Below, piece after piece: positions 1 to 64,000 of a DNA stretch of 64,000 nt. Under the pieces are notes generated by a model. That model saw only the letters and a program-made list of their open reading frames with translations. It had not been told where the DNA came from and searched no databases. Every line of letters starts with the position of its first letter. Within the stretch, counting starts at the first letter, position 1. The stretch comes from Pseudomonas laurentiana (GTDB lineage: Bacteria > Pseudomonadota > Gammaproteobacteria > Pseudomonadales > Pseudomonadaceae): positions 62,001 to 126,000 of the forward strand of contig NZ_BMQU01000009.1 of NCBI RefSeq assembly GCF_014648275.1, read 5' to 3'. A program made the position numbers and the translations under genes.

Positions 1-77
1 ATGTCGTCCTGAGTGCCACTGCGGCCGGCCTTGCCTGCACGCGCGGGTTTCTTGAGGGGTTGCAGCTGTTCGTTCAT
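1..77 (-). CDS. GntR-family regulator, N-terminus only (probable GclR)
   Basis: Only the first 25 codons lie in the window, reading MNEQLQPLKKPARAGKAGRS and on. A basic, disordered start like this is usual for Pseudomonas FadR-type GntR regulators ahead of the winged helix, but no DNA-binding domain is visible here. The identity comes from position: in P. putida KT2440 the gene divergent from this purine permease is, as I recall, gclR (PP_4283), repressor of the glyoxylate carboligase pathway. A TTTGTATACAAA palindrome at 279-290, of the kind GntR regulators bind, lies in its promoter region and recurs before gcl, puuE and hiuH, which suits an autoregulated local regulator. Family and name are inferred from context. 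Confidence 0.5.
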   Translation of the reverse strand, partial: MNEQLQPLKKPARAGKAGRSGTQDD

Positions 78-433
78 GGGTTCTCGAGCAGATAACCGGC
101 AATTGGATCCGAACTGTAATACCGCACAGTGGGTCGTTGGCAAGCCGTGAGTAGAAAAATTAAGGAAAACAGTACGGCACATTGTACACAGCCAACAGCA
201 ATTCTGCAGGTAGCGATAGCCGTTATAGCGGTATTGCCAAATAATATGCACACACTGCATAAAACATTATTTGATTTATTTGTATACAAAAGCATAATCG
301 CAGCGTGCAACTTCCTGACTTAAAGGTCAATAAAGCAGTCCGGTCGCCTGCCACCCTACCCCCTCACAGAGCCCCCCAGTGCGTGCGCAGGCCAGGCTCT
401 GCAAAACAAGAAAAGACTTGAGGAGTACATGCT
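78..433. promoter_or_regulatory. Divergent promoter region between the regulator and the purine permease
   Basis: This 356-base gap is AT-rich compared with its surroundings and holds no credible gene. It carries a perfect 12-base palindrome TTTGTATACAAA at 279-290 and a poorer match TTGTACACAG at 182-191. Both fit the TTGTNNACAA motif found before hiuH, puuE and gcl. Two sites about 100 bases apart between divergent genes suggest control of both the regulator and the permease. Confidence 0.6.
279..290. promoter_or_regulatory. Putative GntR-type operator TTTGTATACAAA
   Basis: Perfect 12-base palindrome in the regulator/permease intergenic region. The same TTGTATACAA core occurs at 8582-8591, 23399-23408 and 23539-23548. 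Self-control of a local GntR-family regulator is the simplest reading. Which protein binds it is inferred. Confidence 0.6.
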
Positions 434-1783
434 GTGGAAAGCCGCAAATCCGAAGCCCCTACGCTGGATCTTGCTCCACCGCTCGAAACGAGCTGGCTGG
501 AGCGGATTTTCAAACTCAAGCGGCATGGCACCACCGTCAAGACCGAGCTGATTGCCGGCATGACCACCTTCATCACCATGGCGTACATCATTTTCGTGAA
601 CCCCAACATCATGGCCGATGCCGGGATCAACCATGGTGCCGCGTTCGTCGCCACCTGCATCGCCGCCGCCCTGGGCTGCCTGTTGATGGGCCTGTACGCT
701 AACTGGCCGGTCGGCCTGGCGCCGGGCATGGGCCTCAATGCGTTCTTTACCTATACCGTCGTCGGCACCATGGGTTACACATGGGAAGCGGCCCTGGGTG
801 CGGTGTTCGTTTCCGGTGTGTTGTTCATGCTGCTGACCTTGTCACGGGTGCGCGAGTGGCTTCTCAACAGCATCCCGGTCAGCCTGCGTCATGCCATGGG
901 CGCCGGGGTCGGGTTGTTTCTCGGGTTGATCGGCCTGAAAACCGCCGGCATTGTCGTCGACAGCCCAGCCACCCTGATCAAGCTCGGCTCGCTGCACGAA
1001 CCCGCCCCCCTGCTGGCCGCAGTGTGTTTCCTGATGATCGCGATACTCAGCTATCGACGAGTGTTCGGCGCCATCCTGATCAGCATCATCAGCGTCACGC
1101 TGGCCGGCTGGAGCCTGGGGCTGGTGGAATACGGCGGCGTATTCTCATTGCCACCCAGCCTTGCACCGACCTGGATGGCCATGGATGTGGCCGGGGTGTT
1201 CAACGTCAGCATGATCAGCGTAGTCCTGGCGTTCCTGTTCGTGCACATGTTCGACACTGCCGGCACCCTGATGGGCGTCGCGCAGCGCGCCAACCTGGTG
1301 AACGCCGAGGGCCGCATCGAGAACCTCTCCCGCGCGCTGAAAGCCGACAGTGCCTCTAGCGTCTTTGGCGCCGTGGTAGGCGTTCCGCCCGTGACCAGCT
1401 ACGTGGAAAGCGCCGCCGGAGTGGCCGCAGGCGGGCGCACCGGCCTGACCGCCGTGGTTGTCGGGCTGTTGTTCATTGCCGCCATGTTCTTCGCGCCACT
1501 GGCGGGCATGATCCCCGCCTACGCCACCGCTGGCGCCTTGATCTACGTGGCCATGCTGATGATGGGCAGCATGGCCCACATCAATTGGGATGAAGCCACC
1601 GACAGCATCCCGGCAATCGTCACCGCAATCATGATGCCCCTGACTTTTTCGGTTGCCGACGGCATCGCCTTGGGCTTCATCACCTATGTCGCACTGAAGG
1701 CCGGTACAGGCCGACACAAAGAAATCTCAGCGAGCCTGTGGGTGCTGTGCGCCATTTTCATCGCCAAGTTCATGTTTTTGTAA
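434..1783 (+). CDS. NCS2 family (AzgA-like) purine permease
   Basis: 449-residue inner-membrane protein with about 12 to 14 hydrophobic segments. It belongs to the nucleobase:cation symporter-2 superfamily, AzgA/GhxP branch, which imports adenine, guanine or hypoxanthine. The stretch GLAPGMGLNAFFTYTVV and the motif FDTAGTLMGVAQRAN are typical of that branch. GTG start at 434 has GAGGAG at 420-425, spaced 8 bases. It lies between a probable glyoxylate-pathway regulator and the urate genes, so a purine substrate is likely; the exact base cannot be read from sequence. Some annotations would call it a xanthine/uracil permease. Confidence 0.87.
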   Translation: MESRKSEAPTLDLAPPLETSWLERIFKLKRHGTTVKTELIAGMTTFITMAYIIFVNPNIMADAGINHGAAFVATCIAAALGCLLMGLYANWPVGLAPGMGLNAFFTYTVVGTMGYTWEAALGAVFVSGVLFMLLTLSRVREWLLNSIPVSLRHAMGAGVGLFLGLIGLKTAGIVVDSPATLIKLGSLHEPAPLLAAVCFLMIAILSYRRVFGAILISIISVTLAGWSLGLVEYGGVFSLPPSLAPTWMAMDVAGVFNVSMISVVLAFLFVHMFDTAGTLMGVAQRANLVNAEGRIENLSRALKADSASSVFGAVVGVPPVTSYVESAAGVAAGGRTGLTAVVVGLLFIAAMFFAPLAGMIPAYATAGALIYVAMLMMGSMAHINWDEATDSIPAIVTAIMMPLTFSVADGIALGFITYVALKAGTGRHKEISASLWVLCAIFIAKFMFL

Positions 1784-1804
1784 GGGTTGTACCGCAGTAA
1801 AAAC

Positions 1805-1828
1805 GGCCTCGCCTTCGGGTGAGGCCTT
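1805..1828 (+). terminator. Stem-loop with UUCG tetraloop after the permease
   Basis: A 9-base-pair stem (1805-1813 with 1818-1826, one G-U pair) closes a TTCG loop directly after the permease stop. Only two T residues follow, so as an intrinsic terminator it would be weak; it may instead stabilise the mRNA end. The next gene has its own AAGGAG ribosome binding site. Confidence 0.5.
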
Positions 1829-1848
1829 CGCACATAAGGAGAACATAA

Positions 1849-2475
1849 ATGAGTGTGGAAACCTGGCTGTTGTTCTGTGGCGCGGCACTGATCGTCATTG
1901 CGATCCCCGGCCCGTTGTCCTTGCTGATGATCAGCAACAGCCTGAACTATGGCCTGCGTCGCTCCTACCCCGCGTTTCTCGGTGGTGTCATCGCTTCGAT
2001 CTGCCTGCTCAGCGCCTCGGCACTGGGGCTGGGCGCGCTGCTGATGGCCTCGGAGCAGGTGTTCAGCGTCTTGAAAATTGTCGGCGGCCTTTACCTGTTT
2101 TACCTTGCCTGGCAAAGCTGGCAGCAATCACGCCAACCCTCGCAGGGCGCCAAGGTGCCTGAGGCCATGCCGACGCCAGGTTTTCGCAGCCTGTTCCTGC
2201 GCGCCTTTGCGCTGGGCGCGAGCAACCCGAAAGACATCCTGTTCTTCGCCGCGTTCCTACCGCAGTTTCTCAATGCAGAACAGCCATTGCTCAGTCAATT
2301 GCTGATCTTGATCGCCACCTGGACGGTACTCGACCTGGGGTGCAAGCTCGCCTATGGCCTCGGCGCGCAAGGTGCCGCCCGCTACCTGCGCTCCGGCAAG
2401 GGGCAGAGTGGATTCAACCGGATCAGCGCCGGGCTGTTCGGGGGCGCGGGCGTCGCCGCACTGCTAAGCCGCTAA
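1849..2475 (+). CDS. LysE family translocator (amino acid or metabolite exporter)
   Basis: 208-residue inner-membrane protein with about six hydrophobic helices, the usual size of the LysE/RhtB family, whose members export amino acids or related metabolites. The early IAIPGPLSLLMISNSLNYG segment matches the family's conserved first-helix region with its small/Pro turn. ATG start at 1849 follows AAGGAG at 1837-1842. It sits 65 bases after the permease on the same strand, separated by a hairpin. The substrate is unknown. The downstream neighbour is convergent. Confidence 0.87.
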   Translation: MSVETWLLFCGAALIVIAIPGPLSLLMISNSLNYGLRRSYPAFLGGVIASICLLSASALGLGALLMASEQVFSVLKIVGGLYLFYLAWQSWQQSRQPSQGAKVPEAMPTPGFRSLFLRAFALGASNPKDILFFAAFLPQFLNAEQPLLSQLLILIATWTVLDLGCKLAYGLGAQGAARYLRSGKGQSGFNRISAGLFGGAGVAALLSR

Positions 2476-2528
2476 GCCGCCAAGCCAAAGCCTGCCCCGC
2501 TGCCGCCTGGCGGCAACGGGGCAGAGCC

Positions 2529-5500
2529 TCAGGCGAACTGCGGCCTGATAAAGACCAGCCCTTCATCCCTGCCAGAGGCACTGACACGCTTGCCCGCCAT
2601 CAGCACAACCAGTTCTTTCGCCGCCCTGGCCTGACGCAGCGCCTGACGCGTCTCGGCATCCATCGACGCCATCAGTCGTTTGAGCGTGCTGGACGAGAGC
2701 GGGTACACATGCGACGCGTGCGTTGGCCTGACGATCACCAGGTAGAGCCGGTCTGAGCCGTTGCAACGCACCAGCAGTTGCCCTACCCCGAAGGCCAGGT
2801 CACTGAAGACCTCGCTCACCGTGTAATAGTTTGCCGTCAGCACATGCCGGACAACCGTATGCAGCGGGCCCCGTGCGAACTGCTCCTCGGAAACCACAAA
2901 CTCCACCGCGGTAAACCGGGCCGTTTCACTGTGCAAACTGAACCCTGCGCCCGCAGCCACCTCCGAACGACCGCGCAGCCACCCGAACGGGTCGACGACG
3001 GACGCGCCATTTTTAGTCAGCGGGTTATCCAGCACACCCAACAACAGGTCCAACTTGAGGACGCCGGCAGCGGTCACCTTGCCGTTTATGCTGGCCGACT
3101 CCATCAAGCGCTGAGAGAACTGCTCGATGCTCTGATTGGTCAATCGCGGGAAACGACGCTTGATGGTGTAGATCATGTGATCAACGCGAAGCCCTGAACC
3201 AAGCGACCAGACGCCATTGACGCGCTGCATCCGATGATAACGCTGCGGAACGCCGTCCGGGCTCGGAGGCGGCTTGAGTACCGCACAGTCGGCCACGAGC
3301 CCAACCCCGTCGTCGAGCACCTCGTAGTACGCATTATCCACCTGGATCACACGCCGCGCAGTGTTTTGAGCGCTCACGAAAACACCCGAGTTGCTGGCGG
3401 TTTCAATCAGCGGGCCATCAACAGGGGTGCTCCAACTGCGCCATTCGAACATCCGTTGATGCCTGGAAAGCCCGTGAAGGGATGAAATGACGGGTACTGT
3501 CGCGCCTGTCGATGGCGGCAGATGCTCGATGCTCCAGAATGGCAAGTAGCCTCGGGTCTCGAAGTGCAACGCAAGCGCCCACTCCTTTGCGGCTCGCTCG
3601 TCCTCGGTGAAATTGAAACGACGCAGGAACGCCTCGGCTGCTGCCTGTGACTGCCCAGGCTCCGTGCGCTGAATCATCTTCCAGGCCGGGTCCGGTGTGC
3701 GACCTGGCAGGAACTGCATGGCCCACTCAGGAAAGCGCTTTTGTCGAGCAAACTGCTCAGCCAGCAAACGCGCAAGATCCGGATCATTGGCCGGCAGACT
3801 GAAACGCTGCAAGACCTGCGCAGCCTCATCCAGGGTAAAGCGTCGGAACACCGCGAGTATCGCCTCCATCGCCCATTGCGAGGAAAGCCCAAGCTGGCTT
3901 GCCAGCGTCATCACGTCTTCGCGCGTCACCGACTGTAACCCTTGCTGGATAATTTCAGCCGGAGTCTGCGGTGCACCGCCGCGCAACCCCACGTCGAACG
4001 AGACCTCCCAATGCCCCAGCACATTGCGCCGCACGGGCGGGCCGTAGCCCTGACGTCGCGGCTCAACGATGCGCCAAGGTTCAAGGGCCGCCCCCCCGTT
4101 GTAGCGAACCTGATAAAAGCGGCCCCGTGTATCGGCAATGTAGTAGCGCGGGAAGCCGTCTGGCCCGACACTTCCCTCAAAGACGCCATTGAAATCGCCC
4201 TCCGTGCGCAAGGTCAGGTCCTGCGGCCGACCCTTGAGCGCAAGGGAGCGATCAATGACCCTGTTCGACAACGGCGGTGCAACACCGTGCAGCGCATCGT
4301 TACCCGCCAAGGCAATCCGTGTGGTGCTGACGTCAGACGCATGAGGCAGCATCTTCCAGAGCTTGCCCAGACCCTTGAACCCGTGCTTCAGGTCGCCCAG
4401 GGCCCCCAAGGTATTGAAGGCCGAAAACAGAGCGTACTGTACCGCCTGAGCGCGATCGCCGCCGGCAAGCGCCTTTATCGCCGCAGCCGACTCTTTGATG
4501 GCGAAAAACGCCCCCACTGCGAAGCTGGCAGGCGGAAATGGCAGTGTGACCGCCGTAGCCACCAACTCGACCCCGATCCAGGCAGTACGGCTGATCATGT
4601 CCGCCCGACCCAACTCCAGATCCGCGACCTGGGTCATCTTGCGCTCAATACGCTGGTCGTGAACGGCGTCTTGCAGGCTCATGACCGGCTCGTTGGAGAA
4701 CACCGGCCCGGCAGCCGCCCCCTGCCTGACCGCGTGCAACCTGTAGGACATCCAGCGACCTAAACGCAGGCGCATGCGATCCTTGTAGTAGTCAGCCATG
4801 CCTGCATGGGCCAGGGACGCCCGGAATGACTGAAATGCTCGGAACGTCAGGCCATCCGGCGCATCGGGTGTGTACAGCAAGGCAGACTGCCCCGCGTTTG
4901 CCGGGGGTAGCATGACGAAATTGCCTTCGACAGTCTCCGTCGCCCCCAAGTGCTCGTTCATCCACGACAGGTGACCCAAGTACGCCAACCAAGGGTACTC
5001 GGCAGTATTGAATACCGCCTCAAGATTGAAGGTCAGCAGATGCACCGGGTGTGCCAGACGTGTCGGGGCATCCTCATGCTGCAAAGAGTCCAGGGTCTGA
5101 CTCAACCAGCCGTACTGCTCGCTGGTGATTTGCCCCATCAGCTTGCTGCGCAACGCTGCCACCGACATTTGTAACTGAGTGAGCGTGACGCTGGCCTGTC
5201 GGCGGCTGGCATAGCCTTCACTCTCGGGGTGCAACAACGTATTGCGCACCCTCTCGATATAGCGATCAGCCACCCACTGGCCACGAATGGCACCCGAGAC
5301 GCTCTCCGGGCTCAGGGATGAAAGGTCGACACCCTCCGGCCCTTCAAAGGTTGCTGACGTGTCCAGCGTGGCTTCGGTCAAGCTGATCGAATCGTCGTAG
5401 CCATTGCGCAACAAACGGGTGAAGGTGTCCTTCTCTCGCGGCGTGGTGATGATAATCGTGTCCGGATCAACCGTACCCGGCGGCGTTCCCAGCAACTGGT

Positions 5501-7754
5501 TGATTTTTTCCGTGGCACGCGCTTTGACGAAGTCCTCAAAATCCGGCACCTGCATCGAGGGTTGCTCGGTAAACCGTTGCGACGCTGCAGCCACCTGGGT
5601 CTCCAGTGCGTGCAACTGCCGGCGCTCCGCCAGTGACGCACTGCGATACCAGGAGGGTGTATGCTCTTCAAAGCGCTCATGGGTTCGCTCAATATCAAGC
5701 GCTACCAGGCGCTGCAATGCACGTGGATAGTCTTCCTGTGGTGTGAGTGCGAGAAAACCAGCCTCTGGAGCAGGTTTTTGTGCCAATTCTTCCAACACCC
5801 GACTCAGGGTGTGCCGTGCGGCTTGCGGAGCTCGCGCCAACAGGTAGTCGCGCAGCGCCGGCACGGCAGTCCAGCCCACCACTTCATGCAGCAAACGGCG
5901 CTCATCCAGCACCATCAGCCAAGCTTCGCGGCCTGGAATATCAGGGGTGTAGAGCAACAAACCAGCGGCACCGTCTTCGGCATGCGTCAGGCGAAAGACC
6001 ACGACATCCGCCAGCTCGGCACCATCAATTTTCAACAAATAGGCCGTTGCGACAAGCGTCGACGGCTCAGTAAACGGCGTGTTCAGCAGCGTAACGGCCT
6101 GAACCTGATCGTCAGCCAGGATGCCCTGAAAACGCGCAGCGCAGAGCGTGGCCTGAAGCCGTAGCGACATCACGGCCTGCATGAGCTGGAGAACGTCCGG
6201 CGTGATCGCATCGCGCCACTGCCGAGCAAATGAAGTCCTCAGTTGCAAGGGTGCCAGCACCCGGGCAAGCGCCGCGGGAGTTAACCGGTCAAACACCTGC
6301 TCAACAGGCACACCTTGATACTGCAACGTGCTGTGCTGGATGAAGTCAGAGCCCTCGGTTTCATCCCCTGGGTGCAACCCATACAAGGCCAGGCTACTCA
6401 GGGACGCCTGCTGTGTGTAGACCTCCTGGGTTACCGGCACACTGCGCGCGGTGGTCACCCACAGTTCATCGGGGTCAAGGTCCACACCCAGTGCCCCCTT
6501 GAGGCTCACCGCCACACTGGCACGGGCGAACTGCTCGGGCGACTCGGCCTTGCCCAGCGCCTGACGCAGGTCCTCCTGCGCCTGCTGATACGCCTGCAAC
6601 CTGTCGACATAGCGCTGCCGCTCGTCGACGCTGCACAGTTTCAGCCAATAGGGTAACTGCCGGTAGGCCTCATAGGCCGCGTGCTCCGCTCGCCACACCG
6701 CAGCCATGCCGGACGGGCCGTGAGCGATGAGCCGCTGGGTGGCCTCGGTCAGCGCTTCAAACAGCATCCGATAAGAAGCGAAGGACGTGCGACGGCTTTG
6801 CAGAATGTCGATGATGTCGGCCTGCTGACATTTCAGTTGGGCCTGCACAACGTCACTGAGCAAGTGATCGACGATTTCGCTGCACTGCCATTCGATACGC
6901 CGCTGGCCATCGAGGGCGCGTTGATGGCGCATGCTCAACAGCCCGGCCCATTGCTCTCGACGCGGCAACAGGGCGTCGAACAGTTCGCCCAATGAAGCAT
7001 GGCTGGAAAGCCCATCGCCTGGCAGGTAAAGCAGTGTAGGGGCATCGTCCGCCTTCGACGCATCGACAACCGCTTGCCGACGCAGCACGAACGCACCCGC
7101 CAAGGGCACGACCTCTGCCTCTTCGAACAGCAGGTTCAGGGAATAGGCATAACAGGCCCGGCTGCTGCCTGCCGAGGTCGCCAGCGCACTCGCCAGCAAG
7201 GTCTGCTCTTCGTCGCTCAAGCGTCGTTGCGCATCGAGTTGCAAGGCCTGCGCCAAGGCATCGGCCAACTGCTGCGCGCATGATCCAGTGTCAGCCACCG
7301 AAGTATTCCAGTAGGCAACGACAGCATCCCGGTACAGATTACCCAGCGTAGGGTTCAGTGCATCGATGGCCGCTTCCAGCCCACGGGTACGTGCCCGCCG
7401 AGTGTCGGGCTGATCATCATGACTGCCATCGAGGTAAATCCCTGACAACGCCTCGTCATATGCCGTCGCAGCGCCCACCAGGCACTCACGCATCACCTGC
7501 GCGAGTGTAGTGCTCGTCTGCAAGGCGTACTGCTCTGGAGTGCTCGTGACGGTAAAGGTTTTCACGCACGCTTGCCGCGCGTCCAGTTCCAACTGGGGGT
7601 ACTGGCGCTTGAGTTCATCATCAAACGCTTTTGCAATCAGTGGCTCAATACCTGGCAGCCCGTTGCACTGCAGCACCCAGCGCGCCGCAGCCTTTTCCAG
7701 ATCCGCCAACGTTTCATCGCGGCCCAGTAAATGAGGGGGAGTCGCTACATCCAT
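2529..7754 (-). CDS. Giant DUF6543 (dermonecrotic-toxin-like) protein
   Basis: About 1741 residues from the ATG at 7754, chosen because AGGAA lies about 8 bases upstream; the frame is open to 7820 but without a ribosome site. The N-terminal 700 residues are helical and Leu/Gln/Ala-rich like the Pseudomonas DUF6543 'dermonecrotic toxin N-terminal' proteins, some of which are secreted effectors. A hydrophobic stretch near residues 1060-1110 (VELVATAVTLPFPPASFAVG and on) resembles the membrane-inserting part of those toxins. A region with YYIADTRGRFYQVRYNGG follows at about 1200. I recognise no catalytic motif in the C-terminal 400 residues. There is no signal peptide, no secretion genes and no obvious immunity gene nearby. 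Family assignment is by overall resemblance; toxin activity is inferred. Confidence 0.75.
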   Translation of the reverse strand: MDVATPPHLLGRDETLADLEKAAARWVLQCNGLPGIEPLIAKAFDDELKRQYPQLELDARQACVKTFTVTSTPEQYALQTSTTLAQVMRECLVGAATAYDEALSGIYLDGSHDDQPDTRRARTRGLEAAIDALNPTLGNLYRDAVVAYWNTSVADTGSCAQQLADALAQALQLDAQRRLSDEEQTLLASALATSAGSSRACYAYSLNLLFEEAEVVPLAGAFVLRRQAVVDASKADDAPTLLYLPGDGLSSHASLGELFDALLPRREQWAGLLSMRHQRALDGQRRIEWQCSEIVDHLLSDVVQAQLKCQQADIIDILQSRRTSFASYRMLFEALTEATQRLIAHGPSGMAAVWRAEHAAYEAYRQLPYWLKLCSVDERQRYVDRLQAYQQAQEDLRQALGKAESPEQFARASVAVSLKGALGVDLDPDELWVTTARSVPVTQEVYTQQASLSSLALYGLHPGDETEGSDFIQHSTLQYQGVPVEQVFDRLTPAALARVLAPLQLRTSFARQWRDAITPDVLQLMQAVMSLRLQATLCAARFQGILADDQVQAVTLLNTPFTEPSTLVATAYLLKIDGAELADVVVFRLTHAEDGAAGLLLYTPDIPGREAWLMVLDERRLLHEVVGWTAVPALRDYLLARAPQAARHTLSRVLEELAQKPAPEAGFLALTPQEDYPRALQRLVALDIERTHERFEEHTPSWYRSASLAERRQLHALETQVAAASQRFTEQPSMQVPDFEDFVKARATEKINQLLGTPPGTVDPDTIIITTPREKDTFTRLLRNGYDDSISLTEATLDTSATFEGPEGVDLSSLSPESVSGAIRGQWVADRYIERVRNTLLHPESEGYASRRQASVTLTQLQMSVAALRSKLMGQITSEQYGWLSQTLDSLQHEDAPTRLAHPVHLLTFNLEAVFNTAEYPWLAYLGHLSWMNEHLGATETVEGNFVMLPPANAGQSALLYTPDAPDGLTFRAFQSFRASLAHAGMADYYKDRMRLRLGRWMSYRLHAVRQGAAAGPVFSNEPVMSLQDAVHDQRIERKMTQVADLELGRADMISRTAWIGVELVATAVTLPFPPASFAVGAFFAIKESAAAIKALAGGDRAQAVQYALFSAFNTLGALGDLKHGFKGLGKLWKMLPHASDVSTTRIALAGNDALHGVAPPLSNRVIDRSLALKGRPQDLTLRTEGDFNGVFEGSVGPDGFPRYYIADTRGRFYQVRYNGGAALEPWRIVEPRRQGYGPPVRRNVLGHWEVSFDVGLRGGAPQTPAEIIQQGLQSVTREDVMTLASQLGLSSQWAMEAILAVFRRFTLDEAAQVLQRFSLPANDPDLARLLAEQFARQKRFPEWAMQFLPGRTPDPAWKMIQRTEPGQSQAAAEAFLRRFNFTEDERAAKEWALALHFETRGYLPFWSIEHLPPSTGATVPVISSLHGLSRHQRMFEWRSWSTPVDGPLIETASNSGVFVSAQNTARRVIQVDNAYYEVLDDGVGLVADCAVLKPPPSPDGVPQRYHRMQRVNGVWSLGSGLRVDHMIYTIKRRFPRLTNQSIEQFSQRLMESASINGKVTAAGVLKLDLLLGVLDNPLTKNGASVVDPFGWLRGRSEVAAGAGFSLHSETARFTAVEFVVSEEQFARGPLHTVVRHVLTANYYTVSEVFSDLAFGVGQLLVRCNGSDRLYLVIVRPTHASHVYPLSSSTLKRLMASMDAETRQALRQARAAKELVVLMAGKRVSASGRDEGLVFIRPQFA

Positions 7755-7865
7755 GGTCTGTGTTCCTGCTATCGAAAGGCGCTCGCACACCCTGTGCAAG
7801 CTACGCTGTCGACATTTCAAACCAGGCGACCATGCCCCATGAGATAAATAGTGCTAGCCCTGCAA

Positions 7866-7894
7866 ACAAAAAAAAGCCCGCAGTGTGAGCGGGC
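7866..7894 (-). terminator. Intrinsic terminator of hiuH
   Basis: On the minus strand GCCCGC (7894-7889) pairs with GCGGGC (7881-7876) around a 7-base loop and is followed by a run of eight T with one interruption further on. It lies about 32 bases after the hiuH stop, in the right orientation, and would stop hiuH transcripts from running into the giant toxin-like gene. Confidence 0.85.
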
Positions 7895-7926
7895 AAGGAC
7901 CTACGAAGATTCTATCCAGTGACCTA

Positions 7927-8280
7927 CTAGCTTCCGCGGTAGGTCGAGTAGCTGTAAGGCGAAATCAGCAGCGGAACGTGGTAGTGATCCTGCTCGGCAC
8001 TGATACCAAAACGCAAAACGACCACATCCAGGAACGCCGGCTCAGGCAGCTTTACACCGCGTGCACGGTAGTAGTCGCCGGCGCTGAACTGCAGTTGGTA
8101 GACACCGCTGCGGTAATCGTCGCCTTGCAGCAACGGTGCGTCGCAACGGCCATCACTGTTGGTCAGGGTTGTGGTCACCAGCGCTAGCTGCTCACCTTCG
8201 ACACGATACAGCTCGACCTTGATCGAGCTGCCAGGGCAGCCATGCGCGGCGTCCAGTACATGCGTGGTCAAACGTCCCAT
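7927..8280 (-). CDS. hiuH: 5-hydroxyisourate hydrolase (transthyretin-like)
   Basis: Hydrolyses 5-hydroxyisourate, the unstable product of urate oxidation, to OHCU, the second step of urate breakdown. The 117-residue protein starts MGRLTTHVLDAAHG, carries HYHVPLL near the C-terminus and ends in the diagnostic YRGS. These hold the conserved active-site His, Arg and His residues of the family. The frame is open upstream to 8331, but the family start at 8280 is preferred; an AGAGG lies about 11 bases before it. No periplasmic signal peptide is present. It is divergent from puuE, and a TTGTACACAA palindrome at 8389-8398 lies in its promoter region. Confidence 0.95.
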   Translation of the reverse strand: MGRLTTHVLDAAHGCPGSSIKVELYRVEGEQLALVTTTLTNSDGRCDAPLLQGDDYRSGVYQLQFSAGDYYRARGVKLPEPAFLDVVVLRFGISAEQDHYHVPLLISPYSYSTYRGS

Positions 8281-8388
8281 AAGGTTGCTCGCCTCTTCTT
8301 GATCCATGGGCAAAAAGTACCCGTATCGCACCGAACATGAGCACGGCAGCGTACGGCTGTTGGATTATTAAGACATTTTTCTGAAAAA

Positions 8389-8398
8389 TTGTACACAA
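8389..8398. promoter_or_regulatory. Putative GntR-type operator before hiuH
   Basis: TTGTACACAA, extending to ATTGTACACAAT at 8388-8399, fits TTGTNNACAA with AC instead of AT in the centre. It lies in the hiuH promoter region. Confidence 0.5.
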
Positions 8399-8581
8399 TA
8401 ATTCCGACTTCTTTGTTAGCGTAGCGCCAGCAGCCCATAAACAGGCCATCAGTCGCAAACCCAAGCAGACCAAGAGCGATCACATCATTATCTGACCAGT
8501 CCGGCAGATTTATTGCAGAGGCATGGGGTGGTGGGTCAGGAAAGAAATGCGAAAAAACAGGCTTACAAAGTGACAATAAAG

Positions 8582-8591
8582 TTGTATACAA
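8582..8591. promoter_or_regulatory. Putative GntR-type operator before puuE
   Basis: Perfect palindrome TTGTATACAA about 75 bases before the puuE start, a position that would overlap or follow the promoter. It is identical to the sites before gcl and the regulator gene. Confidence 0.62.
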
Positions 8592-8666
8592 TCACCCCAT
8601 CAGTGTGGCCAATACCGCACACAGGCCACCCTACTCCCGTTTTCACGTACAAGAAGGAAGACTGCA

Positions 8667-9593
8667 GTGAGCGCTGATTATCCTCGCGACCTGATCGGTT
8701 ACGGCAATACTCCACCCCATCCGCGCTGGCCGGGGAATGCCCGCATCGCTTTGTCTTTCGTGCTCAATTACGAAGAAGGCGGCGAACGCAACATTCTCCA
8801 CGGCGATAAAGAGTCTGAAGCGTTTCTCTCCGAAATGGTCGCTGCCCAGCCACTGCAGGGCGCACGTAACATGAGCATGGAATCGCTCTACGAGTATGGC
8901 AGCCGTGCCGGTGTATGGCGCCTGCTCAAGCTGTTCAAGGACACTGGGGTTCCGCTGACCGTCTTTGCCGTGGCAATGGCTGCACAGCGCCACCCGGACG
9001 TGATCCGTACCATGGTCGAAGCCGGCCATGAGATCTGCAGCCACGGCTACCGCTGGATCGACTACCAGTACATGGACGAGGCCCAGGAGCGCGAGCACAT
9101 GCTCGAAGCCATCCGCATCCTCACCGAATTGACGGGCGAACGCCCATTGGGCTGGTACACCGGCCGTACCGGGCCAAACACCCGCCGCCTGGTGATGGAG
9201 GAAGGAGGATTCCTCTACGACAGCGATACCTATGACGACGACCTGCCCTATTGGGAAGCCAACAACCCGACTGGCAAGCCACACCTGGTGATCCCCTACA
9301 CCCTGGACACCAACGACATGCGCTTCACCCAGGTGCAGGGCTTCAACTGCGGCGAGCAGTTCTTCCAGTACCTCAAGGACGCTTTCGACGTGCTGTATGC
9401 CGAAGGTGCCGAGGCGCCGAAGATGCTCTCCATCGGCTTGCACTGCCGCCTGGTCGGCCGCCCTGCACGGCTGGCAGCGCTCAAGCGCTTCATCGACTAC
9501 GCACAAAGCCATGAGCAGGTCTGGTTCGCCCGGCGCGTGGACATCGCCCGCCACTGGCATGCCACCCACCCTTTCAACGCCGAGAACGCATAA
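8667..9593 (+). CDS. puuE: Metal-independent allantoinase PuuE
   Basis: 308 residues, the expected length for PuuE, which hydrolyses allantoin to allantoate. It has the polysaccharide-deacetylase (NodB-like) barrel: an early IALSFVLNYEEGGERN strand, the HEICSHGYRWIDYQYM segment and the C-terminal SIGLHCRLVGRPAR segment are PuuE landmarks. PuuE works without metal, unlike the amidohydrolase-type allantoinase. The GTG start at 8667 follows AAGAAGGAAG. Its stop overlaps the uraD start by one base (TAATG), so the two are translationally coupled. First gene of the urate operon, behind the operator at 8582-8591. Confidence 0.95.
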   Translation: MSADYPRDLIGYGNTPPHPRWPGNARIALSFVLNYEEGGERNILHGDKESEAFLSEMVAAQPLQGARNMSMESLYEYGSRAGVWRLLKLFKDTGVPLTVFAVAMAAQRHPDVIRTMVEAGHEICSHGYRWIDYQYMDEAQEREHMLEAIRILTELTGERPLGWYTGRTGPNTRRLVMEEGGFLYDSDTYDDDLPYWEANNPTGKPHLVIPYTLDTNDMRFTQVQGFNCGEQFFQYLKDAFDVLYAEGAEAPKMLSIGLHCRLVGRPARLAALKRFIDYAQSHEQVWFARRVDIARHWHATHPFNAENA

Positions 9594-10108
9594 TGACCGA
9601 CTTCAAGACGCTGAAGCCCTCGACCCTCGACCGCACCGCGTTCGTCAAGGCCTTCGCCGACATCTACGAACACTCGCCCTGGGTTGCAGAAAAGGCGTTC
9701 GACCTGGGTCAGCTCCACGAGCTGGACCAGATCGAAAACCTGCACCAACGCATGAGCGATATCCTGTTGAGCGCCGACCCTGCCAGCCAACTGGCACTGG
9801 TCAACGCCCACCCGGACCTGGCCGGCAAAGCTGCCGTCCAGGGCCAACTGACCGAAGCCAGCACTCACGAACAGGCTGGCGCCGGTATTCACCAATGCAC
9901 GGCCGAAGAGTTCCAACGCTTCACCGAGCTGAACGACGCCTACAAAGCCAAGTTCAAGTTTCCCTTCATCATGGCGGTAAAAGGCAGCAACCGGCATCAG
10001 ATCCTCGCCGCGTTCGAAACGCGCATCCATAACTCGGTCGAGGCCGAGTTCAAGGAAGCGCTGGCACAGATCAACCTGATCGCCCTGTTCCGATTACTGC
10101 AGCTTTAG
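9593..10108 (+). CDS. uraD: OHCU decarboxylase UraD
   Basis: 171 residues; decarboxylates 2-oxo-4-hydroxy-4-carboxy-5-ureidoimidazoline to (S)-allantoin, the step after HiuH. The catalytic His lies in VNAHPDLAGKAA near residue 64. The segment KFKFPFIMAVKGSNR and the late FETRIHNS are also conserved in the family. It starts inside the puuE stop codon (one-base overlap) and precedes alc by 90 bases. It works between HiuH, encoded divergently, and PuuE. Confidence 0.95.
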   Translation: MTDFKTLKPSTLDRTAFVKAFADIYEHSPWVAEKAFDLGQLHELDQIENLHQRMSDILLSADPASQLALVNAHPDLAGKAAVQGQLTEASTHEQAGAGIHQCTAEEFQRFTELNDAYKAKFKFPFIMAVKGSNRHQILAAFETRIHNSVEAEFKEALAQINLIALFRLLQL

Positions 10109-10198
10109 TGAGCATGGCCCGAGTGCCCCCATGAACGCCGGGCGTACCCAGGGCCTTGCAAGCATCCCCAGCCACCTATTCAAGGCAGACAAGAAAAA

Positions 10199-11194
10199 AT
10201 GAAAGCATACGCCGTACCCTTCGAGAAGTTCGTCAACCTGGCCGATGCGCGCCTGGGCACCAAGATCGTTTCGGTCACCGATGAGTGGTTCGCCGCTGCC
10301 GAGCGCCTGTTCCAGCCGACTCCGGCCGTGTGGAAGGAGGGTGTGTTCGACGACAACGGCAAGTGGATGGATGGCTGGGAAACGCGCCGCAAGCGTTTCG
10401 AAGGCTTCGACAGCGCGGTGATTCGCCTGGGCGTTGCTGGCACCATCAAGGGCGTGGACATCGACACCTCGTTCTTCACCGGCAACTTCCCGCCGTCGGC
10501 GTCCCTGGAAGGCTGCTTCGTCGCTGAAGGCGACCCGACCGAGCAAACCCAGTGGGTTGAAGTGCTGTCTGCCGTCGAACTGCAAGGCAACAGCCATCAC
10601 TACCACGAAATCAACAACGACCAGGCCTTCAGCCACCTGCGCTTCAACATCTACCCGGACGGCGGTGTTGCCCGTCTGCGTGTGTACGGTGTGCCATTCC
10701 GTGACTGGTCGGCCGTAGGCGACAACGAGCAGGTCGACCTGGCAGCAGCGTTGAACGGTGGTCGTGCCCTGGCCTGCTCCGACGAGCACTTCGGCCGCAT
10801 GAGCAACATCCTCAACCCGGGCCGTGGCATCAACATGGGTGACGGCTGGGAAACGGCCCGCCGCCGTACCCCTGGCAATGACTGGGTCATCGTTGCCCTG
10901 GGCCATGCTGGCGTGGTCGAGCAGGTCGTCGTCGACACCCTGCACTTCAAAGGCAACTACCCCGACAGCTGCTCGATCCAGGGAGCATTCGTCAAGGGCG
11001 GCACCGACAGCCAGATCGAAACCCAGAGCCTGTTCTGGCGCGAACTGCTGCCAAGCCAGAAGCTGCAAATGCACGCCGAGCACAGCTTCCAGGAACAGAT
11101 CAATGACCTGGGCCCGATCACCCACATCCGTATCAACGTGTTCCCGGATGGTGGTATCAGCCGTCTGCGCGTACTGGGCAAAGTCGCGAAGTAA
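10199..11194 (+). CDS. alc: Allantoicase
   Basis: 331 residues; hydrolyses allantoate to ureidoglycolate and urea. It is made of two similar jelly-roll halves, visible as a repeat: [20 protein letters not shown] in the first and [20 protein letters not shown] in the second. Each is followed by a [13 protein letters not shown]- or [13 protein letters not shown]-type strand. Length and double-domain layout match the family. The ATG at 10199 follows an A-rich stretch with AAGAAAAA, a weak ribosome site. A perfect 14-base-pair hairpin separates it from allA. Confidence 0.95.
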
Positions 11195-11210
11195 GACCTG
11201 CCCCTGATCA

Positions 11211-11245
11211 CCCATGACGCCGGCCCCTGAAGCCGGCGTCATGGG
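11211..11245 (+). other. Perfect intercistronic hairpin between alc and allA
   Basis: Bases 11211-11224 pair without mismatch with 11232-11245 across a 7-base loop. No T run follows. It could partly terminate, protect the 3' end of the upstream message or set the ratio of alc to allA expression. Confidence 0.7.
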
Positions 11246-11289
11246 CGAGAGCGACAGCCCCAACAACATAGAATTAGAGACAGATCCGC

Positions 11290-11793
11290 ATGCGCACTTT
11301 AGTGATTGAGCCTTTGACCAAAGAAGCCTTCGCCCCCTTCGGTGACGTAATCGAAACCGATGGCAGCGACCACTTCATGATCAACAACGGCTCGACCATG
11401 CGCTTCCATCGTCTGGCCACGGTAGAAACCGCGCAGCCCGACGACAAGGCGATCATCAGCATCTTCCGCGCCGATGCGCTGGACATGCCCCTGACCGTCC
11501 GCATGCTGGAGCGCCATCCGCTGGGCAGCCAAGCGTTTATTCCGCTGCTCGGCAATCCCTTTCTGATCGTGGTCGCGCCCATTGGCGATGCACCTGTATC
11601 AGGCTTGGTCCGTGCCTTTGTCAGTAATGGCAGGCAGGGCATTAATTACCATCGCGGCGTCTGGCACCACCCGGTGCTGACGATCGAAAAGCGGGATGAC
11701 TTCCTGGTGGTTGATCGCAGTGGTTCCGGCAACAACTGCGACGAACATTTCTTCAATGAGGATGAGCTGCTGATCCTCAACCCCCACCAATAA
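11290..11793 (+). CDS. allA: Ureidoglycolate lyase AllA
   Basis: 167-residue cupin-fold enzyme that splits ureidoglycolate to glyoxylate and urea. Family landmarks are LTKEAFAPFGDVIE at the start, HPLGSQAFIPL in the middle and INYHRGVWHHPVL toward the end, which carries metal/substrate-binding His residues. It is the last purine-degrading step, and its product glyoxylate feeds the gcl operon 12 kb downstream. It follows alc in the same operon, with puuD 47 bases further on. Confidence 0.94.
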   Translation: MRTLVIEPLTKEAFAPFGDVIETDGSDHFMINNGSTMRFHRLATVETAQPDDKAIISIFRADALDMPLTVRMLERHPLGSQAFIPLLGNPFLIVVAPIGDAPVSGLVRAFVSNGRQGINYHRGVWHHPVLTIEKRDDFLVVDRSGSGNNCDEHFFNEDELLILNPHQ

Positions 11794-11840
11794 GAGAAGA
11801 CTGATCATCGGAAATCGGTGATCGGAAAGAGGTACATACT

Positions 11841-13169
11841 GTGGAAGCACATCTGTTCGAGTGGCTAAACCTGAGCGTGCGCTGGGTTCACATGATCACC
11901 GGTATCGCCTGGATCGGTGCATCGTTCTACTTCGTCTGGCTGGAAAACAACCTGAACCGCGCCAACCCGCGCGAGGGCCTGTCGGGTGACCTTTGGGCCA
12001 TCCACGGCGGTGGTATCTACCACCTGGAAAAATACAAGCTGGCTCCGCCAAAAATGCCGGAGAACCTGCACTGGTTCAAATGGGAAGCGTATTTCACCTG
12101 GCTGTCGGGCGTTGCCTTGCTGTGCGTGGTGTTCTACTCCAACCCGACGCTTTATCTGCTGGCACCGGGCAGCGGCCTGAGTGGCGCAGAAGGCGTTGCC
12201 ATTGGTATCGGCTCGTTGATCGCCAGCTGGTTCATCTACGACTTCCTCTGCGACTCGCCGCTGGGCAAACGCCCTGCCCTGCTGGGCCTGGTGCTGTTCG
12301 TACTGATCATCGCGGCCTGCTTCGGTTTCAGCCAGGTGTTCAGCGGTCGTGGAGCGTATCTGCACACCGGTGCGATCATCGGCACCATCATGGTCGGTAA
12401 CGTGTTCCGCATCATCATGCCGGCCCAGCGTGCACTGGTCGCGGCCATCGAGCAGAACCGTACGCCCGATCCAGTGCTGCCGGCCAAGGGTCTGTTGCGC
12501 TCGCGTCACAACAACTACTTCACCCTGCCGGTGCTGTTCATCATGATCAGCAACCACTTCCCGAGCACCTACGGCAGCCAGTACAACTGGTTGATCCTGG
12601 CCGGTATCGCGGTGGCAGCCGTGTTGGTACGTCACTACTTCAACACCCGTCACGAGAGCAACAAGTTCGCCTGGACCCTGCCTGTCGGCGCCCTGGCAAT
12701 GATCTGCCTGGCCTATGTCACCGGCCCTTCGCCGATGCCAAAAGCGCCTGAGCAGGCGGCTGCGAAAATCGAGTACCAACCACTGCCGGAAACCGCACTG
12801 GGTGGCAAGACCGCTGCCGAGAAAGCGGCCCAACAGGCAGCCGCACCGGCTCCAGCTCCCGCTAAAGCCGAGGAAGAGGCCAAGCCTGCCACGGCGTCGA
12901 CCGACACCGCGAACTTCGACAAGATCCACAATGTCATCCAGGAACGCTGCGCCGTGTGTCACTCGGCCAAGCCGAGCAGCCCACTGTTCAGCACCGCACC
13001 TGCCGGTGTCATGTTCGACACCCCGCAACAAATCCAGCAACTGGCACCACGTATCCAGGCCCAGGCCGTTGCCAGCCAGATCATGCCGTTGGGCAACATC
13101 ACTCAGATGACCCAGCAAGAACGTGAACTGATCGGCGCCTGGATCGCCAAAGGCGCTCCAACCAACTGA
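11841..13169 (+). CDS. puuD: Membrane urate hydroxylase PuuD with C-terminal cytochrome c
   Basis: 442 residues. The N-terminal 300 residues form the membrane urate-oxidase domain (formerly DUF989), with about eight hydrophobic helices and scattered His residues (VRWVHMITGIAWIGASFYFV at the start). An Ala/Pro/Lys/Glu linker follows at about 300-350. The C-terminal domain has a CAVCH heme motif near residue 370, so electrons from urate pass to the respiratory chain, not directly to oxygen. GTG start at 11841 follows GAAAGAGG. The heme needs the Ccm system encoded at 51335-58280. Product: 5-hydroxyisourate for HiuH. Confidence 0.95.
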   Translation: MEAHLFEWLNLSVRWVHMITGIAWIGASFYFVWLENNLNRANPREGLSGDLWAIHGGGIYHLEKYKLAPPKMPENLHWFKWEAYFTWLSGVALLCVVFYSNPTLYLLAPGSGLSGAEGVAIGIGSLIASWFIYDFLCDSPLGKRPALLGLVLFVLIIAACFGFSQVFSGRGAYLHTGAIIGTIMVGNVFRIIMPAQRALVAAIEQNRTPDPVLPAKGLLRSRHNNYFTLPVLFIMISNHFPSTYGSQYNWLILAGIAVAAVLVRHYFNTRHESNKFAWTLPVGALAMICLAYVTGPSPMPKAPEQAAAKIEYQPLPETALGGKTAAEKAAQQAAAPAPAPAKAEEEAKPATASTDTANFDKIHNVIQERCAVCHSAKPSSPLFSTAPAGVMFDTPQQIQQLAPRIQAQAVASQIMPLGNITQMTQQERELIGAWIAKGAPTN

Positions 13170-13175
13170 TGTACC

Positions 13176-13197
13176 GGGCGGCTCGCCAGAGCCGCCC
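13176..13197 (+). other. Intercistronic hairpin after puuD
   Basis: A 9-base-pair GC stem (13176-13184 with 13189-13197) with a 4-base loop, 6 bases after the puuD stop. It is not followed by a T run. It is similar in kind to the hairpin after alc. Confidence 0.6.
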
Positions 13198-13257
13198 ACT
13201 GGCGCCCCGCCTGGCGCAATAGAACAATGAACAATAAAAACAAAACCGAGGTGTTGC

Positions 13258-14613
13258 ATGTCAAAGTCACGCAAGGCGTCCATACCCGTTGCGCCCCCAC
13301 GACAGCCACTGCCACTGCCGCAACTCATCCTGGTGGGTCTGCAACACGTATTACTGATGTATGGAGGCGCCATCGCGGTGCCGCTGATCATTGGCCAGGC
13401 CTGCGGCCTGTCCCGTGAAGAAGTCGCCTTTCTGATCAATGCCGATCTGTTGGTTGCCGGTGTCGCTACCGTCATTCAGTCGTTCGGCATTGGTGCCGTT
13501 GGTATCCGCATGCCAGTCATGATGGGTGCCAGCTTCGCCGCCGTCGGCAGCATGGTCGCCATGGCCGGAATGCCGGGTGTAGGCTTGCAGGGGATATTCG
13601 GTGCGACCATCGCTGCCGGCTTCTTTGGCTTGCTGATCGCGCCCTTCATGTCCAAGGTGGTGCGTTTCTTCCCGCCACTGGTAACCGGTACCGTGATCAC
13701 CTCCATCGGCCTGTCACTGTTCCCGGTCGCAGTGAACTGGGCCGGTGGTGGTGCCAGTGCAGCGCCCTTCGGTTCGCCTGTCTACCTGATGGTTGCCAGC
13801 CTGGTGCTGGCAATCATCCTGCTGATCAACCGCTTCATGCGTGGTTTCTGGGTCAATGTCTCAGTGCTGATCGGCATGGGCGTCGGCTACATCCTGGCCG
13901 GTTCCATCGGCATGGTCGATCTTTCCGGACTGAACGAAGCGCCTTGGCTGCAGGTGGTCACGCCCCTGCACTTTGGCATGCCGACATTCAGCCTGGCGCC
14001 AATCCTGTCGATGTGTCTGGTGGTGGTGATCATTTTCGTTGAGTCCACCGGCATGTTTCTCGCACTGGGCAAGGTCACCGACCGCGAAGTCACCCCTGGC
14101 ATGCTCCGTCGCGGCCTGTTGTGCGATGCCGGTGCGTCCTTCATCGCGGGTTTCTTCAACACCTTCACCCACTCCTCGTTTGCCCAGAACATCGGTCTGG
14201 TGCAAATGACCGGTGTGCGCTGCCGGTACGTCACCATCGTTGCGGGCGTCTTTCTGATCATGCTCAGCCTGCTGCCCAAAGCCGCCTTCCTGATCGCCTC
14301 GATTCCGCCAGCCGTATTGGGCGGTGCATCCATCGCCATGTTCGGCATGGTAGCCGCCACCGGCATCAAGATTCTTCAGGAAGCGGATATCGGCGACCGC
14401 CGCAATCAATTGCTGGTGGCCGTCAGCGTCGGCATGGGCCTGATCCCGGTGGTCCGTCCGGAGTTCTTTGCGCAAATGCCGCACTGGATGGAGCCCATCA
14501 CCCACAGCGGAATCGCCATGGCCACCGTCAGTGCGCTGATCCTGAACCTGCTGTTCAACATCCTCGGTGGTGTCGAACGCGCAGCCCATAACGAAACCGC
14601 CCACCAGCATTGA
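13258..14613 (+). CDS. NCS2 urate/xanthine permease
   Basis: 451-residue nucleobase:cation symporter-2 of the XanQ/UacT/UapA branch, with about 14 hydrophobic helices. Diagnostic segments are VFVESTGMFLALGKV-type sequence near residue 260 and QNIGLVQMTGVRCRYV near 310, the NCS2 signature. It differs from the AzgA-branch permease at 434-1783, so the window encodes two separate purine importers. It is co-directional with puuD and the Tsx genes, which points to urate or xanthine as substrate. The ATG at 13258 has GAGGTG about 6 bases upstream. Confidence 0.92.
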   Translation: MSKSRKASIPVAPPRQPLPLPQLILVGLQHVLLMYGGAIAVPLIIGQACGLSREEVAFLINADLLVAGVATVIQSFGIGAVGIRMPVMMGASFAAVGSMVAMAGMPGVGLQGIFGATIAAGFFGLLIAPFMSKVVRFFPPLVTGTVITSIGLSLFPVAVNWAGGGASAAPFGSPVYLMVASLVLAIILLINRFMRGFWVNVSVLIGMGVGYILAGSIGMVDLSGLNEAPWLQVVTPLHFGMPTFSLAPILSMCLVVVIIFVESTGMFLALGKVTDREVTPGMLRRGLLCDAGASFIAGFFNTFTHSSFAQNIGLVQMTGVRCRYVTIVAGVFLIMLSLLPKAAFLIASIPPAVLGGASIAMFGMVAATGIKILQEADIGDRRNQLLVAVSVGMGLIPVVRPEFFAQMPHWMEPITHSGIAMATVSALILNLLFNILGGVERAAHNETAHQH

Positions 14614-14618
14614 GTCTT

Positions 14619-14638
14619 CGGGCGGCGCACGCCGCCCG
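14619..14638 (+). other. Intercistronic hairpin before the first Tsx-like gene
   Basis: CGGGCGGCG at 14619-14627 is complementary to CGCCGCCCG at 14630-14638. Two further short inverted repeats follow before 14700. No T run is present. This is the third strong hairpin between genes of this operon. Confidence 0.55.
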
Positions 14639-14740
14639 GCACACCACGAGCACGACCGTCGACCCGAGGAACGGGTCGATCGGGGCGCTTTGCGCCGAAA
14701 AAACCGCAAACGAACAATAACAACAGCCGGGAATCACACC

Positions 14741-15526
14741 ATGAAACGGATCACCTCATCTCTCCTGCTGGGCGGCGGACTGCTGGCAACCTTGCCTGCA
14801 GTAGCGGGAGACATGCTGCTCTGGCAAACCAACAGCATCAGTTACCTGTATGGCAAAGACTTCACCGTCAACCCCGCCATCCAGCAAACCGTAACCTTCG
14901 AGCACGCCGACAAATGGAAATACGGCGACAACTTCCTGTTCGTCGACAAGATCTTCTACAACGGCGCCACTGACCGTAACAAAGGCAACAACACCTACTA
15001 TGGCGAATTCAGCCCTCGCCTGTCGTTCGGCAAGATCTTCGACCGCAAGTTCGAGTTCGGCCCCATCAAGGACGTGTTGCTGGCCATGACCTACGAGTCT
15101 GGCGAAGGTGATAACGAGGCCTACCTGATCGGCCCGGGCTTTGACCTGGCAGTTCCCGGCTTCAACTACTTCACCTTGAACTTCTATCAGCGCAACACCG
15201 AGGGCAGCCGCCCAGGCGATCGCGTATGGCAGATCACACCGACGTTCTCCTATACCATCCCCGCAGGCAAGTCCGACATCCTCGTCGACGGCTACATGGA
15301 CTGGGTCGTTGACAACGACAGCACTCGCCGTGGCACCTACCATGCCAACCTGCACTTTAACCCGCAGGTCAAATACGACCTGGGCAAAGCCTTGAACCTG
15401 GGCGCCAAGCAGCTTTACGTGGGCGTGGAGTACAGCTACTGGAAAGACAAGTACGGCATCGAGGACACCCAGCGCTTTGACACCAACGAGAGCGTCACCA
15501 GCTTCCTGGTGAAAATGCACTTCTAA
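14741..15526 (+). CDS. Tsx/OmpK-family outer-membrane nucleoside channel, copy 1
   Basis: 261 residues with a signal peptide (MKRITSSLLLGGGLLATLPA, cleavage after AVAG or close) and a C-terminal Phe (VKMHF), as in outer-membrane barrels. The alternating beta pattern, LYGKDFTVNPAIQQTVTFEH and DGYMDWVVDND match the OmpK/Tsx nucleoside-specific channel family. The frame is open upstream to 14567, but the signal peptide fixes the start at 14741. It follows the urate/xanthine permease, so it probably lets purine bases or nucleosides cross the outer membrane. A paralogue of identical length follows at 16033. Confidence 0.9.
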   Translation: MKRITSSLLLGGGLLATLPAVAGDMLLWQTNSISYLYGKDFTVNPAIQQTVTFEHADKWKYGDNFLFVDKIFYNGATDRNKGNNTYYGEFSPRLSFGKIFDRKFEFGPIKDVLLAMTYESGEGDNEAYLIGPGFDLAVPGFNYFTLNFYQRNTEGSRPGDRVWQITPTFSYTIPAGKSDILVDGYMDWVVDNDSTRRGTYHANLHFNPQVKYDLGKALNLGAKQLYVGVEYSYWKDKYGIEDTQRFDTNESVTSFLVKMHF

Positions 15527-16032
15527 AAGCTGACCCCATGCACAGTATTAAACCCTTGCGCTCCTGAACGGGGCATTCAGGGACCGGCGCGCCAGCCCCC
15601 ATGCTGCGCGCCCTTCAATCGAGGGCAGGCCGCATCCTGCCCTCGATTGCTGACCGCTCAATCAAGACATCAATCAAGACGTCTCTCGCCCCGCCCTCCT
15701 GCCTCCCATCGACCACTTCACCGTGGACAGCTGTCCGTCCAGCCAGTAATCTGCGCGCCCTTTTATACAGGGCAAGACGGCATGCGCTCGGGTTTGCTGA
15801 CCTATCCGTCAACCAATACAGCCGCTCAACAGACCTCTTGCCCGCTTGAAGCGCCCCTTTTCCATCGGTTCACAGCACGGTCGAACAGGCTGATTGCGCG
15901 CCACCTCAAAGGTTGGCGCAACCCTTGCTGTATCGCTGCGCCGAACCGAAAAACCGACCATTAAGTCAACAAACGGCATCACTCACGAATGCCGACAACA
16001 GAACAACGAGAAATCAACCTTTGGAGCACACC
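15527..16032 (+). other. 506-base gap between the two Tsx-like genes, with a long stem-loop
   Basis: No convincing gene. Bases 15617-15629 pair perfectly with 15636-15648 (13 base pairs, 6-base loop). A related but degraded block recurs about 145 bases later, near 15750-15800: both begin with CTGCGCGCCCTT and contain a GGGCA...GCTGACC pattern. The stem lacks a T run. The gap may hold a separate promoter for the second channel gene. Confidence 0.5.
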
Positions 16033-16818
16033 ATGCGTACCCGTAACAGCCTGATCCTCGCCAGCGGCCTGCTGGCCGCCAGCAGCGCCATGGCCGGCGA
16101 CCTGCTGCAATGGCAGAACAACAGCCTGACCTACCTGTACGGCAAGGATTTCACCGTTAATCCGGAAATCCAGCAGACCTTCACCTTCGAGCACGCTGAC
16201 GCCTGGAAGTACGGTGACAACTTCCTGTTCATCGACAAGATCTTCTACAACGGCAAGAAGGACTCGAACGCCGGCCCTAACACCTACTACGGCGAATTCA
16301 CCCCTCGCCTGTCGTTCGGCAAGATCTTCGATCAGAAGCTTGAGTTCGGCCCGGTGAAAGACGTGTTGCTGGCCATGACCTACGAGTTTGGCGAAGGTGA
16401 CAACGAGTCGTACCTGATCGGCCCGGGCTTCGACCTGGCGATTCCAGGCTTCGACTACTTCCAGTTGAACTTCTACCAGCGCAACACCGAAGGCAGCCGT
16501 GCAGGCGATAAGGTCTGGCAGATCACCCCGGTATGGTCCTACACCATCCCAATGGGCAAATCCGACGTTCTGATCGACGGCTACATGGACTGGGTCGTCG
16601 ACAACGACGAAACCCGCAACCATGGCACCTACCACGCCAACCTGCACTTCAACCCACAGATCAAGTACGACCTGGGCAAAGCCTTGAGCCTGGGTGAGAA
16701 ACAGTTGTACGTGGGTGTCGAATACGACTACTGGAAAGACAAGTACGGTATCGAAGACACCCCGGCCTTCGACACCAACCAGAACACCACCAGCCTGCTG
16801 GTCAAAGTGCACTTCTGA
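16033..16818 (+). CDS. Tsx/OmpK-family outer-membrane nucleoside channel, copy 2
   Basis: 261 residues, the same length as copy 1 and closely similar throughout: LYGKDFTVNPEIQQTFTFEH, FGKIFDQKLEFGPVKDVLLA and DGYMDWVVDND. The signal peptide MRTRNSLILASGLLAASSAMAG differs more than the mature barrel. C-terminal Phe is present (VKVHF). The ribosome site is TTGGAG about 6 bases before the ATG. The two genes arose by tandem duplication; small loop differences (for example NAGPNTYYGE versus NKGNNTYYGE) may change specificity. The next gene is convergent. Confidence 0.9.
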   Translation: MRTRNSLILASGLLAASSAMAGDLLQWQNNSLTYLYGKDFTVNPEIQQTFTFEHADAWKYGDNFLFIDKIFYNGKKDSNAGPNTYYGEFTPRLSFGKIFDQKLEFGPVKDVLLAMTYEFGEGDNESYLIGPGFDLAIPGFDYFQLNFYQRNTEGSRAGDKVWQITPVWSYTIPMGKSDVLIDGYMDWVVDNDETRNHGTYHANLHFNPQIKYDLGKALSLGEKQLYVGVEYDYWKDKYGIEDTPAFDTNQNTTSLLVKVHF

Positions 16819-16833
16819 TCGGTTGCGTATGAC

Positions 16834-16870
16834 TGCCAGGGCCACGTCGGTTTACGTCGCAGCCCTGGCA
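16834..16870. terminator. Possible stem-loop between convergent genes
   Basis: TGCCAGGGC at 16834-16842 is complementary to GCCCTGGCA at 16862-16870, with a smaller ACGT/ACGT pairing inside. It lies between the second channel gene and the convergent phosphoethanolamine transferase. No T tract, so the terminator role is uncertain. Confidence 0.35.
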
Positions 16871-16879
16871 CAGCCCGAG

Positions 16880-18556
16880 TCAACCCTCAGCGGCGACTGC
16901 TACCCGAGCAGCAGCGCATGGCTGGAACAGGTCGAGCTCGCTGCGATAGGCCGACGTACGCACTTTCATCAGGCCCAGCACGGAATGGAACAGGTTGTCA
17001 TGGGACAACGTGACGCCTCGCTGCTGATCCAGACAGCCCATTGACACCTTGCTTTGCGCAGACAGCTTCGGTGACAACCAGACGACCATCGGTACCTGCG
17101 TTTGCTCACGAGGGGCCATGGCGTAGGGCAACCCATGCAGGTAAACACCCTTCTCACCCAACGACTCGCCGTGATCGGAGACATACAGCATTGCGGTATC
17201 GAAACGATCCTCCTTACCCTTGAGCAGCTCGACCAGACGCGCCAGCACATGATCGGTGTACAGCAGCGAGTTGTCGTAGCTGTTCACAATGGCGTCATTC
17301 GCACACGTGTCGAGCTGGCCGGTATCGCAAGTCGGGGTAAATCGACGAAATGCTGCCGGGTAGCGTTTGTAGTAGGCCGGGCCGTGGCTTCCTTCCATGT
17401 GCAAGACAATGACCGTATCGGCCGTGGCGCGGTCAATGCGTTCGGCCAAGCCATGCAAGAGCACCTCATCGAAACAGCCGTCGGCATTACAGAGCTCAGG
17501 CACACTCAGGTGTGACACATCCTCGCTGGGCACGCGATCACAGGCGCCCTTGCACCCCGAATTGTTGTCACGCCAGAGCACCGCAACACCCGCACGCTGC
17601 AGCACATCAAGCACCCCATCGCGATTGTGTGCCTGGTATGTCTTGTAGTTCGCACGCCCGACATCCAGGAACATGCACGGCAGGGAAATGGCCGTGGCTG
17701 TGCCGCAGGAACTGACATTGGTAAAGCTGACCACGCCCTGATCGGGCAACGCCGGGTTGGTCACCCGCGGGTAGCCGTTGAGCGAAAAGTTGGCAGCCCT
17801 GGCCGTTTCGCCGATGACCAGCACCAGCACCTTGTGCCGCCCAGGATGGCCGACATCGGTCGCTTGAACTGCATCCAGGCCAACCTGTTCAAAGGCTACC
17901 GACGTACGCAACTGCCGTTTGGCGTAACCATGAATGGCCCCTACAACGTTCGAGGGGACCAGCATCAACCGAAGGTCGCGGTGGTTTCTTAGCAGCGATG
18001 CATAAGACTGATACGCGACAGCCAGAATGACACCTATCACCGCAAGGGCTGCCAGCATGCCCGACAGTTTTATCGCGCCGGCACGCGTCCAGCGTTGCTT
18101 GGTCAGCGGAACGCGGCTGACGATGATCGCCGGCAGGATGCCCAGGCACAGCACCCACAGCAACACGTCGACACCCAGCAGGTCGTACGCCTCTGCCTGA
18201 TCGGTCTGCAGCACGTTCATGACCATTGAATAGTCAATCACTATGCCGTACCGGCTCATGAAGAAGCTGGCCACTGCAGAAACCAGGATGACCACGACAA
18301 GTACGGGCCTGGTCAACCGTCCCCAGGCCAGCAGGTTCAACAACAGGTAATTCCAAAGAAAGACAAATAGCGGAAGGCTGAATAAAAAGAGCAGGTGTTC
18401 GTTATTCCAACCGCCGACGGCCTGCCAGACCGCTCGCCAGAAGGTAAAATTCAAGACCAGGGTTAACCACAGCGATACCAGCAACAACAAGACTGTTGTT
18501 TGTATTGAACGGGAACGCGGCGAAAAGTCGCGTTCAAACTTTACCGACGAACTCAC
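16880..18556 (-). CDS. eptA: Lipid A phosphoethanolamine transferase (EptA type)
   Basis: 558 residues from the GTG at 18556, which has CAGGAG 6 bases upstream; an ATG in frame at 18619 has no ribosome site. Five N-terminal membrane helices (DUF1705) precede a periplasmic sulfatase-fold domain. The nucleophile Thr lies in VIGETARAANFSLNGYPR, with DNNSGCKGACDR and YVSDHGESLGEKGVYLHG supplying metal ligands and disulfide cysteines. The family moves phosphoethanolamine from phosphatidylethanolamine to lipid A, lowering negative charge and polymyxin sensitivity. A small membrane-protein gene lies just upstream. No two-component system is adjacent. Confidence 0.92.
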   Translation of the reverse strand: MSSSVKFERDFSPRSRSIQTTVLLLLVSLWLTLVLNFTFWRAVWQAVGGWNNEHLLFLFSLPLFVFLWNYLLLNLLAWGRLTRPVLVVVILVSAVASFFMSRYGIVIDYSMVMNVLQTDQAEAYDLLGVDVLLWVLCLGILPAIIVSRVPLTKQRWTRAGAIKLSGMLAALAVIGVILAVAYQSYASLLRNHRDLRLMLVPSNVVGAIHGYAKRQLRTSVAFEQVGLDAVQATDVGHPGRHKVLVLVIGETARAANFSLNGYPRVTNPALPDQGVVSFTNVSSCGTATAISLPCMFLDVGRANYKTYQAHNRDGVLDVLQRAGVAVLWRDNNSGCKGACDRVPSEDVSHLSVPELCNADGCFDEVLLHGLAERIDRATADTVIVLHMEGSHGPAYYKRYPAAFRRFTPTCDTGQLDTCANDAIVNSYDNSLLYTDHVLARLVELLKGKEDRFDTAMLYVSDHGESLGEKGVYLHGLPYAMAPREQTQVPMVVWLSPKLSAQSKVSMGCLDQQRGVTLSHDNLFHSVLGLMKVRTSAYRSELDLFQPCAAARVAVAAEG

Positions 18557-18622
18557 AAACGTCTCCTGACAGCGTATATGTCCGTTACATAAACCCGGCG
18601 CGATGAAGCGCCTGTGCATGAC

Positions 18623-18928
18623 TTACCACGTGGCGCGCAAGCGACGGTATGCCACGCCGAATGCCAGCATCGGCAACAACAGGCCGATGACAATCAAGCC
18701 GGCCATCACAATGGATTTATCCAGAATTTTCAGGACATCGATCACCAGCAATCCAAGGCAGATTGCCAACGCCAGTACTGGAATTGTCCAACGGCCAAGC
18801 CTTTCCCATTGCGGAAAAAGCACATGCGCATTGAAGGTCAGTAGCAAACAAAGGCACAACCATGCCAATGCTGCAAACATATAGATGCTCAAATGATACA
18901 CACCGTAGGCCAAGGCACTACCGAGCAT
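18623..18928 (-). CDS. Small membrane protein of unknown function
   Basis: 101 residues with three to four hydrophobic helices (YMFAALAWLCLCLLLTFNA, WTIPVLALAICLGLLVIDVL, MAGLIVIGLLLPMLAFGVAY) and a basic C-terminus. A good AAGGGAG ribosome site lies 7 bases before the ATG. It precedes eptA on the same strand with a 66-base gap, so the two probably share a transcript. I do not recognise the family. A role in the membrane or in regulating the transferase is only suggested by position. Confidence 0.6.
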   Translation of the reverse strand: MLGSALAYGVYHLSIYMFAALAWLCLCLLLTFNAHVLFPQWERLGRWTIPVLALAICLGLLVIDVLKILDKSIVMAGLIVIGLLLPMLAFGVAYRRLRATW

Positions 18929-19186
18929 AAGCGTGCTCCCTTACGCGATACGACATCGCGAACAACTTTTATTATCATTCACACATTCCATGTGCGTGTG
19001 TTGCAGCCCCCGAGCGTAGTTCAGTTTTTTGCCCCTGCCTAGCAGTGTCTTGACGTTTTTTTCTCGTTGAACCTGCTATGTTTCGCGGTTGGCATGAACA
19101 CGCGACCACAACACCGCCGCAACAGCGGCTGCGACACTGCTTTGCCTGCAAAGGCCAGGGCTTCAAGAAAGACAAAAGGAATTCAT

Positions 19187-21133
19187 ATGCGCGCTCCACA
19201 ATCAGCGCCCCAGCGCTACCTGCTGCTACTGACCTCAGTGTGGCTTGCGATTTTTCTACTCACCCGAGGCGTGCTGTTTTTCAGCCACTTGAATGAAGCC
19301 GGAAGCAATGTCTTCTCGATCTTTGGTATCGGGCTGCTATACGACCTGAGCTTCCTGATCTACGCCGCATTGCCGCTGGGCCTGTACCTGCTGCTGTGTC
19401 CTGCACGGCTGTGGCGCTCGCGGGCACATCAGTGGTTCCTGCAGGGCATCATGGTCCTGAGCGTTTTCCTGATGCTGTTCACGGCAGTTGCCGAGTGGCT
19501 GTTCTGGGACGAATTCGGTGTGCGCTTCAACTTCATCGCCGTCGACTACCTGGTCTATTCCGATGAAGTGTTGAACAACATCCTCGAGTCCTACCCTATC
19601 GGCCTGCTGCTGAGTGTCCTGGCGGTTATCGCCATCGCCCTGAGCCTTGCACTGCGCGCTCCGCTCAAGCAGGCCCTGAACGCACCGATACCCGCCTTTC
19701 GCCAGCGCCTGATGAGCTTTGCCGTGCTGGCCGTGCTGGCCGGGCTTTGCGTGCAGGTGATCGATCAAGACCGCCCGCGCGGCCAAGGTGGCAATGCCTA
19801 CCAACGTGAACTGGCCAGTAACGGCCCTTACCAGTTCTTCGCGGCGTTCCGCAACAACGAACTCGATTACCCGCAGTTCTACAGCAGCCTGCCCGAGCAG
19901 GATGTCACCACACAGATCCAGAACGAGCTGCGCGAACCCGTTGCGAGTTTCGTCGGCAAGGAACCCCTGGATATTCGCCGCACGATCACCAGCAATGCCC
20001 CGGCGCGTACACCTAACGTGGTCCTGGTGACCATTGAAAGCTTCAGTGCCAAGTACATGGGCAGCAACGGTGATAACCGCAACCTGACCCCTAACCTGGA
20101 TGCCTTGCGCAAACAGAGCCTGTACTTCAACAACTTCTATGCCACCGGCACTCGTACAGACCGGGGCCTGGAAGCCATCACCCTGTCGATTCCGCCAACC
20201 CCTGGCCGCTCGATCGTCAAGCGTGTGGGCCGCGAGAGCGGTTTCGCCAGCCTCGGCCAGCACATGAGTGAAGCGGGCTATGACAGCGTGTTCGTCTACG
20301 GTGGCCGTGGCTACTTCGACAACATGAACGCGTTTTTCAGCGGCAACGGTTATCGGGTGGTTGACCAGAGCAGCGTGAAAGAGAGCGATATCAGCTTCAA
20401 GAACGCCTGGGGCATGTCGGACGAAGACCTCTACAACCAGGCGATGCAGCTGGCTGACGCCGACTTCGCCAACCAGGTGCCGTTCTTCCTGCAACTGATG
20501 ACCACCTCCAACCATCGCCCGTACACCTACCCCGACGGTCGCATCGACATCCCGTCTGGCGATGGCCGTGAAGGCGCGGTGAAGTACACCGACTACGCCA
20601 TCGGTCGCTTCCTTGAACAGGCGCGCAGCAAGCCGTGGTTCGACAACACCCTGTTTATCTTCGTTGCCGACCATACCGCTGGCAGCGCGGGTAAAGAGGA
20701 CCTGCCGGTTCGCAACTACCAGATTCCGCTGTTCATCTACGGGCCGAAGTTGATCGACGCCCGTGAGGAATCGAAACTGGCCAGCCAGATCGACCTGGCG
20801 CCGACCCTGCTCGGCCTGTTGAACATGAGCTATACCTCAACCTTCTTCGGCCGCAACCTGATGCTTGAAGACGCACTGCCACCACGCGTACTGATCGGTA
20901 ACTACCAGCACCTGGGCCTGTTCGATGGCCAGGACCTGGCCATCCTCAGCCCACGCGACGGCCTGCGCCTTCATGAGCAGGCCCTGGGCGAAAGCCGTGA
21001 GGTCGTGGGTGACAGCAACAACCCGCTGATCAAGCGCGCGATCAGCTATTACCAGGCGGCCAGCTATGGCTTCAAGCACCACCTGCTCGACTGGGTACCC
21101 GAAGAGAGCGAGAAGACCGCAGGTAAAAACTGA
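19187..21133 (+). CDS. LTA synthase family sulfatase/phosphoglycerol transferase
   Basis: 648 residues from the ATG at 19187, with AAAAGGA just upstream; the frame is open earlier but only with weak starts. Five N-terminal membrane helices precede an alkaline-phosphatase-fold domain. LVTIESFSAKYMGSNGD supplies the metal-binding Glu, TGTRTDRGLEAITLSIPPTPG carries the probable Thr nucleophile, and VFVYGGRGYFDNMNAFF and FVADHTAGSAGKEDLP are further family landmarks. Gram-negative members act like OpgB or transfer phosphoglycerol or phosphoethanolamine to periplasmic glucans or lipids. It is divergent from the eptA pair, so two envelope phosphotransferases share a promoter region. Confidence 0.88.
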   Translation: MRAPQSAPQRYLLLLTSVWLAIFLLTRGVLFFSHLNEAGSNVFSIFGIGLLYDLSFLIYAALPLGLYLLLCPARLWRSRAHQWFLQGIMVLSVFLMLFTAVAEWLFWDEFGVRFNFIAVDYLVYSDEVLNNILESYPIGLLLSVLAVIAIALSLALRAPLKQALNAPIPAFRQRLMSFAVLAVLAGLCVQVIDQDRPRGQGGNAYQRELASNGPYQFFAAFRNNELDYPQFYSSLPEQDVTTQIQNELREPVASFVGKEPLDIRRTITSNAPARTPNVVLVTIESFSAKYMGSNGDNRNLTPNLDALRKQSLYFNNFYATGTRTDRGLEAITLSIPPTPGRSIVKRVGRESGFASLGQHMSEAGYDSVFVYGGRGYFDNMNAFFSGNGYRVVDQSSVKESDISFKNAWGMSDEDLYNQAMQLADADFANQVPFFLQLMTTSNHRPYTYPDGRIDIPSGDGREGAVKYTDYAIGRFLEQARSKPWFDNTLFIFVADHTAGSAGKEDLPVRNYQIPLFIYGPKLIDAREESKLASQIDLAPTLLGLLNMSYTSTFFGRNLMLEDALPPRVLIGNYQHLGLFDGQDLAILSPRDGLRLHEQALGESREVVGDSNNPLIKRAISYYQAASYGFKHHLLDWVPEESEKTAGKN

Positions 21134-21143
21134 CTGAACCGAC

Positions 21144-21168
21144 ACGGCGCCCGCTGACAGGGCGCCGT
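21144..21168. terminator. Stem-loop between convergent genes
   Basis: A perfect 9-base-pair stem (21144-21152 with 21160-21168) with a 7-base loop fills the 37-base gap between the LTA-synthase-like gene and the convergent DUF808 gene. No T run on either side, so it may be Rho-assisted or an mRNA end structure. Confidence 0.5.
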
Positions 21169-21170
21169 AC

Positions 21171-22079
21171 TCAGCCTCTTGCCGCCCGCCAGAGCTTGCT
21201 GGTCAGTGCTACCACCGCCAGTACGGCGGCACCGGCAAGAATACCCACGCCGCCATTGAGCAGGCTTGACGTCAGCACCCCGCCCCGCCCTTCACTGAAC
21301 GCTTCAACGGCGTGATGCAACGGCGCAACGCCATGCACCAGAATCCCGCCACCGACCAAAAACATCGCCGCCGTGCCCACCACCGACAGGCCCTTCATCA
21401 GGTACGGTGCCGCCTGCAGAATACCCTTGCCGATCGCCTGGGCGACGCGTCCGGATTTTTGCGTGAGCCACAAGCCTAAGTCATCCAACTTGACGATCCC
21501 GCCAACCAGCCCATACACCCCTACGGTCATGACAAAGGCGATGCCCGATAACACGATGATTTGCTGCGTCAACGGCGCAGCGGCGACTGCACCGAGGGTG
21601 ATGGCAATGATTTCCGCCGACAGGATGAAATCGGTACGCACGGCGCCTTTGATCTTGTCCTTCTCATAGGCCACCAGATCGACTGACGGATCAGCCACCG
21701 CCTCGCTCAGGGCCGCATGCCCGGCATCGTCCTCGGCTGCACTGTGAAAAAACTTGTGGGCCAGCTTCTCGAAGCCCTCAAAACACAGGTAAGCACCGCC
21801 GACCATCAACAACGGGGTCACCGCCCATGGAATGAACGCACTGATTGCCAGTGCCGCCGGCACCAGAATCACCTTGTTCAACAACGACCCCTTGGCCACG
21901 GCCCATACCACCGGCAACTCCCGGTCAGCGCGCACGCCACTGACCTGTTGGGCATTGAGCGCCAGATCATCGCCCAAAACCCCGGCGGTCTTTTTTGCCG
22001 CGACCTTGGTCATCACCGAGACGTCGTCCAGCACCGTGGCGATATCGTCGATCAACACCAGTAGACTGCTTCCTGCCAT
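21171..22079 (-). CDS. DUF808 (YedI-like) membrane protein
   Basis: 302 residues from the ATG at 22079, the usual family start [19 protein letters not shown]; the frame is open to 22115 and no strong ribosome site distinguishes the two. The middle [20 protein letters not shown] and [20 protein letters not shown] are conserved in DUF808. Several hydrophobic helices place it in the inner membrane. Function is unknown for the family. It is divergent from a TetR regulator. Confidence 0.88.
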
Positions 22080-22233
22080 GCTTGCGTATCCAGAGTGTTC
22101 AAAGGCCGAAAGCATAGCGTGACTGTGCGTGAAAGTGGCAGCCTTGAGCCTCGCGCAAACCCGGTGCTACCATGCGGCACCGCCTGCCCAGGCCTGGGCC
22201 GCCTGCGGTCCGACACAAGGAACAGCGCCAATC

Positions 22234-22842
22234 ATGAGCAGCATCCGCGAGCGCAACAAAGAGCTGATCCTGCGCGCAGCCAGCGAAGAGTTCGCCGAAA
22301 AGGGCTTTGCCGCCACCAAAACCAGCGATATCGCGGCCAAGGCGGGGCTACCCAAGCCCAACGTCTACTACTACTTCAAATCCAAGGAAAACCTCTACCG
22401 CGAAGTCCTGGAAAGCATTATCGAGCCGATCATGCAGGCCTCCACCCCGTTCAATGCCGAGGGTGAACCCGAGGACGTGTTGAGCGCCTACATTCGCTCA
22501 AAAATCCGCATATCGCGCGACCTGCCCTTTGCCTCCAAGGTGTTCGCCAGTGAAATCATGCATGGCGCCCCGCACCTGAGCCCGACCCAGGTCGAACAGC
22601 TCAACCTGCAGGCCCGGCACAACATCGCGTGCATTCAGCGCTGGATCGAACGCGGCCAGATCGCCCCGCTCGACCCACATCACCTGATGTTCAGCATCTG
22701 GGCCGCAACCCAGACCTACGCCGATTTCGACTGGCAGATCTCTGTCGTCACCGGCAAAGCCAAGCTGGACGATGCTGACTATGAAGCGGCAGCCCAGACC
22801 ATCATTCGCCTGGTGCTCAAGGGCTGCGCACCAGACGCCTGA
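22234..22842 (+). CDS. TetR family regulator, RutR-like
   Basis: 202 residues from the ATG at 22234, preceded by ACAAGGA. The N-terminal helix-turn-helix spans about residues 10-55 (FAATKTSDIAAKAGLPKPNV and YYYFKSKENLY). The C-terminal half, with RDLPFASKVFASEIMHGAPH and IAPLDPHHLMFSIWAATQTY, resembles E. coli RutR, which binds uracil and controls pyrimidine and purine use. It sits between the DUF808 gene and glcG, near the purine and glyoxylate operons, so a nucleobase-related ligand is plausible but unproven. The operators found in the window are of GntR type, not TetR type. Confidence 0.88.
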   Translation: MSSIRERNKELILRAASEEFAEKGFAATKTSDIAAKAGLPKPNVYYYFKSKENLYREVLESIIEPIMQASTPFNAEGEPEDVLSAYIRSKIRISRDLPFASKVFASEIMHGAPHLSPTQVEQLNLQARHNIACIQRWIERGQIAPLDPHHLMFSIWAATQTYADFDWQISVVTGKAKLDDADYEAAAQTIIRLVLKGCAPDA

Positions 22843-22876
22843 AACCCGGCTATTGCAGGTAAACCCGCCGCTATCC

Positions 22877-23317
22877 TCAGGCTGCCACGCCTGCATCCGC
22901 CGTCAACCCAACCGCTTCGATCGCACTGATCGCGCACTGCTCGTCGATGTCCGAGGTATCGCCACTGATACCGATCGCCCCCAGCACCACGCCCTGCTGA
23001 TCGCGGATCAACACCCCACCCGGCGCCGGAACCACCGCGCCCTGGCCCAGGCCATTGAGCGCGGCGAAAAATGCCGGGCGCTGCTGTGCGTCCAGCGCCA
23101 GCAGGCGTGAGCCCTTGCCCAGCGCAATCGCGCCCCAGGCTTTGCCCGTCGCCACGTGCGGACGCAGCAGGCTGGCGCCGTCTTCACGTTGCAGGGCCAG
23201 CAAGTGACCACCGCTATCGAGCACCGCAATGGTCAAGGGTGCAGCCGAGATCTTGCGCCCGGCAGCAATGGCGCCGTTTATCAGGCTGACAGCGACTTTC
23301 AAGGTCAGAGCGTTCAT
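22877..23317 (-). CDS. GlcG/HbpS family protein
   Basis: 146 residues of the GlcG/HbpS fold: PLTIAVLDSGGHLLALQRED near the start, the PGGVLIRDQQGVVLGAIGIS core and the SGDTSDIDEQCA tail. Relatives accompany glycolate, glyoxylate and cobalamin genes, and one binds heme; the role of GlcG is not settled. AGAGGA lies 8 bases before the ATG. It is divergent from gcl, with two TTGTATACAA operators between, so it is probably co-regulated with glyoxylate use. Confidence 0.87.
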   Translation of the reverse strand: MNALTLKVAVSLINGAIAAGRKISAAPLTIAVLDSGGHLLALQREDGASLLRPHVATGKAWGAIALGKGSRLLALDAQQRPAFFAALNGLGQGAVVPAPGGVLIRDQQGVVLGAIGISGDTSDIDEQCAISAIEAVGLTADAGVAA

Positions 23318-23398
23318 GGACAGGTCCTCTTGTTGTTAGAAGCCCAGAGGGGCAAGTGAAAATCCAATACGACAAATAGAACACAATGGAGAATATTT

Positions 23399-23408
23399 TT
23401 GTATACAA
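23399..23408. promoter_or_regulatory. Putative GntR-type operator 1 before gcl
   Basis: Perfect palindrome TTGTATACAA between glcG and gcl. Identical copies lie at 23539 and before puuE and the regulator gene. It is 140 bases from the second site, close to 13 or 14 helical turns, which would allow looping. Confidence 0.62.
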
Positions 23409-23538
23409 TAATTTTCGCCAGCTGATAACAATCGGACAAAATGCCTTTTCTAGCGGCACGAAGAGCAAAGCACTGGCAGCCGATGAAAATGGATTGACCA
23501 GAGCCACATACCGTGAATACACTCTGACGCAAAGCCAT

Positions 23539-23548
23539 TTGTATACAA
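23539..23548. promoter_or_regulatory. Putative GntR-type operator 2 before gcl
   Basis: Perfect palindrome TTGTATACAA ending 26 bases before the gcl start codon, a position that would block transcription if occupied. This suits a repressor such as GclR. Confidence 0.65.
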
Positions 23549-23574
23549 TTACAAAACCAATGAGGCACAAAACC

Positions 23575-25350
23575 ATGAGCAAAATGAGAGCAATTGATGC
23601 AGCCGTTCTGGTGATGCGCCGCGAAGGTGTTGAAACCGCTTTTGGCATCCCGGGCGCAGCGATCAACCCGCTGTACTCGGCGTTGAAAAAAGTCGGCGGT
23701 ATCGATCACGTCCTCGCTCGCCACGTTGAAGGCGCCTCGCACATGGCCGAGGGCTACACCCGTACCAAGGCCGGCAACATCGGCGTGTGCATCGGCACCT
23801 CCGGCCCAGCCGGTACCGACATGGTCACCGGCCTGTACAGCGCCTCGGCAGACTCGATCCCGATCCTCTGCATCACCGGTCAGGCACCTCGCGCACGCCT
23901 GCACAAGGAAGACTTCCAAGCCGTCGACATCACCAGCATCGTCAAGCCGGTGACCAAGTGGGCGACCACCGTTCTGGAACCCGGCCAAGTGCCTTACGCC
24001 TTCCAGAAAGCCTTCTATGAAATGCGTTCCGGTCGCCCAGGCCCTGTACTGATCGACCTGCCATTCGACGTGCAGATGGCCGAAATCGAATTCGACATCG
24101 AGGCCTACCAGCCACTGCCCGTACACAAGCCTGCAGCCAACCGCGTACAGATCGAGAAGGCCCTGGCCATGCTCGACAGCGCAGAGCGCCCGCTGTTGGT
24201 CGCCGGTGGCGGCATCATCAACGCCGACGCCTGCGAGAAACTGGTTGAGTTCGCAGAGCTGACCGGCATTCCAGTGATTCCAACCCTGATGGGCTGGGGC
24301 ATCATCCCTGACGATCACCCACAGATGGTCGGCATGGTCGGTCTGCAGACGTCGCACCGTTACGGCAACGCCACCCTGCTCAAATCCGACATGGTGCTGG
24401 GCATCGGCAACCGCTGGGCAAACCGCCACACCGGTTCCGTTGACGTCTACACCGAAGGTCGTCGCTTTATCCACGTCGACATCGAACCCACCCAGATCGG
24501 CCGTGTGTTCAACCCGGACCTGGGTATCGTCTCGGACGCGGGCGCCGCGCTGGACATGTTCCTGGAAGTGGCCCGCGAGTGGAAAGCCGCCGGCAAGCTC
24601 AAGTGCCGTGGCGAATGGCTGAAAGACTGCCAACAGCGCAAAGCCAGCCTGCACCGCAAGACTCACTTCGACAACGTGCCGGTCAAGCCACAGCGCGTAT
24701 ACGAGGAAATGAACCAGGTATTTGGCAAAGACACCTGCTACGTCAGCACCATCGGTCTGTCGCAGATTGCCGGCGCCCAGTTCCTCCACGTCTACAAGCC
24801 ACGTCACTGGATCAACTGCGGCCAGGCCGGCCCACTGGGCTGGACCATTCCGGCTGCGCTGGGCGTGGTCAAGGCGGACCCGACCCGCAAGGTCGTCGCC
24901 CTGTCCGGCGACTATGACTTCCAGTTCATGATCGAAGAACTGGCCGTCGGCGCGCAGTTCAATCTGCCTTACGTCCACGTACTGGTGAACAACTCCTACC
25001 TGGGGCTGATCCGTCAGGCCCAACGTGGCTTCGAGATGGATTACTGTGTACAGCTGGCGTTCGAGAACCTCAACGCGCCGGAGCTCAACGGCTATGGTGT
25101 TGACCACGTTGCCGTGGTTCAAGGTCTGGGCTGCAAGGCTATCCGCGTCTCTGAACCGGGCGAGATCGCGCCGGCCCTGCTCAAGGCCCAGAAGATGGCC
25201 GAAGAGTTCCGGGTACCGGTTGTGGTCGAGGTGATTCTCGAACGCGTGACCAATATTTCCATGGGTACTGAAATCAACGCGGTCAACGAATTCGAAGACC
25301 TGGCGCTGGTCGGCGACGATGCACCGACTGCGATTTCGCTGCTCGACTGA
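23575..25350 (+). CDS. gcl: Glyoxylate carboligase (tartronate-semialdehyde synthase)
   Basis: 591 residues; joins two glyoxylates into tartronate semialdehyde with loss of CO2. It has the three-domain thiamine-diphosphate enzyme layout. [16 protein letters not shown] places Val at residue 51, where most relatives have the catalytic Glu; this Val is the hallmark of Gcl. The cofactor-binding motif runs from [15 protein letters not shown] to [10 protein letters not shown] near residues 443-475. The ATG at 23575 opens at the family start; the frame is open much earlier only because of chance. First gene of gcl-hyi-glxR-kinase-pyk and downstream of two operators. Confidence 0.97.
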
Positions 25351-25360
25351 TCGCACAAGC

Positions 25361-25386
25361 GGCCCCTGCCCCAGTGGCAGCGGGCC
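25361..25386 (+). other. Hairpin between gcl and hyi
   Basis: GGCCCCTGCC pairs with GGCAGCGGGCC across a 5-base loop with one bulged C. It directly follows the gcl stop and has no T run. Possible mRNA-stability element. Confidence 0.45.
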
Positions 25387-25407
25387 CTACTTTGCAAGGA
25401 GACAACC

Positions 25408-26190
<783 letters not shown>

Positions 26191-26256
26191 CGCGCACTCA
26201 CGCCCCCATGGGGCTGCGCGCCGGCCGCATGCATACAACTATAAGAGGCATTTTTC

Positions 26257-27150
26257 ATGGCTAAAATCGGATTTATCGGCACTGGCATCATGGGCCGCCC
26301 AATGGCTCAGAACCTTCAGAAAGCAGGCCACAGCCTGTTCGTCTCCACCCACCACGACGCCGCCCCGGCTGAACTGCTCGCTGCGGGTGCCGTGGCCCTG
26401 GCCAACCCGAAAGAAGTCGCTCAGGAAGCTGAGTTCATCATCGTCATGGTCCCGGACACCCCACAGGTCGACGCTGTCCTGTTCGGTGAGAACGGCGTGG
26501 CTTACGGTGTTGGCCCGAACAAAGTCGTCATCGACATGAGTTCGATTTCGCCGACCGCGACCAAAACCTTCGCAGAGAAAATCAAGGCCACTGGCGCCAC
26601 CTACCTCGACGCACCGGTATCCGGTGGCGAAGTCGGCGCCAAAGCCGCGACCCTGAGCATCATGGTCGGCGGTTGCCCGAATGCCTTCGAGCGCGCACTG
26701 CCGCTGTTCCAGGCCATGGGCAAGAACATCACCCGCGTCGGCGGCAGTGGCGATGGCCAAACCGCCAAGGTGGCCAACCAGATCATCGTCGCCCTGAACA
26801 TCCAGGCCGTTGCCGAAGCGCTGCTGTTCGCCGCCAAGAACGGCGCGGACCCAGCCAAGGTGCGTGAAGCCCTGATGGGCGGTTTTGCCTCCTCGAAGAT
26901 CCTTGAAGTACATGGCGAGCGCATGATCAAAGGTACCTTCGACCCAGGCTTCCGTATCAGCCTGCACCAGAAAGACCTGAACCTGGCCCTGCAAGGCGCC
27001 AAAGAGCTGTCGATCAACCTGCCCAACACCGCCAACGCCCAACAGGTGTTCAGTACCTGTGCCGCCATCGGTGGTGCAAACTGGGACCATTCGGCATTGA
27101 TCAAAGGCCTGGAACACATGGCCAACTTTTCGATCCGTGGCGACAAGTAA
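26257..27150 (+). CDS. glxR: Tartronate semialdehyde reductase
   Basis: 297 residues of the beta-hydroxyacid dehydrogenase family; reduces tartronate semialdehyde to D-glycerate with NAD(P)H. The Rossmann motif GFIGTGIMGRPMAQNL lies at the N-terminus. DAPVSGGEVGAKAATLSIMVGG is the substrate-binding segment, and Lys in TAKVANQIIVALN is the expected catalytic residue. AAGAGG precedes the ATG by 9 bases. A weak match to the operator motif, ATGCATACAA at 26229-26238, lies just upstream. Confidence 0.95.
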   Translation: MAKIGFIGTGIMGRPMAQNLQKAGHSLFVSTHHDAAPAELLAAGAVALANPKEVAQEAEFIIVMVPDTPQVDAVLFGENGVAYGVGPNKVVIDMSSISPTATKTFAEKIKATGATYLDAPVSGGEVGAKAATLSIMVGGCPNAFERALPLFQAMGKNITRVGGSGDGQTAKVANQIIVALNIQAVAEALLFAAKNGADPAKVREALMGGFASSKILEVHGERMIKGTFDPGFRISLHQKDLNLALQGAKELSINLPNTANAQQVFSTCAAIGGANWDHSALIKGLEHMANFSIRGDK

Positions 27151-27172
27151 GACCCGCTTCACCGTGAGATGA

Positions 27173-27250
27173 GGTGTCGTCACTACGGCCCTCATCGCCG
27201 CCAGGGGCGCCCTGCCCGCGCCGACCCTGGCGGCGATTCCGGACGACACC
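27173..27250 (+). repeat. Large two-step inverted repeat between glxR and the kinase gene
   Basis: Outer arms GGTGTCGTC (27173-27181) and GACGACACC (27242-27250) pair perfectly. Inner 12-base arms (27195-27206 and 27225-27236) also pair perfectly. The result is a 78-base bulged hairpin that nearly fills the gap. No T run follows. Confidence 0.7.
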
Positions 27251-27293
27251 GCCCTCTCAGACAGACACAGAACAACACGATTGGGAGCCTGCC

Positions 27294-28574
27294 ATGTCGG
27301 TCGATCCGCAACACTTTCTGCGCGAACTGTTCGCCACGGCCATTGAAGCCGCCCACCCGCGCCACGTCCTTGAACCCCATCTGCCCAGTGATCGCACCGG
27401 TCGCGTCATCGTCATCGGTGCAGGCAAAGCCGCTGCCGCCATGGCCGAAGTCGTCGAAAAAAACTGGCAGGGCGAGGTCTCCGGCCTGGTCGTCACCCGT
27501 TACGGCCATGGCGCCAGCTGCTCGAAAATCGAGGTGGTCGAAGCCGCCCACCCGGTACCCGATGCCGCCGGTCTGGCAGTGGCCAAGCGTGTGCTGGCGA
27601 TGGTCAGTGACCTGAGTGCCGACGACCGGGTGATATTCCTCCTGTCTGGCGGTGGTTCGGCCCTGCTCGCACTGCCGGCTGAAGGCCTGACCCTGGCCGA
27701 CAAGCAACAGATCAACAAGGCCCTGCTCAAATCCGGCGCGACCATCGGCGAGATGAACTGCGTGCGCAAGCACCTCTCGGCGATCAAGGGCGGCCGTCTG
27801 GCCAAAGCGTGCTGGCCAGCGACCGTTTACACCTATGCGATTTCCGATGTACCGGGCGATCTGGCCACGGTCATCGCCTCCGGCCCGACCGTGGCCGACC
27901 CGAGCACCTCGGCAGAAGCGCTGGCGATTCTCAAGCGCTACAACATCCAGGCACCCGCGGCGGTCATCGACTGGCTGAACAACCCTGCCTCGGAAACCGT
28001 CAAGGCCGGTGACCCCGCCCTGGCCCGCAGCCACTTCCAACTGATCGCGCGCCCCCAGCAGTCACTGGAAGCGGCGGCGGTCAAAGCGCACCGGGCCGGT
28101 TTCAATCCACTGATCCTCGGCGACCTTGAAGGCGAGTCCCGGGAAGTGGCCAAGGTTCACGCCGGTATCACCCGGCAGATCGTCCAGCATGGCCAACCAT
28201 TGCCTGCGCCGTGCGTGATCCTTTCCGGCGGTGAAACCACCGTGACCGTGCGCGGCAATGGCCGTGGCGGACGCAATGCCGAATTCCTCCTGAGCCTGAC
28301 CGACAGCCTGAAAGGCTTGCCTGGCGTCTACGCCCTGGCGGGCGACACCGATGGCATTGACGGCTCGGAAGACAACGCCGGGGCACTCATGACCCCCGAC
28401 AGCTATGCCCGCGCCGAGGCCTTGGGCCTCTCGGCCGCCGACGAGCTGGACAACAACAATGGCTACGGCTACTTCGCCGCGCTCGACGCCTTGATCGTTA
28501 CCGAACCGACCCGGACCAACGTCAACGACTTCCGCGCCATCCTGATTCTTGAGACTGCCCACTATGACGCCTGA
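27294..28574 (+). CDS. ttuD: Glycerate 2-kinase, MOFRL family (often annotated hydroxypyruvate reductase TtuD)
   Basis: 426 residues with an N-terminal DUF4147 domain (VIVIGAGKAAAAMAEVVEKN, FLLSGGGSALLALPAEGLTL) and a C-terminal MOFRL domain (CVILSGGETTVTVRGNGRGG, LAGDTDGIDGSEDNAGALM). Proteins of this kind were once named TtuD hydroxypyruvate reductase, but the fold is that of glycerate 2-kinases. A kinase makes sense here: glxR before it supplies D-glycerate, and 2-phosphoglycerate leads through enolase to the pyruvate kinase encoded next. The ATG at 27294 follows GGGAG. The last 11 bases overlap pyk. Confidence 0.88.
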   Translation: MSVDPQHFLRELFATAIEAAHPRHVLEPHLPSDRTGRVIVIGAGKAAAAMAEVVEKNWQGEVSGLVVTRYGHGASCSKIEVVEAAHPVPDAAGLAVAKRVLAMVSDLSADDRVIFLLSGGGSALLALPAEGLTLADKQQINKALLKSGATIGEMNCVRKHLSAIKGGRLAKACWPATVYTYAISDVPGDLATVIASGPTVADPSTSAEALAILKRYNIQAPAAVIDWLNNPASETVKAGDPALARSHFQLIARPQQSLEAAAVKAHRAGFNPLILGDLEGESREVAKVHAGITRQIVQHGQPLPAPCVILSGGETTVTVRGNGRGGRNAEFLLSLTDSLKGLPGVYALAGDTDGIDGSEDNAGALMTPDSYARAEALGLSAADELDNNNGYGYFAALDALIVTEPTRTNVNDFRAILILETAHYDA

Positions 28575-29979
28575 CAAAAAAGTCAAAATCCTCGCCACCC
28601 TCGGCCCCGCGACCACTGGCATCGACGACATTCGTCAACTGGTCGAGGCCGGGGTGAACATCTTCCGTCTCAACTTCAGCCACGGCGAACATGCCGACCA
28701 CGCCCAACGCTACCAGTGGATCCGCGAAGTCGAGCAACAACTGAACTACCCGCTGGGCATCCTCATGGACCTGCAAGGGCCCAAGCTGCGCGTTGGCCGC
28801 TTTGCCGAAGGCAAGGTCCAACTGCAACGCGGCCAGGCACTGCGCCTTGACCTGGACCCAACCCCGGGCGATCAGCGCCGGGTCAACCTTCCACACCCGG
28901 AAATCATCGCCGCGCTGGAACCAGGCATGGACCTGCTGGTCGACGACGGCAGGTTGCGCCTGCAAGTAACCGCCAAGCACGCTGACGCCATCGACACCCA
29001 AGTACTCAACGGTGGCGAGCTGTCTGACCGTAAAGGCGTCAACGTGCCACAGGCCGTACTGGACCTGAGCCCACTGACCGCAAAAGACCGTCGCGACCTG
29101 GCCTTCGGCCTCGACCTGGGCGTGGACTGGGTGGCCTTGTCGTTCGTCCAGCGCCCCGAGGACATTCGCGAAGCCCGCGAGCTGATCGGCGACCGCGCCT
29201 ACCTGATGGCCAAGATCGAGAAGCCCTCGGCAGTCACCCAACTGCAGGCCATCGCCGAACTGAGCGATGCGATCATGGTGGCCCGGGGTGACCTGGGTGT
29301 AGAAGTGCCTGCCGAAAGCGTGCCGCACATCCAGAAGCGCATCATCGGTATCTGCCGACAACTGGGCAAACCCGTGGTGGTGGCTACCCAGATGCTCGAA
29401 TCGATGCGTTTCTCTCCGGCACCGACCCGTGCGGAAGTCACCGACGTTGCCAATGCGGTAGCCGAAGGTGCCGACGCAGTGATGCTCTCCGCCGAGACCG
29501 CGTCTGGCGACTATCCACTCGAAGCCGTGCAGATGATGAGCAAGATCATCCGCCAGGTGGAAAGCGGCCCGGACTACCAGGCCCAGCTCGATGTCGGCCG
29601 GCCCCAGGCCGAGGCAACCGTGTCCGACGCCATCAGTTGCGCGATCCGGCGCATCAGCAGCATCCTGCCGATTGCCGTGCTGGTGAACTACAGCGAGTCG
29701 GGCAACTCGACCCTGCGCACCGCCCGCGAGCGGCCACGCTCACCGATCCTCAACCTGACCCCGAACCTGAACACCGCACGCCGCCTGACCGTTGCATGGG
29801 GCGTGCACTCGGTGGTCAACGACCGCTTGCGCCAGGTTGACGAAGTCTGCTCCACCGCACTGGAAATCGCTCAGGCGCAGGGCATGGCCGAACGTGGCGA
29901 CACCCTGTTGATCACCGCCGGTGTGCCTTTTGGCAAGCCGGGATCGACTAACTCGCTGCGGATCGAAACCCTGATCTGA
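28564..29979 (+). CDS. pyk: Pyruvate kinase
   Basis: 471 residues; converts phosphoenolpyruvate and ADP to pyruvate and ATP. Landmarks are KILATLGPATTG and FRLNFSHGEH at the start, LMAKIEKPSAVTQLQAI with the catalytic Lys, and IMVARGDLGVEVPAE. The C-terminal domain is present and the length matches E. coli PykF. It starts inside the kinase gene (11-base overlap), so translation is coupled. Its place at the end of the gcl operon suggests a pyruvate kinase devoted to glyoxylate or purine growth, and Pseudomonas usually has a second one elsewhere. Confidence 0.95.
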   Translation: MTPDKKVKILATLGPATTGIDDIRQLVEAGVNIFRLNFSHGEHADHAQRYQWIREVEQQLNYPLGILMDLQGPKLRVGRFAEGKVQLQRGQALRLDLDPTPGDQRRVNLPHPEIIAALEPGMDLLVDDGRLRLQVTAKHADAIDTQVLNGGELSDRKGVNVPQAVLDLSPLTAKDRRDLAFGLDLGVDWVALSFVQRPEDIREARELIGDRAYLMAKIEKPSAVTQLQAIAELSDAIMVARGDLGVEVPAESVPHIQKRIIGICRQLGKPVVVATQMLESMRFSPAPTRAEVTDVANAVAEGADAVMLSAETASGDYPLEAVQMMSKIIRQVESGPDYQAQLDVGRPQAEATVSDAISCAIRRISSILPIAVLVNYSESGNSTLRTARERPRSPILNLTPNLNTARRLTVAWGVHSVVNDRLRQVDEVCSTALEIAQAQGMAERGDTLLITAGVPFGKPGSTNSLRIETLI

Positions 29980-29986
29980 CAGCACA

Positions 29987-30040
29987 TCGCGGGCACGCCT
30001 GCTCCTACAGGTGTGTGGGAGCAGGCGTGCCTGCGATAGG
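29987..30040. repeat. Paired REP element (BIME-like)
   Basis: Two inverted REP-type units face each other: 29992-30005 is perfectly complementary to 30018-30031 around a 12-base loop, within the Pseudomonas pattern CGCGGGCA-GCCTGCTCCTACA. It sits between pyk and the urea transporter and may end the upstream transcript or bind gyrase. Confidence 0.8.
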
Positions 30041-30077
30041 GCCACCCCAAAATACGTTCCACCCCAGACCGACTGCC

Positions 30078-30965
30078 ATGTACACCAAGCATTTCGTAAA
30101 CCCCTGCCCCGACTGGGCCACCGCCTTGCTCAACGGCTTCAGCCAGGTACTGCTGCAGTGCAACCCGCTGTGTGGCCTGTGCTGTCTGCTGGCAATCCTG
30201 CTGACGGCCCCCGACCTGATCGGCGGCGCCCTGCTCGGCGCCCTGGCCGGGTTACTCACCGCCCAACGCCGAGGCTACACCCGCAGTGACCGACAATCGG
30301 GCCTGTACAGCTACAACGGGGTCCTGATCGGCCTGCTGCTCAGCCACGCATTACCCTGGACGGCGATCCTGCCGCCACTGATCATTGCCGCAGGTGGCTT
30401 GAGCAGCATGCTCGTCCACCAGTGGCTCAAGCGCACCGGGCCCAACAGCCTGCTGCCGGCCTATACCACACCGTTCGTACTGTTAGGCTGGGCGGCCCTG
30501 GCAATGAGTGAACCGACCGCAAGCAGCACAGCGGTCGATAGCAACCCGTTGTTCGCCCTCGCCCGTGGCCTGGGCCAGATATTCCTCCTCGATCAGCCCC
30601 TGGCCGGCGTGCTGATTGCCCTCGGCCTGCTGATCGCCAACCGTTACGCCGCCGCCTGGGCCCTGCTCGGTTCGGCCCTCGGCGGCAGCGTGGCACTGCT
30701 TGTCGGCGCTGAAACCAATGCCGTCTTCAATGGCCTCTATGGCTTCAACGCCGCGCTCGCCGCGCTGGCCTTCAGCCAGACCCGAAGCCAGCCCTGGCGC
30801 CCACTGCTGGCCATCGCCCTGGCGATCCTGCTGCAACCCGGCTTCGCCCACCTGGCCGTCCCCGGCCTGACTGCACCGTTCATTTTGGCGTGCTGGTTAC
30901 TGCATGTTGGTATTCGGGCATCGCGCCAGCCGCTTGCTCACGGCTCACGTCGCTTGCACCGCTAA
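30078..30965 (+). CDS. Urea transporter
   Basis: 295 residues with about ten hydrophobic helices in two similar halves, the layout of bacterial UT-family urea channels. The N-terminal FVNPCPDWATALLNGFSQVL and the LYSYNGVLIGLLLSHALPW segment, repeated in part as AVFNGLYGFNAALAALAF, are family landmarks. The ATG at 30078 is the likely start although its ribosome site is weak. Urea is released twice in the pathway above (Alc, AllA), so this channel fits either export or uptake. No urease genes lie in the window. Confidence 0.85.
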   Translation: MYTKHFVNPCPDWATALLNGFSQVLLQCNPLCGLCCLLAILLTAPDLIGGALLGALAGLLTAQRRGYTRSDRQSGLYSYNGVLIGLLLSHALPWTAILPPLIIAAGGLSSMLVHQWLKRTGPNSLLPAYTTPFVLLGWAALAMSEPTASSTAVDSNPLFALARGLGQIFLLDQPLAGVLIALGLLIANRYAAAWALLGSALGGSVALLVGAETNAVFNGLYGFNAALAALAFSQTRSQPWRPLLAIALAILLQPGFAHLAVPGLTAPFILACWLLHVGIRASRQPLAHGSRRLHR

Positions 30966-31010
30966 GACCCAACCCCTAGGCTCTGTTCCGTTATCCAATG
31001 GAACGAGCCT

Positions 31011-31835
31011 ATGGACACCCCAATGAGCTGGCGCGAACAGCTCTTCATCATTGTTTTCAAAACCGATACCCCAGCGGGCCGACGCTTCGATAGCATCCTG
31101 TTGCTGATCGTTCTCGCCAGCCTGGTGACCGTGGTGCTGGATAGCATCGACGAGATACACCGCAACTATGTCGGGCTGCTGACGACGTTGGAGTGGGGCT
31201 TCACCGCCATTTTCCTGGTCGAATACATCCTGCGCCTGTACTGCTCGCCCAAACCGCTGCGCTATGCCTTCAGCTTCTACGGCCTGGTAGACCTGCTGGC
31301 GATCGTGCCTGGGATCATCGCCCTGTACTACAGCGACGCACAGTACCTGTTGATTGTCCGAGTGATCCGAATGCTGCGGATTTTCCGGGTACTCAAACTG
31401 ATGCCCTACCTCAAACAGGCCAACTACCTGCTCGCGGCCCTGCAAGGCAGCCGACAGAAAATCATCGTTTTTCTGCTCAGCGTTTCTACCCTGGTTACAG
31501 TGTTTGGCACCCTGATGTACGTGATTGAAGGGCCGGACCATGGCTTTACCAGCATCCCCAAAGGCATCTACTGGGCCATCGTCACACTGACCACCGTCGG
31601 CTACGGCGATATTGTGCCGAAAACCCCTTTAGGGCAGATGCTCTCGTCACTGGTGATGATTGCCGGTTACTCGATCATCGCCGTGCCTACCGGCATCTTC
31701 ACTGCCGAACTGGCCAACGCCATGCGCGGTGAAAAACTGCAACACCGCTGCCCGGTCTGCCCAAAAGACAACCACGAACAAGACGCCGCATTCTGCTCAC
31801 GCTGTGGCAATGCGCTGTTCAAGAAAAGCGAATAA
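31011..31835 (+). CDS. Voltage-gated potassium channel with C-terminal zinc ribbon
   Basis: 274 residues. Six membrane helices can be followed: S4 is the Arg-rich VRVIRMLRIFRVLKLMPY near residue 120-135, and the pore has TLTTVGYGD, the K+ selectivity filter, near residue 200. After S6 (SLVMIAGYSIIAVPTGIF) a short tail carries two Cys pairs, CPVC and CSRC, spaced 14 residues apart, as in a small zinc ribbon. Gene position gives no functional clue. The ATG at 31011 has GGAACGAG upstream. Confidence 0.9.
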   Translation: MDTPMSWREQLFIIVFKTDTPAGRRFDSILLLIVLASLVTVVLDSIDEIHRNYVGLLTTLEWGFTAIFLVEYILRLYCSPKPLRYAFSFYGLVDLLAIVPGIIALYYSDAQYLLIVRVIRMLRIFRVLKLMPYLKQANYLLAALQGSRQKIIVFLLSVSTLVTVFGTLMYVIEGPDHGFTSIPKGIYWAIVTLTTVGYGDIVPKTPLGQMLSSLVMIAGYSIIAVPTGIFTAELANAMRGEKLQHRCPVCPKDNHEQDAAFCSRCGNALFKKSE

Positions 31836-31927
31836 ACAAATCACTTTTTAATCTTTTATCGACTAAGGCCGAACCGCTATAGTCGCGGGCATCATGCCTT
31901 CAACCCCACTAGAACAAGGAATGCGCA

Positions 31928-32926
31928 GTGAAAAAACTCTTCAGTGCCTCGCTTCTCGCCGCAGGCCTGGCCTTGGGCAACCTGGCCCAGGCCGCACCGC
32001 CCCTGCTCAACGTCTCCTATGACGTGATGCGCGACTTCTACAAGGACTACAACAGCGCCTTCCAAAAGCACTGGGAAGCCGAGCACAAAGAGAAAATCGC
32101 CGTACAGATGTCCTTTGGCGGTTCGAGCAAACAGGCACGCTCGGTGATCGACGGCCTGCCTGCCGATGTCATCACCATGAACATGGCCACCGACATCAAT
32201 GCCTTGGCTGACAACGGCAAACTGGTTCCAGAGAACTGGGTGACCCGCCTGCCGAACAACAGCGCACCCTTCACCTCGGCCACCGTGTTCATTGTCCGCA
32301 AGGGCAACCCGAAAGCCCTGAAAGACTGGCCAGACCTGCTCAAGGACGGCGTCCAGGTGATCGTGCCCAACCCGAAAACCTCGGGTAACGGCCGCTACAC
32401 CTACCTTTCGGCCTGGGGCTATGTGCTGAAGAACGGTGGCGACGAGAACAAGGCCAAGGCCTTTGTCGGCAAGCTGTTCAAACAGGCCCCCGTGCTCGAT
32501 ACCGGCGGCCGTGCCGCCACCACCACCTTCATGACCAACCAGATTGGCGACGTGCTGGTGACCTTCGAGAACGAAGCCGAGATGATTGCCCGTGAATTCG
32601 GTCGCGATCAGTTTGAAGTGATCTACCCGAGCGTTTCAGCCGAAGCCGAGCCACCGGTGAGCGTGGTCGACAAAGTGGTCGACAAGAAAGGCAGCCGTGC
32701 CGCCGCCGAGGAATACCTGAAGTACCTGTGGTCGCCCGAGGCTCAGGAAATCGCTGCCAACAACTACCTGCGCCCACGAGACCCTGCCGTACTGGCCAAA
32801 TACACCGACCGCTTCCCGAAAGTCGACTTCCTCTCGGTAGAGAAGACCTTCGGCGACTGGCGCACCGTGCAAAAGACCCACTTCAATGACGGCGGCGTCT
32901 TCGACCAGATCTACACCGGGCAGTAA
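31928..32926 (+). CDS. sbp: Periplasmic sulfate-binding protein
   Basis: 332 residues with a signal peptide (MKKLFSASLLAAGLALGNLA, cleavage after QAA or near). The mature part begins LLNVSYDVMRDFYKDYN and contains FGGSSKQARSVIDGLPADV, VPNPKTSGNGRYTYLSAWGY and TTTFMTNQIGDVLVTFENEA, the sulfate/thiosulfate-binding Sbp/CysP pattern. GTG start at 31928 has AAGGA 7 bases upstream. No CysTWA transporter genes are adjacent, so it must work with subunits encoded elsewhere. The AT-rich upstream stretch (31838-31862) may hold a CysB site. Confidence 0.93.
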   Translation: MKKLFSASLLAAGLALGNLAQAAPPLLNVSYDVMRDFYKDYNSAFQKHWEAEHKEKIAVQMSFGGSSKQARSVIDGLPADVITMNMATDINALADNGKLVPENWVTRLPNNSAPFTSATVFIVRKGNPKALKDWPDLLKDGVQVIVPNPKTSGNGRYTYLSAWGYVLKNGGDENKAKAFVGKLFKQAPVLDTGGRAATTTFMTNQIGDVLVTFENEAEMIAREFGRDQFEVIYPSVSAEAEPPVSVVDKVVDKKGSRAAAEEYLKYLWSPEAQEIAANNYLRPRDPAVLAKYTDRFPKVDFLSVEKTFGDWRTVQKTHFNDGGVFDQIYTGQ

Positions 32927-32938
32927 GCAACGCCTTGA

Positions 32939-32984
32939 TCGCTGGCAAGCCAACACCCATTTTCTGTGGGAACTGGCTTGCCTG
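32939..32984. repeat. REP-type inverted pair after sbp
   Basis: ATCGCTGGCAAGCCAA and TTGCCTGCGATGGC-type halves face each other around a short spacer. The right half is shared with the start of the duplicated leader unit that follows. Confidence 0.65.
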
Positions 32985-33410
32985 CGATGGCTTTGCCGGG
33001 GTGTCAGTCAGTGCGCGGTGTCGGCAATCGTTGGCAAGCCAACTCCCACAGGGTGCACATAGTCCCCCTCACCTTGATGGCTGAATCCAGCTACAGGAAT
33101 TATCCTACAACCTCTGTCCACCTCGAGTGATTGCACGGGGAAGCGCTTCGCACGTAGTCTCGAACGGTCGCTGATGTTTCAGCGATCGGGTTTGGCGACC
33201 CGGGAAACGATACCAACGAGCAACCATTAGAGCGCGCAGATGCCAGCAGGCATAAGTGCAGTTTTTATGGTGGCCGTGTGTGGGAGGGCTTCGGCCCTGC
33301 CGGGTTATCCTGGTGTCGTCCCGGTTCGCCAACCTGCACACGGCTGCCACCCATTTCGTTTGGCGACGAGCATGTGGCAGCTCCATTACGACTCCAGGAA
33401 CACTGCATTC
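32963..33410 (+). repeat. Structured leader element, upstream copy without a gene
   Basis: First of two tandem units of about 440 bases (the other starts at 33411). The first 220 bases are nearly identical in both, with only about eight differences. Conserved paired elements: stem 33165-33174 with 33179-33188; a TTCG-capped stem 33285-33289 with 33294-33298; a long-range stem in which 33192-33204 pairs with 33320-33332 with one mismatch; and a hairpin 33343-33350 with 33374-33381 whose loop shows TTGGCGA again. Where the other copy reaches a start codon, this copy has none and runs into the next unit. Read on the plus strand, toward the DUF3077-like gene. Confidence 0.75.
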
Positions 33411-33848
33411 TCTGTGGGAGCAGGCTTGCCTGCGATGGCTTTGGCGGGGTGTCAGTCAGTGCGCGGTGTCGGCAATCGTTGGCAAGCCAACTCCCACAGG
33501 GTGCACATAGTCCCCCTCACCTTGATGGCCGAATCCAGCTTTAGGAATTATCCTACAACCCCTGTCCGCCTCGAGTGATTGCACGGGGAAGCGCTTCGCA
33601 CGTAGTCTCGAACGGTCGCTGACGTTTCAGCGATCGGGTTTGGCGACCCGGGAATATATGCAGAGATGCCCCGATTTCGATGGTTGGCGTGATAGACGTC
33701 TGCGTCGTTTTTATGGTGGCTGTGCGCGGGAGGGCTTCGGCCCTGCCGGATTTCCTGTGTTGACCGGTTCGCCAACCTGCGTACAGCTGCCACCCTTTCG
33801 TTTGGCGACGGCTCCGGTGGTAGCTCCAGTTCAATACAGGAGTTCACC
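33411..33848 (+). promoter_or_regulatory. Structured leader of the DUF3077-like gene, downstream copy
   Basis: Second unit, ending at the start codon of the gene at 33849. Matching elements: stem 33616-33622 with 33627-33633; TTCG-capped stem 33731-33735 with 33740-33744; long-range stem 33640-33651 with 33764-33775 (one mismatch); and hairpin 33785-33794 with 33816-33825, whose 21-base loop contains TTGGCGA at 33802-33808. TCGCCAA at 33769-33775 can pair either with 33640-33646 or with that loop. The hairpin ends 12 bases before the AGGAG at 33838-33842, so the choice could affect translation. The part between about 33653 and 33709 differs from the first copy. Confidence 0.72.
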
Positions 33849-34172
33849 ATGAAAAAAATCGTCCCCGATCCCCCCGCGTTCCTTTTCGCCCAAACAGCCG
33901 AAACCACCTTTGGCGAGTGCGAAGGGCACCCGCCGTTGTTTACCGTGCGACCGGGCATCAGTGCTGAAGACGCACTGGTCCATGCGGCTCTCTATCTCAA
34001 ATGCGCCATCGATACGTGCCCTCAGGCCGTGCAGTACACCGATGAAACGGGCCGTGGTTTTGCCTGGAGCACGCTGCATTCGGTGCAAATGGCCAAAGGG
34101 CTGATCGATGCCGTGCTCGACGGCATCGAAAGCCACAACCTGAACGAGCACCGCGAAGCGCAGAACCACTAG
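33849..34172 (+). CDS. Small DUF3077-like protein
   Basis: 107 residues beginning MKKIVPDPPAFLF, the usual opening of a small Pseudomonas-restricted family (DUF3077 or the related DUF6124) present in many copies per genome. The core FTVRPGISAEDALVHAALYL and FAWSTLHSVQMAKGLIDAVL is amphipathic-helical. No signal peptide or catalytic motif. AGGAG at 33838-33842 lies 6 bases before the ATG. The gene has a remarkably long, duplicated, structured leader. Its stop overlaps that of the convergent methyltransferase gene. Function is unknown. Confidence 0.8.
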   Translation: MKKIVPDPPAFLFAQTAETTFGECEGHPPLFTVRPGISAEDALVHAALYLKCAIDTCPQAVQYTDETGRGFAWSTLHSVQMAKGLIDAVLDGIESHNLNEHREAQNH

Positions 34173-35098
34173 ACGCCTCGGGCAAATACCAGTGCCTTGA
34201 GGCCACCCGCCGGATCGTTGTCGGGAAACTCCGGCGGGTTGCTCAGGCGCTCGACAAAATGCAGTTCCGGCGCGTCGGCCGCCATGCCATCAATGAGAAA
34301 CTCAGGGCCAATGGCCGGGTCGTTGACGCACGCCAGCACCACGCCTTGCTCAGTCAGCAGTTCCGGCAAGCGGCGCAGGATCTTGCTGTAGTCGTGGGTC
34401 AGGACAAAGCTGCCCCCCTGGAAGGTCGGCGGGTCGATGATGATCAGGTCATAGGGGCCGCCCTTGCGCACCTTGCCCCACGACTTGAACAACTCATGGC
34501 CGAGGAAGCTCACCCGCGCCAGTTCATGCTCATTAAGCCGGTGGTTTTCGCGCCCACGACTCAAGGCGGCCTTGGCCATGTCGAGGTTGACCACCTGCTC
34601 GGCGCCACCGGCAATTGCTGCCACGGAAAAACCGCAGGTGTAGGCAAACAGGTTCAGTACGCGCTTGCCCGCTGCCTGTTCACGCACCCAGCGACGGCCA
34701 TGGCGCATGTCGAGAAACAGCCCGGTGTTCTGCTTCAGGCCCAGGTCGAGCTTGTAGCGCAGGCCGTCTTCGTCAATCAGCCAATGCTCGCTTGGCGTGC
34801 CCAGCAGCCAATGCCCCGGGCTGTCCGGCAGATAGCGGTGCTGAATCAGAATTGCCTGCCCGGGCCACTGCGGGCCTGCAGCTAGCGCCAGCAGCATCTG
34901 CTCAAGGGCCGGTAATTGGCCCTCAGGCGGCTCACGAAACAATGACACCAACACCACGCCTTGCAACCAGTCGACGGTGATCTGCTCAAGCCCCGGCCAG
35001 CAACGACCGCGGCCATGGAACAGGCGCCGGGTTTCGGCCGGAGCGGGGTTGAGGGCGTCGAGCAGGTGTTCGCGCAGGGTGTCGATAACAGAAGTCAT
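34169..35098 (-). CDS. Class I SAM-dependent methyltransferase (RlmI/RlmK-like)
   Basis: 309 residues from MTSVIDTLREHLLDAL at 35098; the frame is open to 35224 without a better start. KRVLNLFAYTCGFSVAAIAG is the SAM-binding motif I region near residue 150, VVNLDMAKAALSRGRENHRL is motif II, and DLIIIDPPTFQGGSFVLTHD carries the DPP motif. This layout matches the 23S rRNA cytosine/guanine methyltransferases RlmI and RlmK, but the usual PUA domain is absent. The substrate is probably rRNA or protein. It overlaps the convergent DUF3077-like gene by 4 bases. Confidence 0.82.
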   Translation of the reverse strand: MTSVIDTLREHLLDALNPAPAETRRLFHGRGRCWPGLEQITVDWLQGVVLVSLFREPPEGQLPALEQMLLALAAGPQWPGQAILIQHRYLPDSPGHWLLGTPSEHWLIDEDGLRYKLDLGLKQNTGLFLDMRHGRRWVREQAAGKRVLNLFAYTCGFSVAAIAGGAEQVVNLDMAKAALSRGRENHRLNEHELARVSFLGHELFKSWGKVRKGGPYDLIIIDPPTFQGGSFVLTHDYSKILRRLPELLTEQGVVLACVNDPAIGPEFLIDGMAADAPELHFVERLSNPPEFPDNDPAGGLKALVFARGV

Positions 35099-35129
35099 GG
35101 CAAGGATCGAGGCTGTAAAGCGGCCTATT

Positions 35130-36038
35130 CTAACCCGACTCCCCCACCCTGGGCGCTGGCCTTGCCGGCTTGAACCACCAGCCCTGCTGCATGCCGGCTG
35201 CTGCCAGCAAGATCGCGGCGACACCCAGCCACTGCAGCAGGCTCAGGCGATGGTCAAACGCCAGCCAGTCGACGAAGATCGCCGCAATCGGGTAGATGAA
35301 CGACAAGGCGCCGGTCAGGGCGGTCGGCAGTTTTTGAATGGCGCCGTACAGCAGCACATACATCAGCCCGGTATGAACCATACCTAACGTCACCAGGCTG
35401 GCCAGTTCGCTCGTGTCGTGCGGCAACCCGCTTGTGTTGGCCCAGGGCGCCAGCAGCAACACACCGGAGCAGACCTGAATCAGTGCGATCAGGTGTGGCG
35501 GCGTGCCGCTCAGCCGCTTGATGATCAACGCCGCAACGGCGTACAGGAACGCCGCCCCCAAGGCCAGGCCAATACCCGCCAGGTAATCGTCACCCGACCC
35601 TTGCTGACCGCCGTGAGCACTCACGATTGCCAGCATGCCTGCGAAGGCAATGCTCAGCCAGAACACCTTCGGCAGGGTGATTTTCTCACCGAGAAACAGG
35701 GCGGCCAGAGCCACCAGCATGAACGGCTGGACGTTGTACACCGCAGTGCCGATGGCAATCGACGCCCGCGAATAGGAGGCGAACAGCAGCACCCAGTTGC
35801 CGACGATGGCCACGCCACTGAGCACCGCCAGGGCGAAGGTAGCCCGGCTGAGGATGCCGGGGCGCAGGAAGCCGAACAGTGCACAAATCACCAGCAAGGT
35901 GCCGGCACCGAATACGCAACGCCAGAACACCACATCCAACACCGGTTGCCCGGACACCAGCACAAACCAGCCGATGGTCCCCGAAATCAACATGGCGGCG
36001 ACCATTTCCAACGATCTACGACGTATTGAACTGTCCAT
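35130..36038 (-). CDS. DMT family transporter (EamA)
   Basis: 302 residues with ten hydrophobic helices in two EamA repeats, typical of drug/metabolite exporters. The ATG at 36038 has GGAGG 6 bases upstream, better spaced than the GTG three bases earlier. It is divergent from an Lrp/AsnC regulator 130 bases away, the usual pairing for amino-acid exporters controlled by their substrate. Landmarks are FWRCVFGAGTLLVICALFGF, AVYNVQPFMLVALAALFLGE and GALSFIYPIAAIFVDWLAFD. Substrate unknown. Confidence 0.88.
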   Translation of the reverse strand: MDSSIRRRSLEMVAAMLISGTIGWFVLVSGQPVLDVVFWRCVFGAGTLLVICALFGFLRPGILSRATFALAVLSGVAIVGNWVLLFASYSRASIAIGTAVYNVQPFMLVALAALFLGEKITLPKVFWLSIAFAGMLAIVSAHGGQQGSGDDYLAGIGLALGAAFLYAVAALIIKRLSGTPPHLIALIQVCSGVLLLAPWANTSGLPHDTSELASLVTLGMVHTGLMYVLLYGAIQKLPTALTGALSFIYPIAAIFVDWLAFDHRLSLLQWLGVAAILLAAAGMQQGWWFKPARPAPRVGESG

Positions 36039-36169
36039 CACTCACCTCCGAAACGATGGACAAAGTATGACGAGCGCCGGGCCGACCATTCCAGATGAAA
36101 AAGCAGGCTAAACTCGGCACAGACCTTTTTTATCAAGGCACTTTTTCCTTTTTGCCTAACGAGGTGGAT

Positions 36170-36607
36170 ATGACCGACGACATCGACCAACTGCTGATCA
36201 ACGCCTTGATGGATGACTCGCGGCGCTCGCTCAAGGCCCTGGCCCAACTCAGCGGGCTGTCGGCGCCGAGTGTCAGTGAGCGCCTGCGCCGCCTGGAAGA
36301 GCGCGGCGTACTGAAGGGTTATACGGTGGAGGTCGACCCACGCAGCTTTGGCTACCAGTTGCAGGCCATTGTGCGTATCCGCCCGCTGCCCGGTCAGTTG
36401 CAGGAGGTCGAGCGGCAGATCCAGGCCATCCCCGAGTTCACTGAGTGCGACAAGGTGACCGGCGATGACTGCTTCATTGCCCGCCTGCATGTGCGCTCGA
36501 TGGAGCAACTGGACACCCTGCTCGACCGCCTCAACAGCCATGCCGAGACCAACACCGCCATCGTCAAGAAGACGCCGGTCAAGCGCCGTTTACCACCGAT
36601 GAACTGA
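36170..36607 (+). CDS. Lrp/AsnC family regulator
   Basis: 145 residues from the ATG at 36170, preceded by GAGGTGG. The N-terminal helix-turn-helix (ALAQLSGLSAPSVSERLRRL) spans about residues 18-42, and the C-terminal RAM domain (IRIRPLPGQLQEVERQI, VTGDDCFIARLHVRSMEQLD) follows. It probably senses an amino acid and controls the divergent DMT exporter. Confidence 0.9.
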   Translation: MTDDIDQLLINALMDDSRRSLKALAQLSGLSAPSVSERLRRLEERGVLKGYTVEVDPRSFGYQLQAIVRIRPLPGQLQEVERQIQAIPEFTECDKVTGDDCFIARLHVRSMEQLDTLLDRLNSHAETNTAIVKKTPVKRRLPPMN

Positions 36608-36623
36608 CGGGGCGATGGCCGGC

Positions 36624-37553
36624 TCAACTCCAGCCGTAGCGCACCAGATGGAAAAACACCGGTGCGGCAAAACAGACTGAATCCAGCCGGTCGAGCATGC
36701 CACCATGGCCTTCGATCATATGCCCCCAGTCCTTGACGCCACGATCACGCTTGATGGCCGACATCACCAAGCCCCCGGCAAAGCCCAGCAGGCACACTAT
36801 CAGCGCAAGCAGCGCGGCCTGCCACGGCGCAAACGGGGTAATCCAGTACAGCGCAGCACCGATCAAGGTCGCCAGCGCGATGCCGCCGAAAAAGCCCTCG
36901 GTGGTTTTCGACGGCGACAGGTTAGGCGCAATTTTGTGCTTGCCCCACAGCTTGCCGCAGACGTACTGCAGCACATCCGACAACTGCACCACCAGGATCA
37001 ACCAGGCGATCAGCAGCAGGTTGCGCCCTTCATAACCTGGAATATCCAGGGTCAGCAATGCGGGCACGGCCGATACGCAGTAGACCGCAATGGTCAGGCC
37101 CCATTGGACTTTCGAGGTGCGCTCGAGAAAGTGCGTGGTATCCCCGCCCAGTGACGACAGGATCGGCATCAGCAGGAACAGGTAGACCGGAATGAAGATC
37201 GAGAACAGACCGTACCAGTCCATCCCGATCAGCAGGTACTGCACCGGCAAGGCAAAGTAGAACGCGGCCACCAGCGCCGGATAGTCGCTACGCCGGGTAG
37301 GCGTCAGGGTCATGAACTCGCGCAGGGCATAGAACGATACGCCGTAGAACAGCAGAATCACGCCGACCTGCCCCATCATGAAAGCGATGCCGATCACCGC
37401 GACCATCACCCACCAGGCATTGATGCGGGCATTAAGGTTGTCGATCACCGGGTTCGGTGCCGAGGCGCGCCATTTGAGAAGCTGGCCGACTAACGTGGCC
37501 AGTACCAGAATGCCGCCAATACCGGCAAACAGTTGCAGTGTTGTGCTGTCCAT
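36624..37553 (-). CDS. CDP-diacylglycerol synthase (CdsA/YnbB-like)
   Basis: 309 residues, eight or so membrane helices. The CdsA signature is intact: SAIKRDRGVKDWGHMIEGHG then GMLDRLDS near the C-terminus, with NLSPSKTTEGFFGGIALATL before it. It would form CDP-diacylglycerol from phosphatidate and CTP. It is the last gene of a six-gene operon whose parts match E. coli ynbABCD, so it corresponds to YnbB, the second CdsA, not the housekeeping enzyme. The strong AAGGAGGGGG before the ATG at 37553 overlaps the end of the acyltransferase gene; one base separates the two genes. Confidence 0.9.
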   Translation of the reverse strand: MDSTTLQLFAGIGGILVLATLVGQLLKWRASAPNPVIDNLNARINAWWVMVAVIGIAFMMGQVGVILLFYGVSFYALREFMTLTPTRRSDYPALVAAFYFALPVQYLLIGMDWYGLFSIFIPVYLFLLMPILSSLGGDTTHFLERTSKVQWGLTIAVYCVSAVPALLTLDIPGYEGRNLLLIAWLILVVQLSDVLQYVCGKLWGKHKIAPNLSPSKTTEGFFGGIALATLIGAALYWITPFAPWQAALLALIVCLLGFAGGLVMSAIKRDRGVKDWGHMIEGHGGMLDRLDSVCFAAPVFFHLVRYGWS

Positions 37554-37554
37554 T

Positions 37555-38178
37555 TCAGACCCCCTCCTTTGCCAGGGCCAGCAAGGCGTCCCGTGATCGT
37601 TCAAGGAACATGGCCTTGCTCTCATCCGGCGCCAGCGAAATCGGTTCGCCGAAGTTCAAGGTGCATAACAGTGGCAACGGCAACACCCGGCCTTTGGGCA
37701 TGACGCGGTTGAGGTTGGCGATCCACACCGGAATGATCTCGATGTCAGGCCGTTGCCGTGCCAGGTGGTACAGGCCACTTTTGAACGGCAGCAAGGTTTC
37801 ATCGCTGAGGTTGCGCGTACCCTCAGGGAACAGGATCAGTGAGTCGCCTTGCTCCAGTGCATCGAGCATCGCCTGCAACGGTTGGCTGTCTGGAAGCGCA
37901 TGCTGGCGGTCTATCAGCACGCCATTGAACACCCGCTGGATCAGAAAGCGCCGCAACCGCCCAGTCAGCCAGTAATCGGCGCCGGCCACCGGGCGGGTAC
38001 GCTGACGCAAGTGTGGCGGCAGCGAGGCCCAGAACAGCACGAAGTCACCATGGCTGCTGTGGTTGGCAAAGTAGATACGTTGAACCGGCTCAGGCGTACA
38101 CCCCAGCCACAGCGCACGTGCGCCCGTCAGCAACCGCGCACCGGAAGTTATGGCGAAGGCAACCAGAGAAACAAGCAT
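37555..38178 (-). CDS. 1-acylglycerol-3-phosphate acyltransferase (PlsC family)
   Basis: 207 residues. The acyltransferase motifs NHSSHGD (HX4D) and FPEGTR are both intact, with a further conserved IPVWIANLNRVMPKG segment. It would turn lysophosphatidate into phosphatidate, the substrate of the CdsA-like enzyme encoded one base downstream. It is in the ynb-like operon; a housekeeping PlsC is expected elsewhere. A single N-terminal hydrophobic helix could anchor it. Confidence 0.9.
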   Translation of the reverse strand: MLVSLVAFAITSGARLLTGARALWLGCTPEPVQRIYFANHSSHGDFVLFWASLPPHLRQRTRPVAGADYWLTGRLRRFLIQRVFNGVLIDRQHALPDSQPLQAMLDALEQGDSLILFPEGTRNLSDETLLPFKSGLYHLARQRPDIEIIPVWIANLNRVMPKGRVLPLPLLCTLNFGEPISLAPDESKAMFLERSRDALLALAKEGV

Positions 38179-38188
38179 CGAGAATTCC

Positions 38189-38644
38189 TTACGCGATGAG
38201 GGAAAGCCACGGCATGCACAGGCACGCCAGCAGCACGATCAGGCATTGCGCGCAGACACAGAGCGCCTGGAACCTAAGCAAGCGCAATGCACCCCGGCTG
38301 CGTTGAAACAGGCTCCTGGAGACCGTCGCCGCGGGCTGCAGCCCTAGCTCGTGCAATGCGTTGTCAAGGGCGTCGGCCTTCAGGTCGAAGGCGTGTGGAG
38401 GCGCCGTCATGCAGGCGAACAGGTCGGCATCCAGGGCAACCCGCAGGGCGAAATACTTCTGTATCAGCCCACAAAGCAGCAGGAGGACGGCCAGCAGCGC
38501 AGCGAACAACGACGGTGCAACCCCACACAACGGGGCCAACCCGACAAGCAGCGCCAACACCGTCAAGACCGTGGAAAACCGATCCAGGTCGCGCCCTCGA
38601 CGCAGCAGGCTGACAACCAGCCGCAGGTGCATTTCAGTAGCCAT
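38189..38644 (-). CDS. Membrane protein of the phospholipid operon, unknown function
   Basis: 151 residues from the ATG at 38644, which overlaps the end of the phosphatase gene by 11 bases; the ATG at 38632 is an alternative. Two hydrophobic blocks (VLTVLALLVGLAPLCGVAPS and on, and a Cys-rich LCVCAQCLIVLLACLCMPWL near the end) flank a soluble middle that contains FDLKADALDNALHELGL. I do not recognise the family. Its position between phosphatase and acyltransferase genes, with a matching small gene in P. aeruginosa's equivalent operon as I recall, supports it being real. Confidence 0.65.
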   Translation of the reverse strand: MATEMHLRLVVSLLRRGRDLDRFSTVLTVLALLVGLAPLCGVAPSLFAALLAVLLLLCGLIQKYFALRVALDADLFACMTAPPHAFDLKADALDNALHELGLQPAATVSRSLFQRSRGALRLLRFQALCVCAQCLIVLLACLCMPWLSLIA

Positions 38645-39959
38645 CAGACACCGCCGGCACCAGCGACAGCAGCGCCTGGCACTGGGCCTGGGCCAGTACC
38701 ACCTGCGGTCGTGCCCTGCGCACACACGCCAGGGCGCTGTCGATGTCGCCGCAGCGGCGGGTGTACAACAACCAGGCCGCCACCGCCGTTGCGCTACGCG
38801 AATAACCCAGCGCACAGCACACCAGCACCGGCCCCTGCTGGCGCAAGGTCTCGATGGCTTGCGCCGCGGCCTCGCAGCACGCCGCGCTGGGTGCCGTCAG
38901 GTCGAGCACCGGGAAGCTGCGATAGGCCTTGCCACGGCTGTCGACCGGCAACTCGGCACAGAGGTCCACGATCGCGGCAAACGGCTGGGCCTGCCCGGAC
39001 GCTGGAATCCGCCCGAGCCAGACGTTATCGGCAACCTGTACGGGATGGGGATGCTGGCGGGTCCATACACGGGAGTTGACCCAGGCGGCAAGCAAGTAAG
39101 GCGCCAGCAGCCCTTGGGCACCGAGGGAGAGGTGACCGTCCGCTCGTTTCTGAAAGCCCTCGGCACCGAAGACGAGGTAGTTCAATGCCACCAGTAGCAA
39201 CGACAGCGCTGGCCACAACAACCACAGTGCGCTCCCCTTCAGGGTCAAGGCCAGTGCAACGAAAACGGCACAGCCCAGCCCATAGCGTAGCGCCAGCTGA
39301 CGCCGTTTCGGATCGCTCGCCCACTGCAGCCTGCGCAGGGGGCTTTGCCCTTCGCTGGGCCAGAGCCACAGGCAGAACAAACCTGCGACCGCCCCCGTCG
39401 GCACATCGATGAAATGGTGCTGCCAGGTGGTCAGGACCGACAGGCCAATCAGCACGAACCAACCGTGCAACACAACGCGCCAGGCACCGTGGGCATAGCG
39501 GGCAAAGCAAGCCCAGAGCACGACCAACAAGGTGATGTGCAGCGAAGGCGCCTGATTGAACGGTTTGTCGAAGCCCATCAACAGGTCGAACATCAGCCCG
39601 AACGTCCCCTCCAGTGGTGGGCGCTCGAAGGTGAAGCGCAGTGGCCACAGCAGAAAACAGGCAATGCAGATCACCTGCGCGCTGAGCAGCCGCAGGCCAT
39701 GCCGATCCATTTCACGGCGACTGGCCGGCAGCAGGAACGACAGACCGTACAGCAGGTCAATCGACCAGTAAGGCACGATTGTCCAGGGCCATAACGGCAG
39801 GTGTTGCTCCCAGGCAAAGACCAGGCTGCCAACATCATCACGCTGGCTGGTAAACCGATTGGCAAAGCCGTAACTGGCGAAAAACAGCGGCCCGAGCAGT
39901 AACAGCCAGAGCACACCGCGCTTCCACAGCCCAGCCTCCCTTGCCTCAACGAGCGCCAT
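38634..39959 (-). CDS. PAP2-like / dual-specificity phosphatase fusion (YnbD-like)
   Basis: 441 residues. About nine membrane helices hold a PAP2-type phosphatase/sterol domain (PFNQAPSLHITLLVVLWACF and HFIDVPTGAVAGLFCLW). A C-terminal dual-specificity phosphatase domain follows, with active-site loop CCALGYSRSAT and Asp in IVDLCAELPV. The residue before the catalytic Cys is Cys where His is usual (HCxxGxxRS). The start at 39959 shares one base with the stop of the upstream gene (TGATG). It corresponds to E. coli YnbD and could remove the terminal phosphate of a phosphatidylglycerol-phosphate-like lipid made by the CDP-alcohol transferase. Confidence 0.87.
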   Translation of the reverse strand: MALVEAREAGLWKRGVLWLLLLGPLFFASYGFANRFTSQRDDVGSLVFAWEQHLPLWPWTIVPYWSIDLLYGLSFLLPASRREMDRHGLRLLSAQVICIACFLLWPLRFTFERPPLEGTFGLMFDLLMGFDKPFNQAPSLHITLLVVLWACFARYAHGAWRVVLHGWFVLIGLSVLTTWQHHFIDVPTGAVAGLFCLWLWPSEGQSPLRRLQWASDPKRRQLALRYGLGCAVFVALALTLKGSALWLLWPALSLLLVALNYLVFGAEGFQKRADGHLSLGAQGLLAPYLLAAWVNSRVWTRQHPHPVQVADNVWLGRIPASGQAQPFAAIVDLCAELPVDSRGKAYRSFPVLDLTAPSAACCEAAAQAIETLRQQGPVLVCCALGYSRSATAVAAWLLYTRRCGDIDSALACVRRARPQVVLAQAQCQALLSLVPAVSDGY

Positions 39960-41725
39960 CACGACACCCGTTGAGCCAGAGACACGGTGAAGATACCCCA
40001 CTCATCCACACGCTGGGTCACCTTGCGGAAACCGGCACGCTCAACCAATTGGTCCATTTCAACCTGGCTGCGCCGACGCATCACCCAGGCCTGCCCTTCA
40101 CGGTGGCTGGTCAAGGCACGGGCAATGAACTCCAGTTGTGGGTGCCAGGGCTGCCCGGTGTACACCAGGTATCCCCCCGCTTCCACTGCGGCCGCCAGAC
40201 CGGCCAGCGAATCACTCACCATGGCATTGCTGGCGAACAGTTCATAGAGCCCTGAAACCACGGCCAGGGTCTTGGGCTCCAGTGCGGCCAGGTCCTCGCG
40301 GTCGAAGGCGTCGCCTTTGACGAAGCGGGCGATATCGCCCAACCCTTTCTGCTCGATCAGGGCCGAGCCGTCACGTACGTTCAGGTCGCTGTAGTCGCGC
40401 AGCAGGATCGACTCAGGTCGTTGCGCGCCCTGCTCCAACGATTCAAGGATGTAGCGGCCATGCCCGGCAGCAATGTCGACGATATGCACGGGGCGCTGCT
40501 GCTCGCGCAACGATGCCATCGCCTGGCGCAACAGCTCCTCAAGATGCACCTTGCGCTGACGGATACCGCGCCAGCCGATGGCGTTCAGGTAGTTGCGGTC
40601 GATCAGGCGGCCCAGTGGCGAGTTGCCGGTCGGCTGGTTACGGTAGACGTAGTCCAGGGTACTGCCCGAATCAAAGCCGGTGTCGAAGCCCAGTTTGACC
40701 CCGGCACTGAGCGTAGCGCCCAGTTTCAGCCCGGCGCGAGTCGCCCGCCAATACAGTTCACGTGGCGAATTCAACGGCAATGGTGCAGCGAGGGCTTCGG
40801 ACTCGGCGCAGCTCCAGCCGATCTGGTCGGCGTCGAGCAACGACGGCCTGACGATTGGCTCGGCAAAGTTGCGCAGGATGAAGCGGCGCATACGGTCGGT
40901 AGCCTGTGCGCGCTCACGCTCACCCAGGGTGTCGTGGAAAAAGCCTGGCAGGATGTGTTTCTCCTTGCGCACGCTGCCCAACCGGTCGAAGAACTGCTCC
41001 TGCGGTTTGCGGTGCACGACAAAATCGGCACCTGAGATCAGTAGCTGGGTGGGTGTCTGGATCGACTGTGCGTCGGCCACTACCCGCTCTGCAGCGTCAT
41101 ACAGCCCCAGCAGCATGTTGACCGAAATCGGCCGGGTAATCAGGGGGTCGCTCTCATAGGAGGCAATACGTTGCGGGTCATGGCTGAGGAACTTGGCCTT
41201 GACGTAGCTGTTGACGAAAAAGTTGCCGCGCCAGGCCCGCATCAGTTTCAGGCCGGGCCGGGCAAAGGGTACATAGAGCTTGACCTTGAAGGCCGGTGAA
41301 GCCAGAACCAGGGCACGAATCGGCGGCGCATAGTCGTGAACCCAGGTCGCAATCAGTACGGCACCGACGCTTTGTGCGACTACTGCCATTTCTTCAACCG
41401 CAATACCGTACTGGTCGCGAATGTGCTCGATGAACGTCTGAACATCGCGCACGCTGGTGGCAAAGCCGGGGCTGTCGCCACGCGCACCCGGCGACTCGCC
41501 ATGACCGCGTGCATCCCAGGCAAAGACATCGAAGCCTGGCAGGTCCAGTTCGTCGGCCAGGTGGGCCATGCGTCCACCGTGTTCGTGCCCTCGGTGAAAC
41601 AGCACCAACGCCCGGCGTGGCGTGGCCTCATCGCGCTGGATCGCCGGCCAGTGGCGGTAGAACAGGCTGACGTTGTCATGAGTACTGAAGGACTGCTGCT
41701 GGGCTTCGCGCATCAATTGATTCAT
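39959..41725 (-). CDS. Alpha/beta hydrolase-methyltransferase fusion (YnbC-like)
   Basis: 588 residues, two enzymes in one chain. Residues 1-300 are a monoglyceride-lipase-like alpha/beta hydrolase: HRGHEHGGRM near the N-terminus, nucleophile Ser in VVAQSVGAVL, Asp in SGADFVVHR and His in GFFHDTLGE. Residues about 390-588 are a SAM-binding methyltransferase-like domain, VHIVDIAAGHGRYILESL being motif I. It matches E. coli YnbC. Both stop and start overlap neighbouring genes, so it is tightly coupled in the operon. Acting on a lipid headgroup or acyl chain is inferred from context. Confidence 0.87.
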   Translation of the reverse strand: MNQLMREAQQQSFSTHDNVSLFYRHWPAIQRDEATPRRALVLFHRGHEHGGRMAHLADELDLPGFDVFAWDARGHGESPGARGDSPGFATSVRDVQTFIEHIRDQYGIAVEEMAVVAQSVGAVLIATWVHDYAPPIRALVLASPAFKVKLYVPFARPGLKLMRAWRGNFFVNSYVKAKFLSHDPQRIASYESDPLITRPISVNMLLGLYDAAERVVADAQSIQTPTQLLISGADFVVHRKPQEQFFDRLGSVRKEKHILPGFFHDTLGERERAQATDRMRRFILRNFAEPIVRPSLLDADQIGWSCAESEALAAPLPLNSPRELYWRATRAGLKLGATLSAGVKLGFDTGFDSGSTLDYVYRNQPTGNSPLGRLIDRNYLNAIGWRGIRQRKVHLEELLRQAMASLREQQRPVHIVDIAAGHGRYILESLEQGAQRPESILLRDYSDLNVRDGSALIEQKGLGDIARFVKGDAFDREDLAALEPKTLAVVSGLYELFASNAMVSDSLAGLAAAVEAGGYLVYTGQPWHPQLEFIARALTSHREGQAWVMRRRSQVEMDQLVERAGFRKVTQRVDEWGIFTVSLAQRVS

Positions 41726-42348
41726 TCCGTTGGATTGATGGAGGTGCTGGGGTGTGCCAGCCCCTGGCGGACACGGTTGACGATGGTGTAGATGAGCAGG
41801 GCCAGTACCAAGGCCAACAGGCCGTTGATCCAGACGCTGCTCAACAGGCCGCTGGCGACGCCTGCGCCCAGCACGCCAAAGACAAAGGCGCGGTCACTCT
41901 TGCCCATCGGCCCGTCGTAGCGGCGCTCGGCCCCGACCATCAGGCCCAATACCCCGGCGTACTCACTGATCAGCGCCAGCACGACCACCAGTACCACCAG
42001 CAACGGCGACACCCCAACCAACAGGGCAAACGGCAGGTACAAGGCACTGTCGGCGATCACATCGCACAGCTCATTGAGGTAAGCCCCCAGCCTGGACTGC
42101 TGACCAAACTCTCGGGCCAACATGCCATCCACGGCATTCAGGGCCATGCGCAGGAACATCCACACCGGGATCAAGGCAAACAGCCAGGCCTGGCTGGCAA
42201 ACCACGCGACCAGCAGACCGATGAGCAAGGAAACAACTGCTGCCGTCACAGTGACCTGGTTGGCGGTCACCCCGCGCTGATGCAGGCGGGTAACGAACGG
42301 ACGCAATACGCGCTGGAAGCGCGGTTTGAGGTGGTAAATCGAAAGCAT
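41722..42348 (-). CDS. CDP-alcohol phosphatidyltransferase (YnbA-like)
   Basis: 208 residues from the ATG at 42348, with AGGA 9 bases upstream. Six membrane helices and the CDP-alcohol motif NAVDGMLAREFGQQSRLG then AYLNELCD. In the common form the motif reads DxxDGxxAR-x8-GxxxDxxxD. Here the first and third Asp are Asn (N71 and N92), while D74 and the catalytic D96 remain. It would swap CMP of CDP-diacylglycerol for an alcohol that cannot be named. First gene of the operon; it overlaps the next by 4 bases and resembles E. coli YnbA. Confidence 0.88.
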   Translation of the reverse strand: MLSIYHLKPRFQRVLRPFVTRLHQRGVTANQVTVTAAVVSLLIGLLVAWFASQAWLFALIPVWMFLRMALNAVDGMLAREFGQQSRLGAYLNELCDVIADSALYLPFALLVGVSPLLVVLVVVLALISEYAGVLGLMVGAERRYDGPMGKSDRAFVFGVLGAGVASGLLSSVWINGLLALVLALLIYTIVNRVRQGLAHPSTSINPTE

Positions 42349-42554
42349 CAACACTCATCCTTTAACTGATGCAAAACGACCTGGGTGACTTGTCTCGACC
42401 GTACGCTGCCCTCTTGGCAACTGCCCGTAATGCCGCACAAGGTGTTGTTTCTCGCCCCGAACGACCTGGCGAGATCGCCAAAAAGGGAAACAACTCCCTG
42501 GTTCGACATCCTCGACACATTAACGGTCACAGATCAGGCAAAGGGCCATCAATG

Positions 42555-42965
42555 TCAACGCGACACGGCGATGTACCACTTGGGTTTCATACGACCGAAA
42601 TCCTGGCGCCGGTTGTGCTTGAGGGCCTTCTTCGAGTCGAGTACGAAACACCCAGCGCCATCGCGCACGAAGACAACCCAATGCCAGAATGGCCGGCCGG
42701 CCACCAACCGCCACTTGATCGCCAACAGGGCGCGATCGGGCAACGCGTCCCACCCTTCAAAGGGGTGCTGCTCAGGAGCCGCAACGATACCCAGTTCGCC
42801 GAGTAGGCGGCGAACATAGTGGGTGTCCGACCAGAGTGCGCGGTCCTCGGCAAAAATACCCAGCGCATTGGCCACCTGCCGCGCCTGAGCATAATCAATC
42901 TGTGCCAGGGCAGCACAGGCGGCAATGCCACATCCGGTAGGTTCCTGCTGTACAACAGCCTCCAT
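42555..42965 (-). CDS. C39-like papain-fold cysteine peptidase, single domain
   Basis: 136 residues from the ATG at 42965, which has GGAGA 8 bases upstream; the ATG 15 bases earlier lacks a site. VVQQEPTGCGIAACAALAQI holds the oxyanion Gln and catalytic Cys, HWVVFVRDGAGCFVLDSK the His and Asp. This is the fold of C39 bacteriocin-processing peptidases, here without transporter domains. No precursor peptide is evident nearby. It lies 19 bases after the GGDEF/EAL gene on the same strand, so the two may be cotranscribed. Confidence 0.75.
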   Translation of the reverse strand: MEAVVQQEPTGCGIAACAALAQIDYAQARQVANALGIFAEDRALWSDTHYVRRLLGELGIVAAPEQHPFEGWDALPDRALLAIKWRLVAGRPFWHWVVFVRDGAGCFVLDSKKALKHNRRQDFGRMKPKWYIAVSR

Positions 42966-42984
42966 GCGATACGTCTCCATTGCG

Positions 42985-45087
42985 TCAGATCAGTGAGGAA
43001 ATGCTCTCCAGGCGCCGCTCGGCAGGCTCAGGCCGGCCGAACAGGTACCCCTGGAAATGAGAGCAGCCTTGCTCTACGAGGCCCTTGAATTGGGTCCGGG
43101 TTTCGACACCTTCGGCGGTGGTCTGGATGTCGAGGCTTCTGCCAATACCGGTAATTGCACTGACAATGGCCAACGCCTCGCGGCTGCGCTCCATGTCCTG
43201 GGTAAAGGTTTTGTCGATCTTGATTCTGTCAAACGGGAACGAACGCAGATAGCCCAATGACGAATAACCCGTGCCAAAATCATCCAGGGCAATACGTACG
43301 CCCAAGGCCTTGATCTGCCGCAGGGCTTCGATGTTGCCTAGCGAATTTTCCAACAAGACCGATTCGGTGATTTCCAGTTCCAGCCGATGGGGTTCAAGGC
43401 CCGAGCTCTTCAGCGCATGCTCGACCAACGCGACGAACTGGCTGTTTCTGAACTGCATGGGTGACAGGTTTACCGCCACCGTCTGTTGCCCCGACCAACT
43501 GGCGGCTTCACGGCACGCCTCCTTCAGCGCCAACGCGCCAACCTCGTGAATCAGCCCGGACTCTTCGGCAATCGGTATGAAATCCAAGGGCCCAACCAGA
43601 CCGTTGACTGGGTGACACCAACGCATCAACGCTTCGTAGCCCACCACCTGCGTGTGGTCCTGATCGGTGATCGGCTGGTAGTACAACTGCAACTGCTCGC
43701 TGGCAATCGCATCACGCAGTTCCAGCTCGATGGTGCGCCGGTTACGCGCCGCCTCGTCCATGTCCAACCGGAAAAACGCATGGCAGTTACGCCCATTGCG
43801 CTTGGCTTCATACAACGCCATGTCAGCATAACGCAGTAGTTTTTCCGGTGTGGTGTGATCGCCAGGCGCCAAGGCGATCCCCACACTGATGCCCACTGAT
43901 ACGCGATGCCCATCGATCAGGAACTCCGGCTTTACCGCCTCGATCAGCCGTTGAGCCGCTTCCGCTGCATCAGCCGGTTTCGAAAGCCCCGGGAGAATCA
44001 CCGCAAACTCATCCCCACCCAGACGGGCCAGGGTGTCATGGCTGCGCAACACCTTGCGCAATCGTTCGGCAAGCTGGCGCAGCAGTTCATCGCCGTATTG
44101 ATGCCCGAGGGCGTCGTTGACGTTCTTGAAGTTGTCCAGGTCCAGACAAAGGGTGGCGGTCGCACAGGACTTCAGGTTATCGAGGAGCAAAGCGTCATTC
44201 AGCCGCTGGCGTAATTGCACGCGATTGGGCAAGCCCGTCAGGATGTCGTGATGCGCCAGAAAGCGAATCTTTTCGTTGGCCGCGTTCTCTTCAGTAATGT
44301 CATCGGCAATCAACATCAGGTAGCGCTTGCCTGACTCATGGCCGTGAATGCTCAGGGCGCGTGAGCGCAGCGTGCGAGCACCGCGCGGCGTCTCAAGCTG
44401 CTCCTCAGAACGGTGTGCAACCTCGGTACGCACGGCTATATCCGCCAGTTGCTCAAAGTACTCGCTTATCTGAGGGGTCAGGCATTCCTCACTGCGTTTA
44501 CCGATCATGTCCGCGTGCGGGCAATCGAACAGCGTTTCAGCCTGTCGATTGGCCAACAGGATCTGCCGCGTCACGGCATCTTGAACCACAACGCTGGAGG
44601 GGATATTGGAAATCACTGTATCCAGGAACATCGACATCGATGCCATCTGTTCACTGTAGCGTTCCGCCAGTTCCTTGGCTTCGAGCAGTTGCTGCTCTCG
44701 GTTGCGCAACTCAGTGATATCCCGGGTGACCTTGGCGAAGCCGATGAACACGCCCTGCTCATCGTAGATGGCGTCGATGACCACGTTCGCCCAGAACGAG
44801 CTTCCGTCCTTGCGAAAACGCCAGCCTTGGGCCTCGAAGCGGCCCGTGCGACGTGCGATCTCAAGGCCTCGCTGAGGCACACCTGCCGCTTGGTCTTCCA
44901 GGGAGTAAAAGCAGGCGAAATTCCGACCGACTATTTCCTCTTGCCGATACCCCTTGGCTCGCTCGGCACCGGCGTTCCAGTTCGCCACCGTGCCCTCTGG
45001 GCTTAGCATGTAGATCGCATAATCGACCACACCCTGCACCAGCAACCTGTACATCACATCTGAATTATCTAAGGTCATTGCACTCAT
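42985..45087 (-). CDS. PAS-PAS-GGDEF-EAL cyclic-di-GMP enzyme
   Basis: About 700 residues from the ATG at 45087; the frame is open to 45159 and neither start has a clear ribosome site. A PAS domain (VDYAIYMLSPEGTVANWNAG, residues 15-125) and a second PAS (about 145-270) precede GGDEF and EAL domains. The cyclase motif LGGDEFAV is intact, with RSHD five residues before it as a product-inhibition site. The phosphodiesterase motifs YEALMRW, NLSPMQF, ITESVLL, DDFGTGYSS and KIDKTF are also intact. It could make and degrade c-di-GMP, with the PAS domains setting the balance. Confidence 0.92.
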   Translation of the reverse strand: MSAMTLDNSDVMYRLLVQGVVDYAIYMLSPEGTVANWNAGAERAKGYRQEEIVGRNFACFYSLEDQAAGVPQRGLEIARRTGRFEAQGWRFRKDGSSFWANVVIDAIYDEQGVFIGFAKVTRDITELRNREQQLLEAKELAERYSEQMASMSMFLDTVISNIPSSVVVQDAVTRQILLANRQAETLFDCPHADMIGKRSEECLTPQISEYFEQLADIAVRTEVAHRSEEQLETPRGARTLRSRALSIHGHESGKRYLMLIADDITEENAANEKIRFLAHHDILTGLPNRVQLRQRLNDALLLDNLKSCATATLCLDLDNFKNVNDALGHQYGDELLRQLAERLRKVLRSHDTLARLGGDEFAVILPGLSKPADAAEAAQRLIEAVKPEFLIDGHRVSVGISVGIALAPGDHTTPEKLLRYADMALYEAKRNGRNCHAFFRLDMDEAARNRRTIELELRDAIASEQLQLYYQPITDQDHTQVVGYEALMRWCHPVNGLVGPLDFIPIAEESGLIHEVGALALKEACREAASWSGQQTVAVNLSPMQFRNSQFVALVEHALKSSGLEPHRLELEITESVLLENSLGNIEALRQIKALGVRIALDDFGTGYSSLGYLRSFPFDRIKIDKTFTQDMERSREALAIVSAITGIGRSLDIQTTAEGVETRTQFKGLVEQGCSHFQGYLFGRPEPAERRLESISSLI

Positions 45088-45310
45088 TGCCGCCAATCGT
45101 CCATTAACACGTCGACCGAGCAAGAACCCAGTGTCCGAAGACGCGAGCAACGAGACCAAGTCGATAGCACCATGCTACCAATCTTGTCCTACAGACAGAC
45201 AGAAAATCCGCACAAAGGAGGGGCAGGCAACCTGCAAACAGATGGCCGGTAGAATGGGCGAGCGCTGACACGGCCGAATGAGTGATGGTCGTGCCAGCCT
45301 GGCACCGCGA

Positions 45311-45652
45311 TCAATCGTCGCGAGTCAGTACTTCCAGCAATTCGATCTCGAAGACCAGGTTCGAGTGAGGCTTGATCACCGGGCCCATCTTGCGTGCGCC
45401 ATAGGCCAGGTGCGATGGCACGAACAGCTTGCGTTTGCCGCCCACCTTCATGCCCATCAGGCCCTGGTCCCAGCCCTTGATCACCCGCCCGGTGCCAATG
45501 ACACACTGGAAAGGCTTGCCGCGCTCATAGGAAGAATCGAACGGAGTGCCGTCTTCAAGAAAACCACGGTACTGGGTAGTGATCAAGGCTCCCTTGACCA
45601 CGGCCTTGCCCTCGCCCACCTGGATATCGGTAATTTGCAGTTCGCTGCTCAT
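45311..45652 (-). CDS. FKBP-type peptidyl-prolyl isomerase
   Basis: 113 residues, one FKBP domain without signal peptide, so cytoplasmic. DGTPFDSSYERGKPFQCVIG, VIKGWDQGLMGMKVGGKRKL and SHLAYGARKMGPVIKPHSNL contain the aromatic and Asp residues of the active-site pocket. It speeds proline isomerisation during folding. It is a free-standing gene with 220 bases on the downstream side. A short inverted repeat, GTGCCA/TGGCAC at about 45288-45302, may be its terminator. Confidence 0.93.
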   Translation of the reverse strand: MSSELQITDIQVGEGKAVVKGALITTQYRGFLEDGTPFDSSYERGKPFQCVIGTGRVIKGWDQGLMGMKVGGKRKLFVPSHLAYGARKMGPVIKPHSNLVFEIELLEVLTRDD

Positions 45653-45853
45653 GCTTGTCCTCGTTGAAACGTACGTACGCTATTGCCGCAGCCTTTTCTC
45701 AGGAATGCGCGCGTTTGGCAAGCACCGACAACATTGACACACCGTAAAGGGCAACAGCGCTTTTCTCGATCTTGATGTGGTTGATTGAGCACACTCAGCC
45801 ACTCAAAGGTCGTAAGTGAGCAGCGTTTTGACAATGGGCGACCATTCGATCAT

Positions 45854-46735
45854 TCATTGCCTGGAGTATACAAACCCGCTCACCGACCCCTGCTGCTTCG
45901 CATTACCTCTCAGCAACTGCCTGAAGGCCCGAGCCTGCTGTGACGACAGTGTTGCGTTCTCTTTCATGACGATCCAGGTGGCGTCATCGCAAGGTGGTAA
46001 TGTCTCAGCGCCTTCGTATGTCCAGTAACTGCCGAGCTTGCGCGGGAACTGATCGAAGTAGCGGTCCATCCTGGTTTTTCTCGTACCTGCCAGGTAGTCC
46101 AGCAATGCGCCGAGTTGCACATTATCAGCGCGCCCTTGCCGGTACAGCACCGAGACTATGGCAACCTTGCCCTTCGCCGAGCGGTGGATGTACTGAACCT
46201 CCAGGGGATAGAAGGCCTGATCGACAGAGTGTTCACTTTGCGCATGGAAAACGACCGATTCCAGTTCATAGGTCTCTGCCCTGAACCGGTCGTCCAACGT
46301 AATGTCATGCCCTTCGGCAGGCAACAACGCCAAGTAGCGCGGTCCCCGTTCTATTTCATCGATCAGTACATCCCGGTATGCGATTGATAACGTTGGTGCA
46401 AAGGAAGAATGGCTCGAAAATCGGGTATTGATGTCGATCGGCGATGGCTTTCTCGGCCTTGTACAACGTGCACCCCAGCTATCCGGGTTGGAATAGTTGA
46501 CCCCTTCCACCTCCCTGACAGGAATGGCGGGGCTGCCATTCGGCCTTGGCCGCGAGTGATCCGGGCGCGACGGCTGAGGACGCGGCCGGGCGGGATGAGG
46601 GTCGGCCGTGATGGGCAAGATACTGACACTGGCGGCGGACGAGGTATCCGAACCACGTTCAACATGCCCATCGCCCGCCTGTACGGCAGAAGAAAACAAC
46701 CACGGAAAAGCCAACACGAACACCAGTTTTTTCAT
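45854..46735 (-). CDS. Secreted alpha-carbonic-anhydrase-like protein lacking zinc ligands
   Basis: 293 residues with a signal peptide (MKKLVFVLAFPWLFSSAVQA) and a Pro/Arg-rich segment at about 45-70. The rest follows alpha-carbonic anhydrases: PDSWG, KPSPIDINT, FHAQSEHSVDQAFYPLEVQ, YWTYEGAETLPPCDDATWIV. When aligned on those blocks by eye, the three zinc histidines (94, 96, 119 in human CA II) fall on V162, H164 and Q181, so two are lost. The Thr199 position is kept. It is probably not an active anhydrase and may bind a ligand or surface. Neighbours give no clue. Confidence 0.68.
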   Translation of the reverse strand: MKKLVFVLAFPWLFSSAVQAGDGHVERGSDTSSAASVSILPITADPHPARPRPQPSRPDHSRPRPNGSPAIPVREVEGVNYSNPDSWGARCTRPRKPSPIDINTRFSSHSSFAPTLSIAYRDVLIDEIERGPRYLALLPAEGHDITLDDRFRAETYELESVVFHAQSEHSVDQAFYPLEVQYIHRSAKGKVAIVSVLYRQGRADNVQLGALLDYLAGTRKTRMDRYFDQFPRKLGSYWTYEGAETLPPCDDATWIVMKENATLSSQQARAFRQLLRGNAKQQGSVSGFVYSRQ

Positions 46736-46958
46736 ACACACCAACGAGCTTCAGAAACGCATTAATCGCAAAAAATGCGCCCTGTTGCCCTGCGCCCTGG
46801 CACCCAAGAGCAAAACCGGGTGCAGTATAGACACGCAAAATTCAAGCACCCCAAAACAATCATTTCAACGTCTTACGTACCACCTCATCGACCCGCTCCG
46901 AGCGCCACCATCAGTCTCTCATCCCAGCCGATTCACGCAACCCGGCAACACCCTCGAC

Positions 46959-47891
46959 TCAGGCAACGCTCACCGCCCGCTGGGGCTCATGCTGACGCAT
47001 CGACCAGCACACGCCGCCGATCACCAGCACGATCGCAGCGGCTTCCAGTACGCTCGGCCCACTCTGGCGCCAGATGAAGGCATACAGCAGGGCGAACAGC
47101 GTCTCGAACACAATCAACTGCCCGCTCATGGTCAACGGCATTCGCTTGGACGCTGCATTCCACAGCAACGCGGCCAACCACGAGCCAAACAAGGCGCTGC
47201 CCAGGCTGTAAAGCCAGAACAGGTTCCAGCGGCCAGCGGGCGCCTCGACCTGCAACTGCGCGGGTTGCCACAGCCAGATCGCAGCGACCAGCAGCAGGCT
47301 GAACACGCCCGTGGCCACGCCACAGAACACCGACCATTGATGGCTGTCGAAATGCCCGGACTGCTTGAGGTAACGGCTGTTGTGAACGGCGTACCAGGTC
47401 CAGCTCAGCAACGCCCCCAAGGCATACAGCACACCGACAAACTTGTCGGCCATGGCGCCCGGTTCGACGGCGAAGGTTTGCAGATTGATGCAGAGCATTC
47501 CGGCGAGAATCAAACCTAATGGGCCAGCCAGCCGCGACAAGGCGATTGCGCCGCTGTCATGGCGCCCGTACAGGGTAATGGTCAAGGGCAATACCCCGAC
47601 AATCAGCGAGGCTGGTGCCACACCCAGGCGCTGAATCGCGGCGACCAGGCAGATGAAATAGATCAGGTTGCCGATCACAGATAGCCGCATGAGCATCCAC
47701 AGATCGCCCAGGGTCAACGTGCGCAAGGTCTGACGCAAGGGAATGGCGAGCACCAGCGAAATCACACCGAACAATACGAAGCGCGCGCAGCTGAGCAGCA
47801 CCGGGCTGAACTCCGGCAACAACTGCGGCACCATCAGTACCATTCCCCACATCGCACCGGCCACGCCGGCATAGGCCACACCCCGTTTCAC
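46959..47891 (-). CDS. DMT family transporter (EamA)
   Basis: 310 residues from the GTG at 47891, which has AAGAGGTG 6 bases upstream; an ATG at 47966 with AGGGGA would add 25 polar residues and cannot be excluded. Ten membrane helices in two EamA repeats. It is divergent from a LysR regulator 158 bases away that probably controls it. PLTITLYGRHDSGAIAL and SWTWYAVHNSRYLKQ are within loops. Substrate unknown. Confidence 0.87.
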   Translation of the reverse strand: MKRGVAYAGVAGAMWGMVLMVPQLLPEFSPVLLSCARFVLFGVISLVLAIPLRQTLRTLTLGDLWMLMRLSVIGNLIYFICLVAAIQRLGVAPASLIVGVLPLTITLYGRHDSGAIALSRLAGPLGLILAGMLCINLQTFAVEPGAMADKFVGVLYALGALLSWTWYAVHNSRYLKQSGHFDSHQWSVFCGVATGVFSLLLVAAIWLWQPAQLQVEAPAGRWNLFWLYSLGSALFGSWLAALLWNAASKRMPLTMSGQLIVFETLFALLYAFIWRQSGPSVLEAAAIVLVIGGVCWSMRQHEPQRAVSVA

Positions 47892-48049
47892 CGCATTCAC
47901 CTCTTGATCGATTGAAGCGAGCAGGCTAGCCGCTCGCAGGCGCCTCGACAAAAGATCATTCGGCATGCAGCCATTCCCCTGCGGAATACCTTTTACCCTT
48001 CAGCCTTCGGTCTTATGATCAGGGCATTCCGTAAACGCAGGCCTGGAAC

Positions 48050-48943
48050 ATGAGCCGCTTCAACCGACACTTGCCGCCTCTCGACACGCTGATTGCCTTC
48101 GAGGCGGTAGCCCGTACCGGCAGCTTTACCCGCGCCGCCAGCGAGCTGTGCCTGACCCAAAGCGCCGTCAGCAAGCAAATCAAGACACTGGAAGAGCACT
48201 TGTCAGCGCCGTTGTTCGAGCGGCGCGCACGAGGCATCGCGCTGACCCAGGCCGGCACGGCCTTCAATGCCATCGTTGAACCCCTGCTGGAAAGCCTGCT
48301 GGCTAACGTATTGCGGCTCAAGAGCGGCCATGGCAGCCGCAATGTCAGCGTTATCTGCACACACGCTGTCGCGCAGTACTGGCTGTTCCCGCGCCTGCTG
48401 CGCTTCAACGAACAGCACCCAGAACTGACGGTGAACATCCACGCCAGCAACGAGATCAGCGAGAGCGTCATCACCGACTACGACTTCGGCATCCTCTACG
48501 GTCATGGCCGTTGGCGCTCGCTGCAGGCCAGCAAGCTGTTTGACGAATGCATTTACCCGATTGTCAGTGCCCAACGCCCGCTGCCAGCGGTGCATTCACT
48601 GAGTGAGCTGCAGGCCTTGCCTCTGATTCAACTGGACGCCTCAGCCTGGAACTGCCTGGACTGGCACGACTGGTTCAACCACCAGGGCGTGCGCTACAAA
48701 GCACCAGCCGATGCGGTGACGTTCAATCAGGTCAACCTGGTGTTCGACGCAGTCATGCAGGGCATGGGGGTGGGGCTGGGCTGGGAGTTCATGGCACGCG
48801 AGCGGATCGACAGCGGGCAGATCCGCACGGTTTCGGACTTTGCCGTGCGTACCGGGCAGGCCGACTACCTGGTACACGACAAACAGGTGATGCCTTCGCC
48901 TGCGGCGAAGGTCTTTGCGGATTGGCTTATCGCAAACGGCTGA
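48050..48943 (+). CDS. LysR family regulator
   Basis: 297 residues. The N-terminal helix-turn-helix (LIAFEAVARTGSFTRAASEL and CLTQSAVSKQIKTLEEHL) is of the GcvA-like LysR group, followed by a substrate-binding domain with the SVICTHAVAQYWLFPRLLRF hinge. It is divergent from the DMT transporter gene and probably controls it. The stop lies 13 bases from the convergent methyltransferase gene. Confidence 0.93.
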   Translation: MSRFNRHLPPLDTLIAFEAVARTGSFTRAASELCLTQSAVSKQIKTLEEHLSAPLFERRARGIALTQAGTAFNAIVEPLLESLLANVLRLKSGHGSRNVSVICTHAVAQYWLFPRLLRFNEQHPELTVNIHASNEISESVITDYDFGILYGHGRWRSLQASKLFDECIYPIVSAQRPLPAVHSLSELQALPLIQLDASAWNCLDWHDWFNHQGVRYKAPADAVTFNQVNLVFDAVMQGMGVGLGWEFMARERIDSGQIRTVSDFAVRTGQADYLVHDKQVMPSPAAKVFADWLIANG

Positions 48944-48956
48944 ACACGCCCGGGTA

Positions 48957-48981
48957 TCAGGGCTTGATGAGCAAGCCCTGA
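48957..48981. terminator. Stem-loop at the convergent lysR / tylF-like gene junction
   Basis: TCAGGGCTTG (48957-48966) and CAAGCCCTGA (48972-48981) form a perfect 10-base-pair stem with a 5-base loop. It includes the last codons of the methyltransferase gene and follows the LysR gene by 13 bases. No T run. Confidence 0.45.
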
Positions 48982-49823
48982 CCGGTTGGCAAACTGGCAA
49001 TCGAAAGGTTCATTTTCTTTGCCCAGGCATCCATGCCTTCCTTCTGTGGCTGATAGCCGAAGTAGGCGTAATCGTCGAGCAGTACAAAGGCGCCAGAAAC
49101 CAGGCGGTCCCAGAGATAATCGATAGCCGCCACTTCAGGTATCGTGCAGTTAAGATCGATGTGCAAGAACGCAATACGGGTGGCGTCTATGTGCTCCAGG
49201 GTATCGGGAATGCTTCCCGGTACGATCCGCACATTGCGCCACTCAGAGAAGTTCTTCTTCACAGAATCGAGGTTGGTGGTATAGAACCCCGACTCGATTT
49301 CGCTCTGATTGCGCTCGATCACCCCGCCGTTTTTTTCATTCTCGGACAGGTAGCGCTCATCCAGCCCGGTAAAGGTATCCAGCAAGTAGAACTGCCTGCC
49401 AGTAGTGTCCCAGTCCAAGTCCTTCATGATGGCTGAACTCAGAAAGCCATAGTTGACACCGCACTCGACAAAATCGCCCTCGTGCTTGGCTGCCGAGCGG
49501 GCAGCCCACAGCCCGATATGGACACGCCAGTACCACTTGTAATCACACCCTGTCGCTTCGATGCCACGCTGATAGGCAGCAACGTAGGACGGGTCGATCA
49601 TGAAGTCATGGTTGTGCTTCGAGGCAAGGCCGTCGTACTGATAGTGACCTTCGAGCTTAGGATGGAGCAGGCTTTTGTCACGGGTGGCAACAGCGCCATG
49701 CTTGTAAGGACGACCTTCACTTTTGCCAAATTTAAGGTAGTGCTGAGTCGGGTCCATGCCAGCGGCCCGAACATCGGCATGCAGCTCCAAATATACTTCG
49801 GGCGAAAAATCATCCGGCAACAT
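48957..49823 (-). CDS. TylF/MycF-type O-methyltransferase with N-terminal extension
   Basis: 288 residues. The SAM-binding fold is visible from GDFVECGVNYGFLSSAIMKD (motif I) to LLDTFTGLDERYLSENEKNG and FLHIDLNCTIPEVAAIDYLW, where the Asp residues would bind metal, as in the macrocin O-methyltransferase TylF group that methylates sugar hydroxyls. The first 45 residues (DDFSPEVYLELHADVRAAGM) resemble the short helical repeat found in glycosyltransferases of O-antigen or flagellin clusters. No glycan cluster is nearby. A hairpin at 48957-48981 overlaps the gene's end. Confidence 0.8.
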   Translation of the reverse strand: MLPDDFSPEVYLELHADVRAAGMDPTQHYLKFGKSEGRPYKHGAVATRDKSLLHPKLEGHYQYDGLASKHNHDFMIDPSYVAAYQRGIEATGCDYKWYWRVHIGLWAARSAAKHEGDFVECGVNYGFLSSAIMKDLDWDTTGRQFYLLDTFTGLDERYLSENEKNGGVIERNQSEIESGFYTTNLDSVKKNFSEWRNVRIVPGSIPDTLEHIDATRIAFLHIDLNCTIPEVAAIDYLWDRLVSGAFVLLDDYAYFGYQPQKEGMDAWAKKMNLSIASLPTGQGLLIKP

Positions 49824-49921
49824 CAGCAGACACTCCAGTCTAAAACTCGTTGAATATCAAGGCATAGAACGTATCGGCCACCATCAAAAAACCTTAAGCG
49901 ATGGACCATCAGTCAGCAATA

Positions 49922-50860
49922 TCAGGCAGTTACCGGGGTCAGCACAGGCTTGCCGGAAAAGAACGCCTGCAGGTTTCGCAGCACCAGTTGCACCGTATCA
50001 CCCGCCGCTTCCGGCGACTGCCCGGCCACATGCGGGGTCAACACCACATTCGGCAGTGCCTTGAGCGCGTCAGGTACCGCAGGTTCTTCATCGAAAACGT
50101 CCAGCGCAGCACCGGCGATGCGCTTTCGCTGCAACGCATCGACCAGGTCGGCGGTACAGACCACGCTGGCACGGGCGATGTTCACCAGAAAGCCTTGGTC
50201 ACCAAGTGCATCCAGCACGGTAGCGTCGATCAGGTGCTGGGTACTGGCACCGCCCGGCGTGGCGATAACGAGGAAGTCCGATGCCTGTGCCAACGCCAGC
50301 ACGCTGTCGCAATAGCTGTAGGGCACGTCGCTACGTGGCTGGCGGCTGTGGTAACGGACCTGCATGTCGAACCCGAGAGCGCCACGCTTGGCGATTGCCC
50401 GGCCAATCGCACCCAACCCGAGAATTCCCAGGCGCTTGCCGGCCAGCGACGGGCTGATGACCCGGTTCCACTCACCACGACGGGTAGAGGCATCGGCACG
50501 GGGGATATCGCGAACCACTGCACATAGCAAGGCCATGGCATGGTCCGCCACGGTCGAGGCGTTGGCCCCTGCTCCATTGGTGACGGTGATACCGCGTGCT
50601 GCCGCTGCCGCAAGATCGACCTGCTCATAGCCGGCACCAATCACACAGATGATTTTAAGCTGTGGCAGGGCCGCCATCTCATCGGCATACAGGCCCAACG
50701 GCCCACGCGTAAGCACGGCATCGATTTCACTGCCATGGCGAGCAATGGCCTCTCGCCGCAGCGCAGGCGTCTGCGCAAGGATCAGGTTGAAACCGTTGTT
50801 GCGCAACAGGGGCAGGTAGTCGTCGACCGTTTCTACCAGCACCAGTACCGTCTTTGTCAT
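49922..50860 (-). CDS. D-2-hydroxyacid dehydrogenase (glyoxylate/hydroxypyruvate reductase-like)
   Basis: 312 residues of the D-isomer 2-hydroxyacid dehydrogenase family. The NAD(P)-binding motif is LGILGLGAIGRAIAKRGALG near residue 150. Substrate Arg is in VNIARASVVC, Glu in VFDEEPAVPD, and catalytic His in VVLTPHVAG. The substrate is likely glyoxylate or hydroxypyruvate, which suits the glyoxylate theme of the window, but it is 20 kb from the gcl operon and carries no operator of the TTGTNNACAA type. Confidence 0.9.
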   Translation of the reverse strand: MTKTVLVLVETVDDYLPLLRNNGFNLILAQTPALRREAIARHGSEIDAVLTRGPLGLYADEMAALPQLKIICVIGAGYEQVDLAAAAARGITVTNGAGANASTVADHAMALLCAVVRDIPRADASTRRGEWNRVISPSLAGKRLGILGLGAIGRAIAKRGALGFDMQVRYHSRQPRSDVPYSYCDSVLALAQASDFLVIATPGGASTQHLIDATVLDALGDQGFLVNIARASVVCTADLVDALQRKRIAGAALDVFDEEPAVPDALKALPNVVLTPHVAGQSPEAAGDTVQLVLRNLQAFFSGKPVLTPVTA

Positions 50861-50908
50861 GCCTTGCTCCAGAGCTGTCCGCGAGGGCGCATTGTGCGCC
50901 AGCCCGGA

Positions 50909-51322
50909 CTAGTTGGAAAAGGCCCGTCCCAGACCGCCCGGGACACCGCTGCTATCGGTTTCCTGCCAGGGCCCCTGAAGGCTGGTCGACCAGCTCCAGC
51001 CATTGTTCCAGCGGTAGTAGGTGCGCTGCCGGTAGAAGGTGTTGGTCTGGCCTTCGAGCACGTAGACCCCGAGGCGCGGATCCCAGTGGCTGGCACCACC
51101 GGGCGGCGGTGCGAAGCTGGCCGAGGTCCGCGGCATCGGTTTCTGCGAAGGGGTAACCGTTGGCTTGCTCGGTACTGCCCCTGGGCGAGGCGTCGGCTTG
51201 ATCACCGTGCCTGGCGGCTGCCGCCCTATGGGCGGTTCAGGGTAGCTCGAAGGCTGCTGCACCGTACACGCACTCAAGCCCAGAGCCAAGGTAATCAGGG
51301 TGAGGCGGACGGTGCTGTTCAT
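50909..51322 (-). CDS. Lipoprotein of unknown function
   Basis: 137 residues with a lipoprotein signal: LTLITLALGLSACTVQQPSS, lipobox LSAC with Cys at 19. A Pro-rich stretch at about 22-75 would span the periplasm or cell-wall space, and a small Trp/Tyr-rich C-terminus (YYRWNNGWSWSTSLQGPWQE) follows. It starts 12 bases after ccmI on the same strand, so it may be read through from the ccm operon. No known function. Confidence 0.75.
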   Translation of the reverse strand: MNSTVRLTLITLALGLSACTVQQPSSYPEPPIGRQPPGTVIKPTPRPGAVPSKPTVTPSQKPMPRTSASFAPPPGGASHWDPRLGVYVLEGQTNTFYRQRTYYRWNNGWSWSTSLQGPWQETDSSGVPGGLGRAFSN

Positions 51323-51334
51323 GAGGCTACTCGC

Positions 51335-52543
51335 TTAAGGATCCGGGCTGTCGATGGTCAGATGCTGCTGCGCCTCGGTACTGCTGGCCAGCGGCGAACT
51401 GCGGCCGATCCACTCACCCTTGGTCGGCTGGCCTGCGCGGGAGACGCGCGCAACCAGTTGGACTTCAGGAAAGTTCGACAGTTTCATGCTCGGCATCATT
51501 GCGTCGCTATCGGCAAGCTCGACCTCGATTGGCAACTGGGCCACCGTCACCCGCTTCACCGCCAACGGCATGGGCGGGCCTTCACTTGCACGGGCAAAGA
51601 TAAACACGCTGTCGCCAGGCTGAACCTTGTCCTTCAGCGCCGCAGCCAGTTCGACCCTTACCTTGAGCCGCGCCGGTGCCTTGTCGCTAATGGCGGGGGT
51701 TGTCACGGGTTGAACACCGCTGGCCTTGAGTCTGTCGGCAGCGCGTGCCACGCCACCCTCAAGCGCCGCACGGGAGGTATCACCGGCAGGCAGTTGCGCC
51801 AGCAAACGGTTCCAGTAATCGATGGCCTGCTGGTAGCGCTGGCCTTCGAACGCCGCAATGCCCAGCAGCCCGAGGCTGGTGACTTCCTGCGGATCAGCCT
51901 TGAGGGCTTCGTCGGTCAAGGCCTGCAGTTGCGGAGTCCACTGCTTGCCGTTGGCAAAGTAGAGCGCCTGCGCCCACTGTCCGAGCAACTCAGGCTGACG
52001 CCCGGCCAGGCCTACGGCGCGCTCGAAGGTCTTGGCGGCATCGGCGGAACGCTCCTGCGCCATATAGGCGCGACCGAGGAAGTACAGGCCCTCGGCCGAA
52101 TCGGGCTGGGCAGCAACGGCGCGCTCCAGGCGTGCGGTCATTTCTTCCATTGACTGTGGTGCCTGAGCAAACTCCTGGGTCAGCGCCACTTTGTCACTGG
52201 CACCAAAGTGCAGGTACAGGCCTATAGCCATCAGCGGCACCAGTACAGCAGCCAGCAGCGGCAACGGTTTACCGAGGCGAGCCAAGCGTGCTGGCTCGGC
52301 ATTTTCGGTATCCTCTAGCAGTTCGCGGGCCGCTTCATCACGCCCACTCGCCAGTTGTTCCGCGCTGAGTACACCCGCCGCCTGCTGGGCCTGCAGTTCA
52401 GCAACGCGCTCCTGATACAAGGCAACGTTCAGTGCCGTACGGTCTTCTTCCAGTTGCGCGCGACGTCCGCGCAGCACAGGGATCAGCAAAAAGCTCAGGG
52501 CTACCAGTAACAGCAGGCCTGCAGCAAGCCAGAAATCAGTCAT
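51335..52543 (-). CDS. ccmI: Cytochrome c biogenesis protein CcmI
   Basis: 402 residues from [20 protein letters not shown] at 52543, overlapping the end of ccmH by 8 bases; an earlier in-frame start at 52582 lies well inside ccmH. Two N-terminal membrane helices (residues 3-22 and about 93-112) flank a cytoplasmic loop, then a periplasmic domain with TPR repeats ([40 protein letters not shown]). CcmI holds apocytochrome c for heme ligation with CcmF and CcmH. Last gene of the ccm operon. Confidence 0.94.
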
Positions 52544-53012
52544 GGGTCTGTTCTTTTTCCAACAGTTTGGCGAGGCGCTCACGCTCCTCGGGAGAAAGGT
52601 CGGCGGTGCCGTTGATTACCGGCGTGCGACGTTTGCGCACGATCACCGCAAGCACCACGACACCACCCAACAGCAGGACACCGGGCCCGAACCACAGCAA
52701 CCAGGTACGCGCCGTCAGGGCCGGCTTGTAACGGACGAAATCACCGTAGCGGTCAACCATGAAGTCGATGATCTGCTGGTTGCTCTTGCCCTCGCCAAGC
52801 ATCCGGAAGATTTCCCGACGCAAGTCGGCGGCGATGGGCGCGTTGGAGTCTGCGATGTCCTGGTTCTGGCACTTGGGGCAGCGCAGTTCCTTGGTCAGAT
52901 CGTGATACCGCTCACGTTCGGCATCATCGGCGAACTGATAGGTATCGATCGCCGCGTGGGCCACCCCGGCCAGGCTCAGGCCAAGCACGGCCGCTGCTAG
53001 CCAGCGCCTCAT
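52536..53012 (-). CDS. ccmH: Cytochrome c biogenesis protein CcmH
   Basis: 158 residues with a signal peptide, the periplasmic thiol pair in [17 protein letters not shown], and a C-terminal membrane helix ([20 protein letters not shown]). CcmH reduces the apocytochrome CxxCH cysteines, receiving electrons via CcmG. Overlaps ccmG by 4 bases (ATGA type) and ccmI by 8. Confidence 0.96.
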
Positions 53013-53545
53013 GGCCGAACCTCATCGACCAGGCCCTGGTACAACGCTGCCAGTTGCTCGCGCCAGACCGTCTCGTCGACGACCCCCACAAACTTGTGGC
53101 GAATGATGCCCTTGGCATCGATCAGGAACGTCTCAGGTGCGCCGTACACGCCCAGGTCCAGGCCCAGGGTGCCTTGCTCATCGCGGATATTGAGCTGGTA
53201 CGGGTTGTGGAAGTCCTTCAGCCATTTCAGCGCGGCGGCGTTGTCATCCTTGTAGTTGACCCCATAGATCAACACCCCCTGCTCGGCCAGCTTGTTCAGC
53301 ACCGGGTGCTCAACCCGGCAAGACACGCACCAGGTGCCCCAGACGTTGACCAGTGCCGGTTTGCCCAGCAGGTCGGCCTGGGTCAGGGTTTTCTCGCCCT
53401 CCACGGCGGGCAGCGAGAAACTCGGGAACGGCTTGCCAATCATTGCCGAGGGCAGTTCAGCCGGGTCCAGGTACAAGCCCCGATAGAGGAACACCGCCAC
53501 CAGCAGAAACACCGCCAGCGGCAGTACCATGATCCAACGCTTCAT
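53009..53545 (-). CDS. ccmG: Thiol:disulfide interchange protein CcmG/DsbE
   Basis: 178 residues; an N-terminal membrane anchor (VLPLAVFLLVAVFLYRG) followed by a thioredoxin fold with active site WCVSCRVEHP near residue 73 and cis-Pro in GAPETFLIDAKG. It keeps CcmH and apocytochromes reduced in the periplasm. Overlaps ccmF and ccmH by 4 bases each. Confidence 0.96.
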   Translation of the reverse strand: MKRWIMVLPLAVFLLVAVFLYRGLYLDPAELPSAMIGKPFPSFSLPAVEGEKTLTQADLLGKPALVNVWGTWCVSCRVEHPVLNKLAEQGVLIYGVNYKDDNAAALKWLKDFHNPYQLNIRDEQGTLGLDLGVYGAPETFLIDAKGIIRHKFVGVVDETVWREQLAALYQGLVDEVRP

Positions 53546-55530
53546 GCAGTTGCTCCAGACATGCCCAGTACTTCACGTACACGGCTTTTCACCTTGACCC
53601 GATAACGCCCATCCAACGCTGCCAGCAGGCCGCCCAGACCGGTCAGCAAACCACCCAGCCAGATCCAGCGTACGAACGGTTTGACATGAACCCGTACGGC
53701 CCAGGCGCCATTGTCCAACGGCTCGCCGAGGGCGACATAGAGGTCACGGGTGAAGCCGGCATCAATGCCCGCCTCGGTCATCATCGACTGCTGCACGGTG
53801 TACAAGCGCTTCTCTGGATGCAGGACGCTGATCTCTCGACCGTCCTTGACCACCCGGACCGTGCCCTTGTCGGAGGTGAAGTTAGGCCCCTCGAAATGCT
53901 TGGCGCCCTCGAAAATGAAGTGATAGCCCGCCAGCTCCACTGACTCGCCCGGCGCCAGGCGCAGGTCGCGCTCGGCACTGTTGTTACTCGACAGCACCAC
54001 ACCCAACGCGCAAACCGCCAGGCCGAAGTGAGCGACGTGCATCCCCCAATAGCTGCGAGTGAGGCTCCGCATACCTTTGAACACACCCTTGTGGCGCGTC
54101 TTGTCGAGAAGATCACGCACGCCAGCAAGCACGATCCACGCCGCCAGGGCAAAGGTGGTCAGTACTGGCCAATCGAAGTCATCCACGATCAGCCCGCCAA
54201 TCGGCGCCAGAATGGCGCTACCAACCAGTACTGGCGCGAGCATGTTCAGCAACCATTTGCCGGGGGTGTCTTTCCAGCGCACCAGCACACCTATGGCCAA
54301 CACCACCATCAACAGGGCCATCAGCGGCAGGAACAGGGCATCGAAGTAAGGCGGGCCAACGGACAGTTTCGCCCCGGTCATGGCGTCGAGCACCAGCGGG
54401 TACAAGGTACCAAGCAGGATCATCGAGGCAGCGACCACCAGCACCAGGTTGTTGGCCAGCAGCAGGGTCTCACGCGACCACAGGGCAAAGCCGACCTGGC
54501 TCTTGACCACCGGGGCACGCAACGCGAACAGGGTCAGCGAGCCGCCGACCACGCACAGCAGGAACATGAGGATGAACACACCGCGCTCGGGGTCGGACGC
54601 AAAGGCATGCACCGAGGTCAATACGCCCGAACGAACCAGGAAGGTACCCAGCAGGCTCAACGAAAATGCGGCAATCGCCAGCAGTACCGTCCAGCTCTTG
54701 AACACACCGCGCTTTTCCGTCACGGCCAGGGAGTGAATCAGCGCTGTGCCCACCAGCCACGGCATGAACGAGGCGTTCTCTACCGGGTCCCAGAACCACC
54801 AGCCCCCCCAACCCAGTTCGTAATAGGCCCACCAGGAGCCCAGGGTGATTCCAATGCCGAGGAACGCCCAGGCAACGATCGTCCATGGCCGTGACCAACG
54901 TGCCCAGGCCGCATCAAGACGACCACCAAGCAAGGCAGCGATGGCGAAGGCAAAGGCAACCGAGAAACCGACATAACCCATGTAGAGCATCGGTGGGTGA
55001 ACGATCAGCCCCACATCCTGCAGCAACGGGTTGAGGTCGCGACCATCGGTCGGCACCTGTGGCAGCAGCCGCTGGAACGGGTTGGAGGTGACAATCAGGA
55101 ACGACATGAAGCCCACACTGATCATGCCCATGACCGCCAGCACCCGGGCGAGCATCACCTGAGGCAATTGCCGGGAGAAAATCGACACGGCAAAGGTCCA
55201 GCCACCGAGGATCAAGGCCCAGAGCAGCAGCGACCCCTCATGGGCACCCCATACCGCACTGAACTTGAAGTACCAAGGCAAGGCACTGTTAGAGTTGCTG
55301 GCGACATAGGCAACCGAGAAGTTGTCGGTCATGAAAGCGTGGGTCAGACAGGCAAAGGCGAAGGCCAGGAAGGCAAACTGGCCCCAGGCCGCGGGCCGTG
55401 CCAGGCTCATCCACAGGCTGTCACCGCGCCAGGCGCCGAGCAATGGCACGCTGGCCTGGACGCAGGCAAAGCACAGCGCCAGGATCATGGCCAACTGGCC
55501 CAGTTCGGGAATCACCAACGCGGCGTTCAT
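53542..55530 (-). CDS. ccmF: Heme lyase subunit CcmF
   Basis: 662 residues with about 15 membrane helices. The WWD heme-handling domain is [19 protein letters not shown] near residue 230. It takes heme from CcmE and ligates it to apocytochrome c in the CcmF-CcmH-CcmI complex. Overlaps ccmE and ccmG by 4 bases, so the whole block is translationally coupled. Confidence 0.97.
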
Positions 55531-55991
55531 GGTTTGCCTCCGGCCTGGCCAGCATCCGTTGCGACCTGACCGCTTTCCTTGAGCGCCTTGGTCACTTCTG
55601 GCGGCATGTACTTTTCATCGTGCTTGGCCAGTACTTCGTCGGCCACCACCACCCCGTCGGCATTCAGCTTGCCGAGCGCGACAATGCCCTGCCCTTCGCG
55701 AAACAGGTCCGGGAGGATACCGCGGTAGGTAATGGGCACTGACTTGTTGAAGTCGGTGACCACGAAACGCACGTCCAACGAGTCGCCGGAACGTTGCAGG
55801 GAACCTTTTTCAACCATGCCGCCCGCGCGGATACGGGTATCCTGGGGCGCCTCGCCATTGGCAATCTGGGTTGGGGTGTAGAACAGGTTGATGTTCTGCT
55901 GCAAGGCACTCAGGGCCAGCGCCACGGCAACGCCGAGGCCGGCGAGCAGGCCGAGAATGATGAACAGGCGCTTCTTGCGTTGCGGATTCAC
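55527..55991 (-). CDS. ccmE: Heme chaperone CcmE
   Basis: 154 residues; N-terminal membrane anchor ([20 protein letters not shown]) and an OB-fold periplasmic domain. The heme-binding His and nearby Tyr lie in [21 protein letters not shown] start at 55991 overlaps the ccmD stop as GTGA. Receives heme from CcmABCD and gives it to CcmF. Confidence 0.97.
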
Positions 55992-56164
55992 TGATTACGC
56001 TCCCGGCGCAGACGACGCGCCTCTTCTTGCAGGTAACGACGACGGGCCAGGATCGGCGCCGCGACGTTGATCGCCAGCACTACCAGGCTGATGCCGTAGG
56101 CCGACCAGACATACAGGCCGTGGTGGCCCATGGCGAGAAAATCGCTGAAGGACGTGAAACTCAT
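55988..56164 (-). CDS. ccmD: Heme exporter protein CcmD
   Basis: 58 residues, read directly from the sequence: [20 protein letters not shown] at the start, one membrane helix ([18 protein letters not shown]) and a basic tail ending RRERNQ. This is the standard CcmD form, which releases holo-CcmE from CcmABC. It overlaps ccmC by 4 bases (ATGA) and ccmE by 3 to 4 bases. Confidence 0.95.
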
Positions 56165-56937
56165 CGTGCCAGCTCCCGACCCAGGGTATTCATCACTTCA
56201 CTTTTCACCCAGCTACTACGGGCCTCACGCTTGAGCACCTCCAGGCGCATGCGCATCAGCAGCACGGTACCAAAGAAGCAATAGAAGCCCAGTGCCGTGA
56301 GCAGCAGCGGCAACCACATTTCCGCCGGCATCGCCGGTTTCTCGGTCAGGGTGAAGGTGGCGCCCTGGTGCAGGGTGTTCCACCACTCCACCGAATATTT
56401 GATGATCGGGATGTTGATCACCCCGACAATCGCCAGCACCGCACAGGCCTTGGCCGCACTCTCACGATTGCTGATGGCCTGGCCCAGGGCAATAAGACCG
56501 AAGTACAGAAAAAGGAGGATCAACATGGACGTCAGACGGGCATCCCAGACCCACCAGCTACCCCAGGTCGGCTTGCCCCAGATGGCACCGGTGACCAGCG
56601 CCACGGCGGTCATCCAGGCGCCGATGGGCGCAGCGCACTGCAGTGCGATATCAGCGATCTTCATTTTCCAGACCAGGCCGACCACCCCGGCCACTGCCAG
56701 CATCACGTAGCAGGACTGCGCCAGCATGGCCGCGGGCACGTGGATGTAGATGATGCGAAAACTGTTGCCCTGCTGATAATCCTGGGGAGCAAAGGCCAGG
56801 CCCCAGACCACGCCCACCGTCAGCAACAGTACAGCGGCGACAGCCAGCCACGGCAGCATCCGCCCACTGATGGAATAGAACCACTTGGGCGAGCCCAGTT
56901 TATGAAACCACGTCCAGCTGATTGCGCTGCTTTTCAT
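56161..56937 (-). CDS. ccmC: Heme transporter subunit CcmC
   Basis: 258 residues from the ATG at 56937. Six membrane helices and the WWD motif [20 protein letters not shown] near residue 125, with flanking His ligands (IIYIHVPAA and [11 protein letters not shown]). It loads heme onto CcmE. The gap to ccmB is 45 bases; the end overlaps ccmD by 4. Confidence 0.97.
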
Positions 56938-56982
56938 CACGGTACATCCAGGGTCTTTGCTGGGCAGTAAGCCCAGACCTCA

Positions 56983-57651
56983 TTATTCGCCGACGCTGAT
57001 CTTCAGGCCAGCCGCTATTGCAAAGGGTGCCAGCGTTACTGCCAGGGCGGTCAGGCTACCAAGCCAGAGCAGATAACCGGTCGCCGGCATCGCCTGCAGC
57101 GACGCCTGCAACGCGCCACTGCCCAGAATCAACACCGGGATATACAACGGCAGAATCAACAGCGCCAGTAGCAGGCCGCCGCGTTTCAAACCGACCGTCA
57201 GGGCCGCACCCACGGCACCCAACAGGCTCAACACTGGAGTGCCGAGCAAAAGTGATGCCAGCAGCACCGGCAGGCTGGCACTCGGCAAGCCGAGCATCAA
57301 GGCCAGCAGCGGTGCCAACAATACCAGTGCCAGGCCGGAAAAGGCCCAGTGTGCCAGCACCTTGGCCAATACCAGAAGAGGCAGGGGGTGCGACGAAAGG
57401 ACCCACTGCTCGAGCGATCCATCCTCGAAATCACTGCGGAAAAGCCCGTCCAGCGAGAGCAGGACGGACAAAAGTGCCGCCACCCACACTAACCCAGGTG
57501 ACAAGGTTTGCAACAATTGTGTCTCAGGACCGACCGCCAAAGGGAACAGCGCAATGACGATGGCGAAGAACACCAGGGGGTTGGCCAGCTCTGCCGGGCG
57601 TCGACACAGCAGCCGCGCCTCGCGGCTCAGCAACAGGACAAATACACTCAT
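56983..57651 (-). CDS. ccmB: Heme exporter protein CcmB
   Basis: 222 residues, the canonical length, from the ATG at 57651, which overlaps the ccmA stop as ATGA. Six membrane helices; [20 protein letters not shown] at the start and [20 protein letters not shown] are conserved family segments. Membrane part of the CcmAB ABC complex, which works with CcmC to release holo-CcmE. Confidence 0.96.
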
Positions 57652-58280
57652 GCGGCCCACTGCCCCAGGTTCAGTTCACGGTAACCGGAGGGTTTGCGCT
57701 CCAGCGTATGGTGTGTGGTGAGAATCACCATGCCGCCCGTCTCACAGTGGCGTGCCAGATGAGCTTCCAACTGGGCCACCCCCTGCTTGTCGAGTGCCGT
57801 GAACGGTTCGTCGAGAATCCACAGCGGCGGGCTGTCCAGGTACAACCGGGCCAGGGCCACACGACGCTGCTGACCGGCCGACAACGTATGACAGGGCACA
57901 TCCTCGAAGCCACGCAAGCCAACCGTTTCAAGTGCCTGCCAGATCGCCTCGCGCCCGGCCGGGCGGTGCAAGGCGCACAGCCAGCTAAGGTTTTCCTCGG
58001 GCGTGAGCAGGTCCTTGATCCCCGCCGCGTGGCCAATCCACAGCAGCAACCGGGCCAGTTCGCCGCGCTGCTCGGCCAAGGGCTTGCCCTGAACGAGGAT
58101 TTCGCCACTGGTCGGGCGCATCAAACCGGCCAAAAGCCGCAACAGGCTGGTTTTACCACTGCCGTTGGGACCGCTGATCTGGAGCATGTCGCCAGCGGCC
58201 AACTGCAGATCGAGATGCTCGAAGAGCATTCGCCAGTCACGCTCGCAGGCCAGGGCCACCGCTTCGAGTTGAGGGATCAC
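57648..58280 (-). CDS. ccmA: Heme exporter ATPase CcmA
   Basis: 210 residues. Walker [18 protein letters not shown], signature [16 protein letters not shown] and Walker [13 protein letters not shown] are all intact. GTG start at 58280 has AAGG 7 bases upstream. First gene of ccmABCDEFGHI, divergent from fliK. The operon serves cytochrome c maturation, including the heme domain of PuuD in this window. Confidence 0.96.
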
Positions 58281-58474
58281 AGGTTTGCCTTATTGGTTCG
58301 GATGACTGTCTCAAGTCGGTCCCGGCGCGGCCGTTATACTGGAACGGTGACGCGGCCGACTGGTCTGTTCAAAAGAGCACCAGACCGCGAGCCCAAGGCT
58401 CCCCGAAAGATCGGGCCGCATTATACATGCCATGTCCTACTGCAAAGAGGGCTATTTCGACAGGTTGTAACTCG

Positions 58475-60046
58475 ATGACAGGCGAAATCAACAGCCTCGG
58501 CACGCAGGCACTGGTCAATCCGCAAGCACGCAGTGCTGCCATGACAGGTGAGCTGCTCAGGCTTTTGCAGCCGCAGCAGGGCCTGCTGGCTCCCGGCGAA
58601 ACCGCAGACGCTGAAGTCCTCTCGCTGAAACAGAATGGCCAGGACTTCCAACTGCTGCTCAAGCTGACCCAGGACAACGGGCGGCAAACCAACGTACAAG
58701 CCAACAGCAGCCAGCCGCTGGCCCAAGGCAGCCAACTGACCGTCAGTCAGCCCAGCGCCTCGGCCCTGGCCATTGGCGTGCAACAGGCCAAGGCCAACAC
58801 GGTCACCACGCTGACCCAGATCGACACCCGCCAACTGCCGGTCGGCACCCTGCTGCAAGGCAAGGTGCTGACCAGCCAGGCATTGCCCCAGGCCAACGGT
58901 CAGGCCAGCGTGTTCCGCTCACTGGTCAGCCTGCTCAATACCGCCCAGGCAGGCGCCACCCTGGCCGTGGACAGCCCTCGCCCGCTGCCACTGGGCAGCT
59001 TGCTCAGTGCGGTCGTGCGTGGCGAACAGCAGCTGTCCTTCATGCCGCTGAGCGGCCGTCAGGACCAGTTGGCAATCGCTCAACACCTGAGTAGCCAGCA
59101 AGCCCGCCAAGCGTCGCTGCCGAGCCTGCTGGCCGCTTTGCAGCGAATCGCCAGCGATGATCAGCAACCTGCCGCGTTGCGCACCAACGTCGATGCACTG
59201 CTCGCCAGCCTGCCGGATGTCCGCCAGCTCAGCGATGCGAAGGGCCTGGCCCAGGCCATGAACAACAGCGGCCTGTTTCTGGAAGCCAAGTTGCTCAATG
59301 GCCTGCCCAACAGCCTTGCCCCGGACCTCAAGGCCCAGGTAGTGCGCCTGATCGCACAGGTACTGCAAGGGCTACCCAGCAGCACGCCGTTCAACCCGGC
59401 CACGGCAGCCACCACCCTGTCCCAGACCATGCCAGGCATGCTGCGCAACGCACTGGGCATGCTCGGCCAGGTGGGCGCACGCACCACCCCTTCCAGCTTC
59501 CCCCTGCCCTCACGGCTACTGCAAAGCCTGGAGGGCGAAGGCGATCTGGAGCATCTGCTGCGCCTGGCGGCTGGGGCAGTGTCTCGACTGCAAAGTCACC
59601 AACTGGCGAGCCTTGAGCAAACCGGCAGTACGGCCGATGGCACCCTGCAGACCACGTGGCAACTGGAAGTTCCGCTGCGTACCGGCCAGGAGTTCATGCC
59701 CTTGCAGGTCAAACTGCAACGCGAAGAGACACCCGAACAACAGGCCGACCCAGAGCGTGAAAAGCGCGACCCACTGGAAATGCGCTGGAAGATTGAGCTG
59801 TCGTTCGATCTCAGCCCATTAGGCCCGTTGCAAGTGCAGGCGCAGCTAGCCCAGGGCTGCCTTTCGAGCCAGTTATGGGCCGAACTGCCCGGTACAGCGC
59901 GCCTGATCGAAAGCCAACTGAACGACCTGAGGGCGCGCTTGCTTGCACGGGGGTTGAGCGTCGGCGAATTGAACTGCCATCACGGTACACCGCCGCAAGG
60001 GGCGCGTACGCGTCTGGAACAACGTTGGGTGGATGAAAACGCATGA
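58475..60046 (+). CDS. fliK: Flagellar hook-length control protein FliK-like
   Basis: 523 residues from MTGEINSLGTQALVNPQARS at 58475; the ribosome site is weak. The long N-terminal part is Gln/Ala/Leu-rich and disordered-looking (LAQGSQLTVSQPSASALAIG). The last 100 residues hold the FliK C-terminal domain (MRWKIELSFDLSPLGPLQVQ, LIESQLNDLRARLLARGLSV), which switches the export apparatus from hook to filament. It overlaps the FlhB-tail gene by 4 bases (ATGA). Pseudomonas usually has another fliK in the main flagellar cluster, so this may be a second, divergent one. Confidence 0.83.
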   Translation: MTGEINSLGTQALVNPQARSAAMTGELLRLLQPQQGLLAPGETADAEVLSLKQNGQDFQLLLKLTQDNGRQTNVQANSSQPLAQGSQLTVSQPSASALAIGVQQAKANTVTTLTQIDTRQLPVGTLLQGKVLTSQALPQANGQASVFRSLVSLLNTAQAGATLAVDSPRPLPLGSLLSAVVRGEQQLSFMPLSGRQDQLAIAQHLSSQQARQASLPSLLAALQRIASDDQQPAALRTNVDALLASLPDVRQLSDAKGLAQAMNNSGLFLEAKLLNGLPNSLAPDLKAQVVRLIAQVLQGLPSSTPFNPATAATTLSQTMPGMLRNALGMLGQVGARTTPSSFPLPSRLLQSLEGEGDLEHLLRLAAGAVSRLQSHQLASLEQTGSTADGTLQTTWQLEVPLRTGQEFMPLQVKLQREETPEQQADPEREKRDPLEMRWKIELSFDLSPLGPLQVQAQLAQGCLSSQLWAELPGTARLIESQLNDLRARLLARGLSVGELNCHHGTPPQGARTRLEQRWVDENA

Positions 60047-60381
60047 CTGACAAAGCCCCTCGCCAGGCCATTGCCCTGAGCTACGACGGCCAACAAGCCC
60101 CTACCCTTACAGCCAAAGGTGATGACGCACTGGCCGAAGCGATCCTGGCCCTGGCACGCGACCATGAAGTGCCGATCTACGAAAACGCCGATCTGGTAAC
60201 ACTGCTGGCACGCATGGAATTGGGCGACCGTATCCCGGAAGCCTTGTACCTGACCATCGCGGAGATCATCGCGTTCGCCTGGCAACTCAAAGGCAAGGTG
60301 CCGGTGGGCTTTGTCGATGAAGGTGTACAGGAGCGTGATGTAACGCCACAGACGCTGGGGCTGCCGACGCTCCCCCTCTGA
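60043..60381 (+). CDS. FlhB C-terminal-domain-like protein (FlhX type)
   Basis: 112 residues matching only the end of the cytoplasmic domain of FlhB, the export switch. AIALSYDGQQAPTLTAKGDD corresponds to the part after the NPTH cleavage site, and VPIYENADLVTLLARMELGD RIPEALY to its conserved end. The NPTH site itself and the membrane domain are absent, so it mimics the cleaved fragment. Overlap with fliK suggests they act together on flagellar substrate switching. Confidence 0.85.
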   Translation: MTDKAPRQAIALSYDGQQAPTLTAKGDDALAEAILALARDHEVPIYENADLVTLLARMELGDRIPEALYLTIAEIIAFAWQLKGKVPVGFVDEGVQERDVTPQTLGLPTLPL

Positions 60382-60969
60382 GCGTAATGCTGTTCACTTA
60401 ATGAAGCAGTTTCTATCAGGGGCGATGCGTGTTTGTGCCTATCGGCACTCACCTCGAGAGCATATCCATTCCCTGCAGCGGCACCACCGGCTGGTTTCGC
60501 CCTTTACGGCGACCCACTTTTGATAGGGCGCAAAAGTGGGCAAAACGCCCTGTCCCGACATCCGGCCCTCCGCTGCGCTTCGGGTGCCTTCCTTACGCCA
60601 TCGCTCCCGTGTGGACGCGCCGACGGGCCATCCATGGCCCATCAGCACTTGCGAGGCCTCCATGCCTCGCACCCCACTCCGCGATGACTCCACTCAGCCT
60701 TCTGAAGGGACGTCCTGCGGCGCCTGACATTCCGCGCACTGAGAAGCAGAGGCTCGCTGCTTCGCTTGGTAGCTGAGTGCCAGGCAGGGATGCCTGGTGA
60801 GCGCTGAGGGCCAGGAAGGCCCTTCAGCACGGTCCCGGCGGGAGCACTGCCGGAGTGAGAGGACCCGTAGCGCAGCGGAGGGCCGGATGTCGGGACGAGG
60901 GAGGAACTCGCCGCTTATCCGTGAAGGAAAACGGCGCGGTTCTTGACCTTGATGCAGTTGATTGGACGC
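60382..60969. repeat. Gap of 588 bases with a long foldback (MITE-like) element
   Basis: Two 28-base arms, 60552-60579 and 60869-60896, are perfectly complementary, and the pairing continues for about five more bases after a mismatch. They enclose about 290 bases with smaller nested hairpins, for example a CCAGGCA/TGCCTGG pair near 60780-60797. A separate 10-base-pair stem lies just before (60513-60522 with 60531-60540). Small open frames here are palindrome-driven and not credible genes. Similar GC-rich palindromic blocks are dispersed in Pseudomonas genomes, as I recall. Confidence 0.75.
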
Positions 60970-61362
60970 TTAGCCACGGTGCAGCTTACTCATCAGCTCT
61001 GCCTCGGCCTGGGTCAGGCCACAGGACTGGGTCAGTTCGTCGACGCTGGCGCCCATACCAACCAAACGCTCAGCCTGGGCAAAGGACAGGCTGTTGGGAT
61101 CACGCTGCTCCAACTGCATCAGCTTGTCGGGCAACGGTGCCACTACCGCACGCAACTCATGCAGGGCTTCGCCCATTCGCACGGTGCCGTTCTGGTAATC
61201 GTCCAGGCGTTTGGCCAGGTCCTTGATGCGCTGATCACGCAGCGCATCACCCTGGGCCTGTTGCGAGGCCAGTTCACGCTGGCGCTTGCTGTACCCCAGA
61301 AACAGCCACAAGCTTACCGCCCAGAGCAGTGCCAGAAAAATGACTGCAACCTCGAAGATCAA
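60970..61362 (-). CDS. DUF2802 protein of the chemotaxis cluster
   Basis: 130 residues: one N-terminal membrane helix (FEVAVIFLALLWAVSLWLFL), a coiled-coil (RQRELASQQAQGDALRDQRI and on to about residue 80), and a small C-terminal helical domain (ERLVGMGASVDELTQSCGLT) that resembles a short helix-turn-helix. DUF2802 genes follow cheW in Pseudomonas flagellar clusters. Role unknown. It begins one base after cheW ends. Confidence 0.88.
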   Translation of the reverse strand: MIFEVAVIFLALLWAVSLWLFLGYSKRQRELASQQAQGDALRDQRIKDLAKRLDDYQNGTVRMGEALHELRAVVAPLPDKLMQLEQRDPNSLSFAQAERLVGMGASVDELTQSCGLTQAEAELMSKLHRG

Positions 61363-61363
61363 A

Positions 61364-61843
61364 TCAGATGTTCTCCAGCTCGGACCATTCTTCCTCGGTC
61401 ATCATCTTGTCCAACTCAACCAGAATCAGCAGCTCGCCGTTCTTGTTGCATACGCCTTGAATGAACTTGGCCGATTCCTCGTTGCCAACATTCGGCGCGG
61501 TTTCAACTTCCGATTGGCGCAGGTAGACCACTTCGGCAACGCTGTCGACCAGAATGCCGACAACTTGCTTGTCCGCTTCGATGATGACGATACGGGTATT
61601 GTCGCTGACGTCGGTCGGGGCCAGGCCGAAACGCTGACGCGTATCAATCACGGTGACGACGTTACCGCGCAGGTTGATGATGCCCAGCACATAGCTCGGC
61701 GCACCCGGCACAGGCGCAATTTCGGTGTAGCGAAGGACTTCCTGCACCTGCATCACATTGATGCCATAGGACTCGTTGTCCAGGCGGAAGGTCACCCACT
61801 GCAGAATCGGATCTTCGGAACCTTGTGCAGATGTCTTTTTCAT
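61364..61843 (-). CDS. cheW: Chemotaxis adaptor CheW
   Basis: 159 residues, one CheW domain: LQWVTFRLDNESYGINVMQV, VPGAPSYVLGIINLRGNVVT and VGILVDSVAEVVYLRQSEVE. It links receptors to the kinase CheA. The ATG at 61843, with GAGGG 8 bases upstream, gives the usual length. Part of motD-parC-parP-cheW-DUF2802. Confidence 0.95.
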   Translation of the reverse strand: MKKTSAQGSEDPILQWVTFRLDNESYGINVMQVQEVLRYTEIAPVPGAPSYVLGIINLRGNVVTVIDTRQRFGLAPTDVSDNTRIVIIEADKQVVGILVDSVAEVVYLRQSEVETAPNVGNEESAKFIQGVCNKNGELLILVELDKMMTEEEWSELENI

Positions 61844-61911
61844 TCCCCTAACCCTCAAAATCCGCCGTCGGCGGTGTGCTCAGTGTGGCCGCACGTGGTG
61901 CGACCCTCATT

Positions 61912-62787
61912 TTATGGTTGCTTGTGCATCTGCTTGACCGCACCACTGGCAATCAGCTCAGCCAACTCGGCGACATCCAGCAAGGCGCACATATGTTCAA
62001 TCACGGTTCCGGCCAGCCATGGCCGCTGACCACGTTGGCTGCGCCATTTGATTTCATTGGGGTCCAGGCGCAACGAGCGGCTCACCTGATGCACCGCCAG
62101 CCCCCACTCGTAACCCTGTACCGAAATCACGTACTGCAGCCCTTGGCGGAAATCATCGCGGTAGCGGTCAGGCATGACCCAACGGGCAGTGTCCAGGACT
62201 TTCAGGTTGCCGGCCTGGCTTGGCAGGATGCCGAGGAACCAGTCAGGCTGGCCAAACAACGGCGTCAGTTCCTGACCGGCCAATGAGTAAATCGAACCCA
62301 GGCACACCAGCGGAACGGCCAGTGTCAGCCCGGCGACGTCGAACAGCAGGCACTCAAACGGCTCGGCAGCCCACGCCGGGCGACCATCCGTTGTCAACGG
62401 CGGTACAGGTGGGTTGAGTGCAGGCGGTAAATGAATCTCCACCAGCGGCTCAACCGGCACGGGCGTTTCGACCACCGCAGCCGCTGGCGCTGGCGCTGCC
62501 GCCACCTCCAGTGGTGGCGCGGTTACAGGCATCACCAAGCGGGTCGGCTCGGCAAATACCGTTGTCGTGACTTCTACCGATACAGACGGCTGACGCTTGG
62601 CGTCACGCACCTGCTCTTCAAGCACGGCCGCCTGAAACTCATCCAGTTCCACTGGCGCTTCAACGGGAGGGCGAACCGTTTCAACACGCGGCGGCTCCAA
62701 CTCTTCGGTCGCTTCCTGCAACAAGCCATCCAGGTAGGATTGCAGGGCCAGTTGTGGCCGGGTGGCGATCAACGCGGGGCGAGTCAT
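61912..62787 (-). CDS. parP: CheW-like polar localisation protein ParP
   Basis: 291 residues from the ATG at 62787, which shares one base with the parC stop (TGATG). The N-terminal half (to about 150) is a Pro/Val/Glu-rich linker, and the second half is a CheW-like domain (FECLLFDVAGLTLAVPLVCL, GWFLGILPS-type strand, LDTARWVMPDRYRDDFRQGL). ParP tethers chemotaxis arrays to the pole with ParC. Annotations often say 'CheW domain protein'. Confidence 0.88.
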   Translation of the reverse strand: MTRPALIATRPQLALQSYLDGLLQEATEELEPPRVETVRPPVEAPVELDEFQAAVLEEQVRDAKRQPSVSVEVTTTVFAEPTRLVMPVTAPPLEVAAAPAPAAAVVETPVPVEPLVEIHLPPALNPPVPPLTTDGRPAWAAEPFECLLFDVAGLTLAVPLVCLGSIYSLAGQELTPLFGQPDWFLGILPSQAGNLKVLDTARWVMPDRYRDDFRQGLQYVISVQGYEWGLAVHQVSRSLRLDPNEIKWRSQRGQRPWLAGTVIEHMCALLDVAELAELIASGAVKQMHKQP

Positions 62788-63575
62788 CAAGCCACCTGCG
62801 CTGCGGCGTTGTGGGTAAGCAACTGCTTGAGCAGCGCCCTGTAAGCGGTTACGCCACGGCTTTTGCCGTCAAATTGCGAAGGCGTCAAACCGGCACGGCT
62901 GGCATCACGCAGGCGCGTATCAACCGGGATGTAGCCCTGCCATATGTTTTCCGGGTAACTGTCACGCAGCACCCGCAGCGTGCCCATGGACGCCTGGGTA
63001 CGCCGATCGAACAAGGTCGGTACGATATGGAACGGCAACGCCTGCTTGCGCGAGCGGTTCACCATCGCCAGGGTGCTGACCATACGTTCGAGCCCCTTGA
63101 CCGCCAGGTACTCGGTTTGCACCGGAATCACCAGTTGCTGGCTGGCAGCCAAGGCGTTGACCATCAACACGCCGAGTAGCGGCGGGCTGTCGATGATTGC
63201 ATAGTCGAAATCCTGCCACAGCTGCGCCAGACTCTTGGCGATCACCAGGCCCAGGCCACTTTGCCCGGGGGACTGACGCTCCAGAGTGGCCAGCGCGGTA
63301 CTCGACGGCAACAACGATATGTTGTCGTGGCTGGTCGGCAGCAGCAGTTGCCCCGGCAAGCCTTCAGGAACGCTGCCTTTGTGCAGGAACAGGTCGAAAC
63401 TACTGTGTTCCAGGGTATCGGGGTTATGCCCGAAGTAGCTGGTCATCGATCCATGAGGATCGAGGTCGACCACGACCACGCGCTTGCCCGCATCAGCCAG
63501 CAAGCCGGCCAAGGCGATGGAAGTGGTGGTCTTGCCGACGCCACCTTTTTGATTGGCTACTGCCCAGACTCTCAT
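62787..63575 (-). CDS. parC: ParA-like ATPase ParC (polar chemotaxis)
   Basis: 262 residues. Deviant Walker A NQKGGVGKTTTSIALAG at the N-terminus, DLDPHGSMTSYFG after it and the IIDSPPLLGVLMVNAL Walker B region define the ParA/MinD group. No parB gene follows; instead parP and cheW do, the layout of the ParC/ParP system that places chemotaxis clusters at the cell pole. It starts 45 bases after motD. Confidence 0.9.
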   Translation of the reverse strand: MRVWAVANQKGGVGKTTTSIALAGLLADAGKRVVVVDLDPHGSMTSYFGHNPDTLEHSSFDLFLHKGSVPEGLPGQLLLPTSHDNISLLPSSTALATLERQSPGQSGLGLVIAKSLAQLWQDFDYAIIDSPPLLGVLMVNALAASQQLVIPVQTEYLAVKGLERMVSTLAMVNRSRKQALPFHIVPTLFDRRTQASMGTLRVLRDSYPENIWQGYIPVDTRLRDASRAGLTPSQFDGKSRGVTAYRALLKQLLTHNAAAQVA

Positions 63576-63620
63576 TGCGCTGCTTCCTCCCGCTACGGCA
63601 ACCTGCCCTACCGGGATCGG

Positions 63621-64000
63621 TTATAAGGTCGGTGACGGGGAATTGACGGGGTTGGCCCCGACCGTCGGTGATACCACTCGCGGTGCAGTTTGTGTGCCAG
63701 CTCGCTTCATGGCTGCATCTGGCGTGGCATTGGCGCTGCCTGTGCCGGTCAGGCTGCGGCGTACTTCAAGGTTACGCGAGATCACCAGCACCACCCGACG
63801 GTTGCGGGCACGCCCTTCTGCCGACGTGTTGCTGGCAATCGGTTGAAACTCGCCATAGCCCACCGAGGCCATGCGCGCGGGGTTGACGCCTTCCATCGCC
63901 AACAGGCGCACGATGCTCGCCGCCCGCGCCGACGACAGCTCCCAGTTGGTCGGGTACTGCGCAGTCCGGATCGGTAAATCGTCAGTGAAGCCCTCGACAT
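63621..64000 (-). CDS. motD: Flagellar motor protein MotD, C-terminal part
   Basis: The last 126 residues are in the window; the gene runs off the right edge. VEGFTDDLPIRTAQYPTNWE, LSSARAASIVRLLAMEGVNP and SVGYGEFQPIASN then EGRARNRRVVLVISR form an OmpA-like peptidoglycan-binding domain of MotB type. The position beside parC and cheW fits MotD, the second stator B subunit of Pseudomonas. A polar Thr/Ala/Pro tail of about 45 residues follows the domain. Confidence 0.9.
   Translation of the reverse strand, partial: VEGFTDDLPIRTAQYPTNWELSSARAASIVRLLAMEGVNPARMASVGYGEFQPIASNTSAEGRARNRRVVLVISRNLEVRRSLTGTGSANATPDAAMKRAGTQTAPRVVSPTVGANPVNSPSPTL

Follow-up and report, generated by a model that had tools for sequence, protein, structure and literature searches.

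Tandem C4 antisense RNA units upstream of a DUF3077 gene in Pseudomonas laurentiana, and related cassettes across Pseudomonas

Introduction

The C4 antisense RNA and its role in the bacteriophages P1 and P7 are already described in the available portions of earlier accounts (PMC8198154, PMC12197685, PMC2864571). The chromosomal C4-like small RNAs of Acinetobacter baumannii (Group 1) are reported, on the basis of RNA-seq, to be processed at a GG motif (PMC5320573). The order of elements in the P1 record is a1, b1, C4, a2, b2, icd, and ant1. As read from the P1 sequence, the linker of C4 (a', CTGTCAA) pairs with TTGACAG on either side, and the partner of its P3 loop (b') is the Shine-Dalgarno region of icd.

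Here we describe a locus within a 64,000-nucleotide stretch of the Pseudomonas laurentiana genome (the window). A first-pass annotation had identified, in front of a DUF3077-like gene, a leader that is structured and duplicated in tandem and in which some pairings exclude one another, and this description is right. We compare the locus with the phage system and with its relatives in Pseudomonas.

Results

Layout of the locus

The tandem units are located between a solute-binding-protein gene (31928–32926) and a convergent methyltransferase gene (Table 1). The duplication is real, with the largest repeat (D1; 32958–33206 and 33406–33654) being 249 nt in length, 96% identical, and spaced by 448; shorter duplicated blocks (D2, D5, and D6) occur further 3' of it. 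Copy 2 is followed by a gene for a DUF3077 protein, at the position occupied by icd-ant in P1, and copy 1 has no gene. Both duplicated units contain inverted repeats (CTGTGGGA...GGCTTGCCTGCGATGGC, at 32938–33051 and 33412–33499), which we take to resemble Pseudomonas REP elements. Recombination between these REP-like repeats could explain the tandem copy.

Table 1. Positions of features in the window.
Feature	Position	Strand	Description
Copy-1 repeat unit	32958–33405	+	Repeat-containing intergenic DNA, promoter-like boxes, a1b1, C4-1, a2, b2 remnant; D1/D2/D5/D6
Copy-1 promoter-like boxes	33131–33160	+	TTGCAC-18-TAGTCT; weak, putative
Copy-1 c4-a1b1	33154–33206	+	RF03163, 47.9 bits; a1 in hairpin loop (33192–33198)
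Copy-1 possible b1	33207–33214	+	ACGATACC, by eye; pairs with GGTGTCGT of C4-1 loop, one G-U
C4-1 antisense RNA	33269–33351	+	RF01695; mature ends predicted by P1 analogy; a' 33326–33332, P3-loop b' 33309–33319
Copy-1 a2	33360–33366	+	TTGGCGA
Copy-1 b2 remnant	33388–33398	+	ACGACTCCAGG; complementary to C4-1 loop, one mismatch; no gene behind
Inverted repeat	33542–33555		TAGGAATTATCCTA; upstream of copy-2 promoter-like boxes
Copy-2 promoter-like boxes	33579–33608	+	TTGCAC-18-TAGTCT; weak, putative
Copy-2 c4-a1b1	33602–33654	+	RF03163, 49.8 bits; a1 in hairpin loop (33640–33646)
C4-2 antisense RNA	33715–33794	+	RF01695; predicted 80-nt mature form; a' 33769–33775, P3-loop b' 33754–33763
Alternative hairpin	33786–33824	+	33786–33794 (C4-2 3' arm) with 33816–33824; a2 (33802–33808) between arms; folding, weak covariation
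Copy-2 b2	33831–33842	+	TCAATACAGG 33831–33840 and AGGAG 33838–33842, over Shine-Dalgarno; pairs with C4-2 loop
Target gene	33849–34172	+	DUF3077 protein, 107 amino acids; PF11275, 32.1 bits (threshold 21)

The corresponding locus of P. defluvii (L119) has a single C4, and so the tandem copy is not common to P. defluvii. This is also the only locus that shares the flanking genes of the window among 80 DUF3077 loci (the best 80 of 210; 79 titled Pseudomonas and one Pantoea). A further 19 genomes have the flanking methyltransferase, and at this orthologous site none has a C4 in the flanks examined; the solute-binding-protein gene was likewise not found there, and these sites therefore do not constitute proof of an empty site.

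Both units contain a C4 antisense RNA

Searches with Rfam models matched C4 antisense RNA (RF01695) at 33263–33354 (76.5 bits) and 33709–33797 (81.1 bits), both above the gathering score of 45, and c4-a1b1 (RF03163) ahead of each, both above the threshold of 46.7 bits. The first-pass annotation had advised looking for Rfam families and could not itself match the leader to a named class; both copies do match one. C4 and c4-a1b1 are the only Rfam families above threshold in the window. Riboswitches and other named cis-regulatory RNAs were rejected as candidates, since no such family was found at its gathering score in the window or at E≤0.01 in 32900–33900. The isrK model (RF01394) matches the a1b1 regions at 29.3 and 28.1 bits, below its gathering score of 50, and the units were not assigned to it.

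Compared with dinucleotide shuffles, the folding energies of the two C4 stretches are better by 4.2 and 4.4 sd. Because both copies pass two curated Rfam thresholds and fold better than shuffles, the units are structured beyond chance. In the minimum-energy folds of both C4s the closing stem is kept, but the P2 and P3 hairpins that the Rfam consensus has inside it are not. The three-stem fold of RF01695 is kept by covariation among relatives. In an alignment of 50 sequences (26 C4s of the own genome and 24 from the best 80 of 210 homologous loci), standard pairs fill 98.9% of pair cells and 16 of 27 pairs are changed on both sides, as compared to 7.6 in shuffles (0 of 500 reach 16).

Pairing sites

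Read on the P1 layout, the TCGCCAA of each unit is a', the four TTGGCGA heptamers are a1 and a2 of both units, and the P3 loops hold b'. All six heptamers (starting at 33326 and 33769 for TCGCCAA, and at 33192, 33360, 33640, and 33802 for TTGGCGA) were placed correctly in the first-pass annotation, which therefore had the a', a1, and a2 elements but missed the decisive pairing, in which the P3 loop (b') meets b2 at the Shine-Dalgarno sequence. The a'-a1 stem of 11–12 bp that it proposed was not reproduced as such, with 7–9 pairs being found. Between the P3 loop of C4-2 and the DUF3077 Shine-Dalgarno region, 12 contiguous positions pair (-19.5 kcal/mol), and the P3 loop of C4-1 pairs with the Shine-Dalgarno-like remnant behind its own a2 (-18.7 kcal/mol), whereas the crossed pairings between the copies amount to -7.7 and -11.4 kcal/mol. 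Sequence inspection of copy 2 yielded no convincing b1.

As in a P1-type C4 operon, a' is complementary to a1 upstream and a2 downstream, and the b' loop is complementary to b2 over the ribosome-binding site. Downstream, icd and ant are replaced by DUF3077 in the window, and by DUF6124 or Bro-N elsewhere. A GG occurs at the predicted 5' end of C4; in P1, RNase P cleavage yields a ~77-nt RNA. A further partner for a', GGTTGGCG (33682–33689), is located between a1b1 and C4-2 and is energetically stronger (-14.2 kcal/mol); this extra partner is absent as such from the copy-1 result.

Upstream elements

The promoter-like boxes of both copies were not called by a strict promoter scan. Boxes of the form TTG...N15-19TA...T occur within 300 nt 5' of C4 in 23/26 cassettes of the own genome, 48/55 of genome G049, and 60/80 of the loci (best 80 of 210), as compared to 21–25% of shuffles. 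The boxes of the window suggest a leader start close to 33610–33616 instead of near 33430 as earlier supposed. Repeats of the TAGGA-N4-TCCTA type, as upstream of the copy-2 boxes, are found within 300 nt 5' of C4 in 8/26 own cassettes, 20/80 loci (best 80 of 210), and 0/55 in G049 (0.1–0.4% of shuffles), and are a candidate regulator-binding site.

In four cassettes (L001, L004, L012, and L019), a GC-rich stem followed by a T run is located between a1 and C4, recalling by eye the IsrK terminator. Runs of at least five T within 60 nt of C4 occur in 6/26, 16/55, and 5/80 (best 80 of 210) units, respectively, and in 3–5% of shuffles.

An alternative hairpin at the 3' end of C4

The last hairpin folds as had been claimed, with 33786–33794 pairing with 33816–33824, and the G-C pair of copy 1 that is G-U in copy 2 (33789/33821) was confirmed from the sequence. 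This hairpin borrows the 3' arm of the closing stem of C4 and thereby excludes the closing stem. One rival reading is a cis-acting switch, similar to a riboswitch or attenuator, in which the C4 fold alternates with the downstream hairpin and no separate RNA is involved. Hairpins of at least 7 pairs are found in 11/15 own cassettes, 22/49 in G049, and 24/80 loci (best 80 of 210), as compared to 8–10% of shuffles, and a similar hairpin can be read by eye in P1. The sub-threshold match to isrK also points this way, as the IsrK locus is reported, in the available part of the account, to have alternative structures (PMC4825925).

However, the hairpin arms match their own partners little better than those of other cassettes. 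The mean run is 7.67 for self and 7.64 for non-self combinations in the own genome (4677 of 10,000 permutations reach self), 6.61 and 6.16 in G049 (15 of 10,000), and 6.25 and 6.05 in the 80 loci (best 80 of 210; 125 of 10,000). The hairpin is therefore above chance yet weakly covarying, while the antisense pairings covary strongly. The C4 stretch is also more stable than the alternative (-45.1 versus -22.3 kcal/mol, over overlapping but different stretches). We consider a cis-acting switch improbable. The earlier wording, a cis-acting RNA switch or translational control element, is apt in that a role in translation is likely, but the P1 class is a separate base-pairing RNA and not a ligand-sensing switch.

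Proposed mechanism

We judge it highly probable that this is a C4 operon of the P1 type, with DUF3077 in the place of icd-ant and a gene-less tandem C4 upstream, and that C4 represses translation. Each unit would be transcribed, and the transcript would fold into the a1b1 hairpins and the C4 RNA, as comparison among relatives supports. By analogy to P1, RNase P would cut at the GG of the closing stem to release an RNA of ~80 nt. The linker a' of this RNA is predicted from computed complementarity to bind a2, and the P3-loop b' to bind b2 across the Shine-Dalgarno sequence, such that DUF3077 would not be translated. C4 is thus predicted to block translation of the adjoining DUF3077 gene. The a1 site, and b1 where present, may serve as upstream sites for the same C4 RNA and are perhaps autoregulatory.

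Because the a' of C4-1 is that of C4-2 as well, C4-1 could still contact the copy-2 a2, though its loop pairs poorly with the copy-2 Shine-Dalgarno sequence. It appears to be an orphan or to act in trans on another cassette. Its best target is that of cassette L020 (-23.4 kcal/mol), which makes a role in trans possible. Another gene-less C4 of the own genome (L005, G000:C3:4013-4099) pairs with the target of L003 at -28.3 kcal/mol, the mean for cognate pairs being -25.0 kcal/mol, and is a candidate for trans regulation of L003.

The C4 family and its linkage to DUF3077 and DUF6124

The cassette belongs to a large family that is dispersed across the chromosomes of Pseudomonas and in which most members match their own target best. 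The genus of the genomes compared is taken to be Pseudomonas from the named loci. The window genome has 26 C4 matches above threshold, and C4 occurs in 53 of 59 genomes of the genus (own included), with up to 53 copies; at a laxer setting, 55 C4s are found in G049. In a sample of the class (114 genomes, one per genus, own included; stricter filters), C4 occurs in five others, with at most three copies, and DUF3077 in no other genome at E≤0.0001.

In three single-contig genomes, 110 of 131 DUF3077/DUF6124 genes (40/46, 31/38, and 39/47) have a C4 on the same strand within 600 nt upstream, and a further 1, 2, and 1 of these genes have a C4 in another arrangement. Conversely, 109 of 139 C4s in these genomes (40/55, 31/42, and 38/42) have such a gene behind them and 30 do not. 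Read by eye, 13 of 15 DUF3077 matches in the window genome follow a C4. No C4 was detected at two own DUF3077 genes (L027 and L028, G000:C8), which by eye keep a1b1-like hairpins; these are possibly freed from other C4s or trans targets of them. A C4 is just upstream in all 80 DUF3077 homologous loci (best 80 of 210), as found with an alignment of the DUF3077 subfamily.

Carriage by phages or plasmids was rejected, as searches of such records were near-empty. Neither the 50,697 phage records nor the 72,556 plasmid records contained a match to the DUF3077 protein of the window, and a DUF6124 protein had no plasmid match and a sole phage match at the extreme edge of its record (55–405 of 22,689). 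One viral contig has a C4 along with a 28% identical protein, and DUF3077 has matches to two PHROG families, both of unknown function.

Matched addresses

The P3 loop is the most variable region of C4 (1.73 bits among 79 C4s of two genomes), followed by the linker (1.10 bits) and the stem arms (0.57 and 0.67 bits). The loop nevertheless matches its target. Among the 141 C4s for which a start codon was assigned (a number of starts were placed or deleted manually), 99 have a run of at least 8 pairs between P3 loop and Shine-Dalgarno region, as compared to 5.7% of non-cognate combinations. This holds for 15/15 cassettes of the own genome, 28/48 of G049, and 56/78 of the loci (from the best 80 of 210), with non-cognate values of 17.6, 5.1, and 5.6%, respectively, and 0 of 10,000 permutations per set, which treat related cassettes as independent, reach the observed mean. 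Runs of at least 7 pairs between a' and a2 occur in 18/26, 47/53, and 74/78 cassettes of these sets, with non-cognate values of 6.0, 7.0, and 23.9%, respectively. The 8- and 7-pair thresholds were chosen after a first pairing scan, in which the loop of L007 was misplaced and retained. The pairing set retained 157 of 161 C4s (L114, L115, L153, and L157 were dropped), and one pairing analysis left out 4 of 55 C4s that could not be parsed. In 106 cassettes, a run of at least 8 pairs falls in the 40 nt before the start, and 73 of these overlap a Shine-Dalgarno-like core as we define it.

When both sites are scored jointly, the cognate target is best for 15/15 C4s of the own genome and 34/48 of G049. 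Non-cognate combinations as strong as the median cognate one make up 1.07 and 0.40%, respectively. In G049, a non-cognate target is predicted to be as strong as the cognate one, or stronger, for 14/48 C4s, and 20/48 lack a run of 8 pairs. Insulation looks near-complete in the own genome and partial in G049.

These codes bear on a rival reading, in which the C4s are kept as a defence against phages whose antirepressor operons are of the C4 type and the neighbouring gene is incidental. C4 gives heteroimmunity between P1 and P7 in the available part of the account (PMC12197685), a defensive role is raised by the Acinetobacter authors for their C4 family in the part of their report available (PMC5320573), and the a' heptamer of L003 in the own genome is identical to that of P1. 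However, the codes match the Shine-Dalgarno region of the adjoining gene, and the linkage to DUF3077/DUF6124 is strong, such that we find this explanation highly unlikely.

For the 25 G049 pairs whose 3' 210 nt are at least 85% identical, the P3 loops have an identity of 0.53, as compared to a background of 0.51 (all 903 pairs), and the C4 stem measure is 0.73, as compared to 0.74 (the stretches are not quite identical). As the stem is also no closer than background, leader and gene may have been shuffled, and these pairs do not prove diversifying selection on the addresses.

Selection and function of the downstream proteins

Close paralogues are under purifying selection, with a median dN/dS of 0.052 and a maximum of 0.249 (25 G049 pairs, 3' 210 nt, which share genes and are non-independent). 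The leaders of the window and P. defluvii share 245 of 250 bases, and the gene has a dN of 0.025 and a dS of 0.164 between the two. These values weigh against a decaying phage remnant, in which C4 units would be relics without present function. Decay would fit the gene-less copy 1, other gene-less or broken cassettes (e.g., L012), and DUF3077 loci that have a1b1-like leaders but no C4. It fits poorly with low dN/dS, with a leader nearly unchanged while synonymous sites diverged, and with matched codes in many loci, and we give it very little credence.

The DUF3077 protein is modeled as a confident helical hairpin (mean pLDDT 89.4). No PDB match was found at E≤0.001, and so no function could be read from the fold. 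The protein might be harmful, with C4 acting as antitoxin; the RNA mechanism would be the same and only the role of DUF3077/DUF6124 would differ. Classical type I toxin-antitoxin pairs are unlike this locus, in which RNA and target are on one strand and probably in one transcript. Neither PADLOC, run on two proteins, nor the fold search (E≤0.001) gave a hint in this direction. On the other hand, many dispersed copies exist, most behind their own RNA, and the available parts of two accounts describe inhibition of cell division by P1 Icd (PMC8198154) and control of a toxic protein by the related IsrK locus (PMC4825925). A toxin-antitoxin role is doubtful in our judgment.

Bro-N is a domain known from antirepressors. 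Bro-N proteins occur in three C4 cassettes of G049, in one of which (L114) the C4 is below the Rfam cut-off (39.8 bits), and one has an N-terminus (MIKVTPNPP) of the DUF6124 kind. In L002, L009, L062, L064, and L105, two open reading frames overlap, a short one at the Shine-Dalgarno sequence and DUF3077 behind it, similar to icd-ant1. The Bro-N cargo and the overlapping frames fit descent from a phage immunity operon. Four G049 cassettes (L070, L073, L109, and L110) have an unnamed small-protein family without Pfam match behind C4. No homology of these proteins to DUF3077/DUF6124 was detectable, and such a relationship (family A3) was not supported (probability 0.2%).

Discussion

Most likely, these cassettes represent a phage-immunity RNA module that has been domesticated and expanded and whose addresses are largely private. 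We tentatively extend this to a repertoire in Pseudomonas of tens of domesticated phage-immunity cassettes, in each of which a small gene is silenced by its own C4 with two addresses that are largely private, a proposal that is possible and that we hold with some reserve. That conserved genes carry different addresses parallels phage immunity groups and suggests that a gene would be expressed only when its own C4 is absent or falling. If so, expression would occur on entry into a cell without the matching code, or upon disturbed supply or processing of C4. DUF3077 and DUF6124, which are families of unknown function, would gain a regulator. Chromosomal targets of C4 are left open in the available part of the Acinetobacter account (PMC5320573), and the cassettes would supply many adjacent antisense-target pairs. 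Having many mostly private pairs in one cell would allow direct measurement of how two-site RNA recognition works and of how private addresses evolve.

In the literature covered, which excluded most subscription journals, we found no account of a link between C4 and DUF3077/DUF6124 or of matched codes. Several described systems are related. The antisense RNA CI of phage P4 is also processed, from a transcript that contains sites complementary to it on both sides, but acts by premature termination of transcription, according to the available part of the account (PMC4825925). The same source, in the part available, describes a stable processed RNA downstream of IsrK in the Gifsy-1 IsrK-orf45-anrP locus and a short open reading frame coupled to an antirepressor-like gene, and the isrK model matches the a1b1 regions of the window below threshold; however, Gifsy-1 is a prophage and IsrK is reported to activate translation (PMC4825925), whereas repression is proposed here. 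The Acinetobacter baumannii Group 1 RNAs similarly form a large chromosomal family, with 21 members in one genome; the available part of that report gives no adjacent target (PMC5320573), whereas here the target is next door and matched in code.

A further close system is the immI operon (c4-icd-ant) of phages P1 and P7. It belongs to the same C4 family and has the upstream sites, C4, a2, and b2 in the same order. Its b2 likewise lies at the ribosome site, the linker and the P3 loop of C4 provide a' and b', respectively, and its icd/ant1 overlap has a counterpart in the short frame overlapping DUF3077 in five cassettes. The differences are that DUF3077 or DUF6124 is downstream here, whereas Ant1 of P1 matches PF03374, and that the Pseudomonas cassettes are chromosomal and multi-copy, with codes that vary between copies. 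The single locus is a C4 operon of a known kind, and what is new is the family-wide arrangement.
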